In this document: positions 1 to 64,000 of the stretch, one piece after another
How the letters are laid out: each line of letters begins with the position of its first letter
How positions within the stretch are numbered: the first letter of the stretch is position 1
Origin: Prosthecobacter sp. SYSU 5D2
GTDB lineage: Bacteria; Verrucomicrobiota; Verrucomicrobiia; Verrucomicrobiales; Verrucomicrobiaceae
Reading direction: 5' to 3'
Length of the DNA stretch: 64,000 nt
Assembly: GCF_039655865.1 (NCBI RefSeq)
Contig: NZ_JBBYXL010000001.1
Location: 558,001-622,000 of the forward strand
Translations under genes and position numbers: made by a program
The notes under the pieces: generated by a model
What the model was told of the DNA's origin: nothing
The model's input: the letters and a program-made list of their open reading frames with translations, nothing else
Databases searched by the model: none

Positions 1-753
1 ATTGTTAGACCAGCTCTGGTGGAAATGGCCGCCGGTGAAACCGAATCCGCGGCCACCACCGTCGCGCTCCGCCGCCCAGGCGACGTGCTGTTTTTCCTTG
101 TTCTTCACGGATTCACGCACGGTCGGGTTGCCGCTGTGGTGGCCATCTGGGCGCTCCATGGTGGAATCCGGGGCCACGGCGCTGAGGATGGGCGTTACAC
201 GGTCCATGCCTTTGCGGAAGCGCATGTAAAAGTACCATTCATCATTGGTGCCGAAAGGCTTCACGCCGCTTGTGATCGGATGCGCAGGAAATTCCGTGAA
301 GCTGGCATCCCAATGCGGGTTCACGCTCCAGTTGATCTCAAAACAGCCGCCCATCCAGTCAATGAACTCCTTGCCGCCCAGCTCAATGGTCGGCTCCACC
401 GCGTAATGAAGCGTCAGGAAGCCGCAGCCACGTTTCATTTCCTTGTCCAGCTGCTGGAGGCGGTCGCCTTGCAGCGCCGGATGGCGAGGACCGCCGTCGG
501 CATAAATGACCACGCTGGCGGCCTGGCCCAGGTCTTCCGCCGATGGCCAGGCTCCGTTGAGGTAGGTGCGGATGTCCAGTTGGTCCAACTGCGTCTGCTC
601 CAGGCTCTTTTTCAGCAGCAGGATGCCGGCAGCGTGTTCATGCTGGCCTGGACCATGGGAGGGCTTGCCCGCGATCATGACGATGACTTTTTTATCCGCG
701 GCAGAAAGGCACGTGGTCAGCGCCAGGGCAAAGGTGAGGAGGAGAAACTTCAT
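1..753 (-). CDS. ThuA-like domain protein, secreted (3' end beyond window)
   Basis: Reading leftwards from ATG at 753, the frame stays open for 251 codons to the window edge, so the C-terminus is missing. Residues 1-19 form a signal peptide (MKFLLLTFALALTTCLSAA), followed by KKVIVMIAGKPSHG, then TLHYAVEP and DEWYFYMRF. This order of segments is typical of ThuA-like (trehalose-utilisation) class I amidotransferase-fold proteins, which are abundant as secreted proteins in Verrucomicrobiota and Planctomycetota and usually have no proven enzymatic role. The HGPGQHEH and GGHFHQSW segments fit that family. The gene lies 48 bp downstream of the YndJ-like gene on the same strand and may share its transcript. 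Substrate unknown. The family call is firm; function is not. Confidence 0.8.
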   Translation of the reverse strand, partial: MKFLLLTFALALTTCLSAADKKVIVMIAGKPSHGPGQHEHAAGILLLKKSLEQTQLDQLDIRTYLNGAWPSAEDLGQAASVVIYADGGPRHPALQGDRLQQLDKEMKRGCGFLTLHYAVEPTIELGGKEFIDWMGGCFEINWSVNPHWDASFTEFPAHPITSGVKPFGTNDEWYFYMRFRKGMDRVTPILSAVAPDSTMERPDGHHSGNPTVRESVKNKEKQHVAWAAERDGGGRGFGFTGGHFHQSWSNN

Positions 754-801
754 AGGGTTGGTAACAGTGACGATGCTAACGTTGAGCAGACAAGCCGCTT
801 T

Positions 802-1743
802 TCACAAGGTTTTGTGCAGACATCTCCAGGCAAGAAGGCCACCCAAGCCAAAACCAAAGGTGTTCAGGCTGCCGTGGACAGCCCACATGGCACGCATGGA
901 AAGCGCACCCGAGGGAAGGAAATAGCGCAGCCCAAAACCCAGTGCCAGCATCATGGCGATGAACAGGCTCACTCCCGACAGACCAAAAAGCATCTTCGCC
1001 CCATCATGCAGCCCTTTTTGAAAAGCCATCTTCATTTGCAGCAGGGCCACACCCAGTGCCCCAACCACCAGCACGCACACGCTCAGCGGCTCCACCCAGG
1101 GCAGCGTCTGGAAGTGCGTGCAGGTGATGCCGAGGGCCACCAGCGGCACCCCGGCCAAAATGAACAGGCATGACCCCCGTGACATTTTTCCCGGCAGTGA
1201 CTTCCCGCACAGCCCCGCCATGAGCGGCAGCGTAAATCCGGCATGGTGAAAATGCGCCGCCGTGAGCAGCACGATCAGCGCATCAAAACCAAACGGCATC
1301 CATCCCGCCCGGTAGGCCACCAGCCACGCGGCCCCGATGGCGGGGAAGATCCGCGCCGAGAGCCGGCATAGATATGCCGGAGTTCGCGCCGTTTCCTGAA
1401 ACCCGGCATACACAGCATGACCCGCATCCCACACCCGGAGGCATAACCAGGGACAGGTCAGCGCAAGGCTCACCCATGCGGGCCCGATGCCCAGCAGGGC
1501 CAGAATGAGAAGAAAGGCAGCCGTGAATTCTGTATCCGCGGAAACGGGCAGATCCTCGCTGTCTTCTTGCAACTCCCTGGCCATCGGCATCAGAATGAGC
1601 ACGGCTACCGCCAGCAAGATTTCAATCCAGGTCGCTGCCTGTGGTTCCAGTCCCTTGATACTCGCAAAAATCACGCAGATGACCACCCCCAGGCCGAGAT
1701 TGGCATACTCAGGCATCGGGAAACGACGGGCGATGATCTTCAT
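802..1743 (-). CDS. YndJ-like integral membrane protein
   Basis: A 313-residue polytopic membrane protein with about eight hydrophobic segments. The segment LTAAHFHHAGFTLPLMAG resembles the characteristic motif of the Bacillus YndJ family, whose biochemical role is unknown. A longer reading frame begins at 1842 but would overlap the upstream DUF1990 gene. The ATG at 1743 starts just after that gene's stop (1755) and is preceded by GAGGGAA about 7 nt upstream, so I prefer it. YndJ-like and DUF1990 proteins are often neighbours, which supports both calls. Likely located in the cytoplasmic membrane. Confidence 0.65.
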   Translation of the reverse strand: MKIIARRFPMPEYANLGLGVVICVIFASIKGLEPQAATWIEILLAVAVLILMPMARELQEDSEDLPVSADTEFTAAFLLILALLGIGPAWVSLALTCPWLCLRVWDAGHAVYAGFQETARTPAYLCRLSARIFPAIGAAWLVAYRAGWMPFGFDALIVLLTAAHFHHAGFTLPLMAGLCGKSLPGKMSRGSCLFILAGVPLVALGITCTHFQTLPWVEPLSVCVLVVGALGVALLQMKMAFQKGLHDGAKMLFGLSGVSLFIAMMLALGFGLRYFLPSGALSMRAMWAVHGSLNTFGFGLGGLLAWRCLHKTL

Positions 1744-1754
1744 GCAATGTTCCC

Positions 1755-2339
1755 TCAAGCTTTCCCACCGGGCTGCAGTGGTGGCTGGCTCAGCCTCATC
1801 ATCGCAGCCTGCGAATCCCGCACAAACCGGAGCTGCCACCACCGGGCCAGTGGAAAGCCCAGCCAGGCCAGCCAGTGACGGGGGCGGGAAAAGGCGCGGA
1901 TCTCATACCACACGGAGCCGTCCGCCAGCAACTCCACCATGAAGCGTTCCTCGCCACACTCCGCATGTTCCGGCAGCGTGCCATAGGTAAAACCGTGCCT
2001 GTCAGGACTGTCCCAGCGCTGGAGAATACGGCAGGGATTGATCCACCACAGACTGGCGATTTTCACCACCATGGCCACCACCTGTCCCGGCTGCTGCGGG
2101 GCGAGGGAAGGGCGCACGACAGCCCATTCGGGAAACATCTGCCAGGCATCCAGCGCCCGGCAGGCCTGCCGGTAAAACAACGTCCCGGCTCCCAGCCGCA
2201 CCCGATGCACTTCCTCAATGAATCCCTCCTGCGGAGGATGCTCCACACCTCCACGATGGGCATAGCTTAGGGGCGCATCCTGCCAGGCAGACAGGTGGTA
2301 TTGCAGCAGCGATGAGGAAGGCGGCTGGCGTGTGATCAT
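1755..2339 (-). CDS. DUF1990 family protein
   Basis: A 194-residue soluble protein without signal peptide or membrane segment. The pattern VRLGAGTLFYRQACRALDAW, then the GFTYGTLPEHAECGEERFMV region and a closing FSRPRHWLAWLGFPLAR matches the DUF1990 family, a START-like fold related to plant UPF0548 proteins, of unknown ligand. In other bacteria it is found beside YndJ, as here. It is the first gene of a minus-strand unit DUF1990, YndJ-like, ThuA-like, and is divergent from the PLD gene; the intervening 103 bp should hold both promoters. Confidence 0.75.
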   Translation of the reverse strand: MITRQPPSSSLLQYHLSAWQDAPLSYAHRGGVEHPPQEGFIEEVHRVRLGAGTLFYRQACRALDAWQMFPEWAVVRPSLAPQQPGQVVAMVVKIASLWWINPCRILQRWDSPDRHGFTYGTLPEHAECGEERFMVELLADGSVWYEIRAFSRPRHWLAWLGFPLARWWQLRFVRDSQAAMMRLSQPPLQPGGKA

Positions 2340-2442
2340 CCCCTATCTTCCACTCGGATGACTCTCCGACAACTCCTCAGCAGCGGGAATCTGAGGTAAA
2401 TGTGCAGCAACCGGCGATCATGCAGAATACGATGTACTGGGT

Positions 2443-3819
2443 ATGAGCGACAACCCACCTGCGGATGCCAAGGAAACGCCCGCCCAAAAGAGCCGCCGAC
2501 AACGGTTGAAGGAAGGCTATTTTAACCTGTTGATGAGGCGCTGGGGCAGGATGTCCGTGCGCGGCTGGCTGGAGCTGGGAGCCTTCCTTCTGACATTGCT
2601 CATCCTCTACAACATCTTTTTCATCCGCCGCGAGCTCATCGAATACCGGCCGAAGCACACCTTTGCCATCGCGGATCCCGCCTTCTTCGGCTCCGCGCAC
2701 GCCATCGCAGATCCTGTCCCAATCGGAGGGAACAAGATCACCCTCCTGCACAACGGCGTAGGCATCTTCCCCCCCATGCTGGAGGCCATTCGCGCTGCGA
2801 AAAAGACTATCAACTTCGAGGCCTTCATCTTTCATTCCGATAAAGTGGGCGGTCCCTTCCTGGATGCCTTTGCTGAAATGGCGCAAAAGGGGGTGGAGGT
2901 GCGCATTCTCCTGGATGGCATCGGCTCCGGCCTCGGATTGAAAAACGAAGAACTGGACGTCCTCAAGAAGGCCGGCTGCAAGGTGGCCTATTACCATCCC
3001 GCCCGGGGCCTGAGGGTGGACCGCATCAACCGCAGGACGCACCGCCGCGTGCTCGTGGTGGATGGCAAAATGGGCTTCACCGGCGGTGCCGGCTTTTCTG
3101 AGGAATGGCAGGGTAATGCCGATGCGCCTGACCACTGGCGGGAAGTCCATGGGCAGCTCGAAGGTCCCATCGTGGCCAAGCTCCAGACCGCTTTCCAGCA
3201 GCACTGGATGGATGCCACCGAGGAGCTCCTGAGCGGCCCGGCCCACTTTCCCTTCCTACCCCCGGTGGGCCCCCTCATGGCCCAGGTCACCACCTCCCGC
3301 GCCTTCACCACTGCTCCGCTGCCAGTCATCCAGGCCGTGGCCATCGCCGCTGCGGAAAAGACCATCTACATCACCAACCCCTATTGCACACCCACAGACG
3401 ATTTTGTGCATCTGCTGGCCGAGGCCACCAAGCGCGGAGTGGACGTGAAGCTTATCATCCCCGGCAAGCACAACGACCAGCCCGCCACCAAATCCGCAGG
3501 CAGCCAGAGCTATGGCAAGCTGCTGGAGGCAGGCGTCGAGATTTATGAATACCGGCCCACCATGATCCATTCCAAGACCATGGTCATTGACGGCCACTTC
3601 TCCCTCTTTGGAACCTCCAATCTGGACCCCCGCTCCTCCCAGATTAACGAGGAAATTGATGTCAGCGTCTATGATGTGAATTTCGGGGCCGCCATGGACC
3701 GGATCTTCCTGGACGATCTAAAACTGTCCAAACCCTACACCATGGAAGATTTCGAATCCCGCTCTCTGAAAGACCGCTTCCTGGAGTGGGTGATGATTCC
3801 CATCCGGTCGCAGCTATAG
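2443..3819 (+). CDS. Cardiolipin synthase-like phospholipase D family protein
   Basis: 458 residues. One membrane segment (about 44-61) is followed by two PLD domains. The first HKD site reads H200-R-R202-VLVV-D207 and the second H376-S-K378-TMVI-D383. Typical cardiolipin synthases condense two phosphatidylglycerols, or PG and PE, at the inner membrane; the GFTGGAGFSEEW and FGTSNLDPRS segments after the two sites match that group. The first site carries Arg where HKD enzymes have Lys (codon cgc, so not a misread). It may be a true cardiolipin synthase with a conservative change or a relative with altered activity. It stands alone, 63 bp before a Tat-exported isomerase on the same strand. Confidence 0.8.
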   Translation: MSDNPPADAKETPAQKSRRQRLKEGYFNLLMRRWGRMSVRGWLELGAFLLTLLILYNIFFIRRELIEYRPKHTFAIADPAFFGSAHAIADPVPIGGNKITLLHNGVGIFPPMLEAIRAAKKTINFEAFIFHSDKVGGPFLDAFAEMAQKGVEVRILLDGIGSGLGLKNEELDVLKKAGCKVAYYHPARGLRVDRINRRTHRRVLVVDGKMGFTGGAGFSEEWQGNADAPDHWREVHGQLEGPIVAKLQTAFQQHWMDATEELLSGPAHFPFLPPVGPLMAQVTTSRAFTTAPLPVIQAVAIAAAEKTIYITNPYCTPTDDFVHLLAEATKRGVDVKLIIPGKHNDQPATKSAGSQSYGKLLEAGVEIYEYRPTMIHSKTMVIDGHFSLFGTSNLDPRSSQINEEIDVSVYDVNFGAAMDRIFLDDLKLSKPYTMEDFESRSLKDRFLEWVMIPIRSQL

Positions 3820-3882
3820 CCAGGATTTGGGAGTCCTGACAGAATCCGGACAAGGACTGGTCGTTAGGAGCGTTTTTCTCCC

Positions 3883-4788
3883 ATGTCACTCACCCGCCGC
3901 CAATTTCTGCCTTCTGTCTCCGCAGCTCTCGCATCCACCTCATTGATAGACTGGCAGTCGGCCCAGGCAGCCGGTGTGAAAAGACCCATCAAGATCGCCG
4001 TCAAGTCCGGTATGATCAAAGATGGGAAGAGCTATCTGGAGAAATTCGCCATCGCGAAGGAGGCCGGATTTGATGGCGTCGAGCCCGGAGGCCCTTTCCC
4101 GGAAAAGGACCTGGCGGAAATCCAGGATGCCATCCAAAAAACTGGAGTGGTGGTGCCAGGAACGGTGTGTCCCGCAGGCGGAAGACAACTGGGCTCGACC
4201 GATGAAAAACTGCGGCAAGCAGGGATCGAGCTGTTTAAAACCTCCCTCCGCCAAACGCAGGCACTGGGCGGCACCACTGTACTCATGTATCCCGGCATTG
4301 TGGATGAAGGGCAGCGGTATGAAGAGGTCTATGAAAACCTGCTGAAATCCACCCGCGCGCTGCTTCCGGTGGCCGAGGAGACCGGGGTCAAAATCGCCCT
4401 GGAAAATGTCTGGAATAACCTTTTCCTGAGCCCCCTGGATGCGGTGCGGTTTGTGGACACCATCGGCAGCCCTTGGTGCGGCTGGTTTTTCGATATCGGC
4501 AACGTGGCACGCTACGGCTGGCCTGAGCACTGGGCACGGGCGCTGGGCGGCAAGCGCATCTTCAAGCTGGACATCAAGGACTACAGCACCCAAAAGCACA
4601 TGGAGAAGGGTCCCCGTGCAGGCTTCGACTGCGAAATCGGCGAGGGCGACATCAACTTTGCCGCTGTGATGAAGGCGCTGGATGAGGTCGGCTACTCAGG
4701 CGGCTGGATCTCCGCCGAGGTTAAAGGTGGCGACGTGGCACGTCTGACTGACATCCGCAAGCGGATCGAACGTGTGCTGGAGTCATGA
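3883..4788 (+). CDS. Tat-exported sugar phosphate isomerase/epimerase-like TIM barrel
   Basis: 301 residues. The N-terminus has a twin-arginine signal (TRRQFLPSV, hydrophobic core, AQAAG), so the protein is probably exported folded. The rest fits the xylose isomerase-like/AP endonuclease 2 TIM-barrel superfamily: GFDGVEPGGPF near the start, then KIALENVWNN, FDIGN, KLDIKDY and EIGEGDIN, which supply the usual acidic metal ligands. Such exported paralogues are common in PVC bacteria next to carbohydrate genes; a sugar epimerase or isomerase role (L-ribulose-5-P 3-epimerase-like fold) is plausible, but the substrate cannot be read from sequence. Confidence 0.75.
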   Translation: MSLTRRQFLPSVSAALASTSLIDWQSAQAAGVKRPIKIAVKSGMIKDGKSYLEKFAIAKEAGFDGVEPGGPFPEKDLAEIQDAIQKTGVVVPGTVCPAGGRQLGSTDEKLRQAGIELFKTSLRQTQALGGTTVLMYPGIVDEGQRYEEVYENLLKSTRALLPVAEETGVKIALENVWNNLFLSPLDAVRFVDTIGSPWCGWFFDIGNVARYGWPEHWARALGGKRIFKLDIKDYSTQKHMEKGPRAGFDCEIGEGDINFAAVMKALDEVGYSGGWISAEVKGGDVARLTDIRKRIERVLES

Positions 4789-4803
4789 CCCGAGGGGCGC
4801 TGA

Positions 4804-5739
4804 TCAGCGATAAAACTCCAGCGTACGGGCGACGCCGTCTTTCCAGTTCACCAGGACTTTGTAGCCCATGGCCTCCTGGGCGGCGGAGATGTCGGCCAGA
4901 GAATTGCGGACATCGCCCACGCGCGGGGGTTGAAACTCGGGCTCAAGTTTTTGGTTGGTCAGACGGTTCAGCTCATCAATAAGCTGGAGCAGGGAGATGG
5001 AGTCCCCCGCAGCGGAATTGAAGAATTTCCCAGCCACCTTTTCAGCAGGAGCTTCAGCCGCCAGGAGGTTGGCGGAGACCGCATTGTCCACATAGGTGAA
5101 GTCGCGGGCCTGGAGCCCATCGCCAAAAACCAGCGGGCGCTCCCCTTTCAACATCGCGGTGCAATATTTGGCAATGACCCCGGAATACGGTGAATCAAAG
5201 GCCTGCCGGGGACCGAACACATTGAAGTAGCGCAGGCCGACCGTCTCAAGACCATAAAGGCGGTGGAAAAGCTGGCAGTATTTTTCACTCGCGTACTTCT
5301 GCAAGGCATACGGGGAAAGCGGATTGGGCGGCAGGCCTTCGTATTTCGAAGGGGCATCGGAATCCCCGTAGATGGAAGAAGAGCTGGCGAACATGAAGCG
5401 CTTCACCCCGGCATCACGGGCGGCAATGAGCACCTTGAGTGTGCCATCCAGATTCTGGGCATTGCTTTCCAGAGGCTGGGCGACGGAGCGCGGAACGGAA
5501 GGCAGGGCGCCCTCATGGAAAACCCAGTCACAGCCAGCGGTGATCTTGGCCAGCAGGGCTTCATCGCCGATGTCGCCCTGAACGAACTCCAGATCGTCAC
5601 CCGGTTTTTTCCAGGCAAGGTTGTCCAGGTTGCCCAGGCTAAGATTGTCAAGGGCTACTACGCTGGCACCGCGTGCACAAAGGGCTTCGGCAATATGGGA
5701 ACCAATGAATCCGGCACCGCCGGTGATAAGGGCTTTCAT
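4804..5739 (-). CDS. NAD-dependent UDP-sugar epimerase (SDR; WbpP/GalE type)
   Basis: 311 residues, extended short-chain dehydrogenase. The Rossmann motif GGAGFIGSH sits at 7-15, the SSSSIYGD segment supplies the catalytic Ser, and Y-A-L-Q-K the YxxxK pair. LRYFNVFGPRQ is the substrate-binding stretch seen in UDP-GlcNAc/UDP-GlcNAcA C4-epimerases. It follows the nucleotide-sugar dehydrogenase by 18 bp on the same strand. Together they would make a UDP-HexNAc uronic acid (for example UDP-GalNAcA) for a surface polysaccharide, as the WbpO/WbpP or TviB/TviC pairs do. The enzyme class is firm; the exact sugar is inferred. Confidence 0.85.
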   Translation of the reverse strand: MKALITGGAGFIGSHIAEALCARGASVVALDNLSLGNLDNLAWKKPGDDLEFVQGDIGDEALLAKITAGCDWVFHEGALPSVPRSVAQPLESNAQNLDGTLKVLIAARDAGVKRFMFASSSSIYGDSDAPSKYEGLPPNPLSPYALQKYASEKYCQLFHRLYGLETVGLRYFNVFGPRQAFDSPYSGVIAKYCTAMLKGERPLVFGDGLQARDFTYVDNAVSANLLAAEAPAEKVAGKFFNSAAGDSISLLQLIDELNRLTNQKLEPEFQPPRVGDVRNSLADISAAQEAMGYKVLVNWKDGVARTLEFYR

Positions 5740-5757
5740 GAGGCTGGGAGAATAAAA

Positions 5758-7056
5758 TCAGGCTTTGAAATAATGGGGCTGTCCTTTGAGCAGAGAACCG
5801 AAGGCATTGCGCGTATCCACGATGAGACGGGCATTTTCCGCGATAAGGGGATAATCCACCGCCTGGTGATTGGTGGCCAGCAGGACGAGGTCAAACCCGG
5901 CCACAGTCTCTGCATCCAGGGGAAGATTTTCGCGCCCGGCGAAGTGGCCATGCTCACGGGAGGGGCGGATGACAGGCACGTGGGGGTCGTGGTAGGCGAC
6001 GGTGGCCGCTTCAGACTCCAGCATTTCCCAAAGCACATAGGCAGGGCTTTCGCGGTCATCATCCACATTCGGCTTGTAGGCGATGCCCAGCAGGAGGACG
6101 CGGCTGCCTTTCAGCTCCTTGCGCTGGGATTCCAATGCCTCCCGGCAGCGCTGGATGACGTAGGCCGGCATGGCCGTGTTCACTTCGCCCGCCAGTTCAA
6201 TAAACCGCGTTTCCTGGCCATACTGGCGGGCTTTCCATGTCAGATAAAACGGGTCAATGGGAATGCAGTGCCCGCCCAGACCGGGCCCAGGGTAAAAGGG
6301 CATGAAACCAAAGGGTTTCGTTTTCGCTGCGGCGATCACTTCCCAGATATCAATGCCCATCTTGTCATAGACCACCTTCAGTTCATTGACCATGGCGATG
6401 TTCACCGCACGAAAGATGTTTTCAGTCAGCTTAACCGCCTCCGCAATGCGGCAGGAATCCACCGGGACGAGAGTCTGGATGGCCTTGCCATAAACTTCCA
6501 TCGCCTTCTTTTGGCAGGCTGGCGTCAGCCCTCCAATCACTTTTGGGATGCGGGAGACATCGCTCAGGGGATTGCCCGGATCTTCACGCTCAGGGGAGAA
6601 GGCAAGGTGGAAATCTACACCGGCGACGAGGCCGGAGCCCGCTTCCAAAACTTCCCTCAATTCCGTATCCGTGGTCCCCGGATAGGTGGTGGATTCCAGA
6701 ACTACAAGCTGACCCTTCTGAAGATGCGGGGCGATGGCGCGCCCGGTATTAAGCACATAGCTCAGGTCCGGTTCATTTCCCGCAGCCAGGGGAGTGGGTA
6801 CACAGATGATGAGCGCTGTGCACTCTCGGGCCTGGGAAAAATCCGTCGTGGCACGAAACTGTCCTTTACTGACAGCCGCATTGATTTCCTCCTCAGGAAT
6901 ATGGAGGATATAGGTCTGGCCAGCGTTAAGCTTGTCTACCTTGGCAGAATCAATATCCAGACCAAGAACCTGGCTGCCGCACTGGGCAAACCGTAAACTG
7001 AGGGGCAGGCCGACATAGCCTAGACCAATGATGCCGATGAGTGAGCCTGTTGACAT
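5758..7056 (-). CDS. Nucleotide-sugar (UDP-N-acetyl-D-glucosamine type) 6-dehydrogenase
   Basis: 432 residues from the ATG at 7056 ([18 protein letters not shown]). An in-frame extension to 7143 adds 29 residues without domain content and is rejected. The GxGxxG NAD site is at the N-terminus. The catalytic Cys lies in [16 protein letters not shown], and [17 protein letters not shown] begins the C-terminal substrate domain, as in WbpA/TviB/WecC enzymes, which oxidise C6 of UDP-HexNAc to the uronic acid with two NAD+. It is the first gene of a two-gene unit with the epimerase. No clear Shine-Dalgarno precedes the start. Confidence 0.88.
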
Positions 7057-7258
7057 GACTGAGGAGGACGGAGCGTCTGACTGTCTATGGCGGAAATGTC
7101 CAGAGCATTCCACACGTTTTCTTGAAAATAAAAAGCCGGGCATGCCGTCATGGGACTCTATCGGGGCATTCTTGAGGCTTGCAATGCTGAAGCGCTGGGG
7201 AATTGTCTGATCGGTTCATGTCTTCCTGACATGGCCACTGCCTCTCAACTCCTAGCCT

Positions 7259-7435
7259 ATGCACCCCATGATCCTTCGACTTAGCCTCCTCTTGTTAGCC
7301 AGCGTCATGCTCGGCAGTTGTGCCTACCCCTTTGGACACAGCAAAAACGGTGAATATTTTGGAGGCCAGGGAGCGAGCACGGCTCCTCGGGCCCGCATTC
7401 CCAAAGAACTTCAGCGCGAGCGCTCCATGTTTTAG
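7259..7435 (+). CDS. Small predicted lipoprotein
   Basis: 58 residues. The N-terminus has a hydrophobic stretch (MILRLSLLLLASVM) ending in a lipobox L-G-S-C, so the mature protein would be only about 38 residues, lipidated on Cys and rich in Gly, Arg and Ser. Two in-frame ATGs (7259 and 7268) are possible; both keep the signal. I know no family for it. It is short, but a complete lipobox directly after a credible signal is unlikely by chance. It precedes the pseudopilin-like gene on the same strand. Confidence 0.55.
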   Translation: MHPMILRLSLLLLASVMLGSCAYPFGHSKNGEYFGGQGASTAPRARIPKELQRERSMF

Positions 7436-7516
7436 CTCCGACCTCACTGAGCCATCCTTCATTGATGACGCCAGACGGCTGGCATAAGAGCTTACTTGAT
7501 TTGCTTCCAACCCTTC

Positions 7517-7795
7517 ATGCGCCCCCCTGCTTTTCGTAACCATTGTACCGGTTTCACGCTTTTAGAATCGCTCCTGATGATCGGTTTAATCACCGTTTTG
7601 GGCCTGATGTCTATGGCCATTTACCTCAAGGAAACCGACCCGGAAAGAAAGGGGGCAGGCGTATGGGAGAGGCAGGAAACGATGTTCGTCCCGGCTTTCC
7701 ATGAAGTCAGTGACCCGCTCATCATTGTCCCCGATGATCCCCAGAAGGATCCTTTGACCGAACTGCTTCCCGACAATAAGGACGTGACGGAGTGA
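7517..7795 (+). CDS. Short pseudopilin-like protein with type III prepilin signal
   Basis: 92 residues from the ATG at 7517 (seven more residues if an upstream start at 7496 is used). A basic leader MRPPAFRNHCTG is followed directly by FTLLESLLMIGLITVLGLM. This is the prepilin peptidase site (cleavage after Gly, Glu at +5) and helix of type IV pilins and type II secretion pseudopilins. After the helix only about 60 mostly acidic residues remain (ends PDNKDVTE), with no room for the usual globular head. No other pilus or secretion gene is nearby. It could be a minor pseudopilin serving a system encoded elsewhere. Confidence 0.6.
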   Translation: MRPPAFRNHCTGFTLLESLLMIGLITVLGLMSMAIYLKETDPERKGAGVWERQETMFVPAFHEVSDPLIIVPDDPQKDPLTELLPDNKDVTE

Positions 7796-7844
7796 ATTCA
7801 AAATAGCATCCGCCTGACCTGGAGCCCCCTTGCAAGCATAAGAA

Positions 7845-8987
7845 ATGCGCATGGATACTGACCCGCCCCAGGCCCCACGAAAACCCTTTCTGGCCAGAGC
7901 AGGCCAGTCCCTGGTGGACATTTCTGAAAACCAGGGCTGCTGGGCCGTTCTCCGCCGCTTTCTGCGCGGCCTTACCTTCTGGACCATCCTCTTTTATGTT
8001 ATTGGCCTGGTGATATTCAGCCTGCTGCTGAGCCGGGTCGGAGAAAGGAATGTCACCACGGCCTTCCTGTCCTTCCTCCCTTACTCCATTTGGGTTCTTC
8101 CAGCCGTGCCGCTGGCCGCCGCTGCGATGCTGTTTCATTGGCGCATGCTGCTGGTGCTGGCACTAGCACTCGCCTGGATTGGCTATGATTTTATGGGCTG
8201 GCGGCCAGGAGGAGTACTGGAACCGTCAGGGGAGACTCTTCGGGTGATGTCTAACAATCACGGTCAGCACGGCAACCAAAGCCTGCAGCCTTTCAAAAAT
8301 GCAACGAAGCCCGACCTCCTGCTGATGCAGGAAGGTCGCAGTGCCGCAGGCTATGCGAAGGATCCGGCTTATGCCGAATTCCCTCACACACGGAGCCTGG
8401 GAGAGCATACCTTCCTGAGCCGCTATCCCATTCTTGAAGAGGCCAAACTGCCTGCTCTTCCGGGCAGGTCGCCCAAAGCAGTACGCTTTGTCATTGATTG
8501 GAATGGACGCCGCGTCGCGGTTTACAGTGTACATCTGCATTCTCCGCGCGACCAGCTCAGCTATCTGAGGTGGGGTTCTTTTCTTTATGGGATCCTGGGC
8601 CTTCCGGGGACTCCGTGGGAGGACCGGCGGAGAGAGCTCCAAAAGTTCTGGGACATCCAGATGGCAGATACGGAGATCATTCTGAAAGCCGTCCGTGAGG
8701 ATGATTTGCCGGCGATTGTTGCTGGGGATTTTAACTCCACGCCGTTGGGTTACATTCACCGTCAGATCACCCGTGAGCTGGGGGATTCCCATGAGGGCGC
8801 AGGCCAGGGGTTTGGCCTGACCTTTCCTGGAAAGACACGCAATCCCTTGAGCGCCGGTGGCCCCTGGATGCGAATTGACTATGTGTTTTTCAGCCATCAT
8901 TGGCAGGCCCTGCAATGCATCACAGAACCCGACAGGCCCTCCCAGCACCGTGCATTGACTGCCACGCTGGAGTTCAAGGATCCCTAA
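7845..8987 (+). CDS. Membrane-anchored endonuclease/exonuclease/phosphatase (EEP) family protein
   Basis: 380 residues. Three hydrophobic segments (about 42-62, 73-93 and 97-113) precede a C-terminal EEP domain. That domain shows LLMQEG (metal-binding Glu near 163), VYSVHLHSP, AGDFNSTP (Asp near 295), RIDYVFFS and a final SQHRAL with the catalytic His. The family includes DNases, sphingomyelinases and phosphoinositide phosphatases. Membrane-tethered EEP proteins of this layout probably act outside the cytoplasm, but their substrate is not predictable. The gene runs into the convergent glycosyltransferase, overlapping it by 14 bp. Confidence 0.8.
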   Translation: MRMDTDPPQAPRKPFLARAGQSLVDISENQGCWAVLRRFLRGLTFWTILFYVIGLVIFSLLLSRVGERNVTTAFLSFLPYSIWVLPAVPLAAAAMLFHWRMLLVLALALAWIGYDFMGWRPGGVLEPSGETLRVMSNNHGQHGNQSLQPFKNATKPDLLLMQEGRSAAGYAKDPAYAEFPHTRSLGEHTFLSRYPILEEAKLPALPGRSPKAVRFVIDWNGRRVAVYSVHLHSPRDQLSYLRWGSFLYGILGLPGTPWEDRRRELQKFWDIQMADTEIILKAVREDDLPAIVAGDFNSTPLGYIHRQITRELGDSHEGAGQGFGLTFPGKTRNPLSAGGPWMRIDYVFFSHHWQALQCITEPDRPSQHRALTATLEFKDP

Positions 8988-10137
8988 CCGGCGGTGCAGA
9001 TTTCACCGGCACCGCCTGCCACAGAATGAGCGCATCTTTGCGCGCCTGGAAATACGCTCCCAAGGCACGCAGACACGTGATCTGGAGCAAAAGAAAACCC
9101 GCAGGCACTGTGAACAGGCGTCCTTTCAGCCCCGGCAACAGCAGGCCAGCACCCGCAGCACCATAGGCCATAACCTGGCCCGCCAGCAGAAGCCAGATAA
9201 TGGGTGACTTCGGTGCCGCCAGGGAAAAAATGCACACCGCCACTAGCAGCCAGGGAACTGCCAGCCGCAGATACTTGTGCGAGATGAGTTGCCACCACGT
9301 CCGGTTTTCCCAAGGCAGCAGCCAGGCAGGGAAATGCTCCATCATCTGGTAATTCCCCGCCAGCGTGCGCAACTTGCGCTTTTTCTCCAGCACCGGGTCC
9401 AGAGTTTGCGGATCATAAGCCACCGCTGCCGGCTCATAAAGGACACGATGCCCGCCCACCACAATGTTCATCGGGACGACCACATCATCCAAGATGGTGG
9501 CCGGATGCAGCGGCTGAAACAGATCCCGGCGGATCGCGTAGATGGCGCCCGTACAGCCGATGACGGAATCCACACGCCCTTCCCATTCCCTCAACTTTCG
9601 CTCAATTTTCCAATAAAGGTCCACCCCCTGTCCGCTGCCCGTCGCGGATGGGGCTATCTCCAGCAGACCGCTGACAGCACCGACAGAAGGATCCGAAAAT
9701 GGACGGGCAAGCCGGACCAGGGCCTCCACATCAAAGTCTTGTCGTGCATCGCACAGCACCACCACGGGAAACCGGCAGAGCGGAATGCTCTCATTCAGCG
9801 CTGTGGCCTTCCCCCGCTGCTGCGGATGAGAGATGGCGCGCAGACGCGGATCGTTCAAGGCAGCTACACTTTCCGCAGTGGCATCCGCACAGCCATCACA
9901 AAAGACCAGTATCTCCAATTCACCCTGCCAGTGGCAGGCCAACAGATTCTGCAGACGGGCCTGGATGCGGGACTCCGCATTAAAAACGCTGAGAACGATG
10001 CTGATGCCTGCGGGCAGGGTGCCATCCGCCTGGACAGGCCTTGGCCGCAGCCGTGCCAGCAATGCCATAAGCAGCGGGTATCCCGCATGGGCATAGACGG
10101 TCAGAAACAGGCAGATGATCAGGAGCAGCAGCCACAT
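8974..10137 (-). CDS. Family 2 glycosyltransferase, membrane-bound
   Basis: 387 residues. An N-terminal membrane helix leads to a GT-A domain with ISIVLSVFNAE (donor site start), VVLCDARQDFD where the DxD motif is expected, GCTGAIYAIRRDLF and ATILDDVVVPM. Several C-terminal transmembrane segments follow. KLRTLAGNYQ before them is typical of processive or EPS-type GT2 enzymes. The usual Asp-x-Asp reads D-A-R, but the later LDDV acidic pair is intact. Last gene of the operon aroD, carboxypeptidase, methyltransferase, GT; 4 bp separate it from the methyltransferase. Likely acts on an envelope polysaccharide or lipid. Confidence 0.85.
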   Translation of the reverse strand: MWLLLLIICLFLTVYAHAGYPLLMALLARLRPRPVQADGTLPAGISIVLSVFNAESRIQARLQNLLACHWQGELEILVFCDGCADATAESVAALNDPRLRAISHPQQRGKATALNESIPLCRFPVVVLCDARQDFDVEALVRLARPFSDPSVGAVSGLLEIAPSATGSGQGVDLYWKIERKLREWEGRVDSVIGCTGAIYAIRRDLFQPLHPATILDDVVVPMNIVVGGHRVLYEPAAVAYDPQTLDPVLEKKRKLRTLAGNYQMMEHFPAWLLPWENRTWWQLISHKYLRLAVPWLLVAVCIFSLAAPKSPIIWLLLAGQVMAYGAAGAGLLLPGLKGRLFTVPAGFLLLQITCLRALGAYFQARKDALILWQAVPVKSAPPVRDP

Positions 10138-10141
10138 GATC

Positions 10142-10840
10142 TCACTTCTTTTGGGCCAAAATGAGATACTGGCCGCCAGCCGGCAGCTTGCAGAGGGCAG
10201 GCTCCAGAGGACGCAGAAACTTCAGGAAGGAGGGAAACACAAACAGATAGTCCCGCAGCGCCACATTGAAGCCGGCCTTCCGTAACTGGCCGGACGCCTC
10301 CCAGGGGAAGAGCATGATGGCATCCCGGTCAAAAGGCACCCGGCTCATCACATAATGCACCATGGGATTCCATTTGTTGTTTTCCCAAAAGGCAAACCAG
10401 CCCCCTGGCTTTAAACTGTCATGGACAAGGCGGAAGGCCTCATCCCGTACGGCCACCGGGATGTGGTGAAAGACACCGTTGCAGAAAGCCAGATCAAAAT
10501 GGTTCTTGGGCAGCAGATCCGCATCATGGACGAACGAATAGTTCCCATGGGGATGGTCTTTAGCCGCCTGAGCCACGGATTCTCCAGAGGGGTCAAAACC
10601 GATGTACTGTTCCAGATTGAAACCCTCCATCAAAAGCGGGGCAGAAGTTCCGGTACCGCAGCCAAAGTCCAGGCAGGTGCTGTGGGCTGCCTGACGGTCC
10701 CGGAGCCGGGCTTTGAGCCAGCGGATGCGTGCTTCGGCAAAGTACTCCTTGGTTTCACCCGTGAGTTTCAGGCCCTGGTTCAGTGCAGCATCATAGTCAC
10801 TGGCATAGGCATCGAATTCGGCGGTGGCTGGATCTGGCAT
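10142..10840 (-). CDS. Class I SAM-dependent methyltransferase
   Basis: 232 residues. The SAM-binding motif I is LDFGCGTGTSAPLL, followed by FDPSGESV (motif II acidic region) and FDLAFCNGVFHHIP, as in UbiE/Coq5-like methyltransferases (Methyltransf_11/25). No membrane segment. It sits between the D,D-carboxypeptidase and the glycosyltransferase, close to both, suggesting methylation of a sugar or lipid precursor; this is inference from position. Confidence 0.85.
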   Translation of the reverse strand: MPDPATAEFDAYASDYDAALNQGLKLTGETKEYFAEARIRWLKARLRDRQAAHSTCLDFGCGTGTSAPLLMEGFNLEQYIGFDPSGESVAQAAKDHPHGNYSFVHDADLLPKNHFDLAFCNGVFHHIPVAVRDEAFRLVHDSLKPGGWFAFWENNKWNPMVHYVMSRVPFDRDAIMLFPWEASGQLRKAGFNVALRDYLFVFPSFLKFLRPLEPALCKLPAGGQYLILAQKK

Positions 10841-10859
10841 GAAAGGGCAGGTTAATGGT

Positions 10860-11909
10860 TCAAGCTTTCAGAGCCCAGTCCAAAAGGGCCTGGGCATCAC
10901 GCCAGACGCCCCCTTCCGTGTCATTGAGAACGACGACGATCCGGCGGCGGCCATTGCGCTCACCGCTGGCCACCAGGCAGTAGCCGGCAGCGTCTGTATA
11001 GCCCGTTTTCATCCCGTCGCAGTAGCCGGCGCTGCGCAGCACGCGGTTGGTGTTGGAAAGCTGGGTGGTGCGGCCATTGGGCCATTTGAAGGTATAGCTT
11101 TGCTGCTTGACGATGCTGCGGATTTCCTGCTGCTTGTCGCAGACTTTCGCGATAACGCTAAGATCCCGCGCCGTGCTGAAGGGTTCATCACCATCTCGTG
11201 CAGGCAGGCCGTGAGGGTTTACATAGTGGCTGTCCTGCAGCCCCAGTTCCAGGCACTTTTGGTTCATTTTGGCCACAAAGGCCTCCACGCTGCCCGCGTT
11301 GTCACGCGCCAGAGCCTGGGCCACGTCGTTGGAGCTTTTCACCAGGATCGTGTTTAATAGCTGGCGGCGGGTGTACTGTTCCCCTGCTTTGATGCCCAGA
11401 CGCACTGGTGAGCACTGTGTGTCGCTCTGCTCCACGGTGATGATTTTTTCGAGGTCTCCCTCCTCCACGACCAGCAGGGCAGTGAGGAGCTTGGTGGTAC
11501 TGGCGATGGCGCCGCGTTTATCCGGGTTTTTTTCAAACAGTATCTCATCCGAATTCGCATCCACGATGATGACACGGTCCGCGCTGATCTGCGGAATGGG
11601 CCCGCGGAGTTCACGAATTTCCACCTCACGCCGCACCCTCTTTGTTTTCTCCAGCTCCTCCGCCAGCTGCTTTTGCAGGGACTCCACACTCTTTTCCTTC
11701 GCGAGCAGGTCCAAGCGGGCACCTTCCATGACCTGCTTTTCCTTCGCGGCCAAAAGCTCACGCTGGATGATGGCAGCCTCCTTTTTGTTCACCTCATCCT
11801 CACGCCACTGGAGCTTCAGCTCCCGCTGGGGGTCTTCACAGCCGGTCAGGGGAAGCAGGGCCAGCAGAGTGATCCACCGGAAGAACTTGGGGGTTGGGAA
11901 AGCGGTCAT
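10860..11909 (-). CDS. Lipoprotein D-alanyl-D-alanine carboxypeptidase (peptidase S11) with coiled-coil stalk
   Basis: 349 residues. A signal peptide ends in the lipobox L-T-G-C24, so the enzyme should be lipid-anchored. Residues about 30-95 are a charged, heptad-like coiled coil. The S11 (DacA/DacC-like) domain follows with all three catalytic motifs: S137-T-T-K140, S192-S-N194 and K301-T-G303. It would trim the terminal D-Ala from peptidoglycan stem pentapeptides in the periplasm. Classical DacA enzymes use a C-terminal amphipathic helix for anchoring; here the anchor is an N-terminal lipid plus a stalk. Starts 3 bp after the aroD stop. Confidence 0.88.
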   Translation of the reverse strand: MTAFPTPKFFRWITLLALLPLTGCEDPQRELKLQWREDEVNKKEAAIIQRELLAAKEKQVMEGARLDLLAKEKSVESLQKQLAEELEKTKRVRREVEIRELRGPIPQISADRVIIVDANSDEILFEKNPDKRGAIASTTKLLTALLVVEEGDLEKIITVEQSDTQCSPVRLGIKAGEQYTRRQLLNTILVKSSNDVAQALARDNAGSVEAFVAKMNQKCLELGLQDSHYVNPHGLPARDGDEPFSTARDLSVIAKVCDKQQEIRSIVKQQSYTFKWPNGRTTQLSNTNRVLRSAGYCDGMKTGYTDAAGYCLVASGERNGRRRIVVVLNDTEGGVWRDAQALLDWALKA

Positions 11910-11912
11910 AAA

Positions 11913-12623
11913 TCACAGTTCGGCCAGGAGTTCCTTCAGGCGGGCGGCAGGCCACTGCCCGGGGGCATTCGCCTCGCCAAGATAGCCGTAGTTGAGCAGG
12001 CTGCCACACTTTGCAAGGACCAACCTTGATACGCGTCCCAATGGACCCATGCCCATTGTGGAAAGGCGCATCCGGTGAACCTCCGATGTCAGGGTGATAA
12101 GCCTGGTCAAATCGGCAGGGTTGTTCAGAAAGGTGGCCAGTTTCACCGCATCCAGTCCGGCAGGCTGCGCAAAGTTAATGGCCCCGCGCAGCACCTCCTC
12201 TCCCGGGGTGGTCTGGAAGTCATGAAACGAGCCGATCACCCGCACTCCCATGCCCTGGGCCTTCTGCACCAGCGGGCGCATGTCCATGGCGCTGCGCATC
12301 TCAATGTCCATCAGCACAGCCAGATCCAGCAATGGTTCCAGAAGGGCGATGCGCCCTGCCGCCTCCACCGTCCCCTGACCGCCCTCCGCCGGGTGGCGGG
12401 CCGTCAGCAGAACAGGGGTCTGGTTTCCTGCCAGGGCCATACGGATGTCTGCCGCTGGGGTTTTCAGAGTGTCCAGACGCAATTCGATGACATCACAGGA
12501 GGCCGTTCTTTGCTCAAGACTCATTGTGCTCCAAAGCTGCAAGGTGGCTGGATCAGAAATCACGCCGACCGCGAGCGGACGGGAGGAAAGGAGCAAATTG
12601 CTCGATGAAAGGAGTTGAGGCAT
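11913..12623 (-). CDS. aroD: Type I 3-dehydroquinate dehydratase
   Basis: 236 residues, near the usual 225-250 for class I enzymes. The key residues are present: Glu47 in IELRLD, His134 in GSFHDF and the Schiff-base Lys161 in DAVKLA. It converts 3-dehydroquinate to 3-dehydroshikimate in the shikimate pathway through an imine intermediate, in the cytoplasm. It heads a minus-strand operon whose other genes are envelope-related, so its placement is probably incidental. Divergent from the sugar-phosphate transferase; the AT-rich 64 bp between them should carry both promoters. Confidence 0.85.
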   Translation of the reverse strand: MPQLLSSSNLLLSSRPLAVGVISDPATLQLWSTMSLEQRTASCDVIELRLDTLKTPAADIRMALAGNQTPVLLTARHPAEGGQGTVEAAGRIALLEPLLDLAVLMDIEMRSAMDMRPLVQKAQGMGVRVIGSFHDFQTTPGEEVLRGAINFAQPAGLDAVKLATFLNNPADLTRLITLTSEVHRMRLSTMGMGPLGRVSRLVLAKCGSLLNYGYLGEANAPGQWPAARLKELLAEL

Positions 12624-12642
12624 TCGCTAGGTTTGTTATAAT
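12615..12642 (+). promoter_or_regulatory. Predicted sigma-70 promoter for the sugar transferase gene
   Basis: TTGAGG (12615-12620) and a perfect TATAAT (12637-12642) are separated by 16 bp, about 45 bp upstream of the ATG at 12688. The surrounding sequence is markedly AT-rich for this genome. Its -35 box overlaps the aroD start region, so expression of the two divergent genes may interfere. Confidence 0.45.
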
Positions 12643-12687
12643 TTTAATAGAAATAAAGTAATAATGTAGGATAGTTCTACCCACACT

Positions 12688-14082
12688 ATGCTTGGTCGCC
12701 GACAGGAAATCAATTTGCAGCTCACTCAGTTGTTGGACAGCGCCTTGCTGATCTTCTGCCTCTGGCTGGCGCATTTTCTCCGTGCCTCCATCATTCCGCA
12801 GTTTTTGCCTGGGCTGGTGGAAATCCCGCCGGTGGATAAATTATACTGGATCATGGCGGTTGTCGGCCCGTTTACACCCCTGGTGCTGGAGGCCAGGGGC
12901 TTTTACTCCAATCTCTTTCACAAAACGCCCGCACAAAGCCTGAGGCAGCTCATGGAAGGTCTCATGATCATGGGCACCATCATCGGTGCCCTGGTCGTGT
13001 TTTTGAAATGGGAGGTCCCCAGCCGCTCCGTCGTTCTCCTGGCAGTGATGATGGCCGGCCTGGCTCTGATCATCCGCGAAGCGGTCCAGCGCGGCAAGCT
13101 GCGCCACCAGATCGCCTCCGGCAAAGGCCGTGAAAAGGTGCTCATCGCCGGTCTCGCTTCCGACATGGAAAACTTTGTTGAAGGCCTTCCGGCGGAGCAG
13201 CTCGCCAGCCTGGAGATTACAGCACGGATTGACATCACCTGCCAGCCCATCAGCGCCCTCGTCGAGGCCATGCACCAGCACTCTGTTGCCAGGGTCATCT
13301 TTGCCGCCCAGCACGTCCATTTCAGCAAAATCGAGGAAGCCGTGCAGGCCTGTGAAACCGAAGGCGTGGAAGCCTGGATCGCGGCGGATTTTTTCCAAAC
13401 CGCCATTGCCCGGCCTACCTTTGACGTCATGGGCGGCCGCCTGATGCTCGTTTTCCACAGCACGCCGCAGATCTCCTGGGCGCTGTGGGCCAAGGAAATC
13501 CTGGACCGCGTAGGTGCGGCAGTCTTGTTGCTGCTCTCCGCTCCGGTCTGGATCCTGGCCATGACTGGCATCCGGCTGTCTTCCACCGGCCCCATCTTTT
13601 TCCGGCAGGAGCGTTCAGGCCACTACGGCAAGCCCTTTCTCATGTGGAAATTCCGCACCATGAGCCTGGATGCCGAAGCCCGCCGTGCCGAGCTGGAAAC
13701 AGCCAATGAGATGAGCGGTCCGGTTTTCAAAATCACCGCCGACCCGCGCATCTTCCCTTTTGGCCGCTGGCTGCGGCGGATGAGCATTGATGAGCTGCCG
13801 CAGCTCCTGAATGTCCTTCGCGGGGAGATGAGCCTCGTGGGCCCGCGCCCGCTGCCGGTCTATGAAATTGAAAAGATTGAAAAACACGCCCAGCGCCGCC
13901 GCCTCAGTGTGAAACCAGGCCTCACCTGCCTGTGGCAGATCACCGGCCGCAACGGCATCCGCAACTTTGAAGAATGGGTGGCCCTGGACCTCCAGTACAT
14001 TGACAACTGGTCTCTCTGGCTGGACCTGAAGATCCTCGCCAAGACTCTGCCCGCTGTTTTGCGGGGCGTTGGGGCTTCCTGA
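12688..14082 (+). CDS. Undecaprenyl-phosphate sugar-phosphate transferase (WcaJ/WbaP-type initiating enzyme)
   Basis: 464 residues. Four to five N-terminal transmembrane segments, a central CoA-binding-like domain (KVLIAGLASDMENF) and another membrane segment near 270-290 precede the bacterial sugar transferase domain. That domain shows MWKFRTMSLDAE, SIDELPQLLNVLRGEMSLVG, PRPLP and VKPGLTCLWQITGRN, the hallmark segments of polyprenyl glycosylphosphotransferases. It would transfer glucose-1-P or a related sugar phosphate to undecaprenyl phosphate, starting an exopolysaccharide repeat unit. It fits with the UDP-sugar enzymes and glycosyltransferase nearby. Confidence 0.9.
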   Translation: MLGRRQEINLQLTQLLDSALLIFCLWLAHFLRASIIPQFLPGLVEIPPVDKLYWIMAVVGPFTPLVLEARGFYSNLFHKTPAQSLRQLMEGLMIMGTIIGALVVFLKWEVPSRSVVLLAVMMAGLALIIREAVQRGKLRHQIASGKGREKVLIAGLASDMENFVEGLPAEQLASLEITARIDITCQPISALVEAMHQHSVARVIFAAQHVHFSKIEEAVQACETEGVEAWIAADFFQTAIARPTFDVMGGRLMLVFHSTPQISWALWAKEILDRVGAAVLLLLSAPVWILAMTGIRLSSTGPIFFRQERSGHYGKPFLMWKFRTMSLDAEARRAELETANEMSGPVFKITADPRIFPFGRWLRRMSIDELPQLLNVLRGEMSLVGPRPLPVYEIEKIEKHAQRRRLSVKPGLTCLWQITGRNGIRNFEEWVALDLQYIDNWSLWLDLKILAKTLPAVLRGVGAS

Positions 14083-14106
14083 TTTTCCAACCCGCTGCCA
14101 GGCAGC

Positions 14107-14946
14107 TCAAGGAGCCAGCGTGGAATAATCAATCGTCCGCAGCCGGTGTTTTTTAGCTCCCATCCTTGGCACACAATCCAGCAGCGCCTGCGTGTAAGGA
14201 TGCTGCGGATTGTTTAGCACCTCCGCCGTGAGGCCCGTTTCGACAATCTCTCCGCGATACATCACCGCCACGCGGTCGGCCACATCCTTGATGATGCCAA
14301 AGTTATGGGTGATCAGGATCAGGCTCATATCCAGCCGGCGGCGCAGGTCCGCCAGCAGTTCCATGATCTGCTTTTGAATGGTCACATCCAGCGCCGTCGT
14401 CGGTTCATCGGCGATCAGCAGCTTCGGCTGGCAGCACAGGGCCATGGCGATCATGACCCGCTGTTGCATGCCGCCGCTCAGTTCATGCGGATACGCACGC
14501 AACCGTTTTTCCGGCTCGGTGATGCCCACCAGACGAAGCCAGCTCAGGATCTCCGCATCCCGGTCGGTCACCTCCGGACGATGCAGCGACAGCGCTTCCC
14601 CAATCTGCGTGCGGACCGTCAGCACGGGATTCAACGAAGTCGTCGGCTCCTGGAAAACATAAGCAATCTCCTTTCCCCGCACCTTCCGCAGCTCCCTCTC
14701 GTTCATCTTCAGCACCTCATGTCCGGCGATGCTGAGGTGCGCGGCTGTGATGTGGGCGGGCGGCTCGGGCAGCAGACGGGCCAGGGCCAGGGCGGTGGCG
14801 CTTTTCCCGCTGCCACTTTCCCCCACAATGGCGATGGATTCCCCCTGCTGCAGTTCCAGGCTGAGCCCCTTCACCGCCTGAACCGGCGGTCCGTCATGAC
14901 GGCGAAACTCGATGTTCAGATCGCGGATGCTCAGGAGGGATGACAT
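14107..14946 (-). CDS. Peptide ABC transporter ATP-binding protein (OppD/DppD-like)
   Basis: 279 residues from the ATG at 14946 ([14 protein letters not shown]); the longer frame to 15165 overlaps the upstream permease gene and is rejected. Walker A is GESGSGKSA, the signature LSGGMQQRV and Walker [21 protein letters not shown] and TRNP-like C-terminal features ([16 protein letters not shown]) place it in the OppD/DppD family. The four-gene set deacetylase, binding protein, permease, ATPase encodes only one permease and one ATPase, so it must form homodimers or use partners encoded elsewhere. Confidence 0.9.
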
Positions 14947-14963
14947 AAAATAAATAGGTTCCT

Positions 14964-15881
14964 TTAGCGCTGACGCGGCAGGATCATGCGCCCCAGCAGC
15001 CACAAAGACAAGGCGCAAAGCGCATAGGGCCAGGATACCGCCAGTGGTGCCACAGGGTTCGTGAGAGCCTGCTGAAGGGCTTCCTGCCACGCACTGCTCA
15101 TCGCTGCCAGGCCAGGCAATCCATAGGAGACCCAGAGCGAAAGCAAAAGGGCCGCTACTGAACACAGCCTGGCCAGACCCCGGCGGATCTGGTTACTCCT
15201 GAGATGGCGTTTCCAAACCTCATGGGGGCTGAGGCCGATCACCAGCGCGCCCTCGCGCACCTTCCCGTCTGCGTCCGCAAGACAGGGCACCGGTGAATGC
15301 GGCCAGGCAGAGGCCAGGCAATACCAAGCCAGCGCCAGACCCGCCCAGGGAGCCAGGGTAAGCAGCAACGATGAGGAGGCGACTGGCGCCTGCAAAGCAG
15401 GAAGGATCCCGGCCAGCGCCCCCGGCAGGTCAAAGGCATTCTCCACCACAGGCAGGAGCAATATGCCCAGAAAACCCGCTGACCTGACCTGGGAATACCA
15501 GGGCTTTTTGTCCTCTGTTGCAGACGCAAGCACCTGGGCCGTCATCGGCAGCGCCAGCAAAAACAGCGGGGGTGCCCACCACCAGACGATGTGGGCCATT
15601 CTCATGGGCAGGTCAGCCGGATCCGTGGAGGCAGCAGCAGGCATCAGGCTCAAAACCGGCTGACCGAGATGACCGGCCCAGTAACCCATGGCAGACCAAA
15701 TCAATGCAGTCAGCGGCCATAAAACCACCGCCTTGGCCAGCAGCACCACGGGCCATCGTGCGCCTTTCCCAAAACAGGACCCCAGGGCGGCCAGCGCCAG
15801 GCCAGAAGTCACCGCCAGCAGCAACGATCCCCCGAAGAGGCCGAGGCTGAGAAGATACGTGGCAGGTGACATTGGAAACAC
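14964..15881 (-). CDS. Divergent ABC transporter permease (DppC-like, inferred)
   Basis: 305 residues, about seven hydrophobic segments. The cytoplasmic loop REGALVIGLSPHEVWKRHL resembles the EAA loop of importer permeases (EAA, then G, then the contact for the ATPase), but the first residues are degenerate. Identification rests on this loop and on its place between the binding protein and the ATPase. The GTG at 15881 follows the upstream stop by 5 bp; an ATG at 15872 is an equally credible start. Ordinary DppC homologues are easier to recognise, so this is an unusually diverged copy. Confidence 0.6.
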   Translation of the reverse strand: MFPMSPATYLLSLGLFGGSLLLAVTSGLALAALGSCFGKGARWPVVLLAKAVVLWPLTALIWSAMGYWAGHLGQPVLSLMPAAASTDPADLPMRMAHIVWWWAPPLFLLALPMTAQVLASATEDKKPWYSQVRSAGFLGILLLPVVENAFDLPGALAGILPALQAPVASSSLLLTLAPWAGLALAWYCLASAWPHSPVPCLADADGKVREGALVIGLSPHEVWKRHLRSNQIRRGLARLCSVAALLLSLWVSYGLPGLAAMSSAWQEALQQALTNPVAPLAVSWPYALCALSLWLLGRMILPRQR

Positions 15882-15886
15882 AGAAT

Positions 15887-17902
15887 CTATTCGTTAGGAG
15901 GACGCATCAACAGTGACTGCGGGCTGCTGCTGCGCAGAAGCGAATGCAGGGTCAGAGAACGCTGCAAATCCGGAGCTCCCAAAGCCGGGAAACGCGCCCT
16001 GCGCACCCCCATCTGCTGCATGTCCCCCACCAGCGGCAGCGCCGGCTGCAAGTTCATGAAACGCTCCTGCACGGCACCCGCACGCGCCGGAAGCTGGCTG
16101 ACATCATATTCGGAAACCAGCGCCTCCAGAAGCCGGTCCATTTGCGGATCGGCGAGCTGCGCAAAGTTCAGTCCCGAGGAAATCTGGCCGCTGTGCCAAA
16201 GCGCCACCTGATCCCAGGACAGGTCATAATTGAGCCCTAAAATCACCGCATCAAACTTGCCCGGAGCCAGACGTTCTGCCACGAGTTCGCTGGGATCCAC
16301 CGCCGTGATTTTGACGCGAACTCCGAGTTGCTTCCATTGTGCTGCCATCATTTGGGCCAGTTGCTCCCGCTGGCGGTTGTCCGTGGTTATCAGCAGCTCA
16401 AACTCCAGCGCCTGCCCGCCTTTTTTAGCCACCCCGCTCACGTCCCGCAGCCAGCCTGCGGCCTCCAGCTTCTGCAAAGCACGTGCCTGATCGAAGGGCA
16501 GCCCATCCGTTTTGGGAGCATACCAAAGACCCGGAGTAAAAAGCGGTTCCGCCAGTCGGGCCTGGCCCCCCAGTCCCTCCGCCAGCAAGGTCTGCCGGTT
16601 TAGACCCAGCGCCAGAGCCTCACGCACTGGCAGCTCTGACAGGAGGGATGAGCGCAAATTCCACAGGATCATCAAGCGATTATGCGGAGACGTCGGGTGG
16701 TAATCCAAAGAAGATTCCTGCCGCAATTCCAACCCCTCTCCTGGCCAGAGGATGTCCAGACTTCCAGCCGCAAGCGCCACCCGTGCCTGGAGCGTCCCGC
16801 TTGCGGGAAGGATGCGCAGGCTGGGGACCGCCGCTGCATCCTGCTCATTCTGCGGCTGCAAGGTCAGGCCGCGGCCCTTGCGGACAACCTGCCACCTGCC
16901 GGAACCCGGCGGTGTTTCATCCCCCTCCGGAGGCTCATTCAGCCAGTTTGCCTGCAGGATGGGAAAGCCTACCCAGCTTGCCAGAGCAGCTCCGTAGTTG
17001 CGGCGATAAGTCACCCTCACCGTGGTGCTGCCTTCAGCAGAAATGTCCTGAATGTGCCGGAACCCCTCCCGCCCCTGAACCGGATATCCCTGCCGTTTCA
17101 CATGCTCGACCGTCTGTTTTACATCTGCCACCGTCACGGGGGATCCGTCAGGCCAGGCGTTCCGTCCGGCATGGAGTTCAAACTCCAGCACCGGCTCCAG
17201 CAGGCCGGCCACCTCCGCCAAGGGGGTGATCTTCGGCACTGGCTGTCCTTTCTGCAGGAGCCAGGCAGCCAGAGTTTCACGCACCTGAAGCCATGCCGAA
17301 GTGGTCACCAGCTCACAAGTGCCGTCCTCATCAAACCACAGCCGCACCGTGCTGGCAGCGTGCTCCGGGGCCTGGGCATACTCTTCCAGTGCACTCCGGG
17401 CGGCAGCAGCAGTGTCCAGGCGCAAAAATGTCAGCGGCAGCAGCGCCTCTGAGGCCAGGCTTTCCAGCGCAGGCTGAACACCGGCGGTACCTGGCCGGGA
17501 AAACCGCAGTACCAGGCTCAGCCCTTGCGTCGTCACTTCCTCCAGCTCCCAGGTCTTGCGTGTTTTTGGCGGCACCTCCGCCAGCCGGCGCTGGGCTTCC
17601 TGCAGACTGTCCTCCGATGGGAACCAGCAGGTCACCCGCTGATGCCAGGCCCAGGATTCCGCCAGCCCTGGGGCAAGCCTGCCCTGCCCGTCCAGCCGGA
17701 TCAGTGGCTCATGCAGCAGATCCAGAATCTGGCGCTCCGCCTCGGTCGCAGGAAGAAAAGGATTCAATTTGGGCATCTCCCCCGGCAGCATCATGACAAT
17801 GGCTTCAGGCTGGCCACGCGCACCCTGCTGCACCTGCCAGGCTGCCCAGCCAGAGACGCCTAGCGCCACCAGCGGAATGCCAAAAATCAGAAGCCTTTTC
17901 AT
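15887..17902 (-). CDS. Extracellular peptide-binding protein of ABC transporter (SBP family 5)
   Basis: 671 residues, longer than the usual 500-550. An N-terminal hydrophobic segment (LLIFGIPLVALGVSGWAAW) acts as signal or anchor. LNPFLPATEAERQILDLLHEPL, FELHAGRNAWPDGSPVTVAD, PVREALALGLNRQTL and GVRVKITAVDPSEL correspond to the conserved blocks of DppA/OppA-type proteins. An extra region (about 90-220) accounts for the added length. Its start overlaps the deacetylase stop by 4 bp (ATGA), indicating translational coupling. It may bind peptides, murein peptides or other ligands; context near division and peptidoglycan genes makes muropeptide uptake one possibility. Confidence 0.85.
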   Translation of the reverse strand: MKRLLIFGIPLVALGVSGWAAWQVQQGARGQPEAIVMMLPGEMPKLNPFLPATEAERQILDLLHEPLIRLDGQGRLAPGLAESWAWHQRVTCWFPSEDSLQEAQRRLAEVPPKTRKTWELEEVTTQGLSLVLRFSRPGTAGVQPALESLASEALLPLTFLRLDTAAAARSALEEYAQAPEHAASTVRLWFDEDGTCELVTTSAWLQVRETLAAWLLQKGQPVPKITPLAEVAGLLEPVLEFELHAGRNAWPDGSPVTVADVKQTVEHVKRQGYPVQGREGFRHIQDISAEGSTTVRVTYRRNYGAALASWVGFPILQANWLNEPPEGDETPPGSGRWQVVRKGRGLTLQPQNEQDAAAVPSLRILPASGTLQARVALAAGSLDILWPGEGLELRQESSLDYHPTSPHNRLMILWNLRSSLLSELPVREALALGLNRQTLLAEGLGGQARLAEPLFTPGLWYAPKTDGLPFDQARALQKLEAAGWLRDVSGVAKKGGQALEFELLITTDNRQREQLAQMMAAQWKQLGVRVKITAVDPSELVAERLAPGKFDAVILGLNYDLSWDQVALWHSGQISSGLNFAQLADPQMDRLLEALVSEYDVSQLPARAGAVQERFMNLQPALPLVGDMQQMGVRRARFPALGAPDLQRSLTLHSLLRSSSPQSLLMRPPNE

Positions 17903-18729
17903 GATTCGGACAGCCTAGGTGCGACTGCCACAGGATGCAACGGCGCGGGCAAAACAGCTTTCAGCCCCTGGCCGGCCAGCAGTTTCAGCGTGCCCTCCAG
18001 CACCTCCACACAGCTTGGTGGCCCGTCATGCAGCAGGACAATGGCTCCCGGTTTTAAACTGCGGGCAATGAATTTTAAAATGAGAGCAGGATTCTTGACC
18101 ACTCCATCAAAACCCCGGCAGTTCCAGATGGCCATCGTCAGGCCCAGAGCCCTCAATGGTGCGGCCAGATACAGATTATGATGTCCCACCGGTGGCCGGA
18201 ACCAGACCGGAGCGGTCCCGCTGATGTCCGTCAGAGTCTGCTGGCAGCCGGCCACCTCCGTCCACATCCGGCCCGGCCGGAGCGTCCAAAAATAACTGGA
18301 GGGGTGCGTCTGGCTATGATTCCCGATGAGATGCCCGCGTCGCAAAATTTCACGTACCAGTTCAGGATGCTCCGCCGCCTTTCTGCCAATGAGAAAAAAA
18401 CCCGCCTTGGCATGATGCCTGTCCAGAACATCCAGCATGGCCGGTGTCGTCACCGGATCAGGGCCGTCATCTATGGTGATCCAAACGTGACCCCTGTCTT
18501 TTTCCTCCGCTGAAAGCTCCGTCACGTGCGGACCGAACAAACGCGACCTCGGATTCACCGTTCCATACCCGATGCCGCCAAAGGTGATCCAAAAAACGCC
18601 CAATGCCCATCCCAGATGCCCGGTCAGCAGCAGCACCACACAGCCCACCGCAGGTACCAGGCTCAACATCGAACGCCGTGCATTTTCACGGCGGCAGGCA
18701 GCAGGCTGGATGGGAGGGGGCCGGACCAT
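17899..18729 (-). CDS. Polysaccharide deacetylase (NodB domain), membrane-anchored
   Basis: 276 residues. A hydrophobic region (about 18-55) is followed by a NodB homology domain. Motif 1 is TIDDGPDP (catalytic base and metal Asp), motif 2 HSQTHP (metal His pair), motif 3 RPPVGHHN, and motif 5 VLLHDG. These metal-dependent enzymes remove N-acetyl groups from chitin-like sugars or peptidoglycan GlcNAc/MurNAc. It lies 12 bp after ftsZ on the same strand, so a peptidoglycan substrate at the division site is attractive but unproven. Confidence 0.88.
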   Translation of the reverse strand: MVRPPPIQPAACRRENARRSMLSLVPAVGCVVLLLTGHLGWALGVFWITFGGIGYGTVNPRSRLFGPHVTELSAEEKDRGHVWITIDDGPDPVTTPAMLDVLDRHHAKAGFFLIGRKAAEHPELVREILRRGHLIGNHSQTHPSSYFWTLRPGRMWTEVAGCQQTLTDISGTAPVWFRPPVGHHNLYLAAPLRALGLTMAIWNCRGFDGVVKNPALILKFIARSLKPGAIVLLHDGPPSCVEVLEGTLKLLAGQGLKAVLPAPLHPVAVAPRLSES

Positions 18730-18741
18730 CCAGAAAGGTGG

Positions 18742-20601
18742 TTAGCGCTTCAGCTTCCGCTTCAGGCGCATCCAGGTCGGCACGTCCAGGTCTTCCCCGC
18801 CGGAAGCGAGCGCAGGCTCCGTATCCTTGAAGCGGCCACGGTCCTGTTCGGAGAATCCCAGATTAATCTGTTCATCATTGGCTGCTTTTTTCGCCGCTGC
18901 AGAATTGATCGGCGGCGGTGCATAGGCCAGGTCTTCAGGGGGGAGATTGGTGCGGGCCACCACCGCCGCCAGGGGCGAAGGTGCCGGACGTGGAGCGGGT
19001 GCTGGCGCTGGCGCTGCTTGCACAGGAGCCGACGCCGGCGTCGGTGCGGGTGCCGGCGTCATGAAGTCCTCAATCCGCAGACGTTGCCGCGCAGGCTCGG
19101 GAGCCAGTGCGGGTTCCGGCTCCGGCTCTGGCTCGGGTGCAAAATGAGCGTGATTCGCGGCAGGCTCCTCTTCCTCCTCATAATATTCCTCTTCAGGCTC
19201 CAGTTCGGCAGGGGGGGCAGGCATCTGCGCAGCGGGTGCGGGCGGGGCCATCATTGCTGGCGCAGGAGCAGGCGCTGGGGGCGAAGGTTGAGGGGAAATC
19301 TCTTCAAACAGGCCGGCCTCGGCTTCCACCGTCTCTGCGGGCGTCTCAGGCTCATCATGGGACAGGGAGATGATCTCATCATCCTTGAACAAAAGATCCA
19401 TTGCTTCATCCTTGACCAGCGGTGCCGCCTTGGTCGGAGCCGGGGCAGGTTGCGCTTTCACCTGGGCAGAGGCAGCGGGTGCCGCAGGATTGGCACGCGG
19501 CGATCTCGGACGTGGAGCCGGGGTGGGAGCAGAAGCCACCGCTTCAGCCAGGCTCGGCATCGGCCGGTCCGTCAGCGGCAGCATCTCCGCAGGCGGTGCC
19601 GCTGCGGCGATGGTGTTGAGCTGAGTCAGCCCCAGGGAGCTGATCAGCGTGACCGAAATCGAATCCCCAAGCTTGGCATCCACGGCCACGCCGAACAATA
19701 TATGCGTGTGGTCCGGCACATGACGGCCGAGCTGCTTCATCACAGCGTCCACTTCCATGAGCGTCAGTGTTTCGCCACCGGCGATGTGGACCAATAGCGT
19801 CTTTGTCTGGTGCAGCAGACGGCCCTGGTCAATGAGCGGGCTTTTCAGGGCGCGTTTCAGGGCTTCCGCCCCACGGTTCTGGCCGCGGGCCTCGCCGAAG
19901 CCGAAGAGGCAGCGGCCGTTGGAGGTGCTCAGGGCACTCGTCAGATCATCCAGCCCCAACTTCACCAGACCGGGCATGGAAACAATGGTGGAAACCGCAC
20001 GCAGGCTCTGCGCGATGAGCTGGTCCGCCTGCGCAAAGGCCTTCTGGATGCCGTCCTTTGGCAGGATCAGCTCGCCCATGCGGTTGTTTTCAAACAGGAT
20101 AAGCGCATCCGCACGCTTCTGGAGCTGTTGCAGCGCATCCTCCGCCTGGGTCAGACGGCGGCGGCCTTCAAAGCTGAACGGCATGGTCGCAGTCACGAAA
20201 ACCATGGCGTTGGAAGCCTTGGCGATTTCCGCAATCACCGGGGCCGCACCGGAGCCGGTGCCACCGCCGAGACCTGCGCAGATGAAAACAATGTCGTGCC
20301 CGTCAATGGCATTGCGGATCTCCTCGCGGGAGAACATGGCCGCTTCACGGCCAAGGTCAGGGTCGCCCCCTGCGCCAACGCCACGCATCAGCTCCGCGCC
20401 GAGCTGGATCTTGGTCGGCGCCATGGCATGGCCCAGCACACGGATGTCCGTGTGCATGCAGACGAGCTGCGCTTCGACCGTACGGTCCAGTGTGATCCGG
20501 TCCAGCACATTGCTGCCCGCTCCGCCGATGCCGACGATGCAGGTCCTGAGGGCGGGTTTGTCAGGCGCTTCCCGCTGCGAGTGGCGATCATATTCAACCA
20601 T
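18742..20601 (-). CDS. ftsZ: Cell division protein FtsZ with long Pro/Ala-rich linker
   Basis: 619 residues, much longer than the usual 380-400. The tubulin-type GTPase domain has CIVGIGGAGSNVLDR, the signature GGGTGSG (112-118) and PFSFEGRRR. The T7 loop reads G201-LVKLGLDD-L210. Against E. coli numbering, Asn207 is Lys and Asp209 is Gly, while Asp212 is kept; these residues normally complete the GTPase site of the neighbouring subunit. After about residue 330 come some 270 residues rich in Pro, Ala and Glu, ending in a recognisable C-terminal peptide DLDVPTWMRLKRKLKR for FtsA binding. Last gene of ddl-ftsQ-ftsA-ftsZ. Confidence 0.93.
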   Translation of the reverse strand: MVEYDRHSQREAPDKPALRTCIVGIGGAGSNVLDRITLDRTVEAQLVCMHTDIRVLGHAMAPTKIQLGAELMRGVGAGGDPDLGREAAMFSREEIRNAIDGHDIVFICAGLGGGTGSGAAPVIAEIAKASNAMVFVTATMPFSFEGRRRLTQAEDALQQLQKRADALILFENNRMGELILPKDGIQKAFAQADQLIAQSLRAVSTIVSMPGLVKLGLDDLTSALSTSNGRCLFGFGEARGQNRGAEALKRALKSPLIDQGRLLHQTKTLLVHIAGGETLTLMEVDAVMKQLGRHVPDHTHILFGVAVDAKLGDSISVTLISSLGLTQLNTIAAAAPPAEMLPLTDRPMPSLAEAVASAPTPAPRPRSPRANPAAPAASAQVKAQPAPAPTKAAPLVKDEAMDLLFKDDEIISLSHDEPETPAETVEAEAGLFEEISPQPSPPAPAPAPAMMAPPAPAAQMPAPPAELEPEEEYYEEEEEPAANHAHFAPEPEPEPEPALAPEPARQRLRIEDFMTPAPAPTPASAPVQAAPAPAPAPRPAPSPLAAVVARTNLPPEDLAYAPPPINSAAAKKAANDEQINLGFSEQDRGRFKDTEPALASGGEDLDVPTWMRLKRKLKR

Positions 20602-20646
20602 AGGACAGATTGGTTTTAATGTTGGTTAGGTGAGGCGGAGTAAAAA

Positions 20647-21861
20647 TCAGATGGCGACAGAGAGGAGGTCGGCCATCCGGTGTGCCAGCCTTTTGAGCGG
20701 TGACAGGAAGGGCTTCTCTTGATCCAGAATCTGCGCATAACGAATGAGACCGATGGGTGCGGAGAACTGAGGGTTCTCGAAAGTGGCGGTCACACCACTG
20801 ACGGGAGCTGAACCAGCGCGCGTTACCTTCATTCCAAACACTTCACGGGCCACCACGTCAATCCCTTTTAACAGGCTCGTGCCCCCGGTCAGGTAAACGC
20901 CGGCGGCAAGCTGGCCGACGTGTCCCTCGCAGCGGTGATGCACCTGCTCCAGGATTTCCCGCACCCGCAGGTAGATGACCTCGTTCAAAAACGCCCGCTC
21001 CACCTCTCCCAAAACGTAGCCGGTATCATCCTCCACCCTCACCATCTCACCTGCAGGCACGTCTTCGTACTCGCAGCTTCCCTCGGTCACTTTCAGCGCT
21101 TCCGCGCGTCCATGCGGGATCTGCAAAGCCATGGCGATGTCCTGGCTGATGTGGTCCCCACCCAGTGGAATGCAGCCGGAGATCGTCAGCATGCCATCTT
21201 TATAGAGTACAAAATCTGCTGTGCCGCCGCCCAGATCAATCATCAGGGAGCCTTCACGCTTGGCCTCACGGTTTAGCACCACCTGCGCTGCCGCGATGCC
21301 ATTAAAGACGACATCTTCCACCTCCAGCGGCACTTCCTTCACGCACTTGATGGAGTTTTGGATACGAGGAAGGCTGCCGTGCACAATGTGGTAGTCTGCC
21401 TCCAGCAGCCTTGCCTGGCGGCCGATGGGCTGGCGCACTGCCTCCACCCCGTCCACAATATACTGCCGGGTCACGCTGTGCATGGAGATACTGTCCTGCG
21501 GTGCAGGCACATTCCGGGCGATCTCCTTCACCTCTTCCACATCATCCTCAGTGATCTCGGACTGGTCCGCCGGCAGGCGATAGCAACCCCGGTTGTTGAT
21601 GCTCTCAATGTGGCCGCCGCTGACTCCCAGGAAGACATTGCGGATCATCACATCACTGTAGTCTTCGGCACGCACCAGGGCGTCATTCAAACAGGTGTGG
21701 ACGGTGTCAAAGTCCACGATCTCGCCTTTGCGCACGCCGCGTGAGGGAGCTGTTCCGACACCCAGGATTTTGATGGTGCCGTCGCGCTTCGCCTCACCCA
21801 CGACGACGCAGATCTTGCTGGTGCCGATTTCCAGGCCTGCATAGATGGTGGTCTTCGCCAT
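20647..21861 (-). CDS. ftsA: Cell division protein FtsA
   Basis: 404 residues, normal length. The actin-fold phosphate loops are AGLEIGTSKICVVVGE at the N-terminus and MIDLGGGTADFVLY in the middle; YLTGGTSLLKGI is the adenosine motif. An SHS2-like 1C region lies between them. The C-terminus FLSPLKRLAHRMADLLSVAI can form the amphipathic helix that tethers FtsZ filaments to the membrane. Starts 6 bp after the ftsQ stop and precedes ftsZ by 45 bp. Confidence 0.93.
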   Translation of the reverse strand: MAKTTIYAGLEIGTSKICVVVGEAKRDGTIKILGVGTAPSRGVRKGEIVDFDTVHTCLNDALVRAEDYSDVMIRNVFLGVSGGHIESINNRGCYRLPADQSEITEDDVEEVKEIARNVPAPQDSISMHSVTRQYIVDGVEAVRQPIGRQARLLEADYHIVHGSLPRIQNSIKCVKEVPLEVEDVVFNGIAAAQVVLNREAKREGSLMIDLGGGTADFVLYKDGMLTISGCIPLGGDHISQDIAMALQIPHGRAEALKVTEGSCEYEDVPAGEMVRVEDDTGYVLGEVERAFLNEVIYLRVREILEQVHHRCEGHVGQLAAGVYLTGGTSLLKGIDVVAREVFGMKVTRAGSAPVSGVTATFENPQFSAPIGLIRYAQILDQEKPFLSPLKRLAHRMADLLSVAI

Positions 21862-21867
21862 AATGTG

Positions 21868-22878
21868 TCAACGAACTGAAGTGGGTTTTGAAAGAGAGAC
21901 GGTTTTGCCAGGATCAGGCTGCAAACCCGCCAGATCCGGCGGTTTGCGAAAGGTGATGGGGACGTTCTGGCGGGCCAGCAGATTCAATGTTTCGATCTCC
22001 CAGTTTCTCGCCCGTGCCTCAATGCGCACACGGTCCAGACGGGCAAGCTGCACGTCCAGGTCATCCACGCCAAAAGTGATCACCGCTTTGTCCGTAAAAT
22101 GGGCCACCATGGAATAGGGCGTCTGGACCTCGATGCTGCGCAGCTGCGGATGCCCAAGCTCGAACCGCTGTTCCAGCTCCTTCAAAAGCTTCAGCGCGGC
22201 CGTGAGCTGCAAATCTTCAATGGGGGTCCCTGAGGTTTTTTGTGACAGCTCCGGATAGCGGATCACCGGCAGCGCCACCATCGGCTCCGTCACCGCATCG
22301 CAGGGAAAAGGCACCGCCTCATCATCCACCAGATAGCCCACTTCAGGACGACCAGCGATCATGCCCAGCTTTGGGCAGTCCAGCCACGCCACAGGCTGGC
22401 GCTGGGTGATGCGCAAGGTCATGAGACCCGCGTCAAAGTCACGCTTGATGGCCACATCCTTCACCTGAGGCAGTTGCCGCAGCCGGGTGTGCAGCGCGCG
22501 CATGTTGATGGACAGCAGGTTTTCACCCCGCGTCAGCAATGTGGCCCGCACGATCTTTTCCACCGTCAGCGGGCCGCTCGTCTGCACCGCCACGTCCCGC
22601 AGCGCAAACTGCGGATTCTTTAAAATGGCCTCCTGAACTGTGATCTTCAACAGCGCCAGAAAGCAGATGATGGTGATCAGCCCCAGCGCCCACTTAAAGC
22701 CCCGGCGCTGTGCGGCCTTCTTCTCCATCTGCCGGATCTTGGGCGAATCCACCTTCAAGCAGACGTCCATGGTCACACCACCTTCCTTCAGCGGCTGCTT
22801 TTTGGCAGCGCTGCGAGGCGGCTTCGGGACCGGGGCAGAAGCTTTCTTGGGAGCGGGCATGTTTCGAGAGAACCCCAT
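21868..22878 (-). CDS. ftsQ: Cell division protein FtsQ (POTRA domain)
   Basis: 336 residues from the ATG at 22878; a TTG nine bases further upstream is in frame but less likely, and an ATG at 22860 is possible. A basic cytoplasmic tail and one transmembrane helix (WALGLITIICFLALLKI) are followed by a POTRA domain. The NPQFALRDVAVQTSGPLTVE, LLSINMRALHTRLRQLPQV and LRITQRQPVAW segments are the expected order for FtsQ/DivIB. It links early and late divisome proteins in the periplasm. Its place between ddl and ftsA is the classical one. Confidence 0.85.
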   Translation of the reverse strand: MGFSRNMPAPKKASAPVPKPPRSAAKKQPLKEGGVTMDVCLKVDSPKIRQMEKKAAQRRGFKWALGLITIICFLALLKITVQEAILKNPQFALRDVAVQTSGPLTVEKIVRATLLTRGENLLSINMRALHTRLRQLPQVKDVAIKRDFDAGLMTLRITQRQPVAWLDCPKLGMIAGRPEVGYLVDDEAVPFPCDAVTEPMVALPVIRYPELSQKTSGTPIEDLQLTAALKLLKELEQRFELGHPQLRSIEVQTPYSMVAHFTDKAVITFGVDDLDVQLARLDRVRIEARARNWEIETLNLLARQNVPITFRKPPDLAGLQPDPGKTVSLSKPTSVR

Positions 22879-22991
22879 CAATGACAAATATGTCCTGATG
22901 ATTTAGAGGCATTAAATACCCGAAACTTTGTCTAAGCGCTATGAATTTCTAGAAAAATGAGTGGCTGCGGGATTTCAGACCCTTACTGGCC

Positions 22992-23912
22992 TCATGGCCG
23001 TGCTTCCAGGGACAGCTCAATGATCCGCACACACAGGTCCGGAAACTCAATTCCCACGGCCAGTGCCGCCTTGGGCAGCAGGCTGCTGCTGGTCATGCCG
23101 GGGATCGTATTGATCTCCAGAACGAAGGGCTCGTTGTCATGCCGCAGCATCACATCCACCCGTCCATAGACCTCCGTGCCGCAGGAACTGAAGGCCGCCA
23201 TTGCCGCCTCCTGCACCCGTTTTGTGGTCGCCTCATCCAGCTCTGCCGGGCAATGGTAGAGCGTCTTGCCCGTGCCGCTCATCCATGGGTACTTGTTGTT
23301 GATGTCGTAAAACCCTTCCACCGGCTCGATGTGGATGATGGGCAGCACCTGGTCGCCCAAGATGCCGATGGTCAGTTCCTTGCCTTCGATAAACTCCTCC
23401 ACCAGCGTGCTACTGCCGAATTTCTTCGCCTCCTCCACCGCCTTCGTCCATTCCTCCTCCGTGCGGCAGATGTGCACGCCCACGCTTGATCCTTCACGCG
23501 GCGGCTTGGACACCAGGGGAATGGAAATTTCCAGCGCCCCGCTGCCATCCAGAAGATAGTTTTGCGAACGCGGCGTCGGCACCCCGGCCGCGATGAATTT
23601 CTCCTTGCTCTGCCCTTTGTCGAAAGCGACGCGGCTGCTCACCACTCCTGCTCCCGTGTAACGAATGCCCCGCTCTTCCAGGATCGCCTGGATCTGGCCA
23701 TCCTCGCCGAAGGTACCATGGATCAGGTTCATCGCAATGAGTGCATCCGAAGGCACATCAAAGTCCGGTCCTGTAACATCCACTTCCACCACCTCGGCCC
23801 CTTTGCTCTTCAGCGCGGCGACGACGCTCTCCGCCGTTTTGACAGAAACTGCACGTTCCGAACCGGGGCCTCCAAAAAGGACGGCGATCTTCTTGCCTGT
23901 GATGTCGAGCAT
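22992..23912 (-). CDS. ddl: D-alanine--D-alanine ligase
   Basis: 306 residues from ATG 23912 (MLDITGKKIAVLFGG); upstream in-frame codons lack conserved content. An ATP-grasp enzyme: LFGGPGSERAVSVKTA is the N-terminal D-Ala site loop, EVYGRVDVML and LEINTIPGMTSSSLLPKAA carry the Mg2+ and ATP ligands. It makes the D-Ala-D-Ala dipeptide for MurF. It heads the run ddl-ftsQ-ftsA-ftsZ, a shortened remnant of the dcw cluster: murC, murB, murG and ftsW are absent here. Confidence 0.92.
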   Translation of the reverse strand: MLDITGKKIAVLFGGPGSERAVSVKTAESVVAALKSKGAEVVEVDVTGPDFDVPSDALIAMNLIHGTFGEDGQIQAILEERGIRYTGAGVVSSRVAFDKGQSKEKFIAAGVPTPRSQNYLLDGSGALEISIPLVSKPPREGSSVGVHICRTEEEWTKAVEEAKKFGSSTLVEEFIEGKELTIGILGDQVLPIIHIEPVEGFYDINNKYPWMSGTGKTLYHCPAELDEATTKRVQEAAMAAFSSCGTEVYGRVDVMLRHDNEPFVLEINTIPGMTSSSLLPKAALAVGIEFPDLCVRIIELSLEARP

Positions 23913-24016
23913 GGTCTCCAGATATGCTATGGCTCCCGCCGCTGCGCAAGAGCGCCGCACAAAAATACCCATGTGCGCTCTTGCCTGTACCGGACCGGGT
24001 TCCTAATCTCCGCTCC

Positions 24017-25318
24017 ATGAAAATGCTCCCGCTGCTGCTTCTGGGTCTGTCATCCACCGTTCTCGCCGACGAAACACGCGACGCCCTCTTCGCCGCATCC
24101 GTCGAGGAAATGTTCCCAAAACTCGTCGAAACCCGCCGCGACATCCATACCCATCCGGAGCTCTCCAATCAGGAAGAACGCACCGCCGCCCTGGTCGCCG
24201 ACCGCTTGCGCGCATTGGGAATGGAAGTCACCACCGGCATCGCCAAGCACGGCGTCGTGGCCATCCTCAAAGGTGGCCAGGAGGGCAAATGCGTGGCCGT
24301 GCGTGCCGACATGGACGCCCTGCCCATCAAGGAACTGCGCTCCGTCCCCTACCGCTCACAAAACCCCGGCGTCATGCACGCCTGCGGCCACGACATCCAC
24401 ACCACCGTCGGCCTGGGCGTGGCGGAGCTCCTGGCCAAGCACAAAGACCAGGTGCGCGGCACCGTGAAGTTCCTCTTCCAGCCTGCCGAGGAGGCCATGC
24501 CCGCCACGTATAAGGACGACTGGGGTGCCAAGCTCATGGTCGCCGAAGGAGCCATGGCCAATCCGAAACCCGATGCCGTCTTCGGCCTGCATTGCTCTCC
24601 CATGGTCTCCCCCGTTGGGGCCACGGATGACAAGCCACATTATCTCAAAGCCGGCCAGCTTTCCTACACCATCGGGGCCGACAGCGCCAACAGCGACCGC
24701 TTTCACATCATCATCCGGGGCAAGATGGCCCATGGCTCCGCCCCTCATCGCGGTGTGGATGCCATCACCGTCGCCGCCGAGGCCATCACCGCCCTGCAGA
24801 CCATCCGCAGCCGCCAGACCGACACCCGCCAGCCCCTCGTCATCAGCATTGGTACCATCCAGGGCGGCCAGCGCGAAAACATCCTGGCGGAGGAAGTGCA
24901 GCTCGGCGGTACCGTCCGCACGTATGACGCCGCCTTCCGCGATGGCGTCATCGAGATGATGCATCGCATCCTCAAAGGCATCACCGAAGCCCATGGCGCC
25001 ACTTATGAGATGGACTACCGCAAAGGCTACCCGAGCATCCTCAATAACGAAGCTCTGGTCAAAGCCACCCTGCCCGCCTTCAAGCGCATTGTCGGAGAGG
25101 CCAACGTCCTGGAAGTCATCCCCAGCATGGGTGGCGAAGACTTCTCCTACTTCTCCCAGGTCGTTCCCGGATTCTACTTCCGGTTAGGCGTGGCCAATGA
25201 AGAAAAAGGCATCATGCACGGCCTCCACACGCCGATGTTTGATGCCGATGAAGACTGCCTCAAAACCGGCGTCCAGGCCATGTCCGCCGCCGTCTGCGAT
25301 TTCCTCAACGCGGAATAA
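24017..25318 (+). CDS. Secreted M20 family amidohydrolase (N-acyl-amino acid hydrolase type)
   Basis: 433 residues from ATG 24017, giving a signal peptide (MKMLPLLLLGLSSTVLA). The longer frame from 23924 would destroy it. RADMDALPIKE, HACGHDIHTTVGLG, QPAEEAMPATY and MGGEDFSYFSQVVPG are the metal-binding and catalytic segments of the M20D group (hippurate, IAA-amino acid and N-acyl amino acid hydrolases). A lid/dimerisation domain fills residues about 210-330. It probably cleaves N-acylated amino acids or related amides in the periplasm. Divergent from ddl. Confidence 0.87.
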   Translation: MKMLPLLLLGLSSTVLADETRDALFAASVEEMFPKLVETRRDIHTHPELSNQEERTAALVADRLRALGMEVTTGIAKHGVVAILKGGQEGKCVAVRADMDALPIKELRSVPYRSQNPGVMHACGHDIHTTVGLGVAELLAKHKDQVRGTVKFLFQPAEEAMPATYKDDWGAKLMVAEGAMANPKPDAVFGLHCSPMVSPVGATDDKPHYLKAGQLSYTIGADSANSDRFHIIIRGKMAHGSAPHRGVDAITVAAEAITALQTIRSRQTDTRQPLVISIGTIQGGQRENILAEEVQLGGTVRTYDAAFRDGVIEMMHRILKGITEAHGATYEMDYRKGYPSILNNEALVKATLPAFKRIVGEANVLEVIPSMGGEDFSYFSQVVPGFYFRLGVANEEKGIMHGLHTPMFDADEDCLKTGVQAMSAAVCDFLNAE

Positions 25319-25368
25319 AGTGATGCGGGCATTCGCTTCCCTCATATCTGCCGCTTACCCGCTCAGGA

Positions 25369-26319
25369 TCATTCGTCATTCGGTTCCTTCATCCCCTTAG
25401 CAAGCACCCTCTCCACAGCCTCCCGAATATAAGGCGTATTCGCCGATGACCGTTGTTCCTCCTCCGGCCACCGGTCCAGCCCGCGTTCCTTGGCCGCCTT
25501 TCCATCAGCCTCCCCAAGTTCCGTCAAGATGTCACGGATGACCTCCCAGCCGTGCAGTTTCAAATCCTTCAGCACCGGCTCGCCATTGACGTATTTCATC
25601 TCCCTCAAGGCCGCAGATACCCGGTCCTCCGGGATCTCTCCCCGTGCATCTACATGCAGCGCCAGCGGCTCCCAATACAGCGCCGCTGCATCATAGGCCA
25701 GATCGTCCAGCTTCTTTAGCATGTCTTCACTGGGCGGCCACGGACTGCGCAGCCCGCTCCCCACACCACCAGTCCCCAGTGCCTTTTCCGACCAGCGTGC
25801 CGTGCCTTCCGTATACCAGCGGTTTTTGAAAAAGCAGGCCCCGTTTTGAATGATATGAAACAGCTCATGCGCCGGAGTCAGGTTGGCCGTGGCCTTCACT
25901 GACGTCGCCACATTGAAGCACAGACTGCGCGTGTTTTCCGGGTCCCCGGCACGCTTGAAACTCTGCAACTCATCGTAGGCGATGCCATTGGATTTCAGCA
26001 GTTCCTTGCTGAACAGGTGCACATCCAGAAACATGGCCTCACGGAATCGCTCTCCCAAAAACGGATCTGGGAAACCCAGCCCGTCAATGAGCAGCAACCA
26101 GGCTCCCTGCGTCTGCGTGGCGATGTCCTCCACCTGATCCGGCACGCCGTTGCCATTGGCATCCGTGGCCTCCACTGCATGAGGCCCTTCCGTGGTGAAA
26201 AAGAAGCGCATCTTCCCTTTCACCAGCACCTGATCCAAAGAGGTGCGTGCCATGCCAGGCTGGCCACACGCAGAATGAACCAGCAAGATCGAATTGAATA
26301 GAATGAAAATAGATTTCAC
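25369..26319 (-). CDS. Putative secreted zinc metallopeptidase (HExxH), unrecognised family
   Basis: 316 residues with a signal peptide (MKSIFILFNSILLVHSACG). H151-E-L-F-H155 followed by Glu171 (WYTEGTARW) fits a gluzincin zinc site, His-His-Glu. Near the N-terminus, D53-A-N-G-N-G-V-P-D61 resembles a short calcium-binding repeat as in thrombospondin type 3 or dockerin modules. I do not recognise the family; similar PVC proteins are usually called hypothetical. The start is a GTG overlapping the upstream stop by 4 bp (GTGA), so it is translationally coupled to the membrane protein before it. Confidence 0.6.
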   Translation of the reverse strand: MKSIFILFNSILLVHSACGQPGMARTSLDQVLVKGKMRFFFTTEGPHAVEATDANGNGVPDQVEDIATQTQGAWLLLIDGLGFPDPFLGERFREAMFLDVHLFSKELLKSNGIAYDELQSFKRAGDPENTRSLCFNVATSVKATANLTPAHELFHIIQNGACFFKNRWYTEGTARWSEKALGTGGVGSGLRSPWPPSEDMLKKLDDLAYDAAALYWEPLALHVDARGEIPEDRVSAALREMKYVNGEPVLKDLKLHGWEVIRDILTELGEADGKAAKERGLDRWPEEEQRSSANTPYIREAVERVLAKGMKEPNDE

Positions 26320-26795
26320 ACGGACGGTTCAGGGTTCCCAGCGCGAAGAAACTGGAGGACTTGCGGAATGGCTTTGAGAATCTTCAGATCATCTTTCATC
26401 TGAATCCAAAAGAGGAAGTAAAGTGTTGAGAAGAAGGCTAACCAATTTCCTGATGAAACGGGAGCACCATCTTGTCCGAGACCAATCCCTGCAATGATGG
26501 GTGGGAGGAAATAGGTCAGGTTATAGAGGTGTTTGCGTATGTGCCAGTGTCTCAACTTCGGGCGGCGATAAGCGCGCATCAATCGCGTGAGCTGGAAAGC
26601 AAAAAAAGCTCCCACCACAAGATAAAAACCTGTTACCCCTGCCAAAGCCGCTGAGATAGCTAACGACGCCAACAACCAAATTCCCCAACTGATCCACAGG
26701 CGATTCCTCAGTAACAAGAGCTCTTCCTCAGTAATGGAGGAATCCCGTCCCAGCATCCAACTCTCTGTGATTTCGTCTGTGATAGTGTCGATCAT
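26316..26795 (-). CDS. Small integral membrane protein of unknown function
   Basis: 159 residues from ATG 26795; starts at 26810 and 26855 are in frame but overlap the upstream gene. About four hydrophobic segments in two pairs are separated by a basic loop (RRPKLRHWHIRKHLY). An acidic N-terminus (TITDEITES) faces the cytoplasm by the positive-inside rule. No family recognised. It lies between the PVC cytochrome gene and the metallopeptidase in one coupled operon. Confidence 0.6.
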   Translation of the reverse strand: MIDTITDEITESWMLGRDSSITEEELLLLRNRLWISWGIWLLASLAISAALAGVTGFYLVVGAFFAFQLTRLMRAYRRPKLRHWHIRKHLYNLTYFLPPIIAGIGLGQDGAPVSSGNWLAFFSTLYFLFWIQMKDDLKILKAIPQVLQFLRAGNPEPSV

Positions 26796-26799
26796 CGTT

Positions 26800-29700
26800 T
26801 CATAAAGCATTTCCGAGACTGGCAAGATACGCCACCAGATCCCGCAATTCATCACGGGTCAGATTCACGATGAGTCCCTCCGGCATCAGGGATCCTGCTT
26901 CCTGGCGGTCCTTAATCTCACTCAGCGGGAAGCGCGTCAGCGTGCCGGCCAGGAAGTCCTTCAGCTCCAGTTCGCCGTTGCCTTCAGCAGTGCGGTAGCC
27001 TTGCAGGGTGCGGCCGTCTTTCATCGTCAGCGTGGTGGCCACATAACCTTCTTTGATCTGCCGGTTAGGCCACACCACGGCCTCGATCAGCAGCTCCACC
27101 GGCACGCCACGCCCCACGGCATCCAGCTCGGGGCCGATGATGCCGCCTTGCTTATCAATCTGATGACAAGCCACACAACCGGACAGCGGCGAGGCAAAGA
27201 CCGCCTTGCCTCGGGCCACATCGCCGCTGGATTTCACTTCTGCGGCCAGTGCCTGCACCCAGGCCGGATCATAAACCGGCTGCGTGTTTTTCACGCCGAT
27301 GATCTGGCTCAGCACGGCGGTCAGGGCCGCATCGCTGCGGCCGGTGGTGGTCAGGGTGGTCAGCGCCAGTTTGGCCGTTTCTGGCATGCACGGTTTCTTT
27401 TCCAGTGTCGCTGCAAAAGCCTGCACCGCTGCGGCACGCGACAGCAGGGGGTTGAGCCAGGCTTGCATTGTTTTTTCTTCTTTCACCTGGTCCAACATCC
27501 CCGCCGCCTTCACTCCACCCAATGGAGCCTTGGTAGCGACCAAGGCCGTCAGTGCTGCAATACGCACCGGCCAGGGCTCCTCCTTTTTTTCCAGCAGGGC
27601 GACAAAGGTATCCGATGACTCGCCAAGTTTGCCCAGGCTCTCAATTGCCGCCTGGCGCAAAGGCAGGGCTGCTTGGGCATCCAGCCCTCGTTCACGCAAG
27701 GCACTCGCCAGGCCCTGGAGCTTCCACGCGCCTGCCAGCTTGGAGGCTGCGACCCGGGCCTCCTCCCCACCTGTTTTTAGCAACGTTTCCAAGATCGCCT
27801 CCGCGCCTTCAGGCGCTGCCAGCCGCCGTTGCCCGGCCACCGCCGCCAGATCACTCAACACCGCCGGATCGGTGAGCCCCATCTGTAACGCCCGCAGCCG
27901 ATCCTCCGGCCCGCCACGGGTCACCAGCACCTTGTTCAGCGCCAGCCGCAGCTCAGGTGAAAGCGACTCCGCTTTCTCCATCATCCCACGCGCCACGCTC
28001 AGCAGTTCCGCACTGCCATCCTTCTCCATCAAGTAAGCCAGGTGAGCCGCCGGCAGCGATCCCAAAAACGCCGCCCCTCCATCATCGCCCTTTAACAAAG
28101 GTTTCCATTGCAGAGCCGTCGCATGCACCGCCAGCCACAGCGCCCGGTCAAGAAAGCTGTCCATCGGTTTGTCCAGCGCCATCAACGCCACCTTGATCGC
28201 CTCCGGCTTCTGTACCTTGGCGCAGGCGACGATCGCCTCGAGACGGACAAGTGCCGATTCATCCCCCACCTGCCGCTCCAGCTTGGCCAGCACGTCAGGC
28301 ACAGTATCCGCCCAGTTACCCAAAGAATGCGTCTTATAGGCTTTCAATCCTTCCTCTCCCTTGGCCACTTCATCCACCAACTCAGGCACAGGTTGCTCAT
28401 CACCCTCATGCAACTTCAGCTTGAGCCACGCCGCATCTCCCTCATCCGCCAGCCCAGCCACCGCCTCTTCCAATGGCCGCGCACGCAGCAACCGCATCGC
28501 CTGATAAGCCTTCCAGCGATCCTCCCCCATCGCCATGTTTTGAAGCTCCCCAGTCCCCATCTTCGCACTGAGCACCGAGAACTGAGCACTTTTCTTTCCC
28601 TTCACCGTCATCCGCCAAATCCGCCCATGCCCCTTGTCTCGGTTGGGATGCCTAAAGCTAGCCTGGTAATGCCCAATAATCGGATTGTACCAGTCGGCGA
28701 TATATAACGCCCCATCAGGACCAAAGCGCACATCAACGGCACGGAAGGCCACATTGTCACTGGTGATCAGCGGAGTCTGCTCAACCGCCTCAAAGGCGCT
28801 GGGATTCTCCTTGTCCTCCACGAGCTTGTAGCGGTAAACGGCATTCTCAAAAAAACCGCCGGCCACCACTTCATCACACATCTCGTTAGGCCAATGCGCA
28901 TTGAATGGAATGTCCACGCCGCAGTATTTGCGCAGGCCGCTGGTCTTGATGATCTGCCCGCTGTTGGGCAGCATGAAGCGGCTCAGCAGGAAATAGGGGA
29001 TGCCAGGCTGGTCCGGCACCTCCGGCACGCTGATCTCCTTGGGCCGCGCCCAGAACATGCCCGCCGCACCCGCCACCATGACGGGCTGGCCCCAGCGTGT
29101 GAAAGCGGTGCCCCAGGCATTCAGCGGCATCCCGGTGGGATAGGCCTCCAGCTTGCGGCTGCGCGGCCAGAAGCGCCAGAATCCGGCTCCATAAAGCTGC
29201 TTCACCCCCCAGGCGGTGGTGACCCGTGAATAACAATGCAGGCCCTGGTGCATGACCAATGTGCCATCCGGCGACCAGACAAAACTGTTCAGGTTTTGGT
29301 GCGTATCGGCGGTGCCGAAACCGCTGAAGATTACCTCCGTCTGATCCGCCCTATCATCACCGTCGGTATCCGTCAGCAGCAGCAGCTTCTCCCCTTCCCC
29401 TACATAAAGCTGTCCTGGCCCGCCCAGTTCCATGCCCATCGGCATGCGCAGGCCTTCGGCCCACACCGTGCTCTTGTCCGTACGACCATCGCCATCGGTA
29501 TCCTCCAGGATGATGACCTTGTCATTCACCAGCTCCCCCGGCGCAGGCTGCGGATACGCGCTCGTCTGCATGCACCACAGGCGGCCCTTTTCATCCCAGC
29601 GAATGGTCAGGGCATTGGCAATGCCATCGCTCTCATCGGCAAAAAGATTCACCTCAAATCCCTCCAGCACCTTGAAGGAAGCCAGCTCCGCCGCAGGCGA

Positions 29701-29808
29701 ATGATCCGCAGGCGGCTCCCCCACCGAGATGGATTTCCGGTCGGTCTTCTGAGCCCCCGCAGAGGCACTCAGCAGTGCATAAACAAACAGCCAGCGCAGC
29801 GCTTTCAC
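26800..29808 (-). CDS. PVC-type membrane-bound dehydrogenase / cytochrome c fusion
   Basis: 1002 residues. I chose the GTG at 29808: it overlaps the upstream TGA by 4 bp, has GGAGG 8 nt ahead (29817-29821) and yields a proper signal peptide (VKALRWLFVYALLSASAGA). The N-terminal half is the beta-propeller 'putative membrane-bound dehydrogenase' domain (VIILEDTDGDGRTDKSTVW, ADQTEVIFSGFG, VDVRFGPDGALYIADWYNP). A HEAT-like helical middle follows, and a cytochrome c domain near the C-terminus has one heme site C-V-A-C-H (about residue 876). The family is highly expanded in Planctomycetota and Verrucomicrobiota; substrates are mostly unknown, sugars being suspected. Confidence 0.92.
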   Translation of the reverse strand: MKALRWLFVYALLSASAGAQKTDRKSISVGEPPADHSPAAELASFKVLEGFEVNLFADESDGIANALTIRWDEKGRLWCMQTSAYPQPAPGELVNDKVIILEDTDGDGRTDKSTVWAEGLRMPMGMELGGPGQLYVGEGEKLLLLTDTDGDDRADQTEVIFSGFGTADTHQNLNSFVWSPDGTLVMHQGLHCYSRVTTAWGVKQLYGAGFWRFWPRSRKLEAYPTGMPLNAWGTAFTRWGQPVMVAGAAGMFWARPKEISVPEVPDQPGIPYFLLSRFMLPNSGQIIKTSGLRKYCGVDIPFNAHWPNEMCDEVVAGGFFENAVYRYKLVEDKENPSAFEAVEQTPLITSDNVAFRAVDVRFGPDGALYIADWYNPIIGHYQASFRHPNRDKGHGRIWRMTVKGKKSAQFSVLSAKMGTGELQNMAMGEDRWKAYQAMRLLRARPLEEAVAGLADEGDAAWLKLKLHEGDEQPVPELVDEVAKGEEGLKAYKTHSLGNWADTVPDVLAKLERQVGDESALVRLEAIVACAKVQKPEAIKVALMALDKPMDSFLDRALWLAVHATALQWKPLLKGDDGGAAFLGSLPAAHLAYLMEKDGSAELLSVARGMMEKAESLSPELRLALNKVLVTRGGPEDRLRALQMGLTDPAVLSDLAAVAGQRRLAAPEGAEAILETLLKTGGEEARVAASKLAGAWKLQGLASALRERGLDAQAALPLRQAAIESLGKLGESSDTFVALLEKKEEPWPVRIAALTALVATKAPLGGVKAAGMLDQVKEEKTMQAWLNPLLSRAAAVQAFAATLEKKPCMPETAKLALTTLTTTGRSDAALTAVLSQIIGVKNTQPVYDPAWVQALAAEVKSSGDVARGKAVFASPLSGCVACHQIDKQGGIIGPELDAVGRGVPVELLIEAVVWPNRQIKEGYVATTLTMKDGRTLQGYRTAEGNGELELKDFLAGTLTRFPLSEIKDRQEAGSLMPEGLIVNLTRDELRDLVAYLASLGNAL

Positions 29809-31235
29809 GGCAGTTTCCTCCCCAGTTCTTCGGCCTTTTTCCATAATTCGTTTTCCTTGGCTTCGATCAATGCGCGGTATTGCTCCAGCTCCGCCGGAAA
29901 CCACCTCCGTCTTGGGTCCAGGTGATCCCGGCTGCTCGGTTGCGAGGTGCGGTCACCATGCAGAAAGGCCCAGTTGGAAGGACGCCAGTAGTCATGCCAA
30001 AGTTTGCTCTTGGCCGCGATGGCCGCCTTCAACTCCTGCGTGCCTTGACTGCCCGTACTGAGGCTGCTGCCCATCACCCGCAATCCCAGCTCCTGCGCCC
30101 CCGCCTGTGTGAGATTCACCCCGTCCGAGGTCATCGGCTGCGTGCGCGCATGATTCCAGCCTTCAGACGATCCCGCATAATAAGCACCATGCGCCTGTGC
30201 TACTTCCCAGATGACTTCGTTATACTTCACCAGCACCGGATTCAGCGCACTGAGATCCCGCAAAGGAGCCGCCTTCTTTTCAAACGGGGCCGCCTCCACC
30301 AGCACCAGCTTGGGAGTGACTTCAGCGCAAACCTTCACCATCCTGTCCAAAGCCTCGCGAAACTCCGCCAGCCCAGCCTGACCGAACTCCAGGCATTCCT
30401 GGCGGCCAAACATCAGCATCACACAGGTGGCCTGCGTTCGTTGCAGTTGCTGGCGCAAATCCCCAAAGTTCAGCGGGCGGTCCTGCCGGAAAACCGTGTC
30501 CGTTTCCCAGGCCAGCGAGCGCATTTTGGGCCGCATCTCCGCGTGGCCTAACAGGATCTGCGATTCCAGGCTTCCCTCCTCCAGGATGGCCACCGCTTCC
30601 GTACCGCCAAGCACTGCAATGACTTCATCCTTCCCGATCTCAAAGCCATCCATTCTCTTGGGTCTGGACTTCGATTCCACCGGCAGCTTTTGGCCCAGTT
30701 CCAATATCTCTGGTCGGGACAGCGCCCGATCATAAAGCCGCACCTGTGAAATCACTCCGCGCAAAGAGTCATCCCCCATCACCAGCGAACTTTTTGCCAA
30801 AGGCAGCGGCCCACGAGGAAGGGGTCCGCTGACCACTTCGATCCCGTCCACCCAGATCCCCGTCAGCGCCTGACGGGCATCCCGTCGCACCCGCAGCACC
30901 ACATGATGCAACCCGTCCATTGACTGCCCATCAGACCGCAGAGGGGCACTTAGCTTCAGCTTTTCTCCTGAAGGCGTTTGAATATCCACCGCGATTTCGA
31001 TTTCTTTTCCAGCCTCAAGCACCATTTTAAAGTGTGCTGTGTTTGCCAGGAAAACAGTTTGGGTTATTGGGTCTCCTTTGAAGTTAAGGTGAAACGAAAG
31101 GCTGAAATCATCCAGCTGCACATTCCCGGTTTCCACCATACCGGATTCAATGCCCGGGCTTTCGTGTCCACGCTCCACCTGGGCCTGGAGAGCTGTGCTG
31201 ATGAAAAAGAGAAGACTTGCCAGATGCAAACGCAT
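29805..31235 (-). CDS. LamG/SGNH-hydrolase-like secreted protein
   Basis: 476 residues with a signal peptide (MRLHLASLLFFISTALQAQ). Residues about 35-185 look like a LamG/concanavalin-type domain (HHVVLRVRRDARQALTGIWV, ISQVRLYDRALSRPEI). Residues about 205-400 resemble an SGNH hydrolase: VIAVLGGTEAVAI where the GDS block is expected, VMLMFGRQE for the Asn block, and SDGVNLTQAG for the Asp/His block. The Ser of GDS is not obvious (GGTEA), so catalysis is doubtful. This domain pair directly upstream of a PVC cytochrome is a recurrent PVC arrangement. First gene of the operon. Confidence 0.75.
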   Translation of the reverse strand: MRLHLASLLFFISTALQAQVERGHESPGIESGMVETGNVQLDDFSLSFHLNFKGDPITQTVFLANTAHFKMVLEAGKEIEIAVDIQTPSGEKLKLSAPLRSDGQSMDGLHHVVLRVRRDARQALTGIWVDGIEVVSGPLPRGPLPLAKSSLVMGDDSLRGVISQVRLYDRALSRPEILELGQKLPVESKSRPKRMDGFEIGKDEVIAVLGGTEAVAILEEGSLESQILLGHAEMRPKMRSLAWETDTVFRQDRPLNFGDLRQQLQRTQATCVMLMFGRQECLEFGQAGLAEFREALDRMVKVCAEVTPKLVLVEAAPFEKKAAPLRDLSALNPVLVKYNEVIWEVAQAHGAYYAGSSEGWNHARTQPMTSDGVNLTQAGAQELGLRVMGSSLSTGSQGTQELKAAIAAKSKLWHDYWRPSNWAFLHGDRTSQPSSRDHLDPRRRWFPAELEQYRALIEAKENELWKKAEELGRKLP

Positions 31236-31342
31236 CGCCTGATAACTGCGGACCTGGCAGCATTCTTGCCAAACAAAACCTGTTCAATCCGCACCGTGGC
31301 TGTTATTGCTGAAACAGCTTCTTCACTCCCCCCAACAATCTC

Positions 31343-32230
31343 ATGAAACTCAAACTCGACCTTCACGACTTCCGGGTGCCGGATGGCAAGCCCTTCCGCA
31401 TTGCCAAAGCCAAAACGAAGGTGAAGAGCCTGTACTCGGACAACGCCCATTACGAGACACTGATCGCCCAGTTTCGGGAGGAGATTGATGACCTGCAGCA
31501 GAAGATGTACGCCCAGGACCGCCAGGGTCTCCTGCTCATCTTCCAGGCCATGGATGCCGCCGGCAAGGACAGCACCATCAAGCACGTCATGAGCGGTGTG
31601 AACACACAGGGAGTGGAGGTCCACAGTTTCAAGCGCCCCACCAGCGCCGAGCTGGACCACGACTTTCTCTGGCGCACCTCCCGCGTGCTGCCCCAGCGGG
31701 GCCGCATCGGCATCTTTAACCGCAGTTATTATGAGGAGGTCCTCTGCTGCCGGGTGCATCCGGAGATCGTCACGCAGATCCAGCGCCTGCCGGAAAAAAC
31801 CACCAAGAACCTCGACAAGCTCTTCTCTGACCGCCTCAAGGACATCCGCAACCTGGAAGCCTACTGCCACCGCAACGGCATTCGCATTGTGAAGTTCTTC
31901 CTCAACGTCTCCAAGGACGAGCAGAAAAAACGTTTCCTGGCCCGTATCAACACGCCCAGCAAGAACTGGAAGTTTGAGGAAGGCGATGTCAAAGAGCGCG
32001 GCTTCTGGAAAGATTATATGCGCGCCTATGAGGACGCCATCCGTGAGACCGGCACCCAGGAATGCCCCTGGTACGTCATCCCCGCCGACGACAAGAAAAA
32101 CATGCGCCTCATCGTAAGCGCCGCCGTCTTGCATGAAATGCAAGGCATGAAGCTCAAGTATCCAGAGCTGCCCCCTGAGCAGAAAGCCCAGCTAGCGGTG
32201 GCGAAGAAGCTGCTTCTTGAAGAAAAGTAA
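31343..32230 (+). CDS. Polyphosphate kinase 2 family protein
   Basis: 295 residues, single PPK2 domain. Walker A is QAMDAAGKDST (about 68-78), Walker B/lid region IFNRSYYEE (124-132), and RIVKFFLNVSKDEQKKRFL is the conserved strand-helix of the domain. PPK2 enzymes phosphorylate nucleoside mono- or diphosphates with polyphosphate. The VLPQRGRIGIFNRSYYEEVL block is typical of class II/III short enzymes that can make ADP or ATP from AMP. Cytoplasmic. Divergent from the PVC-cytochrome operon. A likely terminator follows. Confidence 0.9.
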   Translation: MKLKLDLHDFRVPDGKPFRIAKAKTKVKSLYSDNAHYETLIAQFREEIDDLQQKMYAQDRQGLLLIFQAMDAAGKDSTIKHVMSGVNTQGVEVHSFKRPTSAELDHDFLWRTSRVLPQRGRIGIFNRSYYEEVLCCRVHPEIVTQIQRLPEKTTKNLDKLFSDRLKDIRNLEAYCHRNGIRIVKFFLNVSKDEQKKRFLARINTPSKNWKFEEGDVKERGFWKDYMRAYEDAIRETGTQECPWYVIPADDKKNMRLIVSAAVLHEMQGMKLKYPELPPEQKAQLAVAKKLLLEEK

Positions 32231-32253
32231 GTTAGGTCAATGAAGCAAGCCAA

Positions 32254-32292
32254 AACCGTTGATCGCCCGAAGACACCTGTCTTGGGACGGTT
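32254..32292 (+). terminator. Probable intrinsic terminator after the PPK2 gene
   Basis: AACCGT and ACGGTT form the base, and an inner imperfect stem (CCCGAAGACA against TGTCTTGGG) closes on a short loop; TGCTTTTCT follows. It starts 24 bp after the stop codon and lies between convergent PPK2 and RNase PH genes. Confidence 0.4.
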
Positions 32293-32345
32293 GCTTTTCT
32301 CGTTGTGACCAGTCTTTCCGCACTGGATAGCGCAGACCACTGTTA

Positions 32346-33131
32346 TCACTTCTTCCCAAAGAACGCCGCCAGCTTTTGCAGGTCCTTCGGCTCAGCCGGG
32401 CGCATGGCGCTTTCGATGGCCTGCTGCTGGATCGCACATAGCTCGGCGATGCCTTTGCGGCCGACGGTGAGCATGGCGTCAAGCTCCGCCTGGCTAAAGG
32501 TGGCCTCTTCACCGCTGCCCTGGATCTCCACAAAGTCTCCCTTGTCCGTGAGCACCAGGTTGCAGTCCACATCGGCATCACGGTCTTCCACGTAGCAGAG
32601 GTCCAGCAGGGTTTCACCTTTCAGCACCCCGGCGCTGATGGCGGCCACCTTTTTCGTCATGGGCTGCTGGGTGATCTTGCCCTTTTCCAGCAGGCGGTTG
32701 AAGGCGATGGACGCCGCAATGCAGGCACCGGTGATGGAGGCGGTGCGCGTGCCGCCGTCCGCCTGGAGGACATCGCAGTCAATACACAGGGTGCGCTGGC
32801 CCAGTTTTTTGAGATCCACCACGGCCCGCAGGCTGCGGCCGATGAGGCGCTGGATCTCGATGCTGCGGCCATCGGGCCGGCCCTTGCTGCTGTCGCGGTC
32901 CTTGCGGTCCAGAGTCGAATACGGCAGCATGGAATACTCCGCCGTCAGCCAGCCGCCCTGCACATTCTGCATCTTCATCCAGCGGGGCACTTCATCCTGG
33001 ATGGTGGCCGCGCAAATGACGCGGGTATCGCCAAAGGCGATGAGCACGGAAGCCGTGGCATGGGGGGCCACGTCCAGGATGTAATCAATGGGGCGAAGTT
33101 GGTCGTAGGTGCGTCCGTCGGGTCTGGGCAT
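32346..33131 (-). CDS. rph: Ribonuclease PH
   Basis: 261 residues from ATG 33131 (MPRPDGRTYDQLRPI); upstream in-frame codons are not conserved. GDTRVICAATI, GWLTAEYSMLPYST, GRSLRAVVDLKKLG and CDVLQADGGTRTASITGA are hallmark segments of the phosphorolytic 3'-5' exonuclease that trims tRNA 3' ends. Forms a hexamer in the cytoplasm. C-terminal residues (EPKDLQKLAAFFGKK) extend a little beyond the core. Lies 67 bp after the conserved membrane protein on the same strand. Confidence 0.93.
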   Translation of the reverse strand: MPRPDGRTYDQLRPIDYILDVAPHATASVLIAFGDTRVICAATIQDEVPRWMKMQNVQGGWLTAEYSMLPYSTLDRKDRDSSKGRPDGRSIEIQRLIGRSLRAVVDLKKLGQRTLCIDCDVLQADGGTRTASITGACIAASIAFNRLLEKGKITQQPMTKKVAAISAGVLKGETLLDLCYVEDRDADVDCNLVLTDKGDFVEIQGSGEEATFSQAELDAMLTVGRKGIAELCAIQQQAIESAMRPAEPKDLQKLAAFFGKK

Positions 33132-33198
33132 CGCTGGCCTTAGCACAGGGCAAGCAGGTTTGCCAAGCAGCAATGCCGTTATCCATCGCACCCAGGCA

Positions 33199-34014
33199 TC
33201 ACACGCGGATCATGTCCTTCACCACCTGGAACCACAGGTAAAAACAGCCGCGCCAGGAGTAGCGGAACACGCCTTCCCCCGCCGGCTCAATGACGCCGAT
33301 GGTTATATTATGGTCAATCTGGGCGCTCATATCTTTCTCAATGTAAGCGGACAGCTCTTCCGTATCCAGCTCCACCAGCTGCTCCGTGACCTGGCTCTTG
33401 CTCAAAAAGGCCTGATGCGCCATGACCAGATGCTCCATGGATTCCACATACACCTGGCGGTTCACCAGATGCTGCGGGGAAAACTGCATCGTCGGCGCGA
33501 AGGGATAATTCGTTGTCGTGTAAGTCACCCCGGCCTGTGTGCGGGACGTGAGGCTCACATACGAAAAGGCAAACTCCCCCTGCTGCGCCAGCGCAATGGA
33601 CGCCTGGGTGCGGGATTCAGCATGATAAAATAGCCTCATGAAATGGTCCGTCTCGCTCCATTTCCAGCCGGTGTCTCCCGCTTCCACAAATCCCGCCGCC
33701 TCGGTTTCCCGGCTCAGTTCGTCCAGATCAGGAAAAACGTCCCGCGATGGCGGGAAGCGGTGCTTCACCTCACTCGTGATGGGAAAGCGCAGTTGCCGCA
33801 CCCGCCCGACAATTTCCAGCCAAGGGAGCATGAACCACAGCGCGATGCCGAAGGCACCCGCCGCATGGCTGTCCGTCAGGAAGTATCCGCCCATGTAGGA
33901 AGCCCCGAGATAAGCCAGCCAGCCCAGCTTTTGCAGGAAGCGGTTGTCAAACGTACGGCATGCCACCGCAAACACGACGGTCGCGGCCAAATAGAGGAAT
34001 TGCTGGAGTTCCAT
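33199..34014 (-). CDS. Conserved hypothetical membrane protein
   Basis: 271 residues from ATG 34014 (MELQQFLYLAATVVF); the frame could extend 11 residues. Two to three hydrophobic segments fill residues 1-75, followed by a soluble domain of about 190 residues with SEVKHRFPPSRDVFPDLDEL, RLFYHAESRTQASIALAQQ and FRYSWRGCFYLWFQVVKDM. No catalytic motif is evident and I recognise no family. Possibly co-transcribed with rph. Confidence 0.55.
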   Translation of the reverse strand: MELQQFLYLAATVVFAVACRTFDNRFLQKLGWLAYLGASYMGGYFLTDSHAAGAFGIALWFMLPWLEIVGRVRQLRFPITSEVKHRFPPSRDVFPDLDELSRETEAAGFVEAGDTGWKWSETDHFMRLFYHAESRTQASIALAQQGEFAFSYVSLTSRTQAGVTYTTTNYPFAPTMQFSPQHLVNRQVYVESMEHLVMAHQAFLSKSQVTEQLVELDTEELSAYIEKDMSAQIDHNITIGVIEPAGEGVFRYSWRGCFYLWFQVVKDMIRV

Positions 34015-34164
34015 TTCAAACAGGGGTGCCTGCCAACCGGCAACCACACCCCTTCCTTATCTATAAACTGACGCCACAATCTAGGCAACCGCTCAATCAT
34101 CGCCCCTTTCCACCCGCAATTTTTGTCTTTCCCCTGCCGTTTCAGGACCACCATACTGCCCTTC

Positions 34165-35094
34165 ATGAACCGCCGCCGCTTTCTCCAGACCGCTGCCCTG
34201 GCCGCCTCTCTTCCTCTCCAGGCCCGATGCGAGAGCGCTACCGCGACCCGCATTATTGACACCCACACCCACTTTTACGACCCCACCCGTCCAGGTGGCG
34301 TCCCCTGGCCGACCAAAGACACCCCGCTTTACCGCACCGTGCTTCCGGCTGACTGGCAGGCCTTGGCCAATCCCTTGGGAATCAAGGAAACCGTCATCGT
34401 CGAAGCCAGCCCTTTGGTGGAGGACAACCAGTGGATCCTTGACCTGGCTGCGCGGGAAAAATGCATTGTCGGTTTCGTGGGAAACCTGGACCCGAATGAT
34501 CCCCAGTTCGCCACCAACGTGAAGCGTTTTGCCGCCAATCCTGTCTTTCGTGGCGTCCGCTGGCGGGGAAACCTGGTGCAACTGGATGCCAATGAGGACA
34601 AGGTGCTTGCCGGGGCGAAAACCCTGGCTGCGCATGGGCTGGAGCTGGACCTTAACGGACCGCCCGCCACCCTGCCCCATGCGGCCAAACTGGCCGCCGA
34701 TGTGCCGGACCTGCGCATCGTCATCAACCACGTGGGCGCAGCGGGCGACCCCCAAAAGCTGAAGCCTGAATGGCAGGAAAACATCCGCCTCATCGCCCGG
34801 CAGCCCAATGTCTTTATGAAAATCTCCGGCATGCCGGAGCAGGTGCGCTCCCCCGAAGGCCAGGCCCCGCGTGATGTGGAACACTACCTGCCCGTGCTGG
34901 ATCATCTCTGGGAATGCTTCGGCCCGGACCGCCTCATCTATGGCAGCAACTGGCCCGTTTCAGACCGGGGTCTGCCTTATGATGCCATGTTCAAGATCGT
35001 CTCCACCTACTTTCAGGGGAAGGGCCGTGAAGCCGCAGAGAAATACTTCTGGCAGAACTCCAAGACCGCTTACCGCTGGGTCGAAAGGGCCTGA
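34165..35094 (+). CDS. Tat-exported amidohydrolase 2 family protein (COG3618-like)
   Basis: 309 residues from ATG 34165, which places a twin-arginine signal (NRRRFLQTAALAASL) at the very start. The TIM-barrel hydrolase begins IIDTHTHFYDP (HxH metal pair), continues VFRGVRWRGN and IVINHVG, and ends LIYGSNWPVSD. In many COG3618 lactonases the last motif is GSDWP, with Asp as catalytic base; here it is Asn. Possible roles include sugar lactone hydrolysis, but the substitution leaves activity open. Its stop is 1 bp from that of the convergent pseudokinase gene. Confidence 0.78.
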   Translation: MNRRRFLQTAALAASLPLQARCESATATRIIDTHTHFYDPTRPGGVPWPTKDTPLYRTVLPADWQALANPLGIKETVIVEASPLVEDNQWILDLAAREKCIVGFVGNLDPNDPQFATNVKRFAANPVFRGVRWRGNLVQLDANEDKVLAGAKTLAAHGLELDLNGPPATLPHAAKLAADVPDLRIVINHVGAAGDPQKLKPEWQENIRLIARQPNVFMKISGMPEQVRSPEGQAPRDVEHYLPVLDHLWECFGPDRLIYGSNWPVSDRGLPYDAMFKIVSTYFQGKGREAAEKYFWQNSKTAYRWVERA

Positions 35095-35095
35095 G

Positions 35096-37735
35096 TCACT
35101 GCCGGTCTGGCGCATCTCCCGCAGCAGGCTGGGCCATATTAATGGTTGGAATCGAGCCTGACCGTTCCTCCCCCGGCACCATCGGTTTCACCTGGGCGGG
35201 CATCTGCTTGGACGGTGCGATTATCCCCTGCTTAAACTTGGCGATCTCCTCCGGCGTCGGCAGAATCGCCTTGCGGATGATCGGCACGGGCGCTGGGGGT
35301 GCAGCCGTTGCCGGCTCCATTTGCTTGGCTGGAGCAGGTACAGAATCAGGTGCCTTTGCCACCGGAGCAGGCACAGGAACACGCACCTCTGCCACTGGCG
35401 CAGGAACAGGAACACGCACCTCTGCCACTGGCGCAGGTGCTTCTACCGGTGTTGGCTGCATGGTCGTCATGACCACAGGTGCCTCAGGGTTCGTCTCAGG
35501 CTTTGTTACTGGCACTGGTCGCGCTTGCGCAGGCGTTTTCATCGCGGGCACCTTCTTCACATATGGCATGGCGGCGATCTCGCCCTCCGGCTTTTGCACC
35601 GGGCTGACCGGCGGCTCCGTCCGGCTCACTACCGGTTTGGAGGTTTCTTTTTCTTTTGGCGGTGGGGCCGAAACAGGTTCTGGGAGGCTTGCCTCTGTAT
35701 CCGGCGCAGCGGCCAGAGATTCAGGCTCATTCACTGTATCGGTTTTTGCCAGGTCCACCTTGGCAGCCATGGGCGGGTTTGCAGCCAGCGGCTGCGCGGG
35801 GTCGCCATAGGAAAACAGCCACCAGCCAAACAGGCCCATCATCACCGCTGCGGCTGCCGCCCACACGGGCCAGGCAGAGCGATCCCTCGCCGGGCGCTTG
35901 CTGAAGTCTGTCGGTTTCAACTTCCGCGAGATCGGTGTCAAAGCCTCAAAGTTGTCATCGCCTTCCGCCGCACCTCCGCCCCATTCATTGTCAAAATCGG
36001 ACACGCTGCCTGCACTTTCCATTTCCTCCACTGGCACGGTGATCCCGCGTAACCGGGATGCCAGGTCCGGCCCTTTGGAAGTGGTCGCGTGCATCAGCCC
36101 TTCAAATTGCACCAGGAACTCCGCCGGATTAGGGGCCTGGCCATGATGACGGGATTTTTCCAGACATTCCTGGACATACTCCGCCAGCATCTCCGGCGTC
36201 GCTTCCGGAAAACGCGGGCTGCCCGCCGTCTGGCGCTGGCCTGTCAGCAGATAGGCCGCCAGGGCGATGAAACTCCGGCAGCGGTAGTCCCGGTCAGCCA
36301 GGTGCGCTTCCCCATGCTCTCCGTGCTCGGGCTTGTCCACCAGAGGGGGTTCATAAAGGTTCCGCATGGTCAGATGCGCCCGCAGTTTCAAGCTGAAGGC
36401 CGGCCAGGCATCCAGACGCTTCTGCATGAGCCTTTCGTGCTCGCGAGTTAAAAGGGGCCCGCTTTTTCCCACTCTCAACACAATGTTGGAAGGATGCAGG
36501 TCCAGCCGTTGCACACCGCATTCCAGTGCCTGCTCCTGCCCGGCCTGCACCTGTCTCAGCAGCACGGCCACCTCTTGCGGATTCAGCGTGATGCGCTCCG
36601 CCAGCAAGCGGCTCAGGGAAAATCCTGGCTCTCTTTCTTCCGTCAGGAAGGTCCAGTCCGGGCTTTCCCACAAGCTCAGGCTGCGGAGAATGTTTGGATG
36701 CTTGTCGGCATTGAAGCGCCACATCTGCAGCGGAACCGCCTCATATTGCGTTTTGTCCACAATGCGTGATGGCGGCAGCATGTGCACCGTCACCGGCTGC
36801 TCATTCTTCGTGTTAAGGCAAGGGATGGAAAAGGGATACCGCCGTACATCATTCTCCCCCTCCACGCGAAACCGGTTCCCCAGGATGATTTCCACAGGCA
36901 CATTTTCCAGCAGCATGTCCTGCAGTTGCGAGCGGGGTTGCAGGGCAGCAATCACCACCAGTTGCTTGCGCGGATTACGCGCATTGATGCTGCTCACCAG
37001 TGCTCCGATGGCCTCCCTCACATCATCGCGTATGCGTTCCAGAGACCTGGGGCAGTTTTCCCGGTCCGTCAATGCGGCCCGCATCGCCGTTCTCAGGCTC
37101 ATCGGCAGGGCGGTCAGCGGCGGATACCGGTCCGGATTGTCTCCATTGAACTTTTTGCCCGTCAGCATCAGGAACATCAGCTCGCACAGCTGGATCACCA
37201 GTTCTGCGCCGGTCTCCTCCTCCCTCTCTTCCGTGGACAGGCCGTAGTCATAGATGCGCAATTGTAAAAATGTATCTTCCAGAGTCGTCATCACCACCCG
37301 GTCCAGCCGCATGTGGGAAACCAGACGCTTGTATTTCTTCAACTGAAGCAGATCATCCAGAAGCTGGAAGACCAGAGAAAACACTGTGGCAGGCTGCAGC
37401 GGCCCCCGCCTTTCCACATAATCCTCAATGAATTCCCCGTCATTCAGATTACTTGTGTAGTAAACCAGCCCCTGGTCTTCACCCACATCCAATATCCTCA
37501 TGAAGGAAGGCCCCCGGATCTCCGAAGCCTGCTTGGCCCTCTCAAAGGCGGATTTCTTAGCCACCGAATCCAGTGTCCGCCCGCTGCGCAGGATGTGCAG
37601 TTCCACCAGTCTCTTGATCGAGGCATCAAACGCCAGAAACACCACTTCCTCCGGAGAGCGCACCAGCCCTACGGGTTCTCCACCCGCACGGCGCGCGATC
37701 ATCAAGTGACCAAAGCTTTCGATTTCTGGAAGCAT
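35096..37735 (-). CDS. Tandem pseudokinase membrane protein with Pro-rich tail
   Basis: 879 residues with no signal peptide. Two protein-kinase-like regions lie in tandem (about 8-240 and 290-540). In the first, the VAIK Lys is His47 and the catalytic loop is SHMRLDRVV (138-148, no HRD Asp), but a DFG-like D-Y-G follows (IYDYGLS). In the second, LDLHPSNIV (about 410-420) keeps the loop's Asp and Asn but VAIK and DFG are missing. A single transmembrane helix (about 620-642) and a Pro/Ala/Val-rich tail of some 235 residues follow. The topology matches PVC Ser/Thr kinases, so this is probably a signalling pseudokinase. Function unknown. Confidence 0.65.
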   Translation of the reverse strand: MLPEIESFGHLMIARRAGGEPVGLVRSPEEVVFLAFDASIKRLVELHILRSGRTLDSVAKKSAFERAKQASEIRGPSFMRILDVGEDQGLVYYTSNLNDGEFIEDYVERRGPLQPATVFSLVFQLLDDLLQLKKYKRLVSHMRLDRVVMTTLEDTFLQLRIYDYGLSTEEREEETGAELVIQLCELMFLMLTGKKFNGDNPDRYPPLTALPMSLRTAMRAALTDRENCPRSLERIRDDVREAIGALVSSINARNPRKQLVVIAALQPRSQLQDMLLENVPVEIILGNRFRVEGENDVRRYPFSIPCLNTKNEQPVTVHMLPPSRIVDKTQYEAVPLQMWRFNADKHPNILRSLSLWESPDWTFLTEEREPGFSLSRLLAERITLNPQEVAVLLRQVQAGQEQALECGVQRLDLHPSNIVLRVGKSGPLLTREHERLMQKRLDAWPAFSLKLRAHLTMRNLYEPPLVDKPEHGEHGEAHLADRDYRCRSFIALAAYLLTGQRQTAGSPRFPEATPEMLAEYVQECLEKSRHHGQAPNPAEFLVQFEGLMHATTSKGPDLASRLRGITVPVEEMESAGSVSDFDNEWGGGAAEGDDNFEALTPISRKLKPTDFSKRPARDRSAWPVWAAAAAVMMGLFGWWLFSYGDPAQPLAANPPMAAKVDLAKTDTVNEPESLAAAPDTEASLPEPVSAPPPKEKETSKPVVSRTEPPVSPVQKPEGEIAAMPYVKKVPAMKTPAQARPVPVTKPETNPEAPVVMTTMQPTPVEAPAPVAEVRVPVPAPVAEVRVPVPAPVAKAPDSVPAPAKQMEPATAAPPAPVPIIRKAILPTPEEIAKFKQGIIAPSKQMPAQVKPMVPGEERSGSIPTINMAQPAAGDAPDRQ
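35367..35432 (+). repeat. Two tandem 33-bp repeats within the pseudokinase tail
   Basis: Units 35367-35399 and 35400-35432 differ at one base. On the coding (minus) strand they encode an 11-residue repeat of the type APVAEVRVPVP in the periplasmic tail; a shorter, diverged copy adjoins. In-frame expansion of a low-complexity linker. Confidence 0.85.
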
Positions 37736-38096
37736 GGGAGCGAAGAGCGAAGAGCGATTGATTTAAAAACCTAAATTGAGGGGCAAAAAATTAAGCTCAG
37801 AGTGAGCCAAACTTGGAACGAAACTTTCTGGCATTGCAAAATACTGTAAGACAGAGTAACGATTTGGCAAAAAGATTCCAGAAAATCTGATATTTATGGA
37901 AGCAAATAGTCTGCTTGACCTTAATTTTATAAAATTATTACGCAGGTTCCAGTTTTTTTGCGTGTCATTTCCCTCAAGCCGGACCCAAACACCTTCAATA
38001 TTCGCTGCACTTCCACGCACCTATCACCACCTTGCCCTAAAATGCGGTTGCTCGCCCCCTGCCCAAGCTGCATAACTGCTTGATCTGTCTCCGCCA
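37736..38096. other. AT-rich divergent intergenic region
   Basis: 361 bp without a credible gene, between the pseudokinase and histidine kinase genes, which point away from each other. It is clearly AT-richer than its surroundings, as expected for two promoters. An 85-codon minus-strand frame at 37763-38020 has no domain features. It contains the palindrome at 37922-37937. Confidence 0.6.
37922..37937. promoter_or_regulatory. 16-bp perfect palindrome, possible operator
   Basis: TAATTTTATAAAATTA is its own reverse complement and lies centrally between two divergent signalling genes. Perfect symmetry suits a dimeric regulator, although AT-rich palindromes also arise by chance. Confidence 0.35.
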
Positions 38097-38819
38097 ATGC
38101 AATTTGTTTTCCCCACCAATCTTCAACTCGGTCATGAACACAGCGATGGGTTTCATCAAGAGCTGCTGCGGGGGCTCACTCACAAGTTGAACAACCTGCT
38201 GGCCGTCATCCAGGGCTTTAGCAGCCTCATCCTGATGACCGATGATCTGGACCCGGGTGTGGCGGAGAACATGCAGCACATCCGCGAGGCCTCCGTCGGA
38301 GTTTCCGCCCTGAGTGAGCGTATCCGCTCCGCAGGCGGCTGTGCCAAGCTCACGTTACAGCCTCTCAGCCTCAATGAATACCTGGGTGTTGTAGAAGGCG
38401 CCCTGCTGGAGCCCTTCACCAAAAACAACATTCAGCTCGAAGCCGATGTTCAGCAGGGCCTGCCGCCTGTGCAGGTGGATCCGACCAAGTTTAAGGACAT
38501 TCTCATCGAGCTTTTGAAAAACGCAGCTGAAGCTGCCAGCAAATCCGGTGGTCGCGCCATGCTGAAAATCGCCGGTCCTGGCGTCATCACTCCGGCAGAA
38601 CAACGTCGTGTGGACATCCTGGTCAGCAACACTGGCTCGCACATTGCCCCGGAAAAGCTCTCCGAAGTCTTTCGCCCCTTCCACGGAACCAAGAACAGCA
38701 ACCATCTCGGCCTGGGTCTCACCATCGCCGCCATGCTGTCTCATCAGATGAATTTGCAGATCGGCATCGCCTCTGAAAACAGCACCACCACCCTGTGGCT
38801 GAGCTGCCCCGCCGCCTAA
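38097..38819 (+). CDS. Orphan soluble histidine kinase-like protein
   Basis: 240 residues without sensor or membrane segment. A dimerisation-phosphoacceptor-like helix has LTHKLNNLLAVIQGF (His29), resembling the H-E-x-N-N box of NtrB-type kinases but with Lys after His. The ATPase domain follows: N box ELLKNAAEA, then VSNTGSHIAPEKL (G1, with Asn-Thr-Gly for the usual Asp-x-Gly) and HLGLGLTIAA (G2). No response regulator is adjacent. It could be a kinase for a distant regulator or a phosphatase or adaptor. The intact G2 box suggests ATP binding is possible. Confidence 0.75.
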   Translation: MQFVFPTNLQLGHEHSDGFHQELLRGLTHKLNNLLAVIQGFSSLILMTDDLDPGVAENMQHIREASVGVSALSERIRSAGGCAKLTLQPLSLNEYLGVVEGALLEPFTKNNIQLEADVQQGLPPVQVDPTKFKDILIELLKNAAEAASKSGGRAMLKIAGPGVITPAEQRRVDILVSNTGSHIAPEKLSEVFRPFHGTKNSNHLGLGLTIAAMLSHQMNLQIGIASENSTTTLWLSCPAA

Positions 38820-38867
38820 CGCAAGGCTTACCCGTCATTGCTCAAAGTCTGCGCGCCCCGCCACCGC

Positions 38868-40292
38868 TCAAGACCACTCCTTCAACCTCTCCGGGAAAGG
38901 ACAGTCCGCGCAGGCTGAATCATCCTCCAGACAGAAGTCTTCATAAACTTGCAGCAGGCCCTGGTGATGATGCAGCTTCTTTTGAAATTCTCCGGCGCGT
39001 TCACTGTCGCCAAACAGCCGCAGCACCGCCCGGCGCACTTTTTGGTTATCCAGCAGGGCTGGCAGTTCCAGATATTCCGCCCATAGCCGGCTGCGCTCCG
39101 GCATCAGCAGCGGATAGGCCACATTCGCCAGCATCTCCTGCACCCGGGTTTCTCCGACGAGTGCCAGCGGCTTCGCCGCGCTCTCGGCTAACAAAGTATA
39201 ATGAGTGGACCAGTAATCATGTGTGAGTGACAGCAGTGCCTCCCGCCACCCTTCCTGTGACCAACGGCCTGCATCCATCAGCGGGGCGGAGATCCGCCCC
39301 CACTGCTTCAGCATCGCTGTCAGTGCGCCCAGCCGTCTCTGAGGATGATTCCCCGGCCGGATTGCCGCCGGCTTCCATTTCAGCGTCTGCTGCGGTTGCA
39401 GCCAGCGTTGCGCGGCATTCCGTTGTTTCCACCACGCCTCCCACAGACCGCGCAGATACACCCGTGTTTCCGGCAGCGTTTCCTCATAGCGCACACTTTC
39501 CAAAAAGCCGCTCACCCCGAAAAGCATCGCCTCCCGCTCCGCCAGCGGCAGTTTCATCAGCCGCTTCACCGGCAGCCGTTGCGCCAGGATGTTAAACGGC
39601 TGCTGATTGTTCCGGTAACCGAGTGTTTGCGCCAGCGCCTGATACACCGCCTGCTCACGTCCATGTGCCGCCACACAGCGGTGCAGCCGCAGGCTCTTCC
39701 TTTCCAGCCGGTATTGTGCGGCCGATTCCAGCATGGACTGCACGCGTGCCGGTTCCATCTCCCCCAGCGGTGCATGGCAGCGGCCCAGCCTCGCCGCCGC
39801 CAGCCCACGGTTCGGCCTGGCCTGGTCTGATAAAGCCGCTGAGCTCAGCCGCACCTGCACGATCTCTTTGTGCTCGCAGGTCCGTGTATAAAACCGCTCC
39901 TCCGGCGCCTCCAAAAACAGATGCAGCACCACCCGGGCATAGTCCGCATTGGCCCCATGGGCGTGGCGTTCCCAGTCCCGCGCATCCGGGTCCAGTTCAA
40001 TGTCCCCGCTCAGCCTCTTCCCTCCCACCTCCACCGTGCAGCCGGTGAAATCCGGGCCCGAGCTGGAATTCCAAATTCCAAAATCCACCACCTTCACCGG
40101 CTTCCCGTCCGCGCTCAAAAACTCACTGCCAAACGCCCCGCTAAACCACAGGCTCTGCAGATCCAGCTCATTCAGCGGCTGCGCAAAGCCCGGCAGCGTG
40201 ATCTCCTCCAGCCCCAGAAACACCGACTCCCGGAAACGCTGATATCGTTCCGCCAACGGCAAGTTCAGGTGCGTGGGTGCTTCGTCCGGCAT
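38868..40292 (-). CDS. DUF2851 family protein
   Basis: 474 residues from ATG 40292, placed 8 bp after the HAD gene's stop; the longer frame to 40367 overlaps it. The N-terminal block LQSLWFSGAFGSEFLSADGK, VVDFGIWNSSSGPDFTGC and GDIELDPDARDWERHAHG is characteristic of DUF2851, found in Bacteroidota and Verrucomicrobiota. The C-terminus has a Cys cluster (C-L-E-D-D-S-A-C-A-D-C) that could bind metal. The GPDF...GDIELD arrangement of acidic residues hints at a nuclease-like fold, but no function is established. Confidence 0.8.
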   Translation of the reverse strand: MPDEAPTHLNLPLAERYQRFRESVFLGLEEITLPGFAQPLNELDLQSLWFSGAFGSEFLSADGKPVKVVDFGIWNSSSGPDFTGCTVEVGGKRLSGDIELDPDARDWERHAHGANADYARVVLHLFLEAPEERFYTRTCEHKEIVQVRLSSAALSDQARPNRGLAAARLGRCHAPLGEMEPARVQSMLESAAQYRLERKSLRLHRCVAAHGREQAVYQALAQTLGYRNNQQPFNILAQRLPVKRLMKLPLAEREAMLFGVSGFLESVRYEETLPETRVYLRGLWEAWWKQRNAAQRWLQPQQTLKWKPAAIRPGNHPQRRLGALTAMLKQWGRISAPLMDAGRWSQEGWREALLSLTHDYWSTHYTLLAESAAKPLALVGETRVQEMLANVAYPLLMPERSRLWAEYLELPALLDNQKVRRAVLRLFGDSERAGEFQKKLHHHQGLLQVYEDFCLEDDSACADCPFPERLKEWS

Positions 40293-40299
40293 GGCATCA

Positions 40300-40959
40300 T
40301 TATTTCTCCATGAGTTGGCTGATGGAAACTTCTGCCAGCGATCCCGCCCGGTGCAAGGCCCCGTCAAAGTCCAGATGCTGCGTCATCGGCCCAGGCACCA
40401 CGATGCAGCGCATCTCCGCCGCACGGGCGGCGCGCAGGCCGTTCAGAGAATCTTCAAACACCAGCACCTCATGCGGGTGCACCTCCATCTTCCCTGCGGC
40501 ATGCAGAAACAGGCTTGGGTCTGGTTTCACCTTGCCCGTGTCATCCACCGTCGTCAGGTGGTGGAAGTAAGGCCTCAACCTCAGCTCATCAATCCACCAG
40601 CCCACCCAGGACAGCGGGCTGCTGCTGGCCACCGCACAGGGGATGCCCAGCGCGCGCGCCTCCTCCAGCCGGTCCACCACACCGGGCAGCGTCGTCAGGG
40701 TGGCCCGCAGTTCCGTCTCCCGCTCACGGCGGCTTATTTCCAGCTCCTCCCACAGCAGCGCCTGCCCCATCAGCGCGTCCAGATCCCGGCGGGGATCATA
40801 TAGATCGTTAAATTCCGTCCCGATCGCCTGGGCATACGTCTCCAGCGGCAGCTCATGCCCATGCCGTGCATACAGCTCCTTCCAGGTCAGGTAGCCCACG
40901 CTCTCGGTATCCACAATCAGCCCGTCAAAATCGAAAAGAATCGCACGAATATCAGCCAT
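40300..40959 (-). CDS. HAD-superfamily hydrolase (beta-phosphoglucomutase/phosphatase-like)
   Basis: 219 residues from ATG 40959 (MADIRAILFDFDGLIVD). Motif I is DFDGLIVDTES, motif II ASSSP, motif III K in GKVKPDPSLF and motif IV VFEDSLNG; an alpha-helical cap lies between I and II. This places it in the subfamily I group with beta-phosphoglucomutase and DOG phosphatases. Substrate not predictable. First gene of a pair with the DUF2851 gene. Confidence 0.85.
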   Translation of the reverse strand: MADIRAILFDFDGLIVDTESVGYLTWKELYARHGHELPLETYAQAIGTEFNDLYDPRRDLDALMGQALLWEELEISRRERETELRATLTTLPGVVDRLEEARALGIPCAVASSSPLSWVGWWIDELRLRPYFHHLTTVDDTGKVKPDPSLFLHAAGKMEVHPHEVLVFEDSLNGLRAARAAEMRCIVVPGPMTQHLDFDGALHRAGSLAEVSISQLMEK

Positions 40960-41201
40960 CCCCGGACTATGCCGCGCCTCGGTTCCCTCGCAAAAACAAA
41001 TCACACTCCCGTTTCCGTCACGAAAAACCGCTTGCCCATTCCCCGTCTGCCCCTACTCTTGCCGCCCTTTTGCCGGGCACTTCTGCCTGGTACAGGGATC
41101 GTCCAAACCTAAACCGCCTCCCCTTTCGGATCTGTGCCTTCTGGCATTGAGCGTCCGCTCCCTGAGCGAAACGTGCGAAAGACCGGCATCCATCAAACTA
41201 C

Positions 41202-41891
41202 ATGTCCCAAGCACTCGCAGAACTCGTCGAAGCCGGAGTCCATTTCGGCCACCAAACCAAGCGTTGGAACCCGAAGATGAAGCCTTTCATCCTGGATTCC
41301 CGCAACCAGATCCACATCCTCAACATCGAGGAAACACTTGTTCAGATTGACAAGGCCGCTGAGTTCCTTTCCGAGCTCGCCCGCAAAAACAAGCGCATCC
41401 TTTTCGTCGGCTGCAAACGCCAGGCCCAGGAGGCCATCCGCGAAGCGGCTGAAGCCTGCGGCCAGTTCTACGTCAACCATCGCTGGCTCGGCGGCACCCT
41501 CACCAACCTCGAAACCATCCGCAAGAGCGTCGCCCGCCTTGCTTATCTGGAAGAGATCGAGAAGAAGCCTGAGTTCAAGCTCATGTCCAAGAAGGAACTC
41601 GCCTCCCTGAACCGCGAGCGTATCAAGCTGGAGCGCAACCTTCGCGGCGTGCGCGGCATGGACAAGTATCCGGATGCCGTCGTCATCGTGGACTCCGCCC
41701 GTGAGCACATCGCCGTTCACGAAGCCCGCCGCCTCGGCATCCCGATCGTGGCCCTCGTGGACACCAATGCCGACCCTGACAAAGTGGACTACCCCATCGC
41801 CGCCAACGACGATGCCATCCGCTCCATCCGCATCATCCTGCAGAAGCTGATCGACCCCGTCATCACCGCCACTGCCGAACTCAAGAAGTAA
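41202..41891 (+). CDS. rpsB: 30S ribosomal protein S2
   Basis: 229 residues, normal size. The N-terminus [20 protein letters not shown] and segments [27 protein letters not shown] and [19 protein letters not shown] are diagnostic of S2. Followed by tsf after 39 bp, the arrangement seen in most bacteria. Codon use is strongly biased to C-ending codons, as expected for high expression. Confidence 0.97.
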
Positions 41892-41930
41892 GAGCCGCAA
41901 ACTCCCAACCCCGTTACCCTTTAAAGAAAC

Positions 41931-42533
41931 ATGGCTGAAATCTCCGCAAAAGTCGTCATGGCCCTTCGTGAAAAAACGAACGCCGCCATGATGGAATGCA
42001 AAGCCGCCCTCAAGGAAGCCGAAGGCGACCTCGAAAAGGCTGAAATCATCCTTCGCAAGAAGGGCACCATCAAGGCCGAGAAAAAGGCAGACCGCCAGAC
42101 GAAGGAAGGCATCATCGCCTCCTACATCCACATGGCCGGCCGCATCGGCGTGCTCATCGAAGTGAACTGCGAAACCGACTTCGTTGCCCGCAACGAAATC
42201 TTCCAGGCCTTCGTCAAGGACATCTCCCTCCACATCGCTGCTGCGAATCCCAAGTTCCTCGCTCGCGAAGAAATCTCCGAGGCACTCATCGCCAAGGAGC
42301 GCGAAATCGCCGCCGACCAGGTCAAGGGCAAGCCCGAGGCCATCGCTGAGAAGATCATTCAGGGCAAGATTGACAAGATCTTCTCTGAGCAGTGCCTCCT
42401 GGAGCAGGCCTTCATCAAGAACCCCGACCAGACCATCGGTGACTACGTGAAGAGCAAGATCTCCGAGCTGGGTGAAAATCTCGTCGTCCGCCGCTTCGTG
42501 CGCTTCGCTGTCGGTGAAGACCTTGCTGAATAA
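41931..42533 (+). CDS. tsf: Elongation factor Ts (short form)
   Basis: 200 residues, like the short form of Thermus rather than the roughly 280 of E. coli; the second core subdomain and coiled coil are lacking. VVMALREKTNAAMMECKAAL starts the UBA-like domain and CETDFVARNEIFQAF has the TDFVARN motif that inserts into EF-Tu to release GDP. The end NLVVRRFVRFAVGEDL is the C-terminal module. Shares the rpsB transcript, ended by the hairpin at 42572. Confidence 0.96.
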   Translation: MAEISAKVVMALREKTNAAMMECKAALKEAEGDLEKAEIILRKKGTIKAEKKADRQTKEGIIASYIHMAGRIGVLIEVNCETDFVARNEIFQAFVKDISLHIAAANPKFLAREEISEALIAKEREIAADQVKGKPEAIAEKIIQGKIDKIFSEQCLLEQAFIKNPDQTIGDYVKSKISELGENLVVRRFVRFAVGEDLAE

Positions 42534-42571
42534 GGCATTCCGGCCGCTCTAAGCAGCCAAAAAAAATCATG

Positions 42572-42597
42572 GAGGGCGGGATGCAAATCCCGCCCTC
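42572..42597 (+). terminator. Strong intrinsic terminator of rpsB-tsf
   Basis: A perfect 11-bp stem (GAGGGCGGGAT paired with ATCCCGCCCTC) around the loop GCAA, followed by TTT, 38 bp after the tsf stop. Confidence 0.85.
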
Positions 42598-42688
42598 TTT
42601 ATGCATTGGGAGGACTATAAAATTCCCTTCCAGAGAGGTACTCCTTGCGCAACGCCCTTCGCTGGGCTTTGAAGACGGATAGCCGACC

Positions 42689-43492
42689 ATGTGGGAATTC
42701 CTAAAACAGCACTGGCGCGATGGCGTGGAGATCCTCATCCTCGCTGTGCTGGTCTATCAGGCCTTCCTGTTCTTCCGGGCCACCCGTGGTGCCCGCATCC
42801 TGACGGGCTTGTTGATGCTCCTTCTGGGCCTCGCCCTGGTCTCGCAACTGCTGGAGCTGGAGGTCATCACCTGGCTGCTCCAGCGCATCTCCGTCTTCCT
42901 GGCCATCGCCCTGGTCGTCCTGTTCCAGCCGGAACTGCGCCGTGTCCTGGCGGAGTTGGGCAGCCACCGCATGTTCTCGCTCAACCGCCCGGACCCGGAA
43001 TCCCTGGATGTCCTTTTGGAGGCCATGCAGCAGCTTTCCGCCCGCCGCTGCGGAGCTCTCTTTGCCATCAAGCGCGGCATTGACCTGCGTCTGCTGGCGG
43101 AAACCGGCGTCAGTGTGGATGCCAAACTCTCGCCAGAACTCATCACCACCATCTTTCATCCCAAGACCGCACTGCATGACGGCGGGGCCATCATTGACCA
43201 GGGCCGCATCGCTGCCGCTGGCTGCGTCTTCCCCGTCAGCCAGCGGGAGGTGCGGGACCGCGCCATCGGCCTGCGCCACCGAGCCGCCATGGGTGTGACG
43301 GAGGAGACCGATGCCATCGCCCTCATCGTCAGCGAGGAGAGCGGTGCCCTCTCCATCGCCTACCGGGGCAAACTGGAGCATGATCTTGAGCCTGACGAGC
43401 TGCGCCAGCGCCTGAACGAGCTGCTGACTTATGGGGCAGCGGCTGCTGAACCTTTAGCGGAGGAACCGACGCGTGACCTGGGGCCAGTTTAA
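42689..43492 (+). CDS. cdaA: Diadenylate cyclase CdaA
   Basis: 267 residues. N-terminal membrane helices (about 12-30, 36-52 and 64-80) precede the DAC domain. LFQPELRRVLAELG and FHPKTALHDGGAIID (about 156-170) contain the catalytic Asp164-Gly165; the usual D-G-A motif is D-G-G here. GLRHRAAMGVTEETDAI has the RHR motif (196-198). It condenses two ATP to the second messenger c-di-AMP at the membrane, controlling K+/osmolyte balance and wall homeostasis. Its end overlaps the next small gene by 20 bp. The order cdaA-(cdaR position)-glmM is the conserved one. Confidence 0.93.
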   Translation: MWEFLKQHWRDGVEILILAVLVYQAFLFFRATRGARILTGLLMLLLGLALVSQLLELEVITWLLQRISVFLAIALVVLFQPELRRVLAELGSHRMFSLNRPDPESLDVLLEAMQQLSARRCGALFAIKRGIDLRLLAETGVSVDAKLSPELITTIFHPKTALHDGGAIIDQGRIAAAGCVFPVSQREVRDRAIGLRHRAAMGVTEETDAIALIVSEESGALSIAYRGKLEHDLEPDELRQRLNELLTYGAAAAEPLAEEPTRDLGPV

Positions 43493-43628
43493 ACAATTTT
43501 TCACCCGCAACTGGCGCGAAAAAATCGTCGCCATCCTGCTGGCCATCCTGTTTTGGTTCATGATCAAAAGCCAGGTCAATCCTCCGCCCCGTTACGAGCC
43601 GCCGCTGCCGCCGCTGAGGGCGGTGTGA
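43473..43628 (+). CDS. 51-residue membrane protein in the cdaR position (YbbR-like N-terminal stub)
   Basis: Starts with GTG at 43473 inside the end of cdaA, preceded by a strong Shine-Dalgarno GGAGGAA at 43459-43465. It reads TWGQFKQFFTRNWREK, then one transmembrane helix (about IVAILLAILFWFMI), then a short Pro-rich tail PPPRYEPPLPPLRAV and stop. CdaR/YbbR proteins begin the same way (short tail, N-W-x-x-K-I, helix ending in x-W-x-x-[IV]) but continue with several extracytoplasmic YbbR domains; here none exist. It is either a reduced CdaR that contacts CdaA by its helix only, or a truncated remnant. The intact start signal argues it is translated. Confidence 0.7.
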   Translation: MTWGQFKQFFTRNWREKIVAILLAILFWFMIKSQVNPPPRYEPPLPPLRAV

Positions 43629-43688
43629 TGCAATGTCTGACAGCCCGGCTTTGACACTGGCCCTGTCCTGCGTTAAACCGCGCGCTCT

Positions 43689-45053
43689 ATGTCTGATAAG
43701 CGTCAATTCTTCGGCACCGACGGCGTCCGCGCGGTGGCCAACCGTCATCCCATGACCCCTGAGTTTGTCCTGCGCCTGGGACAGGCCGCCGCCGCCGTTC
43801 TCGGAAACCGGTCCGAAGGAGGCGAGCGCCCGCGCTGCATTATTGGCCGTGACACTCGCGCTTCGGGCGAGATGCTGGAGGCAGCGCTCATCGCTGGCTT
43901 GAACTCAGCCGGGGTGGACGTGGTGCTGGCAGGCATGGTCCCCACTCCCACCGTGGCCATGCTGTCGGCACAGACCGGGGCCAGCTTTGGTGTCGTCGTC
44001 AGTGCCTCGCACAACCCCTTTCAGGACAACGGCATCAAGTTTGTCCATGGCAATGGCCGCAAGCTCAATGATAAGACCGAGATCGCCATTGAGCAGATCG
44101 TGCTTGGCAACACCCAGGAAGCCGCCCGCCCGGAGGGGCGCAACATCGGCCGGGTAAGCCGCATGACCGATGCCGTGGAGCGCTACGTGGCCCACGCCGT
44201 GGCCAGCATGGGCGGCACCCGCCTGGATGGCATGCGTGTGGCCCTGGACAATGCCCACGGTGCCGCCGCCTACACCAGCGCCCTCGCCCTGGAGCAGCTC
44301 GGTGCGGATGTGCAGGTCTTTCACAGCGAGCCGGACGGATTCAATATCAATGAAGAGTGCGGCTGCACCCACAGCGAAGAATTGGAGCGCCTGGTGCGCC
44401 AGTCCCAGGCCCAGGCCGGCATTGCCCATGATGGTGATGCGGACCGCATCGCCCTTTGTGATGAGGAAGCCATTGCGCTTGATGGCGATGAACTGATGGC
44501 CATCGCGGCTGAGTCAATGCTGCGCAAGGGCACACTGAAGCAGAACACCCTGGCCGTCACCATCATGAGCAACTACGGTCTGGACGACCTCGTCTCCCGT
44601 CGGGGCGGCCGCGTGATCCGCACCAATGTTGGCGACCGCTACGTGCTGGAGGAGATGCATTCACGGGACCTCAACCTGGGTGGCGAGCAGAGCGGTCACA
44701 TCATCTTTGGCGACTGGGCCACCACCGGCGACGGACTCATCGCCGGTCTGCAGGTGCTCAAAATCATGAAGGAAACTGGCGAGCCGCTGAGCCAGCTCCG
44801 CAAGTGCCTGAAGAAGTTCCCCCAGGCCGCCCGTAACCTCCGCGTGCGTTCCAAGCCACCCATCACCGAGCTGGCAGATGCCCAGAAGATCATCAAGGAG
44901 ACCGAGAAGAAGCTCGGCGATTATGGCCGCGTGCTATTGCGCTACTCCGGCACCGAATCCCTGATCCGCCTGCTCATCGAAGGCCGCGATGTCGAATACC
45001 TGGAAGCCCAGGCCGACAAGATTGCCTCGGCAATCCTGGCCCAGATCGGTTAG
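43689..45053 (+). CDS. glmM: Phosphoglucosamine mutase
   Basis: 454 residues, full length. FFGTDGVRAVANRHPMTPEF at the N-terminus, the phosphoserine loop SASHNP (active Ser about 107), the Mg2+ loop DGDADRIALCD, the sugar loop GGEQSGHIIF and the phosphate loop LRYSGTESLIRLLIEG are all intact. It converts GlcN-6-P to GlcN-1-P for UDP-GlcNAc and peptidoglycan synthesis. In Firmicutes GlmM binds CdaA and restrains it, and the operon association here suggests the same. Confidence 0.96.
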   Translation: MSDKRQFFGTDGVRAVANRHPMTPEFVLRLGQAAAAVLGNRSEGGERPRCIIGRDTRASGEMLEAALIAGLNSAGVDVVLAGMVPTPTVAMLSAQTGASFGVVVSASHNPFQDNGIKFVHGNGRKLNDKTEIAIEQIVLGNTQEAARPEGRNIGRVSRMTDAVERYVAHAVASMGGTRLDGMRVALDNAHGAAAYTSALALEQLGADVQVFHSEPDGFNINEECGCTHSEELERLVRQSQAQAGIAHDGDADRIALCDEEAIALDGDELMAIAAESMLRKGTLKQNTLAVTIMSNYGLDDLVSRRGGRVIRTNVGDRYVLEEMHSRDLNLGGEQSGHIIFGDWATTGDGLIAGLQVLKIMKETGEPLSQLRKCLKKFPQAARNLRVRSKPPITELADAQKIIKETEKKLGDYGRVLLRYSGTESLIRLLIEGRDVEYLEAQADKIASAILAQIG

Positions 45054-45063
45054 TGAGTATACG

Positions 45064-45093
45064 AAGCGGGGGCCGTTTACACGACCCCCGCTT
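45064..45093. terminator. Hairpin terminator between convergent glmM and cysI
   Basis: A 13-bp stem with one mismatch (AAGCGGGGGCCGT against ACGACCCCCGCTT) and loop TTAC, followed by TTTAAGTTT, 11 bp after the glmM stop. It sits between convergent genes and could work in both directions. Confidence 0.75.
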
Positions 45094-45118
45094 TAAGTTT
45101 ATACAGAACTGAACCGGC

Positions 45119-46843
45119 CTAGCTTTGCAGCGCCAGTGCTTCGGGCTTGATGTTCTTGTGGAAATCGGGGCCCTGGACGGTGGCGGCGACGTAACCGGCG
45201 CGGATGACGAAGTCACCGAAGTGCTCTCCATCCTGACGCTCCTTGGCATAATGCTCGAGGATAGGATCCAGGAGAGGCTTGATGTCTTTGGAAGGCACGT
45301 CCTTGCGGAAGAGCTTGCTCAGGCGCTGGCCAGCGTGGCCGCCGCCGAGATAGACGTTGTAGCGGTCCGGGCCGAAGCCGACGAAGCCGATCTCGGAGAT
45401 GAAGGGTCGGCCACAGCCGTTAGGGCAGCCGGTCATGCGCATGGTGATGGAATCGTGACGCAGGCCGACTTCCTCGAGCTTCTCTTCAAGCTGGGTGACG
45501 ATAGTGGGCAGGAAACGCTCGGCTTCGGCCAGGGCCAGGGCGCAGGTCGGCAGGGCGACGCAGGCGATGGTGGCCAAGCGCAGGGCGCTTTGTTCATGGC
45601 TTTTGGCCATGCCATACTTCTCCAGGAGGGCCTCGATCTGGGAACGCTTGGCCGGGGAGACCTTGGCGATCATGAGGTTCTGGTTCGCAGTGAGGCGGAA
45701 GTCACCGTCATGGATCTTGGCGATCTCACGCAGGCCGGTGCGCATGGGGTATCCTTCGGTATCGAGGACGCGGCCGCCTTCGACAAAGAGGGTATAGTGG
45801 GAATCCCCGGTCTCATCTTCCACCCAGCCGAAGCGGTCGCCGTTATCGGCGAACTTATACGGGCGGGCAGGCTCAAGGTTATACCCGAGGTATTCGTTGA
45901 GCTTGTTGAGGATCCATTCCGGGCCGTAGTCATCCACGGTGTATTTGAAGCGGGAATGCTTGCGGTCGGTGCGGTCGCCGAAGTCACGCTGCACGAGCAC
46001 GACCTTTTCGGCCACGTCCACGACCTGCTCCTTGGTGCAATAACCGATGACATCGGCGATGCGGGGATAGGTGGCTTCATTGCCGTGGGTGGAGCCCATG
46101 CCACCGCCCACGGCGACGTTATAGCCCACCAGCTTGCCGTCCTCGACAATGGCGATGAAGGAAAGGCAGTTGGCGAAGATATCCACGTCGTTGCTCGGTG
46201 GCACGGCGATGGTGATCTTGAACTTACGCGGCAGGTAGGTCTTGCCGTAGATGGGCTCCTGCTCCTCCTCGCTGGACTGCACCTTTTCACCATCCAGCCA
46301 GATTTCGTGATAGGCACGGGTGGCCGGAGTCAGGTGGGCGGAGATGTCCTTGGCGGCCTGGAGCACATCGGCGTGCACGCTGGACAGGTAAGGGTTCGGA
46401 TTGCACATGACGTTGCGGTTCACGTCACCGCAGGCGGCGATGGTGTCCATGGCGGCGTCATTGATCTCCTTGATCGTGCGCTTGAGGTTGGTCTTGATGA
46501 TGCCGTGAAGCTGGAAGGCCTGGCGGGTGGTCAGCTTGATGGTGCCGTTGGCGTAGGTATCCGCCAGGTGGTCCGTCTGCAGCCATTGCTCCGAGGTGGC
46601 GACGCCACCAGGAACGCGGATGCGCAGCATGAAGGAGAAGGCCTTTTCCAGGCGGTGCTTGCGGCGGTCCGGACGGAGGTCGCGGTCGTCCTGCTGGTAG
46701 CTGCCGTGGAATTTGATCAACTGCTGGTCGTCTTCGGACAGGGAGCCGGTGGAAAGATCGGCGAGACCTTCGGCGATGGTGCCGCGCAGGTAATTCGACC
46801 GGGTCTTGATGCCTTCATTGGCAGAGAGTTGCTTTTCGCTCAT
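45119..46843 (-). CDS. cysI: Assimilatory sulfite reductase hemoprotein (beta) subunit
   Basis: 574 residues. LRIRVPGGVATSEQW and LTTRQAFQLHGI (siroheme arginines), GDVNRNVMCNPNP, and the cysteine ligands of the 4Fe-4S/siroheme centre ACVALPTC and TGCPNGCGRP are all present. FIGFVG-like ISEIGFVGFGPDRYNVYLGG completes the signature. It reduces sulfite to sulfide by six electrons with CysJ as electron donor. Lies 36 bp after cysJ. The Cys spacing supports sulfite rather than nitrite reductase, backed by the CysJ partner. Confidence 0.92.
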   Translation of the reverse strand: MSEKQLSANEGIKTRSNYLRGTIAEGLADLSTGSLSEDDQQLIKFHGSYQQDDRDLRPDRRKHRLEKAFSFMLRIRVPGGVATSEQWLQTDHLADTYANGTIKLTTRQAFQLHGIIKTNLKRTIKEINDAAMDTIAACGDVNRNVMCNPNPYLSSVHADVLQAAKDISAHLTPATRAYHEIWLDGEKVQSSEEEQEPIYGKTYLPRKFKITIAVPPSNDVDIFANCLSFIAIVEDGKLVGYNVAVGGGMGSTHGNEATYPRIADVIGYCTKEQVVDVAEKVVLVQRDFGDRTDRKHSRFKYTVDDYGPEWILNKLNEYLGYNLEPARPYKFADNGDRFGWVEDETGDSHYTLFVEGGRVLDTEGYPMRTGLREIAKIHDGDFRLTANQNLMIAKVSPAKRSQIEALLEKYGMAKSHEQSALRLATIACVALPTCALALAEAERFLPTIVTQLEEKLEEVGLRHDSITMRMTGCPNGCGRPFISEIGFVGFGPDRYNVYLGGGHAGQRLSKLFRKDVPSKDIKPLLDPILEHYAKERQDGEHFGDFVIRAGYVAATVQGPDFHKNIKPEALALQS

Positions 46844-46879
46844 GGGGGTAAAGGGGGTGGGATTTGAGCTCCTTGGAAT

Positions 46880-48652
46880 TTAATATACGTCCCGCTGGTA
46901 GCGGCGGGCTTTTTTGAGGTCCTCAATGTAGGACTCGGCGGCTTCGCGTGATTTGCCGCCCTGTTTTTCGACCACGGTGAGGAGGGCTTCGTTCACATCG
47001 TGGGCCATGCGGGTGGCATCGCCGCAGACGTAGAAGTGGGCACCTTCCTCCAGCCAGGCATACAGCTCCTTGGCACGCTCGAGCATGCGCTGCTGCACGT
47101 AGATCTTCTCGGGCTGGTCACGGGAGAAGGCGACGTCCAGTTTGGTCAGCGTTTTGCTGGCCAGATGGTCCTGCCATTCCGTCTGGTAAAGGAAGTCGAA
47201 CATGTAGCGCTGGTCGCCAAAGAAGAGCCAGGATTTGCCTTTCTGCTCCAGGGCGGCGCGATGCTCCACAAAGGCGCGGAAGGGAGCCACACCGGTGCCT
47301 GGGCCGACCATGATGATGGGGGTATCCCCGGACTCTGGCAGGCGGAAGTTTTTGTTCTGGTTGGTATAAACCGGGACTTTGTCCCCCGCTTTGACGAGGT
47401 CGGCCAGGTAGGTGGAGGTGACGCCTTTGCGGTGACGGCCAAAGGTTTCATACCGCACGGAGGCGATGGTGAGGTGGACTTCATCCGGATGCGCCAGCGG
47501 GCTGGAGGCAATGGAATAAAGGCGCGGCGGCAGGGGGCGCAGGATGGAGATGAGGGCTTCCGGGGACAGGCCCTTGGGGGCGAAGTCTTCCAGGGCGTCC
47601 ACGATCCAGCGGCCATGGAGGTAGTCCTTGAGCTTTTCCTTGGCGGGTTCCGCCAAAAGGGTGGCCAGTTTTTTGGATTTGGTGACTTCCTGGAGCTTGG
47701 CCAGCACCGGGCGGGAAAGCGCGGTGATGTCCAGGTTTTCCTGGAGGGCATAGTTAAGCGCCTTGGGGCCGACATCGGGCACCTGCACGGTTTCAGAGCC
47801 GGTCAGCTTGGCAGCCTTCATGAGGTCTTCGACCACATCCGGGGCATTGATGGGGATGACGCCGAGGGAATCGCCCGGCTCATAGGTGAGGCCGGAGCCT
47901 TCCAGGGAGAGTTCGTAGTGCCAGGTTTCCTTGGCGGTGCCTTTGCCATTCAGCAGCACGCGCTCCTTCAGCTCGGCAGCGAAGGGATTGGCCTTGTCAT
48001 ATTCGGTGGCGACTGGAAGGGCAAAACCGGTGAAGACCGGGGCGGGGGCGACGGCTGCCACGGCGGGGCCAAAGGCAGTCAATGCTCCGTCCAGCCAGGC
48101 ACGGTGGGGTTTTTCATACTGCAGGTCGCAGTCCACACGGGGGTGAATGCGCTGGGCCCCGAAGGATTCCAGGCGGGCATCGAAGTCCTTGCCCATCTGG
48201 CAAAACTTTTCATACGAGGTGTCGCCGAGGGAGCAGACGGAGAAACGCAGCTTGGGCAGGCTGAGCGTTTCGGTCATGAAGGCCTTGTAGAAAGCGGTGG
48301 CGGTTTCTGGTGGCTCGCCGTCGCCCCAGGTGCTGATGATGACCAGGAGGTTTTCCACCTTGGCGAGATCCGCAGGCTGGATGTCCGCCATGTTTTTGAC
48401 GGTCGGGGCGAAGCCGCGCTTCTTGGCTTCCTTCGCGGAGAGGTCGGCCAGCTTTTCCGAATTCCCGGACTCGGACCCGTAAAGGATGGTGAGCTTCAAG
48501 GCGGCAGCCGCTGGGACGACGACGGCGGGCGCTGCGTCCCCTGCGGACAGATAACCGGCGAGCCAGAAGCGCTGGGCAGGTGAGAAACTCGCGATGAGGC
48601 CATCCAGGGCCCGGCGGAGGTCAGGTGAAAAGGGGGAGTGCTCAGGAAGCAT
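46880..48652 (-). CDS. cysJ: Assimilatory sulfite reductase flavoprotein (alpha) subunit
   Basis: 590 residues from ATG 48652; a TTG 42 bp upstream is in frame but less likely. Flavodoxin domain: LTILYGSESGNSEKLADL and STWGDGEPPETA bind FMN. FAD domain: RLYSIASSPLAHPDEVHLT. NADPH domain: VGPGTGVAPFRAFVEHR, then WLFFGDQRYMFDFLYQTEWQ and the end YQRDVY. Electrons pass NADPH to FAD to FMN to CysI. Its promoter should lie in the 723-bp region upstream. Confidence 0.92.
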   Translation of the reverse strand: MLPEHSPFSPDLRRALDGLIASFSPAQRFWLAGYLSAGDAAPAVVVPAAAALKLTILYGSESGNSEKLADLSAKEAKKRGFAPTVKNMADIQPADLAKVENLLVIISTWGDGEPPETATAFYKAFMTETLSLPKLRFSVCSLGDTSYEKFCQMGKDFDARLESFGAQRIHPRVDCDLQYEKPHRAWLDGALTAFGPAVAAVAPAPVFTGFALPVATEYDKANPFAAELKERVLLNGKGTAKETWHYELSLEGSGLTYEPGDSLGVIPINAPDVVEDLMKAAKLTGSETVQVPDVGPKALNYALQENLDITALSRPVLAKLQEVTKSKKLATLLAEPAKEKLKDYLHGRWIVDALEDFAPKGLSPEALISILRPLPPRLYSIASSPLAHPDEVHLTIASVRYETFGRHRKGVTSTYLADLVKAGDKVPVYTNQNKNFRLPESGDTPIIMVGPGTGVAPFRAFVEHRAALEQKGKSWLFFGDQRYMFDFLYQTEWQDHLASKTLTKLDVAFSRDQPEKIYVQQRMLERAKELYAWLEEGAHFYVCGDATRMAHDVNEALLTVVEKQGGKSREAAESYIEDLKKARRYQRDVY

Positions 48653-48898
48653 TTCGGGAGTATTTCGCAGGAGGGTGGGACTGAAAACCGTCAAGCCGGG
48701 GCGTGGCGGGCGTCTAAATTAGCCAAAATCGGGCTGTCGTCGAGTATTCGTGTGAAATGAGAGGTGGTTAGGGGTGGAAAAAAGGCCGAAAGGGACGGTA
48801 AACGGGATTCATGAGGGCAAGATGCCGGGTCCATGCAAGGCGGACAGATGCAGAAGGGTGGAATTTGGCAGGATACAGGTGGGGATGAGATTGGAATT

Positions 48899-49035
48899 GG
48901 GCGGGCATGGCGCACTCAGGGGCAGGTTGATGGTGCCCGTATGTCACCAACTTTGTCGAAAGCGGCGCTGCCGAGGCAATGACTTGCGTCTTGCCTCTCT
49001 GCGCCGCAGTCCGTGACGCTTTGCGACTGCGATGG
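48899..49035. repeat. Dispersed intergenic repeat, copy A
   Basis: The first 24 bp (48899-48922) match 51292-51315 at 22 positions. A GAGGCAA...TTGCCTC stem (48973-48997) and a conserved stretch around GTGACGCTTTGCG also recur in copy B. The middle is diverged. Length about 135 bp, non-coding, flanked here by cysJ and the NERD gene. Confidence 0.65.
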
Positions 49036-49055
49036 CCGGGTGAGTGAACGGCAGC

Positions 49056-49116
49056 CCTTAAATTCATTTGGCGCGTTAAAGTATTTTAACACAGCTCTTT
49101 AAATGCATTTGGAGCG
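49056..49116. repeat. Imperfect 20-bp direct repeat pair
   Basis: CCTTAAATTCATTTGGCGCG (49056-49075) and CTTTAAATGCATTTGGAGCG (49097-49116) match at 17 of 20 positions, 41 bp apart, about four helical turns. Both lie upstream of cysJ. The spacing suits a regulator bound on one face of DNA, or it may be part of the repeat element. Confidence 0.5.
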
Positions 49117-49234
49117 GTTGGTGAATTTATAAACGCCCGAAAGGCCGGATCTGAGCCTTCAGCGCCACACGGCACCCGCTTTAGACCTGTCTTACGGCAC
49201 GACCTACCTCAGCCGTCACGCATCTACTCAAACA

Positions 49235-49268
49235 TACGTCAAATCTGACGTACGTTGATTCTGACGTA
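49235..49268. promoter_or_regulatory. Cluster of TACGTCA/TGACGTA motifs
   Basis: TACGTCA-AATC-TGACGTA is a perfect 7-bp inverted repeat (49235-49252), and a third TGACGTA lies at 49262-49268. Possible operator; about 590 bp upstream of cysJ and 110 bp past the end of the NERD gene. Confidence 0.35.
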
Positions 49269-49311
49269 TATCGCATAGCACCGTGTGCCTGGCTGCAAGG
49301 CTCCCACGTCC

Positions 49312-49352
49312 TGTTTCCATTCCGATCGCCATACCCGCGCGGAATGGAAACA
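49312..49352. repeat. 13-bp perfect inverted repeat after the NERD gene
   Basis: TGTTTCCATTCCG (49312-49324) and CGGAATGGAAACA (49340-49352) pair perfectly around a 15-nt loop, 23 bp downstream of the NERD stop. The loop is long and no T-run follows, so it is at best a poor terminator; it could instead be a repeat or a binding site. Confidence 0.6.
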
Positions 49353-49375
49353 AGGCGGTTATCCTGCGAGGCTCC

Positions 49376-50281
49376 TCATCCCAAGGCCGCATAATCAAGG
49401 TCTGAGCACTGTTTGCGCAGATGCCGCATCACCGCGTCCGTCTCTGCTTCTGTCATCTGGCGAGGGAAGCGCTGGGTGATGAAGCCTGCCAGGCGTGTGT
49501 AGCTTTCCACCAAAACTGGGGCCTTGGGCGGACCGCCAGTGACAAACCAGCCCGGAAAGGTCAGAGCCGGGTGCACCTTCGTGTCCACATTCAGGTGCTT
49601 CTTCAGGTCCTTGCGCAGCCATTCAGCAGTTCGCTCAGCTTGTTCCAGTTCGCGGGTGCTAGTTCTCCGAGGCCAGCAGAGCATCTCTCCATTGTAGGTC
49701 ACCTTGTGGCCATCCTTGGTGTCCTTTGGCTTCCGGTGGGTCTTGGTCTCCACCACGACCACGACTCCGTTACCAACGACGACGTGATCCAGGTTAAATG
49801 GCCCGCCGCCGCCGATGCAAGGCACGTCGTGGAACACCTCATAGCCCTTCTGCTTCAGACACTCCAATTGATCCGCAACGGCCCGCTCGCCAAACCAACC
49901 CAGCCGGTGATTAATGATCCCGTCCATGAACTTGTACATCCACCGTAAAGCCAGGCCAAGACTTAGCAACATTGGAACGACCGCCCAGACCAGCCACCAC
50001 ACAGACCCCTTTGGAATGATGCTGTTTGTCAGCTTCACGCTCAAAACAAAGACCGCCAGAGGAACCATCGTCATCACGGCTAGACGCCATGCGAATCCTT
50101 CGAAGGAACCCTCCATTTTCAGCCTCAAATGCTCCCCTGGTTGACGCCTCAACCGGATGTCTTCCCCCAACGGATGTTTGGTACGCCGCCTCCTCAGCCG
50201 CCAGGAAAAAGAGCCCAAAAAGAGGGCGATGACCACAACGAAATAGATGAGCCACCAAAAGCTCTGCCAGGGAATTTGCAT
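49376..50281 (-). CDS. NERD domain protein with two membrane segments
   Basis: 301 residues from ATG 50281; an upstream TTG (50314) is in frame. A first membrane helix (SFWWLIYFVVVIALFLGSF) and a second hydrophobic stretch near 65-110 are followed by a nuclease-related domain: GERAVADQLECL, YEVFHDVP, NLDHVVVGNGVVVVVETKTH. The E-x-K triad resembles the restriction-endonuclease-like fold. NERD proteins occur in plasmids, defence islands and stress loci; their nuclease activity is mostly untested. It stands in a gene-poor accessory stretch. Confidence 0.85.
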   Translation of the reverse strand: MQIPWQSFWWLIYFVVVIALFLGSFSWRLRRRRTKHPLGEDIRLRRQPGEHLRLKMEGSFEGFAWRLAVMTMVPLAVFVLSVKLTNSIIPKGSVWWLVWAVVPMLLSLGLALRWMYKFMDGIINHRLGWFGERAVADQLECLKQKGYEVFHDVPCIGGGGPFNLDHVVVGNGVVVVVETKTHRKPKDTKDGHKVTYNGEMLCWPRRTSTRELEQAERTAEWLRKDLKKHLNVDTKVHPALTFPGWFVTGGPPKAPVLVESYTRLAGFITQRFPRQMTEAETDAVMRHLRKQCSDLDYAALG

Positions 50282-50415
50282 TTTTTCTCTTGGCAAAAAG
50301 ACCCAGCTAATCAAGTAATTTTACATTAAGATTAATGCTGCAAATTTTCCTCCGCTTCAACGACCGTTTCATTGCGCCCGCCTGTGGATGACGCGCCATG
50401 ATTGACACCCGCTAC

Positions 50416-51021
50416 TTACAAGGCTCTCTTCAGCGAACAGCGTGTCATACGCCTTATGGTACGAACACAGAGTTTGAGCAACCAGATGGTCGTGACCAAT
50501 ACCATCACGAAGAAAAGCCAGCGGCTGGGATAGATACGTTTATGAGCCAGTTTGGCAGGATTTTGAAACCAGGCATGGATCAGCCCTTCTTCATCCTTTC
50601 CCTTTTGGACAGAGGCACTGAAGTAATCTCCTTCATGGATATGGTGGAACCGCCACCACTTCTCCTGCCCGGCATACTTGACCGGTAGGGTGACCTCCTG
50701 CTCATGCCCATGCAATACCACGCTGCCCACCTCCGAATAGGCGTCCAGGCGTGGACTGTGCGCCTCACTATTTTTTGTGATCCTTCGGAGGAGGCCGATG
50801 CTTTCCGCAATCTCGGCGTCCGACTGGAATAAGTAGATTTTGAAATTTGAATAGAAAAGCCTTCGGTCCACTTCCACCCATTCGATTTTGGTAACGCCAA
50901 GCTCCGCTACCGACGCACTTCCATTCACAACGTCCCAGGGATGAAACTCCTCATGAAACTCCGCCTGAGTCTGGGTGCAGGCAAGGCTGAACATGGCCAT
51001 CAGGGTGGAGATATAGCGCAT
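50416..51021 (-). CDS. Unknown secreted protein with C-terminal membrane anchor
   Basis: 201 residues from ATG 51021, giving a signal peptide (MRYISTLMAMFSLACTQTQA); the 14 extra residues of the longer frame would spoil it. The domain between has LHGHEQEVTLPVKYAGQEKW and FHHIHEGDYFSASV. A C-terminal transmembrane helix (RWLFFVMVLVTTIWLLKLC) ends in a strongly basic tail, so the bulk faces the periplasm. No family recognised. Confidence 0.5.
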   Translation of the reverse strand: MRYISTLMAMFSLACTQTQAEFHEEFHPWDVVNGSASVAELGVTKIEWVEVDRRLFYSNFKIYLFQSDAEIAESIGLLRRITKNSEAHSPRLDAYSEVGSVVLHGHEQEVTLPVKYAGQEKWWRFHHIHEGDYFSASVQKGKDEEGLIHAWFQNPAKLAHKRIYPSRWLFFVMVLVTTIWLLKLCVRTIRRMTRCSLKRAL

Positions 51022-51225
51022 ATAGGAGTGATGAAGCAGAGACTGTTGAGGCCCGGCATTCAAGAGTCATCCAACGATTTAGCCGACCCGACGAAATACC
51101 CCGTTTCTATTCTGCTTGGGTTTAGGGGAACAAAATGAAAACGAGAAATCGGGCTTCCTTTTACCGGTCAGCGGCACCGTCGAGGTTTCCAAGGTCCACA
51201 GGAGGCGGAGGGCTTGGAAGAAGGT

Positions 51226-51278
51226 GCAAATTGCTGGTGGCGTAAATAAAGCGGGCGGTGATGGGCTCGGTCGGGGGG
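51226..51278. pseudogene. Degenerate copy of the 3' end of the metal-accessory gene
   Basis: This stretch aligns with about 51548-51600, inside the Cys-rich gene, with one or two small gaps and roughly 80% identity by eye. The shared core is GCGGGCGGTGATGGGCT. In translation the fragment reads EPITARFIYATSN against KPITARMAYDTSN in the gene. It ends before the cysteine codons. Confidence 0.5.
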
Positions 51279-51291
51279 CGATCTGGGAACC

Positions 51292-51425
51292 GGGCGGGCA
51301 TGGCCCACTTAGGGGAGTTTGGTGGGGGAGGAGGTCGGGGGCTTCGGCGGGAGCGGTGTCGTCGAGGCAAGGTTGCCCTTGCCTCTTTTCCACCGCACTC
51401 CATGACGCTTCGCGGCTGCGGGGAT
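51292..51425. repeat. Dispersed intergenic repeat, copy B
   Basis: Counterpart of copy A 2.4 kb away. It contains a 9-bp stem GAGGCAAGG/CCTTGCCTC with loop TTGC (51364-51385), where copy A keeps a 7-bp stem with a longer loop. It ends with CATGACGCTTCGCGGCTGCG, close to the end of copy A. Confidence 0.65.
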
Positions 51426-51471
51426 GCACACTGACCGGCTAAAGCCGGAACTACAATACGTTGACGGGGAG

Positions 51472-51488
51472 GGGACTTGGCAAGTCCC
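51472..51488. terminator. Small hairpin after the Cys-rich gene
   Basis: GGGACTT-GGC-AAGTCCC, a 7-bp perfect stem 14 bp past the stop of the minus-strand gene. There is no T-run after it in that direction, so it may be a weak terminator of the efflux operon or part of the repeat array. Confidence 0.35.
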
Positions 51489-51502
51489 GCTCCTTGTTCA
51501 GA

Positions 51503-51928
51503 TCAGTCTTTGCACTGGCAGAGCCATTCGGCTTTGTTGCAGCCGGAGCAGTTGCTGGTGTCGTAGGCCATGCGGGCGGTGATGGGCTTGGAATCGGGGG
51601 TGGGGCGGTATTGGAGGATGAGCCACTGGCCTTCGGCGATGACGGGGAGGGTGAAGCCTTTTTTATCCTTTTCGACGGTGATGCGGGTGGGCTTGTCGCG
51701 GTCGCCGGTGCTGGCGGTGAGCTCCTGTTTGTCCAGGGAGACGGGTTTCATGTCCTTGTCGAGGAGGGCGATGTGGAACTGGCCTTTTTTAACGGTGACC
51801 TCGCCGTGCATGGTTTCGTCTTTGCTGAATTCGACGATGCGGCCGCCGTTGGGGCCGAGTTCGACGCCTTCATGGGCGAAGGTGAAGGCGGTGATGAGGC
51901 TGAGGAGGGCGATGAGTCTGGTTTTCAT
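51503..51928 (-). CDS. Secreted Cys-rich protein of the metal efflux cluster
   Basis: 141 residues with a signal peptide (MKTRLIALLSLITAFTFA) and mature start HEGVELGPNGGRIVEF. The body resembles small beta-rich periplasmic proteins found beside CusA/CzcA systems. The C-terminus NCSGCNKAEWLCQCKD has four cysteines as C-x2-C and C-x-C, a likely metal site. Last gene in the efflux cluster, 48 bp after the RND pump. Likely periplasmic metal binding or metal delivery; inferred. Confidence 0.65.
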   Translation of the reverse strand: MKTRLIALLSLITAFTFAHEGVELGPNGGRIVEFSKDETMHGEVTVKKGQFHIALLDKDMKPVSLDKQELTASTGDRDKPTRITVEKDKKGFTLPVIAEGQWLILQYRPTPDSKPITARMAYDTSNCSGCNKAEWLCQCKD

Positions 51929-51975
51929 GGTGGGATGCTATTCTATTGGGCTGGGTGTGTTTGTGTGGTTTCTTT

Positions 51976-54900
51976 TTAATGAGCGGCTGGGGCTGCCAGG
52001 CGCAAAGCTTTTTCCGCTGCGCGCCGTCCGAAGACGGAGAATACGGCGGGAGTGACAGCAAAATCCAATAATGTGCTGCTAATGAGGCCGCCGACGATGC
52101 AGACGGCGACGGGGTGGAGGATCTCTTTTCCTGGCTCGCCAGCGGCGAGGACGAGGGGAATGAGGGCGATGCCGGCGCTGAGGGCGGTCATGGTGACGGG
52201 GACGAGGCGCTCCAGGGTGCCGCGCTCGATCATGGCGCGGCTGAAGTTTTCGCCCTCGTGCTTCATGAGGTGGAGGTAATGGCTGAGCATCATGATGCCA
52301 TTGCGCGCGGCGACGCCGCCGACGGCGATGAATCCGACGAGGGTGGCGATGCTGATATTCCCCACCAGCAGCCAAGTGAGGGCGAGGCTGCCCATGAGGG
52401 CGAGGGGGAGGTTTAACAAGACCTGGCAGGCGAGCATGAGGCTGCGGAAGTATCCCCACAGCAGCAGGAGAATGACGAGAAGGACGATAGCGAAGAGGAT
52501 GAGGATGCGCTGGGTGGCCTCCTGCTGGGCCTGGAACTCGCCCTCATAACTGATGAAAAATCCCTCCGGCAGGGTGACTTTTTCAGCGACCTTATTTTGA
52601 AGCTGGGCAACGAGGGTGCCGACATCGCGGGCGCTGGGCTTGATGCTGACGACAAAGCGGCGCTGGCTGCCCTCCCGCTGGATGGCATTGGGGCCTTTGG
52701 CCTCGCGCACCTGGGCGACGAGGCGGAGGGGAATGCGGGGGCCGCGAGTGGTCTCGATGGGCAGGCTGGCGATTTTTTCGGCGGAATCGCGCAGGTTTTC
52801 CGGCAGGCGGATGGCAAGGCCGATGGTGCGCTGGCCATCGCGAAGCTCGGCCACATTTTGGCCACCGACGAGGGTGGAGAGGACTTCGTTGAGGCGGCCG
52901 GGAGTGATGCCATAAGCGGCGGCGCGGTCGCGATCTGCCTCGATGCGGAGCTGGGGGATGAAGGACTGCTGGTCGAGCTTGGCGTCTTCAAATCCGGGGA
53001 TGGTCCGGGCAAGAGTTTGTACCTGGGTGCCGAGGGCGCGCAGGGTTTCCAGATCCGGGCCGAAGATCTTGATGGCGACGGGGGCGGAGACGCCGCTGAG
53101 CATGTGGCCGATGCGGTCGGCGAGGGGACCGGTAAGGACACTGAAGGTACCGGGCACGGTACGGATGCGGTCGCGAATGTCGGCGAGGATTTCTGCGCGG
53201 CTGCGGCCGGAGGTGGCATTGAAGTCCACATCCATCTCGGCGGAGCTGATGGGGACCACGTGGTCGCCACGCTCGGCGCGGCCCAGGCGGCGACCGACCT
53301 GCCGGACCTCAGGCACCTGCATGATGAGAGATTCCACGACATCGGCCATGCGATTGGTTTCTTCCAGGGAGGAGCCGGGGGCGGCGGTCATGGAGACGAG
53401 GGCGGTCTCCTCTTCGAAGGCGGGGAGGAAATCCTGGCCCATGCGGGGATACAGCATGGCGGCGGCGAGCAGCAGCATGAAGGTGAGGCCGATGATGAGG
53501 AAAGGCTGGCTGAGGCTGAGGCGGAGGATGGTGTTTTTCAGCAGCCATTTGAAGGCGGCGGTGAAGCGGCCTTCGTGATGCTCCTGGCCGACTTTCGGCT
53601 TTAACAGCAGCGAGCAGAGCACCGGTATAACCGATAGTGATACCACGAACGAGGCCAGCATGGACAGGATGGTGGCGATGGCGATGGGACCGAAGAGGCG
53701 GCCCTCAACCCCGGTGAGGCCTAACAAGGGAAGGAAAACCAGGATGATGAGGACGGTGGCGTAGAGGATGGAATTTCGAACTTCGCCGGAGGCATTGGCA
53801 ATGATGGTGAGCTGATGGGCCTGCTGCCTGACGGGATCTGGCTGGCCTTTTAAAACCGGCGGTCCGGCACCGGCCTGACGCAGCCGGCGCCAGACGTTTT
53901 CGACATCCACGATGGCATCATCCACCACCATGCCGATGGCCACGGCGAGGCCGCCGAGGGTCATGCTATTGACACTGATGCCGAGCATCTGGAAGACCAG
54001 AATGGTGATGGCAAAAGACAATGGCATGGCCATGAGGGTGATGAAGGTGGTGCGCACATTCAGCAGGAAAAGAAAGATGACGATGGTGACCATGATGGCC
54101 CCATCGCGAATGGCCTCCTGGAGGTTGCCAATGGCGTGCTCGATGAAATCCGCCTGGCGGAAAAGTACGATGGCTTCGACACCGGCAGGCAGGGTGGGCT
54201 GGAGGCCGGCGAGGGCTTCTTCGATCTGGCGGGTGAGCGTGAGGGTGTCAAAACCGGGGGCTTTGGTGACGCTCATGATGACGCCCCGGGTGCCATTGAC
54301 ACTGGCATCTCCACGCATGGGCTCGACGCCCCAGGCGACCTGGGCGACATCGCCAATGGTGACGATGCGGTCATCGGCGTGACGGATGACGGTTCGCGAG
54401 AAGTCCTCCAGATTGACGGTCATGGCGAGGTTTCGGACCATGATCTCGCGTGGGCCGGCATTGAGGAAACCGCCGGTGGTGTTGGTGGCGGACTCACGCA
54501 CGGCACGCTCAAGGTCTTCAAAGGTAACGCCGTGGGCCTGCATTTTCAGAGGGTCGGGCTGAATTTGAAGCTGCTTCACACCGCCGCCCATGTTGAGCAC
54601 TTCGGCGATGCCGGGGATGGCCTGAAGACGGCGGCGGATGGTCCAGTCGGCCAGGCTGCGGACTTCCATGGCGGGGACTTTTCCATCAGTGCTGCGGACG
54701 CCGACGAGGAGGATTTCACCCATCAAAGAAGCCACGGGCGTGAGGAAGGGCTGGGTGTCCGGTGGCAGGGTGCCACGGGCTCCGGCCAGGCGCTCTTGAA
54801 CAAACTGGCGTGCGCGGTAGATGTCCGTGCCCCAGGCGAATTCCGCAAACACCAGCGACAGGGAGATGTCCGATGTGGAGCGAAGCCGGGTGAGGCCGGC

Positions 54901-55128
54901 GACACCCATGAGGGAGCTTTCGATGGGCTGGGTGATGAGTGCCTCCACCTCCTCTGGTGCGAGGCCTGGGGCCTCCGTGAGGATGGTGACGGTGGGTTTG
55001 GTGAGGTCTGGAAGGACCTCGACTGGCAGCTCGCGGACGGTGCGGGCACCCATGACCAGAATGAGGACGCACGCGCCGATAATCATGGCGCGGTGGTGCA
55101 GGGACCAGAGGATGAGGCGGTTCAGCAT
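51976..55128 (-). CDS. Heavy-metal efflux RND transporter permease (CusA/CzcA family)
   Basis: 1050 residues from ATG 55128 (MLNRLILWSLHHR), a typical RND length. Twelve transmembrane helices with two large periplasmic loops are apparent. The N-terminal ELPVEVLPDLTKPTVTILTE and the pore region match HME-type pumps, while the TM4 motif AIGMVVDDAIVDVENVWRRL has the Asp pair D-D and is closer to the HAE version than to the canonical DFGIIVDGAVV of CzcA. It exports metal cations across the outer membrane with the adaptor and TolC encoded upstream. Starts 4 bp after the adaptor stop. Confidence 0.92.
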   Translation of the reverse strand: MLNRLILWSLHHRAMIIGACVLILVMGARTVRELPVEVLPDLTKPTVTILTEAPGLAPEEVEALITQPIESSLMGVAGLTRLRSTSDISLSLVFAEFAWGTDIYRARQFVQERLAGARGTLPPDTQPFLTPVASLMGEILLVGVRSTDGKVPAMEVRSLADWTIRRRLQAIPGIAEVLNMGGGVKQLQIQPDPLKMQAHGVTFEDLERAVRESATNTTGGFLNAGPREIMVRNLAMTVNLEDFSRTVIRHADDRIVTIGDVAQVAWGVEPMRGDASVNGTRGVIMSVTKAPGFDTLTLTRQIEEALAGLQPTLPAGVEAIVLFRQADFIEHAIGNLQEAIRDGAIMVTIVIFLFLLNVRTTFITLMAMPLSFAITILVFQMLGISVNSMTLGGLAVAIGMVVDDAIVDVENVWRRLRQAGAGPPVLKGQPDPVRQQAHQLTIIANASGEVRNSILYATVLIILVFLPLLGLTGVEGRLFGPIAIATILSMLASFVVSLSVIPVLCSLLLKPKVGQEHHEGRFTAAFKWLLKNTILRLSLSQPFLIIGLTFMLLLAAAMLYPRMGQDFLPAFEEETALVSMTAAPGSSLEETNRMADVVESLIMQVPEVRQVGRRLGRAERGDHVVPISSAEMDVDFNATSGRSRAEILADIRDRIRTVPGTFSVLTGPLADRIGHMLSGVSAPVAIKIFGPDLETLRALGTQVQTLARTIPGFEDAKLDQQSFIPQLRIEADRDRAAAYGITPGRLNEVLSTLVGGQNVAELRDGQRTIGLAIRLPENLRDSAEKIASLPIETTRGPRIPLRLVAQVREAKGPNAIQREGSQRRFVVSIKPSARDVGTLVAQLQNKVAEKVTLPEGFFISYEGEFQAQQEATQRILILFAIVLLVILLLLWGYFRSLMLACQVLLNLPLALMGSLALTWLLVGNISIATLVGFIAVGGVAARNGIMMLSHYLHLMKHEGENFSRAMIERGTLERLVPVTMTALSAGIALIPLVLAAGEPGKEILHPVAVCIVGGLISSTLLDFAVTPAVFSVFGRRAAEKALRLAAPAAH

Positions 55129-55132
55129 GGGG

Positions 55133-56233
55133 TTAGGCGATGGCTGAATTCCGCTTCCACGACACAATGACGAGCAGCATCAGCAAAAGGGCGGTGCTGG
55201 CGGCGAAGAGGAGGGTCAGCTGGTTCCAGGAGGAGTCCTCGTGGCCATGGTCGTGATCGTGTGAGTCTTCGGCGGATGCGGCTTTTTCGGTGCCGTCTTC
55301 GTTGTGCTCGTGGCCGTGGGCGGCGTCGAGGGCTTCTTTGAGGCTGGTGGTGCCGCCTCCGGCGAAGGCGAGGGCATAGGCGCCCTGGGTGACGACTTCA
55401 TCGCCCGGGAGAAGACCACTGAGGATTTCCACGAACACATCGTTGGTTTGGCCAATGACGACGGGGGCTTTGACGAAGGCATTGGGAAGCTCGAAGTCTT
55501 TAACGAAGACGAAGCGGTTGATGCCATCGCCCTGAAGAGCGGCCCGGGGAATGACGGAGACGTTTTCCCGGCGGCTGAGGACGATGGAGAACTCGGCGCG
55601 CATGCCGGGACGCAAGAGAAGGTCTTCATTGGGGAGGTGGAAGGCGGCTTCGACGGTGCCGTTTTCTTCATCGGCATAAGCGCCGATGTGGGCGAGCTTG
55701 GCCTCGAAGACCTGGTCAGGAAAAGCGGGCAGGCGGATGCGGGCGGTCTGGCCTTTTTCCAAACGACCGGCGAGATGCTCAGGGACTTGCGCGGCGGCCT
55801 CGACCGTTTCCAAATCCACGATTTCGATGAGGGCCTGGTCGGGGGTGATGGGCTGGCCTTGGGTGATGTCCACCTTTGAAACCAGGCCGGCCATGGGGGC
55901 GGGGAGCATGATGGTGGGCGGGGGGTCGCCTGGCTGGCGGCTTTCCACCCAGGCGAGTTCGTCGCCTTCCTCCACCTGCTGGTCAGGCAGGGCAAGAACG
56001 CTGAAGGCGCGCCCGGGGATGCGGCTGCTGACGATGGCGCGGCGGCCGGGGAGGATCTCGAGATGGCCTAACGCAAAGATGGTTTCTTCGAAATCGGTCT
56101 CCTCGGTTTCGACCGTTTCCAGGCGCAGGTTTTTGACGCTGATTTCATCCAGAATGACGCGGTTACTGTCTGCGGCGAGCAATGGGACCGACAGGGCCCA
56201 AGCGATGAATGAGAGATATAAGAAGCGAGACAT
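55133..56233 (-). CDS. RND periplasmic adaptor with His-rich C-terminal region
   Basis: 366 residues from ATG 56233, which gives a signal peptide (MSRFLYLSFIAWALSVPLLA); the frame extending to 56398 is Ser/Cys-rich shadow. Barrel-sandwich (lipoyl-like) blocks PGRAFSVLALPDQQVEEGDE and APMAGLVSKVDITQGQPI, and a beta-barrel part with RPGMRAEFSIVL, match membrane fusion proteins. Near the C-terminus is a His/Asp/Glu-rich stretch (HGHEHNED, SHDHDHGHED) followed by a transmembrane helix, unusual for adaptors. The His cluster probably binds the exported metal. Confidence 0.88.
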   Translation of the reverse strand: MSRFLYLSFIAWALSVPLLAADSNRVILDEISVKNLRLETVETEETDFEETIFALGHLEILPGRRAIVSSRIPGRAFSVLALPDQQVEEGDELAWVESRQPGDPPPTIMLPAPMAGLVSKVDITQGQPITPDQALIEIVDLETVEAAAQVPEHLAGRLEKGQTARIRLPAFPDQVFEAKLAHIGAYADEENGTVEAAFHLPNEDLLLRPGMRAEFSIVLSRRENVSVIPRAALQGDGINRFVFVKDFELPNAFVKAPVVIGQTNDVFVEILSGLLPGDEVVTQGAYALAFAGGGTTSLKEALDAAHGHEHNEDGTEKAASAEDSHDHDHGHEDSSWNQLTLLFAASTALLLMLLVIVSWKRNSAIA

Positions 56234-56243
56234 GGGGGAACGG

Positions 56244-56594
56244 TCAAAGATTGACACCGGCGACCTTGAGCAGACGCATGGTGAGGAGGTAAAGGGCGAC
56301 GGTGAGGACGATGCCAGCGCCGAAGCCGGGCCAGAAGCCGCCGAGCTTTTTGATGAGCCAGGGCATGAGGATGAACATGGGCAGGGTTGGCAACACATAC
56401 CAAAAGGTGCCGTAGGCGTGGCGGCCGATAAGGGCGGAATCCTTCGTCTCCATATACAGCCAGATGAAGGCGAGGACGGAGGTGATGGGCAGGGAGTGGA
56501 TGATGCTGGCGGCGGCGTTGTTGCGCTTGGCGATCTCCGTGATGGTGACGATCATACCGGCGCTGAGGAAGAGCTTGATGAGGTAGTAGGTCAT
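56244..56594 (-). CDS. DUF3147 family membrane protein
   Basis: 116 residues, four hydrophobic segments. The pattern TYYLIKLFLSAGMIVTITEI, KRNNAAASIIHSLPI and GTFWYVLPTLPMFILMPWLI is that of DUF3147, small membrane proteins often found with CusA/CzcA clusters in PVC and Bacteroidota. Function unknown. Lies 12 bp after the TolC-like gene and 10 bp before the adaptor, so it is an integral member of the operon. Confidence 0.8.
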   Translation of the reverse strand: MTYYLIKLFLSAGMIVTITEIAKRNNAAASIIHSLPITSVLAFIWLYMETKDSALIGRHAYGTFWYVLPTLPMFILMPWLIKKLGGFWPGFGAGIVLTVALYLLTMRLLKVAGVNL

Positions 56595-56606
56595 GGCTAG
56601 AATGCG

Positions 56607-57836
56607 TTATTTGTTAGGCGAGTGAACTTCACTTCCCGCACCGACGGCGGCTTCGTAACGGATGCGGGCGAGGTGGAAATCGCGGGTGGCATCAAGAGCG
56701 GCGGCCTCGAGCTGGAGGCGCTGGTCGCGGGCGCGGAGGAGGGTGAGGAGATCGCTCTGCCCGGCCTGGTAGGCGGCTTCGAGCTTGTCCGTTTGCTCTT
56801 TGACGAGGGGGAGGAGTTTGTCGCGTGTCTCGGTGACGAGGGCAGCATTGGCCTCCATTTCACGGCGGGCGGTATCGGCCTCGCCGGTGATCTGGCTGCC
56901 GAGGGCATCGGCCTCCAGGCGGGCGCGCTCAATGCTGGCGGCCTTTTCGGCGATCTCACCCTGATTGCGGTTCCAGAAGGGCAGCGGGATGGAGAAACGG
57001 AAGCCGACAAAGCCGGTGCGCTCCGTGCGGGTGGAGGTGATGTCCTGCTGCTCGCGTGCAGCGAAGAAACCCGCGCTGACATCCTGATAACGGCGGGCTT
57101 GCGCAAGTGAGGCTTCCGTTTGGGCGGCCTCAGTCCTGGCCTGGGCGAGCTGGTAATCGGCGCGCTGCTGCCAGGAAGATTTGGCGGGAAGGGTGAGGGC
57201 GGGGAGGTCGCCCGTGAGGTTCAAAGGCTGTGCGGGGCTGAGTCCGAGCATGGGCTTGAGTGCGCCCTGGAGGCTGAGGGATTCGATCTCGATGCGACGG
57301 GATTCGAGGAGGAGGCGCTGCGCATCCACCTGGGCCTGGGAGGCATCCAGGGGAGAGAACTCACCGGCTTCAGCGCGCGTTTTGGTGAAGCTGGAAAGCT
57401 CCTCGGCCAAGCGGGTCTGCTGCTGGCGCAGGGCACGCTGTTTTTCCAGGGCGAGAAGGCGGACAGCGAGGCTGCTGGCCTCGGCGATGAGGCGGCGTTC
57501 GACGTCTTTGACCTCCAGTTCTGCGGCAGTGACAAGCTGGGCACTGAGGTGTTTTTCCAGGCCCAGGCGGCGGGTGATGGGGAAGGACTGGTCCAGGGAA
57601 AAGGTGCTGGAGCGGGGGGAGACGCGGCTTTCGTTCTGGAACTCGTAGCCTAACGAAGGATTCGGCAAGCGGCCTGCGCCAAGCTGGCGGCCACGCGCTT
57701 CCTCCACGGCCATGCGGGCGGCGAGGAGCTGGGGATGATGACTGCGCACGCGGGGTGCGATTTCACTGAGGGTCAGGGCCGGGGCGGGGCTGGCGGCGAA
57801 GGCCAGCAGGAAAAGGGGCAGGATGCGAGAGTGCAT
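56607..57836 (-). CDS. TolC-family outer membrane efflux protein
   Basis: 409 residues from ATG 57836, giving a signal peptide (MHSRILPLFLLAFAASPAPA). Two long alpha-hairpin repeats typical of OEP proteins are visible (EARGRQLGAGRLPNPSLGYE; AEAGEFSPLDASQAQVDAQR; then YQAGQSDLLTLLRARDQRLQ). GFRFSIPLPFWNRNQGEIA is a signature of CusC/CzcC-type channels. Forms the trimeric outer-membrane exit duct of the pump. Upstream of DUF3147 and the adaptor. Confidence 0.88.
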   Translation of the reverse strand: MHSRILPLFLLAFAASPAPALTLSEIAPRVRSHHPQLLAARMAVEEARGRQLGAGRLPNPSLGYEFQNESRVSPRSSTFSLDQSFPITRRLGLEKHLSAQLVTAAELEVKDVERRLIAEASSLAVRLLALEKQRALRQQQTRLAEELSSFTKTRAEAGEFSPLDASQAQVDAQRLLLESRRIEIESLSLQGALKPMLGLSPAQPLNLTGDLPALTLPAKSSWQQRADYQLAQARTEAAQTEASLAQARRYQDVSAGFFAAREQQDITSTRTERTGFVGFRFSIPLPFWNRNQGEIAEKAASIERARLEADALGSQITGEADTARREMEANAALVTETRDKLLPLVKEQTDKLEAAYQAGQSDLLTLLRARDQRLQLEAAALDATRDFHLARIRYEAAVGAGSEVHSPNK

Positions 57837-57942
57837 AGCGGATGAGCATTTGAGAAGGGAGGCCCAGGCGGAAGCCTGGGACATGCAGGGACGACGGGCG
57901 GGTACAGATCATCATCGTGGATGACGGCACCGGGTCCGTTTC

Positions 57943-58386
57943 TCAAACGCGCAGGGAGATCGTGCGGGTGAGCACGTGGGGCCATCGTCGGCCAGAGCCA
58001 TCATCCCGGGGCGGAGGCAGCGGCGTGGCGTCCTGGTCATTGACGGCCAGAAGCATCGTCAACGGCTCCAGGATGGCCAAAACGGCCAGGATGGGGGCCG
58101 GAAAAGAGGCCATCTGGGCGGCAAGCTGCTTGGCCTTCACGGATTCCTTCAAAGGCGTATGCTCATGAGTGTCATCATCCGTGTCGTGGTCATCGTGATG
58201 ATGAAGGGGCTCCTCCTCATCGTGACAGGTTTCACCATGAGGACCGTGGCAGTGATCAAAGGCGATGATTTCAACCCCGCCGGTGCAATCGCAGACATAC
58301 CCGCGCGACATGCCAAACACCTGCGCCCAGCCAAGTGCGAGAAGCACCAGGCAGATCAGGGTTTGGGAACGGGCGAGGGAACGCAT
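57943..58386 (-). CDS. His-rich membrane protein of the metal efflux cluster
   Basis: 147 residues. A signal or first helix (LICLVLLALGWAQVFG) is followed by YVCDCTGG, a Cys/His/Asp-rich segment (FDHCHGPHGETCHDEEEPLH, then HHDDHDTDDDTHEHT) and a second hydrophobic helix (FPAPILAVLAILEPLTMLLA). The middle is a strong candidate for a metal-binding loop on the periplasmic side. Such short proteins commonly head CusC-CusB-CusA clusters in this phylum. First gene of the unit, 106 bp before the TolC gene. Confidence 0.65.
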   Translation of the reverse strand: MRSLARSQTLICLVLLALGWAQVFGMSRGYVCDCTGGVEIIAFDHCHGPHGETCHDEEEPLHHHDDHDTDDDTHEHTPLKESVKAKQLAAQMASFPAPILAVLAILEPLTMLLAVNDQDATPLPPPRDDGSGRRWPHVLTRTISLRV

Positions 58387-58446
58387 GCACCGTACATACG
58401 TCTGTGACGTGGGGGTTTGTCAAATGCAGTTACGATCCCGTGATGG

Positions 58447-61400
58447 TTATGCCTTTGGCTGCTTCACTACGCTCTCCACTTCCACAGGAAGATCGGTCTC
58501 ATCGTGTTTTTCCACGGGCTGCACTTTGATTTCGACGGTCACGGGGACGGCGCGGAGGCCTTCGATGATGCGTTGCAGGCGCTCGATGGAAATTTCGGAC
58601 AGGGTGGGGTTGGAGACGGCCTGTTCGATTTTTTCGAGTCCAGCGGTAAAGGCGCTCATCTGACCGGTGATGCGGCTGACGGGGTCGTTTTCACCCCCGC
58701 CGCCGGCAAGGAGGTTGCGGCCAAAGGTGCGCTTGATCTCGGTCCAGCGGGCGGTGTCGGCCTCGCTGGCAAGGTTGTTGATTTCTCTCCACTTGAGTAG
58801 GTTGGCCTCGGCGGATTGGCTAAGGGTCTGGGACTCGCCTCGATAATGATCCTCGATGATAGAATGCACTTCGGCAGCGGTCATCAGCGGCTGGATCTTC
58901 TCGGAGATCTTGTTCATGTTGCGGTAGCTGCCCTGGAGCTTGAAAGGAGGCTCGGTGCGGTAGGCATCTTCCATGGCGGCGCTGCGGATGTACTCCTGGT
59001 TCACGCGCAGGATGACCTCGCGGACTTTGAGCAGCTTTTCCATGACGGCGACGCAGTCGTTGACGTCTTCGGCGCTCTGGTTGCCTTCAAACTCGATGCC
59101 TTCGCGGTTGCCGGTCATGGCGATCTTCAGCGCGGCCATCGCGTCCTTGTGGCTGCGGGCGGCAACGCGGGCCAGGGCGGGATTGCTGGTCAGCGAGTTC
59201 TCGATGTAGCTGTCTTTGAAAGCGGCCTCGTGTCCGCCGAGGATGTCGCCGAGATTGTAGGTATCGGCACGGTTGGCGAGCATGTCCGGCACCTGGAACT
59301 TGCCGCCGACTTCGGTGTAGGGGTTGCCTGCCATAACGACGGCCACTTTGCGGCCCCGCAGGTCATAGGTCCGGGCTTTACCCTGGAAGACGCCTTCGAT
59401 CCGGCGGGTGCCGTCGCAGAGGGAGATGAACTTTTGCAGAAACTCCGGGTTCGTGTGCTGGATGTCATCCAGGTAGATCATCACGTTGTCCCCCATCTCC
59501 AGGGAGAGGTTGAGTTTTTCGATTTCCTCGCGGGCGCTGGCGTTGGGAGCCTCTGCGGGGTCCAGCGAGGTGACCTTGTGACCGATGGCGGGGCCGTTGA
59601 TCTTCACCAGGGTGATACCCAGGCGGCTGGCCACGTATTCCATGAGCGTGGTCTTGCCATAACCGGGCGGTGAAATGAGCAGCAGCAGGCCCATGCGGTC
59701 TGTGCGGGTATCATTGCCGACGGCACCGATTTGCTTGGCCAAGTTGGCTCCGATGATGGGCAAATAAACCTGGTCAATGAGGCGGTTGCGGACAAAGGAA
59801 CTGAGCACGCCGGCCTTGAACTGGTCCAGGCGGAGCTGGGTGCGGCGGTCCAGGGCGAGCTCGTGTTTGAGCTTCTGGAAGCGCTCATAATCCGGGACGA
59901 CAGTTTGATCATACTGCTGTAGGCGCGAGGTGAACTCGTGATAATCAAGCTCCATCTTGCCATCCTGGATGCGTGGATGGGCGCCGGTGAATCCAGTCAG
60001 CGTGGCTTGCGATGGAGGTGCTGCGGGCACGGCGGCGGGCGGCGTGTCTTTGAGCACCAGCAGGGCGGCGGCTTCGACGAGAATGCCGATATCTGTATCC
60101 GCATGCAGGGCGCGCAACCAGTCCAGCGCGATTTCAAAGGAGAGCCAGGGCTGGGCGGTGAGGGCATCCAGGCTGTCATCAAAATCCTTGGAGGCATGTT
60201 TGATGATGAGCTCCTTTCGGAAAGAACGGAGCAGCTCAAGGGCGGGGGCGGAGCGCGTGAAAGGCAGCGCGGGATGCTTGCGGCTGAGGTGCTGAAGCTC
60301 ATCCGTCAGGCAGGCGGCGACGGCGGCATGCAAAGCGGCTGAACTGCTGCCCAGGATGTCCTCAAGGCCCGTGAGTCGCTGGCTTTCTGCCGCCACGCGT
60401 GCGGCCAGGGCGGCATTCACTTCGGTGGAAGACTGACCTAACAAATCACGCATTCTCCCTTTGGCTGTCATGCGGGCGGAGAGAGCTTGCTTTTCAGCCG
60501 TGTCCTCCCAGGCATGCCAGACCATCAGTGCAAGACCGCGCACCAGCGGTGAATGCCTGAGCAAACCGAGTGCCTTTTGCATCTCCAGCAAAGGTAGCAG
60601 GATGAGGGCGGCATCGTGGTCATGCACGCCTTTGGTGTAACCTTCATGATAACGCTGGGCCATGAAGTCATGCACCGCCTGCGGAGAGAATTCGGCACCA
60701 CTTTGCAGGAACTTCCAGGCCAGGTATTCCGCCCGATACACAGCGGCATTTTCTGAAACGACGGGCTGGTCCCACACTGTTTTCAACGCGTCCAGTTCAG
60801 GGTGCGTGAGTGTTTCAAAGTACCGGGTGCCAGTGAGGTGAAAGGCCAGGCCCTCTTCACGCGGCAGGATGGTCAGCTCCAGAGGCTGGCGGTTGACGCT
60901 GAACTTGTGCTTACCGAACTGGATCAAATCACCGCCATCGGCAAACAGATCGGCTTTGTCACGGATCTCTTTGAGCGAATCCTGCTGGAGCGTTTTGAGC
61001 TTGGTTTGCAGCTCATCGGCACGCACGCTGTCGCCGAGTTTGCGCAGCTCCTCAATGAGGTCGCGCAGCTTCGCCACCATGGCATCGCCCGCCAGCCAGG
61101 AATGCACTTCCTCCGGCTTGGCAAAGTTGGCCAGCCGGTTGCGCACGCTGGTGAGAATGCGCTCAGCAGACTGGCCTAACGACTGGGCGCGGCGGTTGCG
61201 CGCATCCACCAGGGAAAGGCGGCGCGCCTCGAAGGCGTTGTGAATCTCCTCGCGCTTGATGGTGAGCTCGGCAGCGTATTCATCGAAGTCGGAAAAGCGG
61301 CTCTCCAGTTCCTCGATCTGCACCATCACGCGGGTGAGGGATTCATCGCACTTTTCTGGTGTAGTGGCGACTTCGAGGTAATTCAGCACGCTCTGATTCA

Positions 61401-63492
61401 GCAGGCTGAGCTGGGCCTGGAACTGGGCGGCACCTTCCACCTTGGCCAGTTCGTTGCGCCGGTTGCGCAGGACCGAGCGCACCTGATTGAGCTGGGCAAA
61501 CAGCGTGGAGATGGCTTCGATGATGCGGGTGGTTTCCGTCGCGTCCTTGATCTTCAGGCTGCTGACGATGCCGGTCAGCATTTCCAGCTCGCTGCTGGAT
61601 TTGGCCAGGGCCTCCTCCACCTCCTGCGCATCGGTCACTTTGTTCAGCGTCGGCACGCGTTCCTTCTGGACGGTGATCTGTTCGCGATAGGGGTCCAATG
61701 CCTCCGGCTTCAGCAGGAAGGCCACACATTTTTCAGAAAGCTTGTCCGTGGCCTCCGCCACGCCCGTGTCCATGCGGGCGAGCGTTTCCAGGTCCACATA
61801 ACGCACATCCCGCAGCGCGATGATCTGCCCACGCAGCTCACGCAGGGTGGCGAGGAGGTGGACATACCCGAGAATGTCCGCAGGGTCGGTGCTGTTGGCG
61901 GCGCTGAGGTTTTTATTGACCTCCGTTTGCAGCGCCTCTGTCTGGTCGCTAGCCGCCTTGCGCATGCGGCTGACTTTTTCAAACTCACCCAGGGCGGCTT
62001 CGGCGGTGGTCTTGATTTCGACGAGAGACTCCTTGAGTTTGTGGGCTTCCTCTTTGTCCACCCAGAAGTAGCTGTCGGCAATGTCCCCTGCCGCGCGGGC
62101 CAGTTCCACATAGAGGCCGGAGAAGGAATCATCTTTGGCCAGCAGAGTCAGTACTCCATTGCACTCGGCCATGCAGCGGACGATCTCCGCATTGCCAATC
62201 TTGCTGAGGAAGGTCTGGCTTTTCGTGTGCGGGCTATCATCAGCGGTAACAAAGGGCGTGCGCCAGGACTGGACGACGTGATGCTTGCGCGGCTCGGCAT
62301 CGCCCTGAAACAGGATCAGCTCACCTGAAGCGAACAGGCTGTAGCCATGACAGATGATGGGCGTGGCAACGCTCTGCGTGATGAGGTTGTAGCTGAGCAG
62401 CAGGTACGAGCCGCTCTCAACATGGGCGAAGACGAATAGTGTGTCCTCGCCATTGGCCGCAGCGATGCGGCGGTCAAAGCGCATGGGCGGCAGCCCGGTG
62501 TCGAAACGTTTAACCTCGCCCGTTTGCAAGACATAACCATGCGGGAAAAGGACGCCGTGATCATCCGGCAGCAGCACGCAGGATTCCGCAATGCTGTCAA
62601 TGCGATGAGCTTCACGCGTGCGCTCGTTGAAGACGAGGTAGCGCCAGGCCTTCTCCTGATATGGCAGCACCTTCAGCAGGATGAGGTTGCCGACAATCGC
62701 ATAGTGAACCTCGGCATCGTCCAGGGTCTGGTCGGCATTGTCCACGGGCTCATTGTAAATGCCGCGTCCGGTTTCGGTGTTGTTTTCCACCTTTACCGTC
62801 AGGTCGCCGCCGACGGTCTCCACAAAAACGCGGTCCTCGATGCTGATGTGCGGGTGGAGACCGTAGCGGTACATGTCCCGCCGCGCACGGGTCCATTCAA
62901 ACTCCTGGGCAACGGGAAAAACAAACTCGTGATCGAAGCGGTTGCCGAGATATTGCAGTGTGCCGGCTTCATCATTGACCAGCCATTTGAAGCACTTCAC
63001 CTCCGAGGCATCCCGACCCACCTGCATGCCCATGTAAAGGTGCGGGCCGATGCGATGAAACTTCAGGAAGGAGGCGTTTTTATAATAGCGGTACAGGTAG
63101 TCGAAGTCCTCTGTGAACGCCTTGTCCGCCAGCATGTCTTCCTTGTTAGGATGGAAGCTGTGATCGTCCGCGTGGAAGTCATAAACGCCAAAGACATCCG
63201 CCACATGCATCTGCGTGCGCAGTCCCAGATGGACATTATAGCCGAACAAAAAGCGTTTCGGCCCGATGGCCACCATGTCACGCGGCACACAGTTGTTATC
63301 CGTGGTTAGGCGGGTGGTGGCCAGCAAGGCCGTGTCAATACCGCCAAACTCCTCCTTACGGTCCGCATTCAGCGCATCCAGCCGCCGCTGCAGCTCCGCA
63401 CCATGCTTGTCCAGCCGCTGACGAATGACTTCGTAAGCGCCAGCTTCAAGCTTGGCGGCAGGGGCCTGGGGAGTGGGGGTAGGATCGGACAT
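58447..63492 (-). CDS. Giant DUF3686-type 'DNA repair' AAA+ ATPase
   Basis: 1681 residues, no signal or membrane segment. Residues about 20-480 form a beta-rich N-terminal domain (DNNCVPRDMVAIGPKRFLFG, GLRTQMHVADVFGVYDF) of the DUF3686 'ATPase involved in DNA repair' family. Long coiled coils fill about 490-870. A C-terminal AAA+ module has Walker A SPPGYGKTT (about 1275-1283) and Walker B MIYLDDIQHTNPEF (about 1335). NPYTEVGGKFQVPDMLANRAD resembles the sensor/arginine-finger region of MoxR-like ATPases. The DNA repair label is historical. It pairs with a flotillin gene 67 bp upstream, so a membrane-stress role is likelier. Confidence 0.8.
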   Translation of the reverse strand: MSDPTPTPQAPAAKLEAGAYEVIRQRLDKHGAELQRRLDALNADRKEEFGGIDTALLATTRLTTDNNCVPRDMVAIGPKRFLFGYNVHLGLRTQMHVADVFGVYDFHADDHSFHPNKEDMLADKAFTEDFDYLYRYYKNASFLKFHRIGPHLYMGMQVGRDASEVKCFKWLVNDEAGTLQYLGNRFDHEFVFPVAQEFEWTRARRDMYRYGLHPHISIEDRVFVETVGGDLTVKVENNTETGRGIYNEPVDNADQTLDDAEVHYAIVGNLILLKVLPYQEKAWRYLVFNERTREAHRIDSIAESCVLLPDDHGVLFPHGYVLQTGEVKRFDTGLPPMRFDRRIAAANGEDTLFVFAHVESGSYLLLSYNLITQSVATPIICHGYSLFASGELILFQGDAEPRKHHVVQSWRTPFVTADDSPHTKSQTFLSKIGNAEIVRCMAECNGVLTLLAKDDSFSGLYVELARAAGDIADSYFWVDKEEAHKLKESLVEIKTTAEAALGEFEKVSRMRKAASDQTEALQTEVNKNLSAANSTDPADILGYVHLLATLRELRGQIIALRDVRYVDLETLARMDTGVAEATDKLSEKCVAFLLKPEALDPYREQITVQKERVPTLNKVTDAQEVEEALAKSSSELEMLTGIVSSLKIKDATETTRIIEAISTLFAQLNQVRSVLRNRRNELAKVEGAAQFQAQLSLLNQSVLNYLEVATTPEKCDESLTRVMVQIEELESRFSDFDEYAAELTIKREEIHNAFEARRLSLVDARNRRAQSLGQSAERILTSVRNRLANFAKPEEVHSWLAGDAMVAKLRDLIEELRKLGDSVRADELQTKLKTLQQDSLKEIRDKADLFADGGDLIQFGKHKFSVNRQPLELTILPREEGLAFHLTGTRYFETLTHPELDALKTVWDQPVVSENAAVYRAEYLAWKFLQSGAEFSPQAVHDFMAQRYHEGYTKGVHDHDAALILLPLLEMQKALGLLRHSPLVRGLALMVWHAWEDTAEKQALSARMTAKGRMRDLLGQSSTEVNAALAARVAAESQRLTGLEDILGSSSAALHAAVAACLTDELQHLSRKHPALPFTRSAPALELLRSFRKELIIKHASKDFDDSLDALTAQPWLSFEIALDWLRALHADTDIGILVEAAALLVLKDTPPAAVPAAPPSQATLTGFTGAHPRIQDGKMELDYHEFTSRLQQYDQTVVPDYERFQKLKHELALDRRTQLRLDQFKAGVLSSFVRNRLIDQVYLPIIGANLAKQIGAVGNDTRTDRMGLLLLISPPGYGKTTLMEYVASRLGITLVKINGPAIGHKVTSLDPAEAPNASAREEIEKLNLSLEMGDNVMIYLDDIQHTNPEFLQKFISLCDGTRRIEGVFQGKARTYDLRGRKVAVVMAGNPYTEVGGKFQVPDMLANRADTYNLGDILGGHEAAFKDSYIENSLTSNPALARVAARSHKDAMAALKIAMTGNREGIEFEGNQSAEDVNDCVAVMEKLLKVREVILRVNQEYIRSAAMEDAYRTEPPFKLQGSYRNMNKISEKIQPLMTAAEVHSIIEDHYRGESQTLSQSAEANLLKWREINNLASEADTARWTEIKRTFGRNLLAGGGGENDPVSRITGQMSAFTAGLEKIEQAVSNPTLSEISIERLQRIIEGLRAVPVTVEIKVQPVEKHDETDLPVEVESVVKQPKA

Positions 63493-63559
63493 AGGGAATG
63501 CCGACGATTCGTCAGCTTAAATAATGTGAATGCCTGCCGATGAAGCGTCGGCCTCCATG

Positions 63560-64000
63560 TTACTTCTTGACTGCCTTCCCGCCCAGCAGCGCGCTCACCG
63601 TCTGCTCTGCCAGACCAAATCGTGACGCGGCACCGAACATGCCGGTGAGCTTGTTCAGGGTGGCTTCATCGGGGTTGAGGCCGATGAGCTTGGCGAACAG
63701 GGCGCTGAGGGTGAGGTTTTTGGTGTCTTCGGTGGTGAGGCCGAACTGGTCCACGACGTTCTTTAACTGGGCCTTGAAGTACTCAGGATCACCATTGAAG
63801 AAGGTCTCCTTCACATCGGAGAGAGTGCGGCTGCCTTCGACGAGACGGTCCACGGCACGGGCATTGCCGATGGCGTTGGTGATCTTGTCGAAGAACTGCG
63901 TTTCGCCACCGACGATCTCGATCTTGGCGGACTTCATGGCTTCGCCAAGCACGATGGCCTGCTGCTCGGCGATGTCCTTCTGGATGTTGATCTGGGCAAG
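63560..64000 (-). CDS. Flotillin-like (SPFH/YqiK-type) protein, 3' part
   Basis: Only the last 146 codons are in the window; the 5' part lies beyond position 64000. The first visible residues (LAQINIQKDIAEQQAIVLGE) are the end of the Ala/Glu-rich coiled-coil typical of flotillins, then KSAKIEIVGGETQFFDKI and DVKETFFNGDPEYFKAQLK and a C-terminus LTGMFGAASRFGLAEQTVSA. Flotillins scaffold membrane microdomains and react to envelope stress. The gene ends 67 bp before the ATPase start, on the same strand. Confidence 0.8.
   Translation of the reverse strand, partial: LAQINIQKDIAEQQAIVLGEAMKSAKIEIVGGETQFFDKITNAIGNARAVDRLVEGSRTLSDVKETFFNGDPEYFKAQLKNVVDQFGLTTEDTKNLTLSALFAKLIGLNPDEATLNKLTGMFGAASRFGLAEQTVSALLGGKAVKK

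Follow-up and report, generated by a model that had tools for sequence, protein, structure and literature searches.

A conserved single-helix frame beside cdaA in Prosthecobacter as a putative minimal CdaR

What takes the place of CdaR when the frame between cdaA and glmM is only 51 codons long? In the cdaA-cdaR-glmM order of Bacillota, CdaR is described in PMC10243994 as touching CdaA by way of the membrane portions of the two proteins, and PMC8573169 calls its mode of regulation of CdaA unclear. The window, by which we mean the whole 64,000-nucleotide stretch of Prosthecobacter sp. SYSU 5D2 that was analysed, has such a short frame at this place. Its locus consists of the following features, numbered from the first letter of the window:

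42689..43492, + strand: cdaA, membrane diadenylate cyclase, 267 aa (PF19293 (CdaA_N), PF02457 (DAC) and TIGR00159 over cut-off)
43459..43465, + strand: GGAGGAA within cdaA, a Shine-Dalgarno-like site for the stub, 7 nt before the GTG (read from the sequence)
43473..43628, + strand: the stub, a putative helix-only CdaR, 51 aa, GTG start (open reading frame; conservation in family and class; dN/dS)
43509..43574, + strand: conserved transmembrane helix NWREKIVAILLAILFWFMIKSQ of the stub (dN/dS 0.03 in close pairs; stub profile finds CdaR N-termini; K, A and W columns near-invariant)
43575..43625, + strand: short Pro-rich tail of the stub, predicted to lie outside the cytoplasm (moderate constraint by dN/dS)
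43689..45053, + strand: glmM, phosphoglucosamine mutase (TIGR01455, 538 bits, over cut-off)

The order cdaA, stub, glmM is consecutive on the + strand. The neighbour of the stub carries the CdaA_N and DAC domains by which a CdaA is recognised (Pfam, NCBIfam), with 215 bits against TIGR00159, over cut-off. The stub overlaps the end of cdaA by 20 nt (43473-43492), and its stop is separated from glmM by 60 nt, too little to hide a further domain. It matched no family in Pfam or NCBIfam, YbbR (PF07949) included, and a search of the window's 5.87 Mb genome with PF07949 gave no match over cut-off, the best (E 1.4) lying on another contig. The stub thus combines two features of CdaR, a place directly after cdaA and a transmembrane helix at the N-terminus with homology to the CdaR helix, with the lack of the one that defines the family in Pfam, at least one YbbR domain (PF07949). 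Because this domain is missing, we do not file it as a member of the YbbR family and treat it as a reduced homologue of the CdaR helix.

The 51-codon frame is a real gene. A search with the stub matched 64 of the 68 genomes in the window's family at E≤0.005 and 65 at E≤1. When the codons that overlap cdaA are left out, pooled Nei-Gojobori dN/dS over 37 close pairs was 0.029 for the helix, 0.21 for the tail and 0.56 for the stretch just 5' of the helix; within the window's clade the helix gave 0.09, the tail 0.31 and CdaA 0.056. These pairs are not independent, and the values are descriptions rather than tests. The two shifted frames gave 1.2 and 2.3, both above 1; because matches extend across the family and codon constraint is found in the stub's own frame and not in the shifted ones, the frame is more than chance. 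A Shine-Dalgarno site was present in 54 of 145 stubs, against 18 of 145 control positions. The coordinates agree with the first-pass annotation, which had read here a GTG frame with a GGAGGAA site, overlapping cdaA and preceding glmM. That annotation had also named a strain-specific frameshift as the finding that would undo its reading; this was not borne out, since neither the window's genome nor the sampled relatives in the family have a YbbR domain over cut-off. A cdaR in decay, or a functionless short frame of other origin, might look similar in being very short, matching no family, having a variable tail and being absent from beside cdaA in some genomes, as the helix is in 12 of 216 genomes of the class. 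We nevertheless regard decay or chance as highly improbable: the helix evolves at a dN/dS of 0.03-0.09, about that of CdaA, the helix-only form recurs in 22 families, and several lineages have it fused to CdaA.

Is the helix that of CdaR, as the annotation had supposed? A profile built from stubs only was compared with 30 full-length CdaR frames chosen by their YbbR domain; its matches, which fall on the N-terminal helix, number 22 at E≤0.01 and 29 at E≤10. Against 222 CdaA proteins the same profile gave no match under E=10, and among the 1174 frames of the window (the stub's own included) the best other frame reached E=0.2. Profile-profile comparison matched the stub to the CdaR helix with a probability of 98.7% (score 58.5), in a CdaR set picked by motif, which favours the match; CdaA helices 1, 2 and 3 gave 53% (score 17.6), 0.5% and 3%. 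Three helix columns, represented in the stub by K17, A24 and W28, are shared across stubs, short CdaRs and full CdaRs: K in 100, 100 and 70%, A in 95, 95 and 93%, and W in 99, 100 and 73%, respectively. By these profile comparisons the helix at 43509..43574 is homologous to the N-terminal helix of CdaR, and the annotation's claim that this lineage keeps a helix of CdaR type is borne out. We give very little credence to the alternative that the helix was copied from the first membrane helix of CdaA itself. It draws on the 53% profile match and on MAFFT, which aligned the stubs with the CdaA N-terminus in the first alignment for structure prediction, where stubs and CdaA were mixed (an alignment of CdaA and fusion rows replaced it); however, the CdaR helices score higher, the stub profile finds the N-termini of CdaRs chosen by YbbR while finding none of the 222 CdaAs, and short CdaRs with YbbR parts have the same helix in the same place.

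We then asked how widely the helix-only form occurs. A CdaA match was present in 216 of the 285 genomes of the class, and the loci of the best 150, those with CdaAs most like the window's, were read first: 103 were helix-only, 44 had a short CdaR, one had a CdaA-helix fusion and two had neither (both checked by eye after the position filter was relaxed). The other 66, each represented by its best cyclase locus, comprised 28 helix-only genomes, nine with a short CdaR, one fusion (G162), 12 from family f102 with a possible degenerate fused helix, six with a long single-chain cyclase and ten without a helix; labels resting on 6 bits or fewer were set aside here (G533, G553, G121, G527, G495 and G565). 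Over all 216 this amounts to 131 helix-only genomes, 53 with short CdaRs, two clear fusions, 12 possible degenerate fusions, six long single-chain cyclases and 12 without a partner. A first classification by regular expression missed some CdaRs and one stub, and the counts rest on profile passes; G529 (f95), at the length limit, was assigned by hand to short CdaR and stands as a stub in an earlier profile pass and in the set used for the K, A and W columns and for covariation. The stub search added another 46 genomes from the window's family, with 43 stubs and three fusions; they are counted in the 196 (150+46) and lie outside the 150 and the 216. In G109 and G121 a wider scan placed the helix-only frame 0.6-1.2 kb downstream of cdaA, and elsewhere it adjoins, overlaps or lies near it. 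Conservation among relatives, on which the annotation's reading depended, therefore holds in the family (64 of 68 genomes) and, with 131 of 216 helix-only, in the class.

By family, the picture within the class is mixed. Of 49 families with a CdaA match, 22 have the helix-only form and 20 a short CdaR; f102 is uncertain, f96 and f108 are without the helix, and f5, f18, f88 and f99 have long single-chain cyclases. The stub as a feature of the class thus stands for those 22 families and fails for the short-CdaR families and for f96 and f108. No recognisable helix was found near CdaA in 12 of the 216 genomes (G506, G528, seven of f96 and three of f108), and the helix partner is not universal in the class; its absence from f96 and f108 implies that some CdaAs do without it. 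The loci concerned are L311, L322-L324 and L326-L328 in f96 and L281, L286 and L289 in f108, and five of the seven f96 genomes, those in which a second cyclase was read, also have a long single-chain cyclase. In G506 and G528 (L227, L228), cdaA is followed by glmM without a recognisable helix, although the helix is present in relatives that share their genus code (L162, L232). Beyond the class, the annotation's extension to Verrucomicrobiota in general did not hold for the loci examined: the 30 from other classes, taken as the best YbbR matches (221 of 387 phylum genomes had YbbR at E≤0.01), all have a full-length CdaR, the median distance between helix match and stop being 314.5 residues. A composite 30-residue helix query matched 45 of the 387 phylum genomes, once each, and its six matches outside the class fall in CdaR-sized frames (321-388 residues). 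Separately, 69 of the 285 class genomes, for example in f3 and f82, had no CdaA match at E≤1e-10; there, c-di-AMP synthesis may be missing or carried out by another enzyme.

YbbR domains were over cut-off in 29 of the 285 class genomes. Short CdaRs account for 27 of these, and the other two are G474, without a CdaA match, and G456, the sole helix-only genome with a YbbR over cut-off. In G456 the domain sits in a second, fused cyclase of 510 residues, and the helix-only frame adjoins the glmM-type cyclase. The stub genome G413 has a YbbR match below cut-off, with three stops, on another contig. The short CdaRs of the class share position and helix with the stub but keep a single YbbR domain, or two in the tested protein from f83; YbbR was matched in six of seven proteins tested, five over cut-off. 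The class also has a second kind of cyclase, single chains in frames of 402-546 aa (L336, L337, L338, L340 and L343-L349), in which a divergent CdaA part (30-36% identity) is joined to a C-terminal extracytoplasmic part. G496, which had no CdaA match in the scan, and G495, which had no helix, were counted here by frame length (504 and 473 aa). YbbR was over cut-off in that of G456 (L347), and the other five tested gave no reported match at E≤0.01. These chains combine DAC and an outside part in one polypeptide and, unlike the helix-only form, keep the outside part while their CdaA part has diverged.

CdaRs can be arranged in a series from the full protein through two YbbR domains and one to the helix alone. 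On a 90-row CdaA tree, from a quick search with SH-aLRT as the only support measure, five changes account for the stub label and two for helix-only against the rest; holding all helix-only rows together was rejected (p-AU 0.0007), and the stubs of f114 and f89 nest in the short-CdaR clade, f89 on a long branch. Since the tree rejects a single origin of the stub, at least two losses of the YbbR part are probable, the alternative being a transfer of cdaA itself from one lineage to another.

The helix is also found joined in frame to CdaA. Such fusions occur in f1/g6 (G009, G010), f1/g11 (G064, G067) and f2/g12 (G162), with a 328-residue example in L090. That of G010 is known as a contig fragment, the contig beginning within cdaA, and in G066, also of g11, the helix is unfused. 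The 342-residue fusion of G162 ends in EIRRSHP, like the separate stubs of its relatives. The tree, which was built without G162, needs two fusion events within f1, one of them forced by strongly supported branches. Over f1 and f2 together, the helix is fused to CdaA in two lineages, probably three. These natural fusions point to CdaA as the partner of the helix, and because the cyclase domain is cytoplasmic, a fused helix must start inside (N-in). In the f102 CdaAs (L303, L304, L310, L313, L314, L316-L321, L342) we observed a conserved same-frame C-terminal membrane helix, ICLxLAxxxWG. These 12 helices have a like pattern without the lysine and matched stubs with 76%, CdaR with 31% and CdaA helices with less than 1%, so that a degenerate fused CdaR helix is possible.

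The position of the stub, overlapping the end of cdaA and preceding glmM, would also suit a peptide that serves a gene further down, glmM or another, as a leader or by translational coupling, and that plays no part at CdaA. Among 146 stub genomes, 78 have the start of glmM no more than 400 nt from the stub stop (65 have no glmM in the stretch read and three have it farther away). In f2 loci, however, cdaA and the stub are commonly followed by a bioD-like gene and not glmM (L135-L154, L275); the downstream gene is bioD-like by its start, with an AAA_26 domain in the one protein tested. The retention of the stub there indicates that it goes with cdaA rather than with glmM. In addition, the amino acids of the helix are conserved and not merely the open frame, and the fusions leave no separate upstream frame to couple, which makes the coupling explanation very unlikely.

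We consider the frame quite probably the gene of a minimal CdaR, a CdaA subunit in the membrane that has kept the cyclase-binding helix and dropped the extracytoplasmic part, with binding and the effect on activity proposed from sequence comparisons. It would consist of the N-terminal transmembrane helix of CdaR and a short tail, with no YbbR domain, and would insert N-in/C-out. In unfused species it may be a constant subunit, packed on the membrane helices at the N-terminus of CdaA, and set the assembly or activity of the cyclase, and so c-di-AMP output, from within the membrane; the extracytoplasmic input of an ordinary CdaR would be lost in the window's lineage. The tail leaves room for a variant in which this minimal CdaR gained a new extracytoplasmic partner and sensing is kept by other means. 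Its constraint (dN/dS 0.21-0.31) and lineage-typical endings such as PPLPPLRAV and EIRRSHP speak for such a partner, and a length that varies by lineage, from 33 to 112 residues between helix match and stop, speaks against it; we judge it unlikely. Regulation of CdaA may be purely intramembrane, as the annotation inferred, the data themselves giving a conserved partner helix.

Structural comparisons bear mainly on the cyclase. An AlphaFold2 model of the L090 fusion, with a mean pLDDT of 78.6, a pTM of 0.58 and middling confidence in the helix, starts with three membrane helices and also shows the cyclase fold and helices at 256-274 and 277-297; no packing is drawn from it. A structure comparison in which 763 chains were aligned matched the cyclase domain, with Z about 26 to CdaA entries, and the aligned ranges among the matches listed stop short of the stub helix and are silent on its packing. 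Entry 9g69, considered as a full-length CdaA, was rejected: its title names the CdaA-DAC domain with GlmM, and the aligned range is that domain. With CdaR as query, the solved structures yielded the isolated YbbR domains 3lyw and 2kpu (E about 0.01), besides a single unrelated chain with a weaker match. When helix columns were compared with CdaA columns for covariation, the membrane part of CdaA contained 56% of the 25 highest-ranked pairs, where permutation within families gave 40% (sd 7), and 36% of the top 50, against a base of 38%; we give this comparison no weight.

The stub resembles the CdaR of Bacillota in its place after cdaA, in the type of its N-terminal helix and in the expected N-in/C-out orientation, and differs in lacking a YbbR domain, of which CdaRs of lactic acid bacteria have three or four according to a passage of PMC10243994. 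The same source mentions streptococcal CdaA-CdaR fusions, described as large; those and the fusions found here are both one chain, but here only the helix is joined to CdaA. The helix-only form fits a constant membrane subunit in which the contact is kept and the outside part is lost. The sign of the CdaR effect differs by system, since co-expression with CdaR raised c-di-AMP in E. coli (as cited in a passage of PMC8316131) and a ybbR insertion raised it in Staphylococcus aureus (in a passage of PMC11520302).

The stub would work like small transmembrane subunits of membrane enzymes such as KdpF, likewise one short helix encoded beside a large subunit; the likeness would be one of arrangement, with no sequence relation claimed. 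As far as open-licence PubMed Central was searched, neither a CdaR reduced to its helix nor any CdaR from Verrucomicrobiota turned up in a report. Probably repeated loss of the extracytoplasmic part, a kept helix and fusions together name a candidate minimal part of CdaR and suggest that the helix is the essential part of this regulator. The natural fusions are also constructs for reconstitution and for the structure of membrane-embedded CdaA. A broader reading, which we hold tentatively and as somewhat less than an even chance, is that the core job of CdaR is to give the cyclase a fourth membrane helix, on which the assembly or activity of CdaA depends, the YbbR domains being a removable sensor lost at least twice, so that the c-di-AMP of Akkermansia and relatives would depend on a subunit of about 50 residues not recognised so far. 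The f2 group is Akkermansia-like, and we take it to include, probably, Akkermansia muciniphila. According to PMC10243994, Lam et al. 2021 connected c-di-AMP released by that species with the response to immunotherapy. Two metagenome-assembled genomes titled Akkermansia muciniphila (L089, L094) have a Prosthecobacter-like CdaA and stub, with CdaAs 77% and 74% identical to that of the window, and are probably misnamed.
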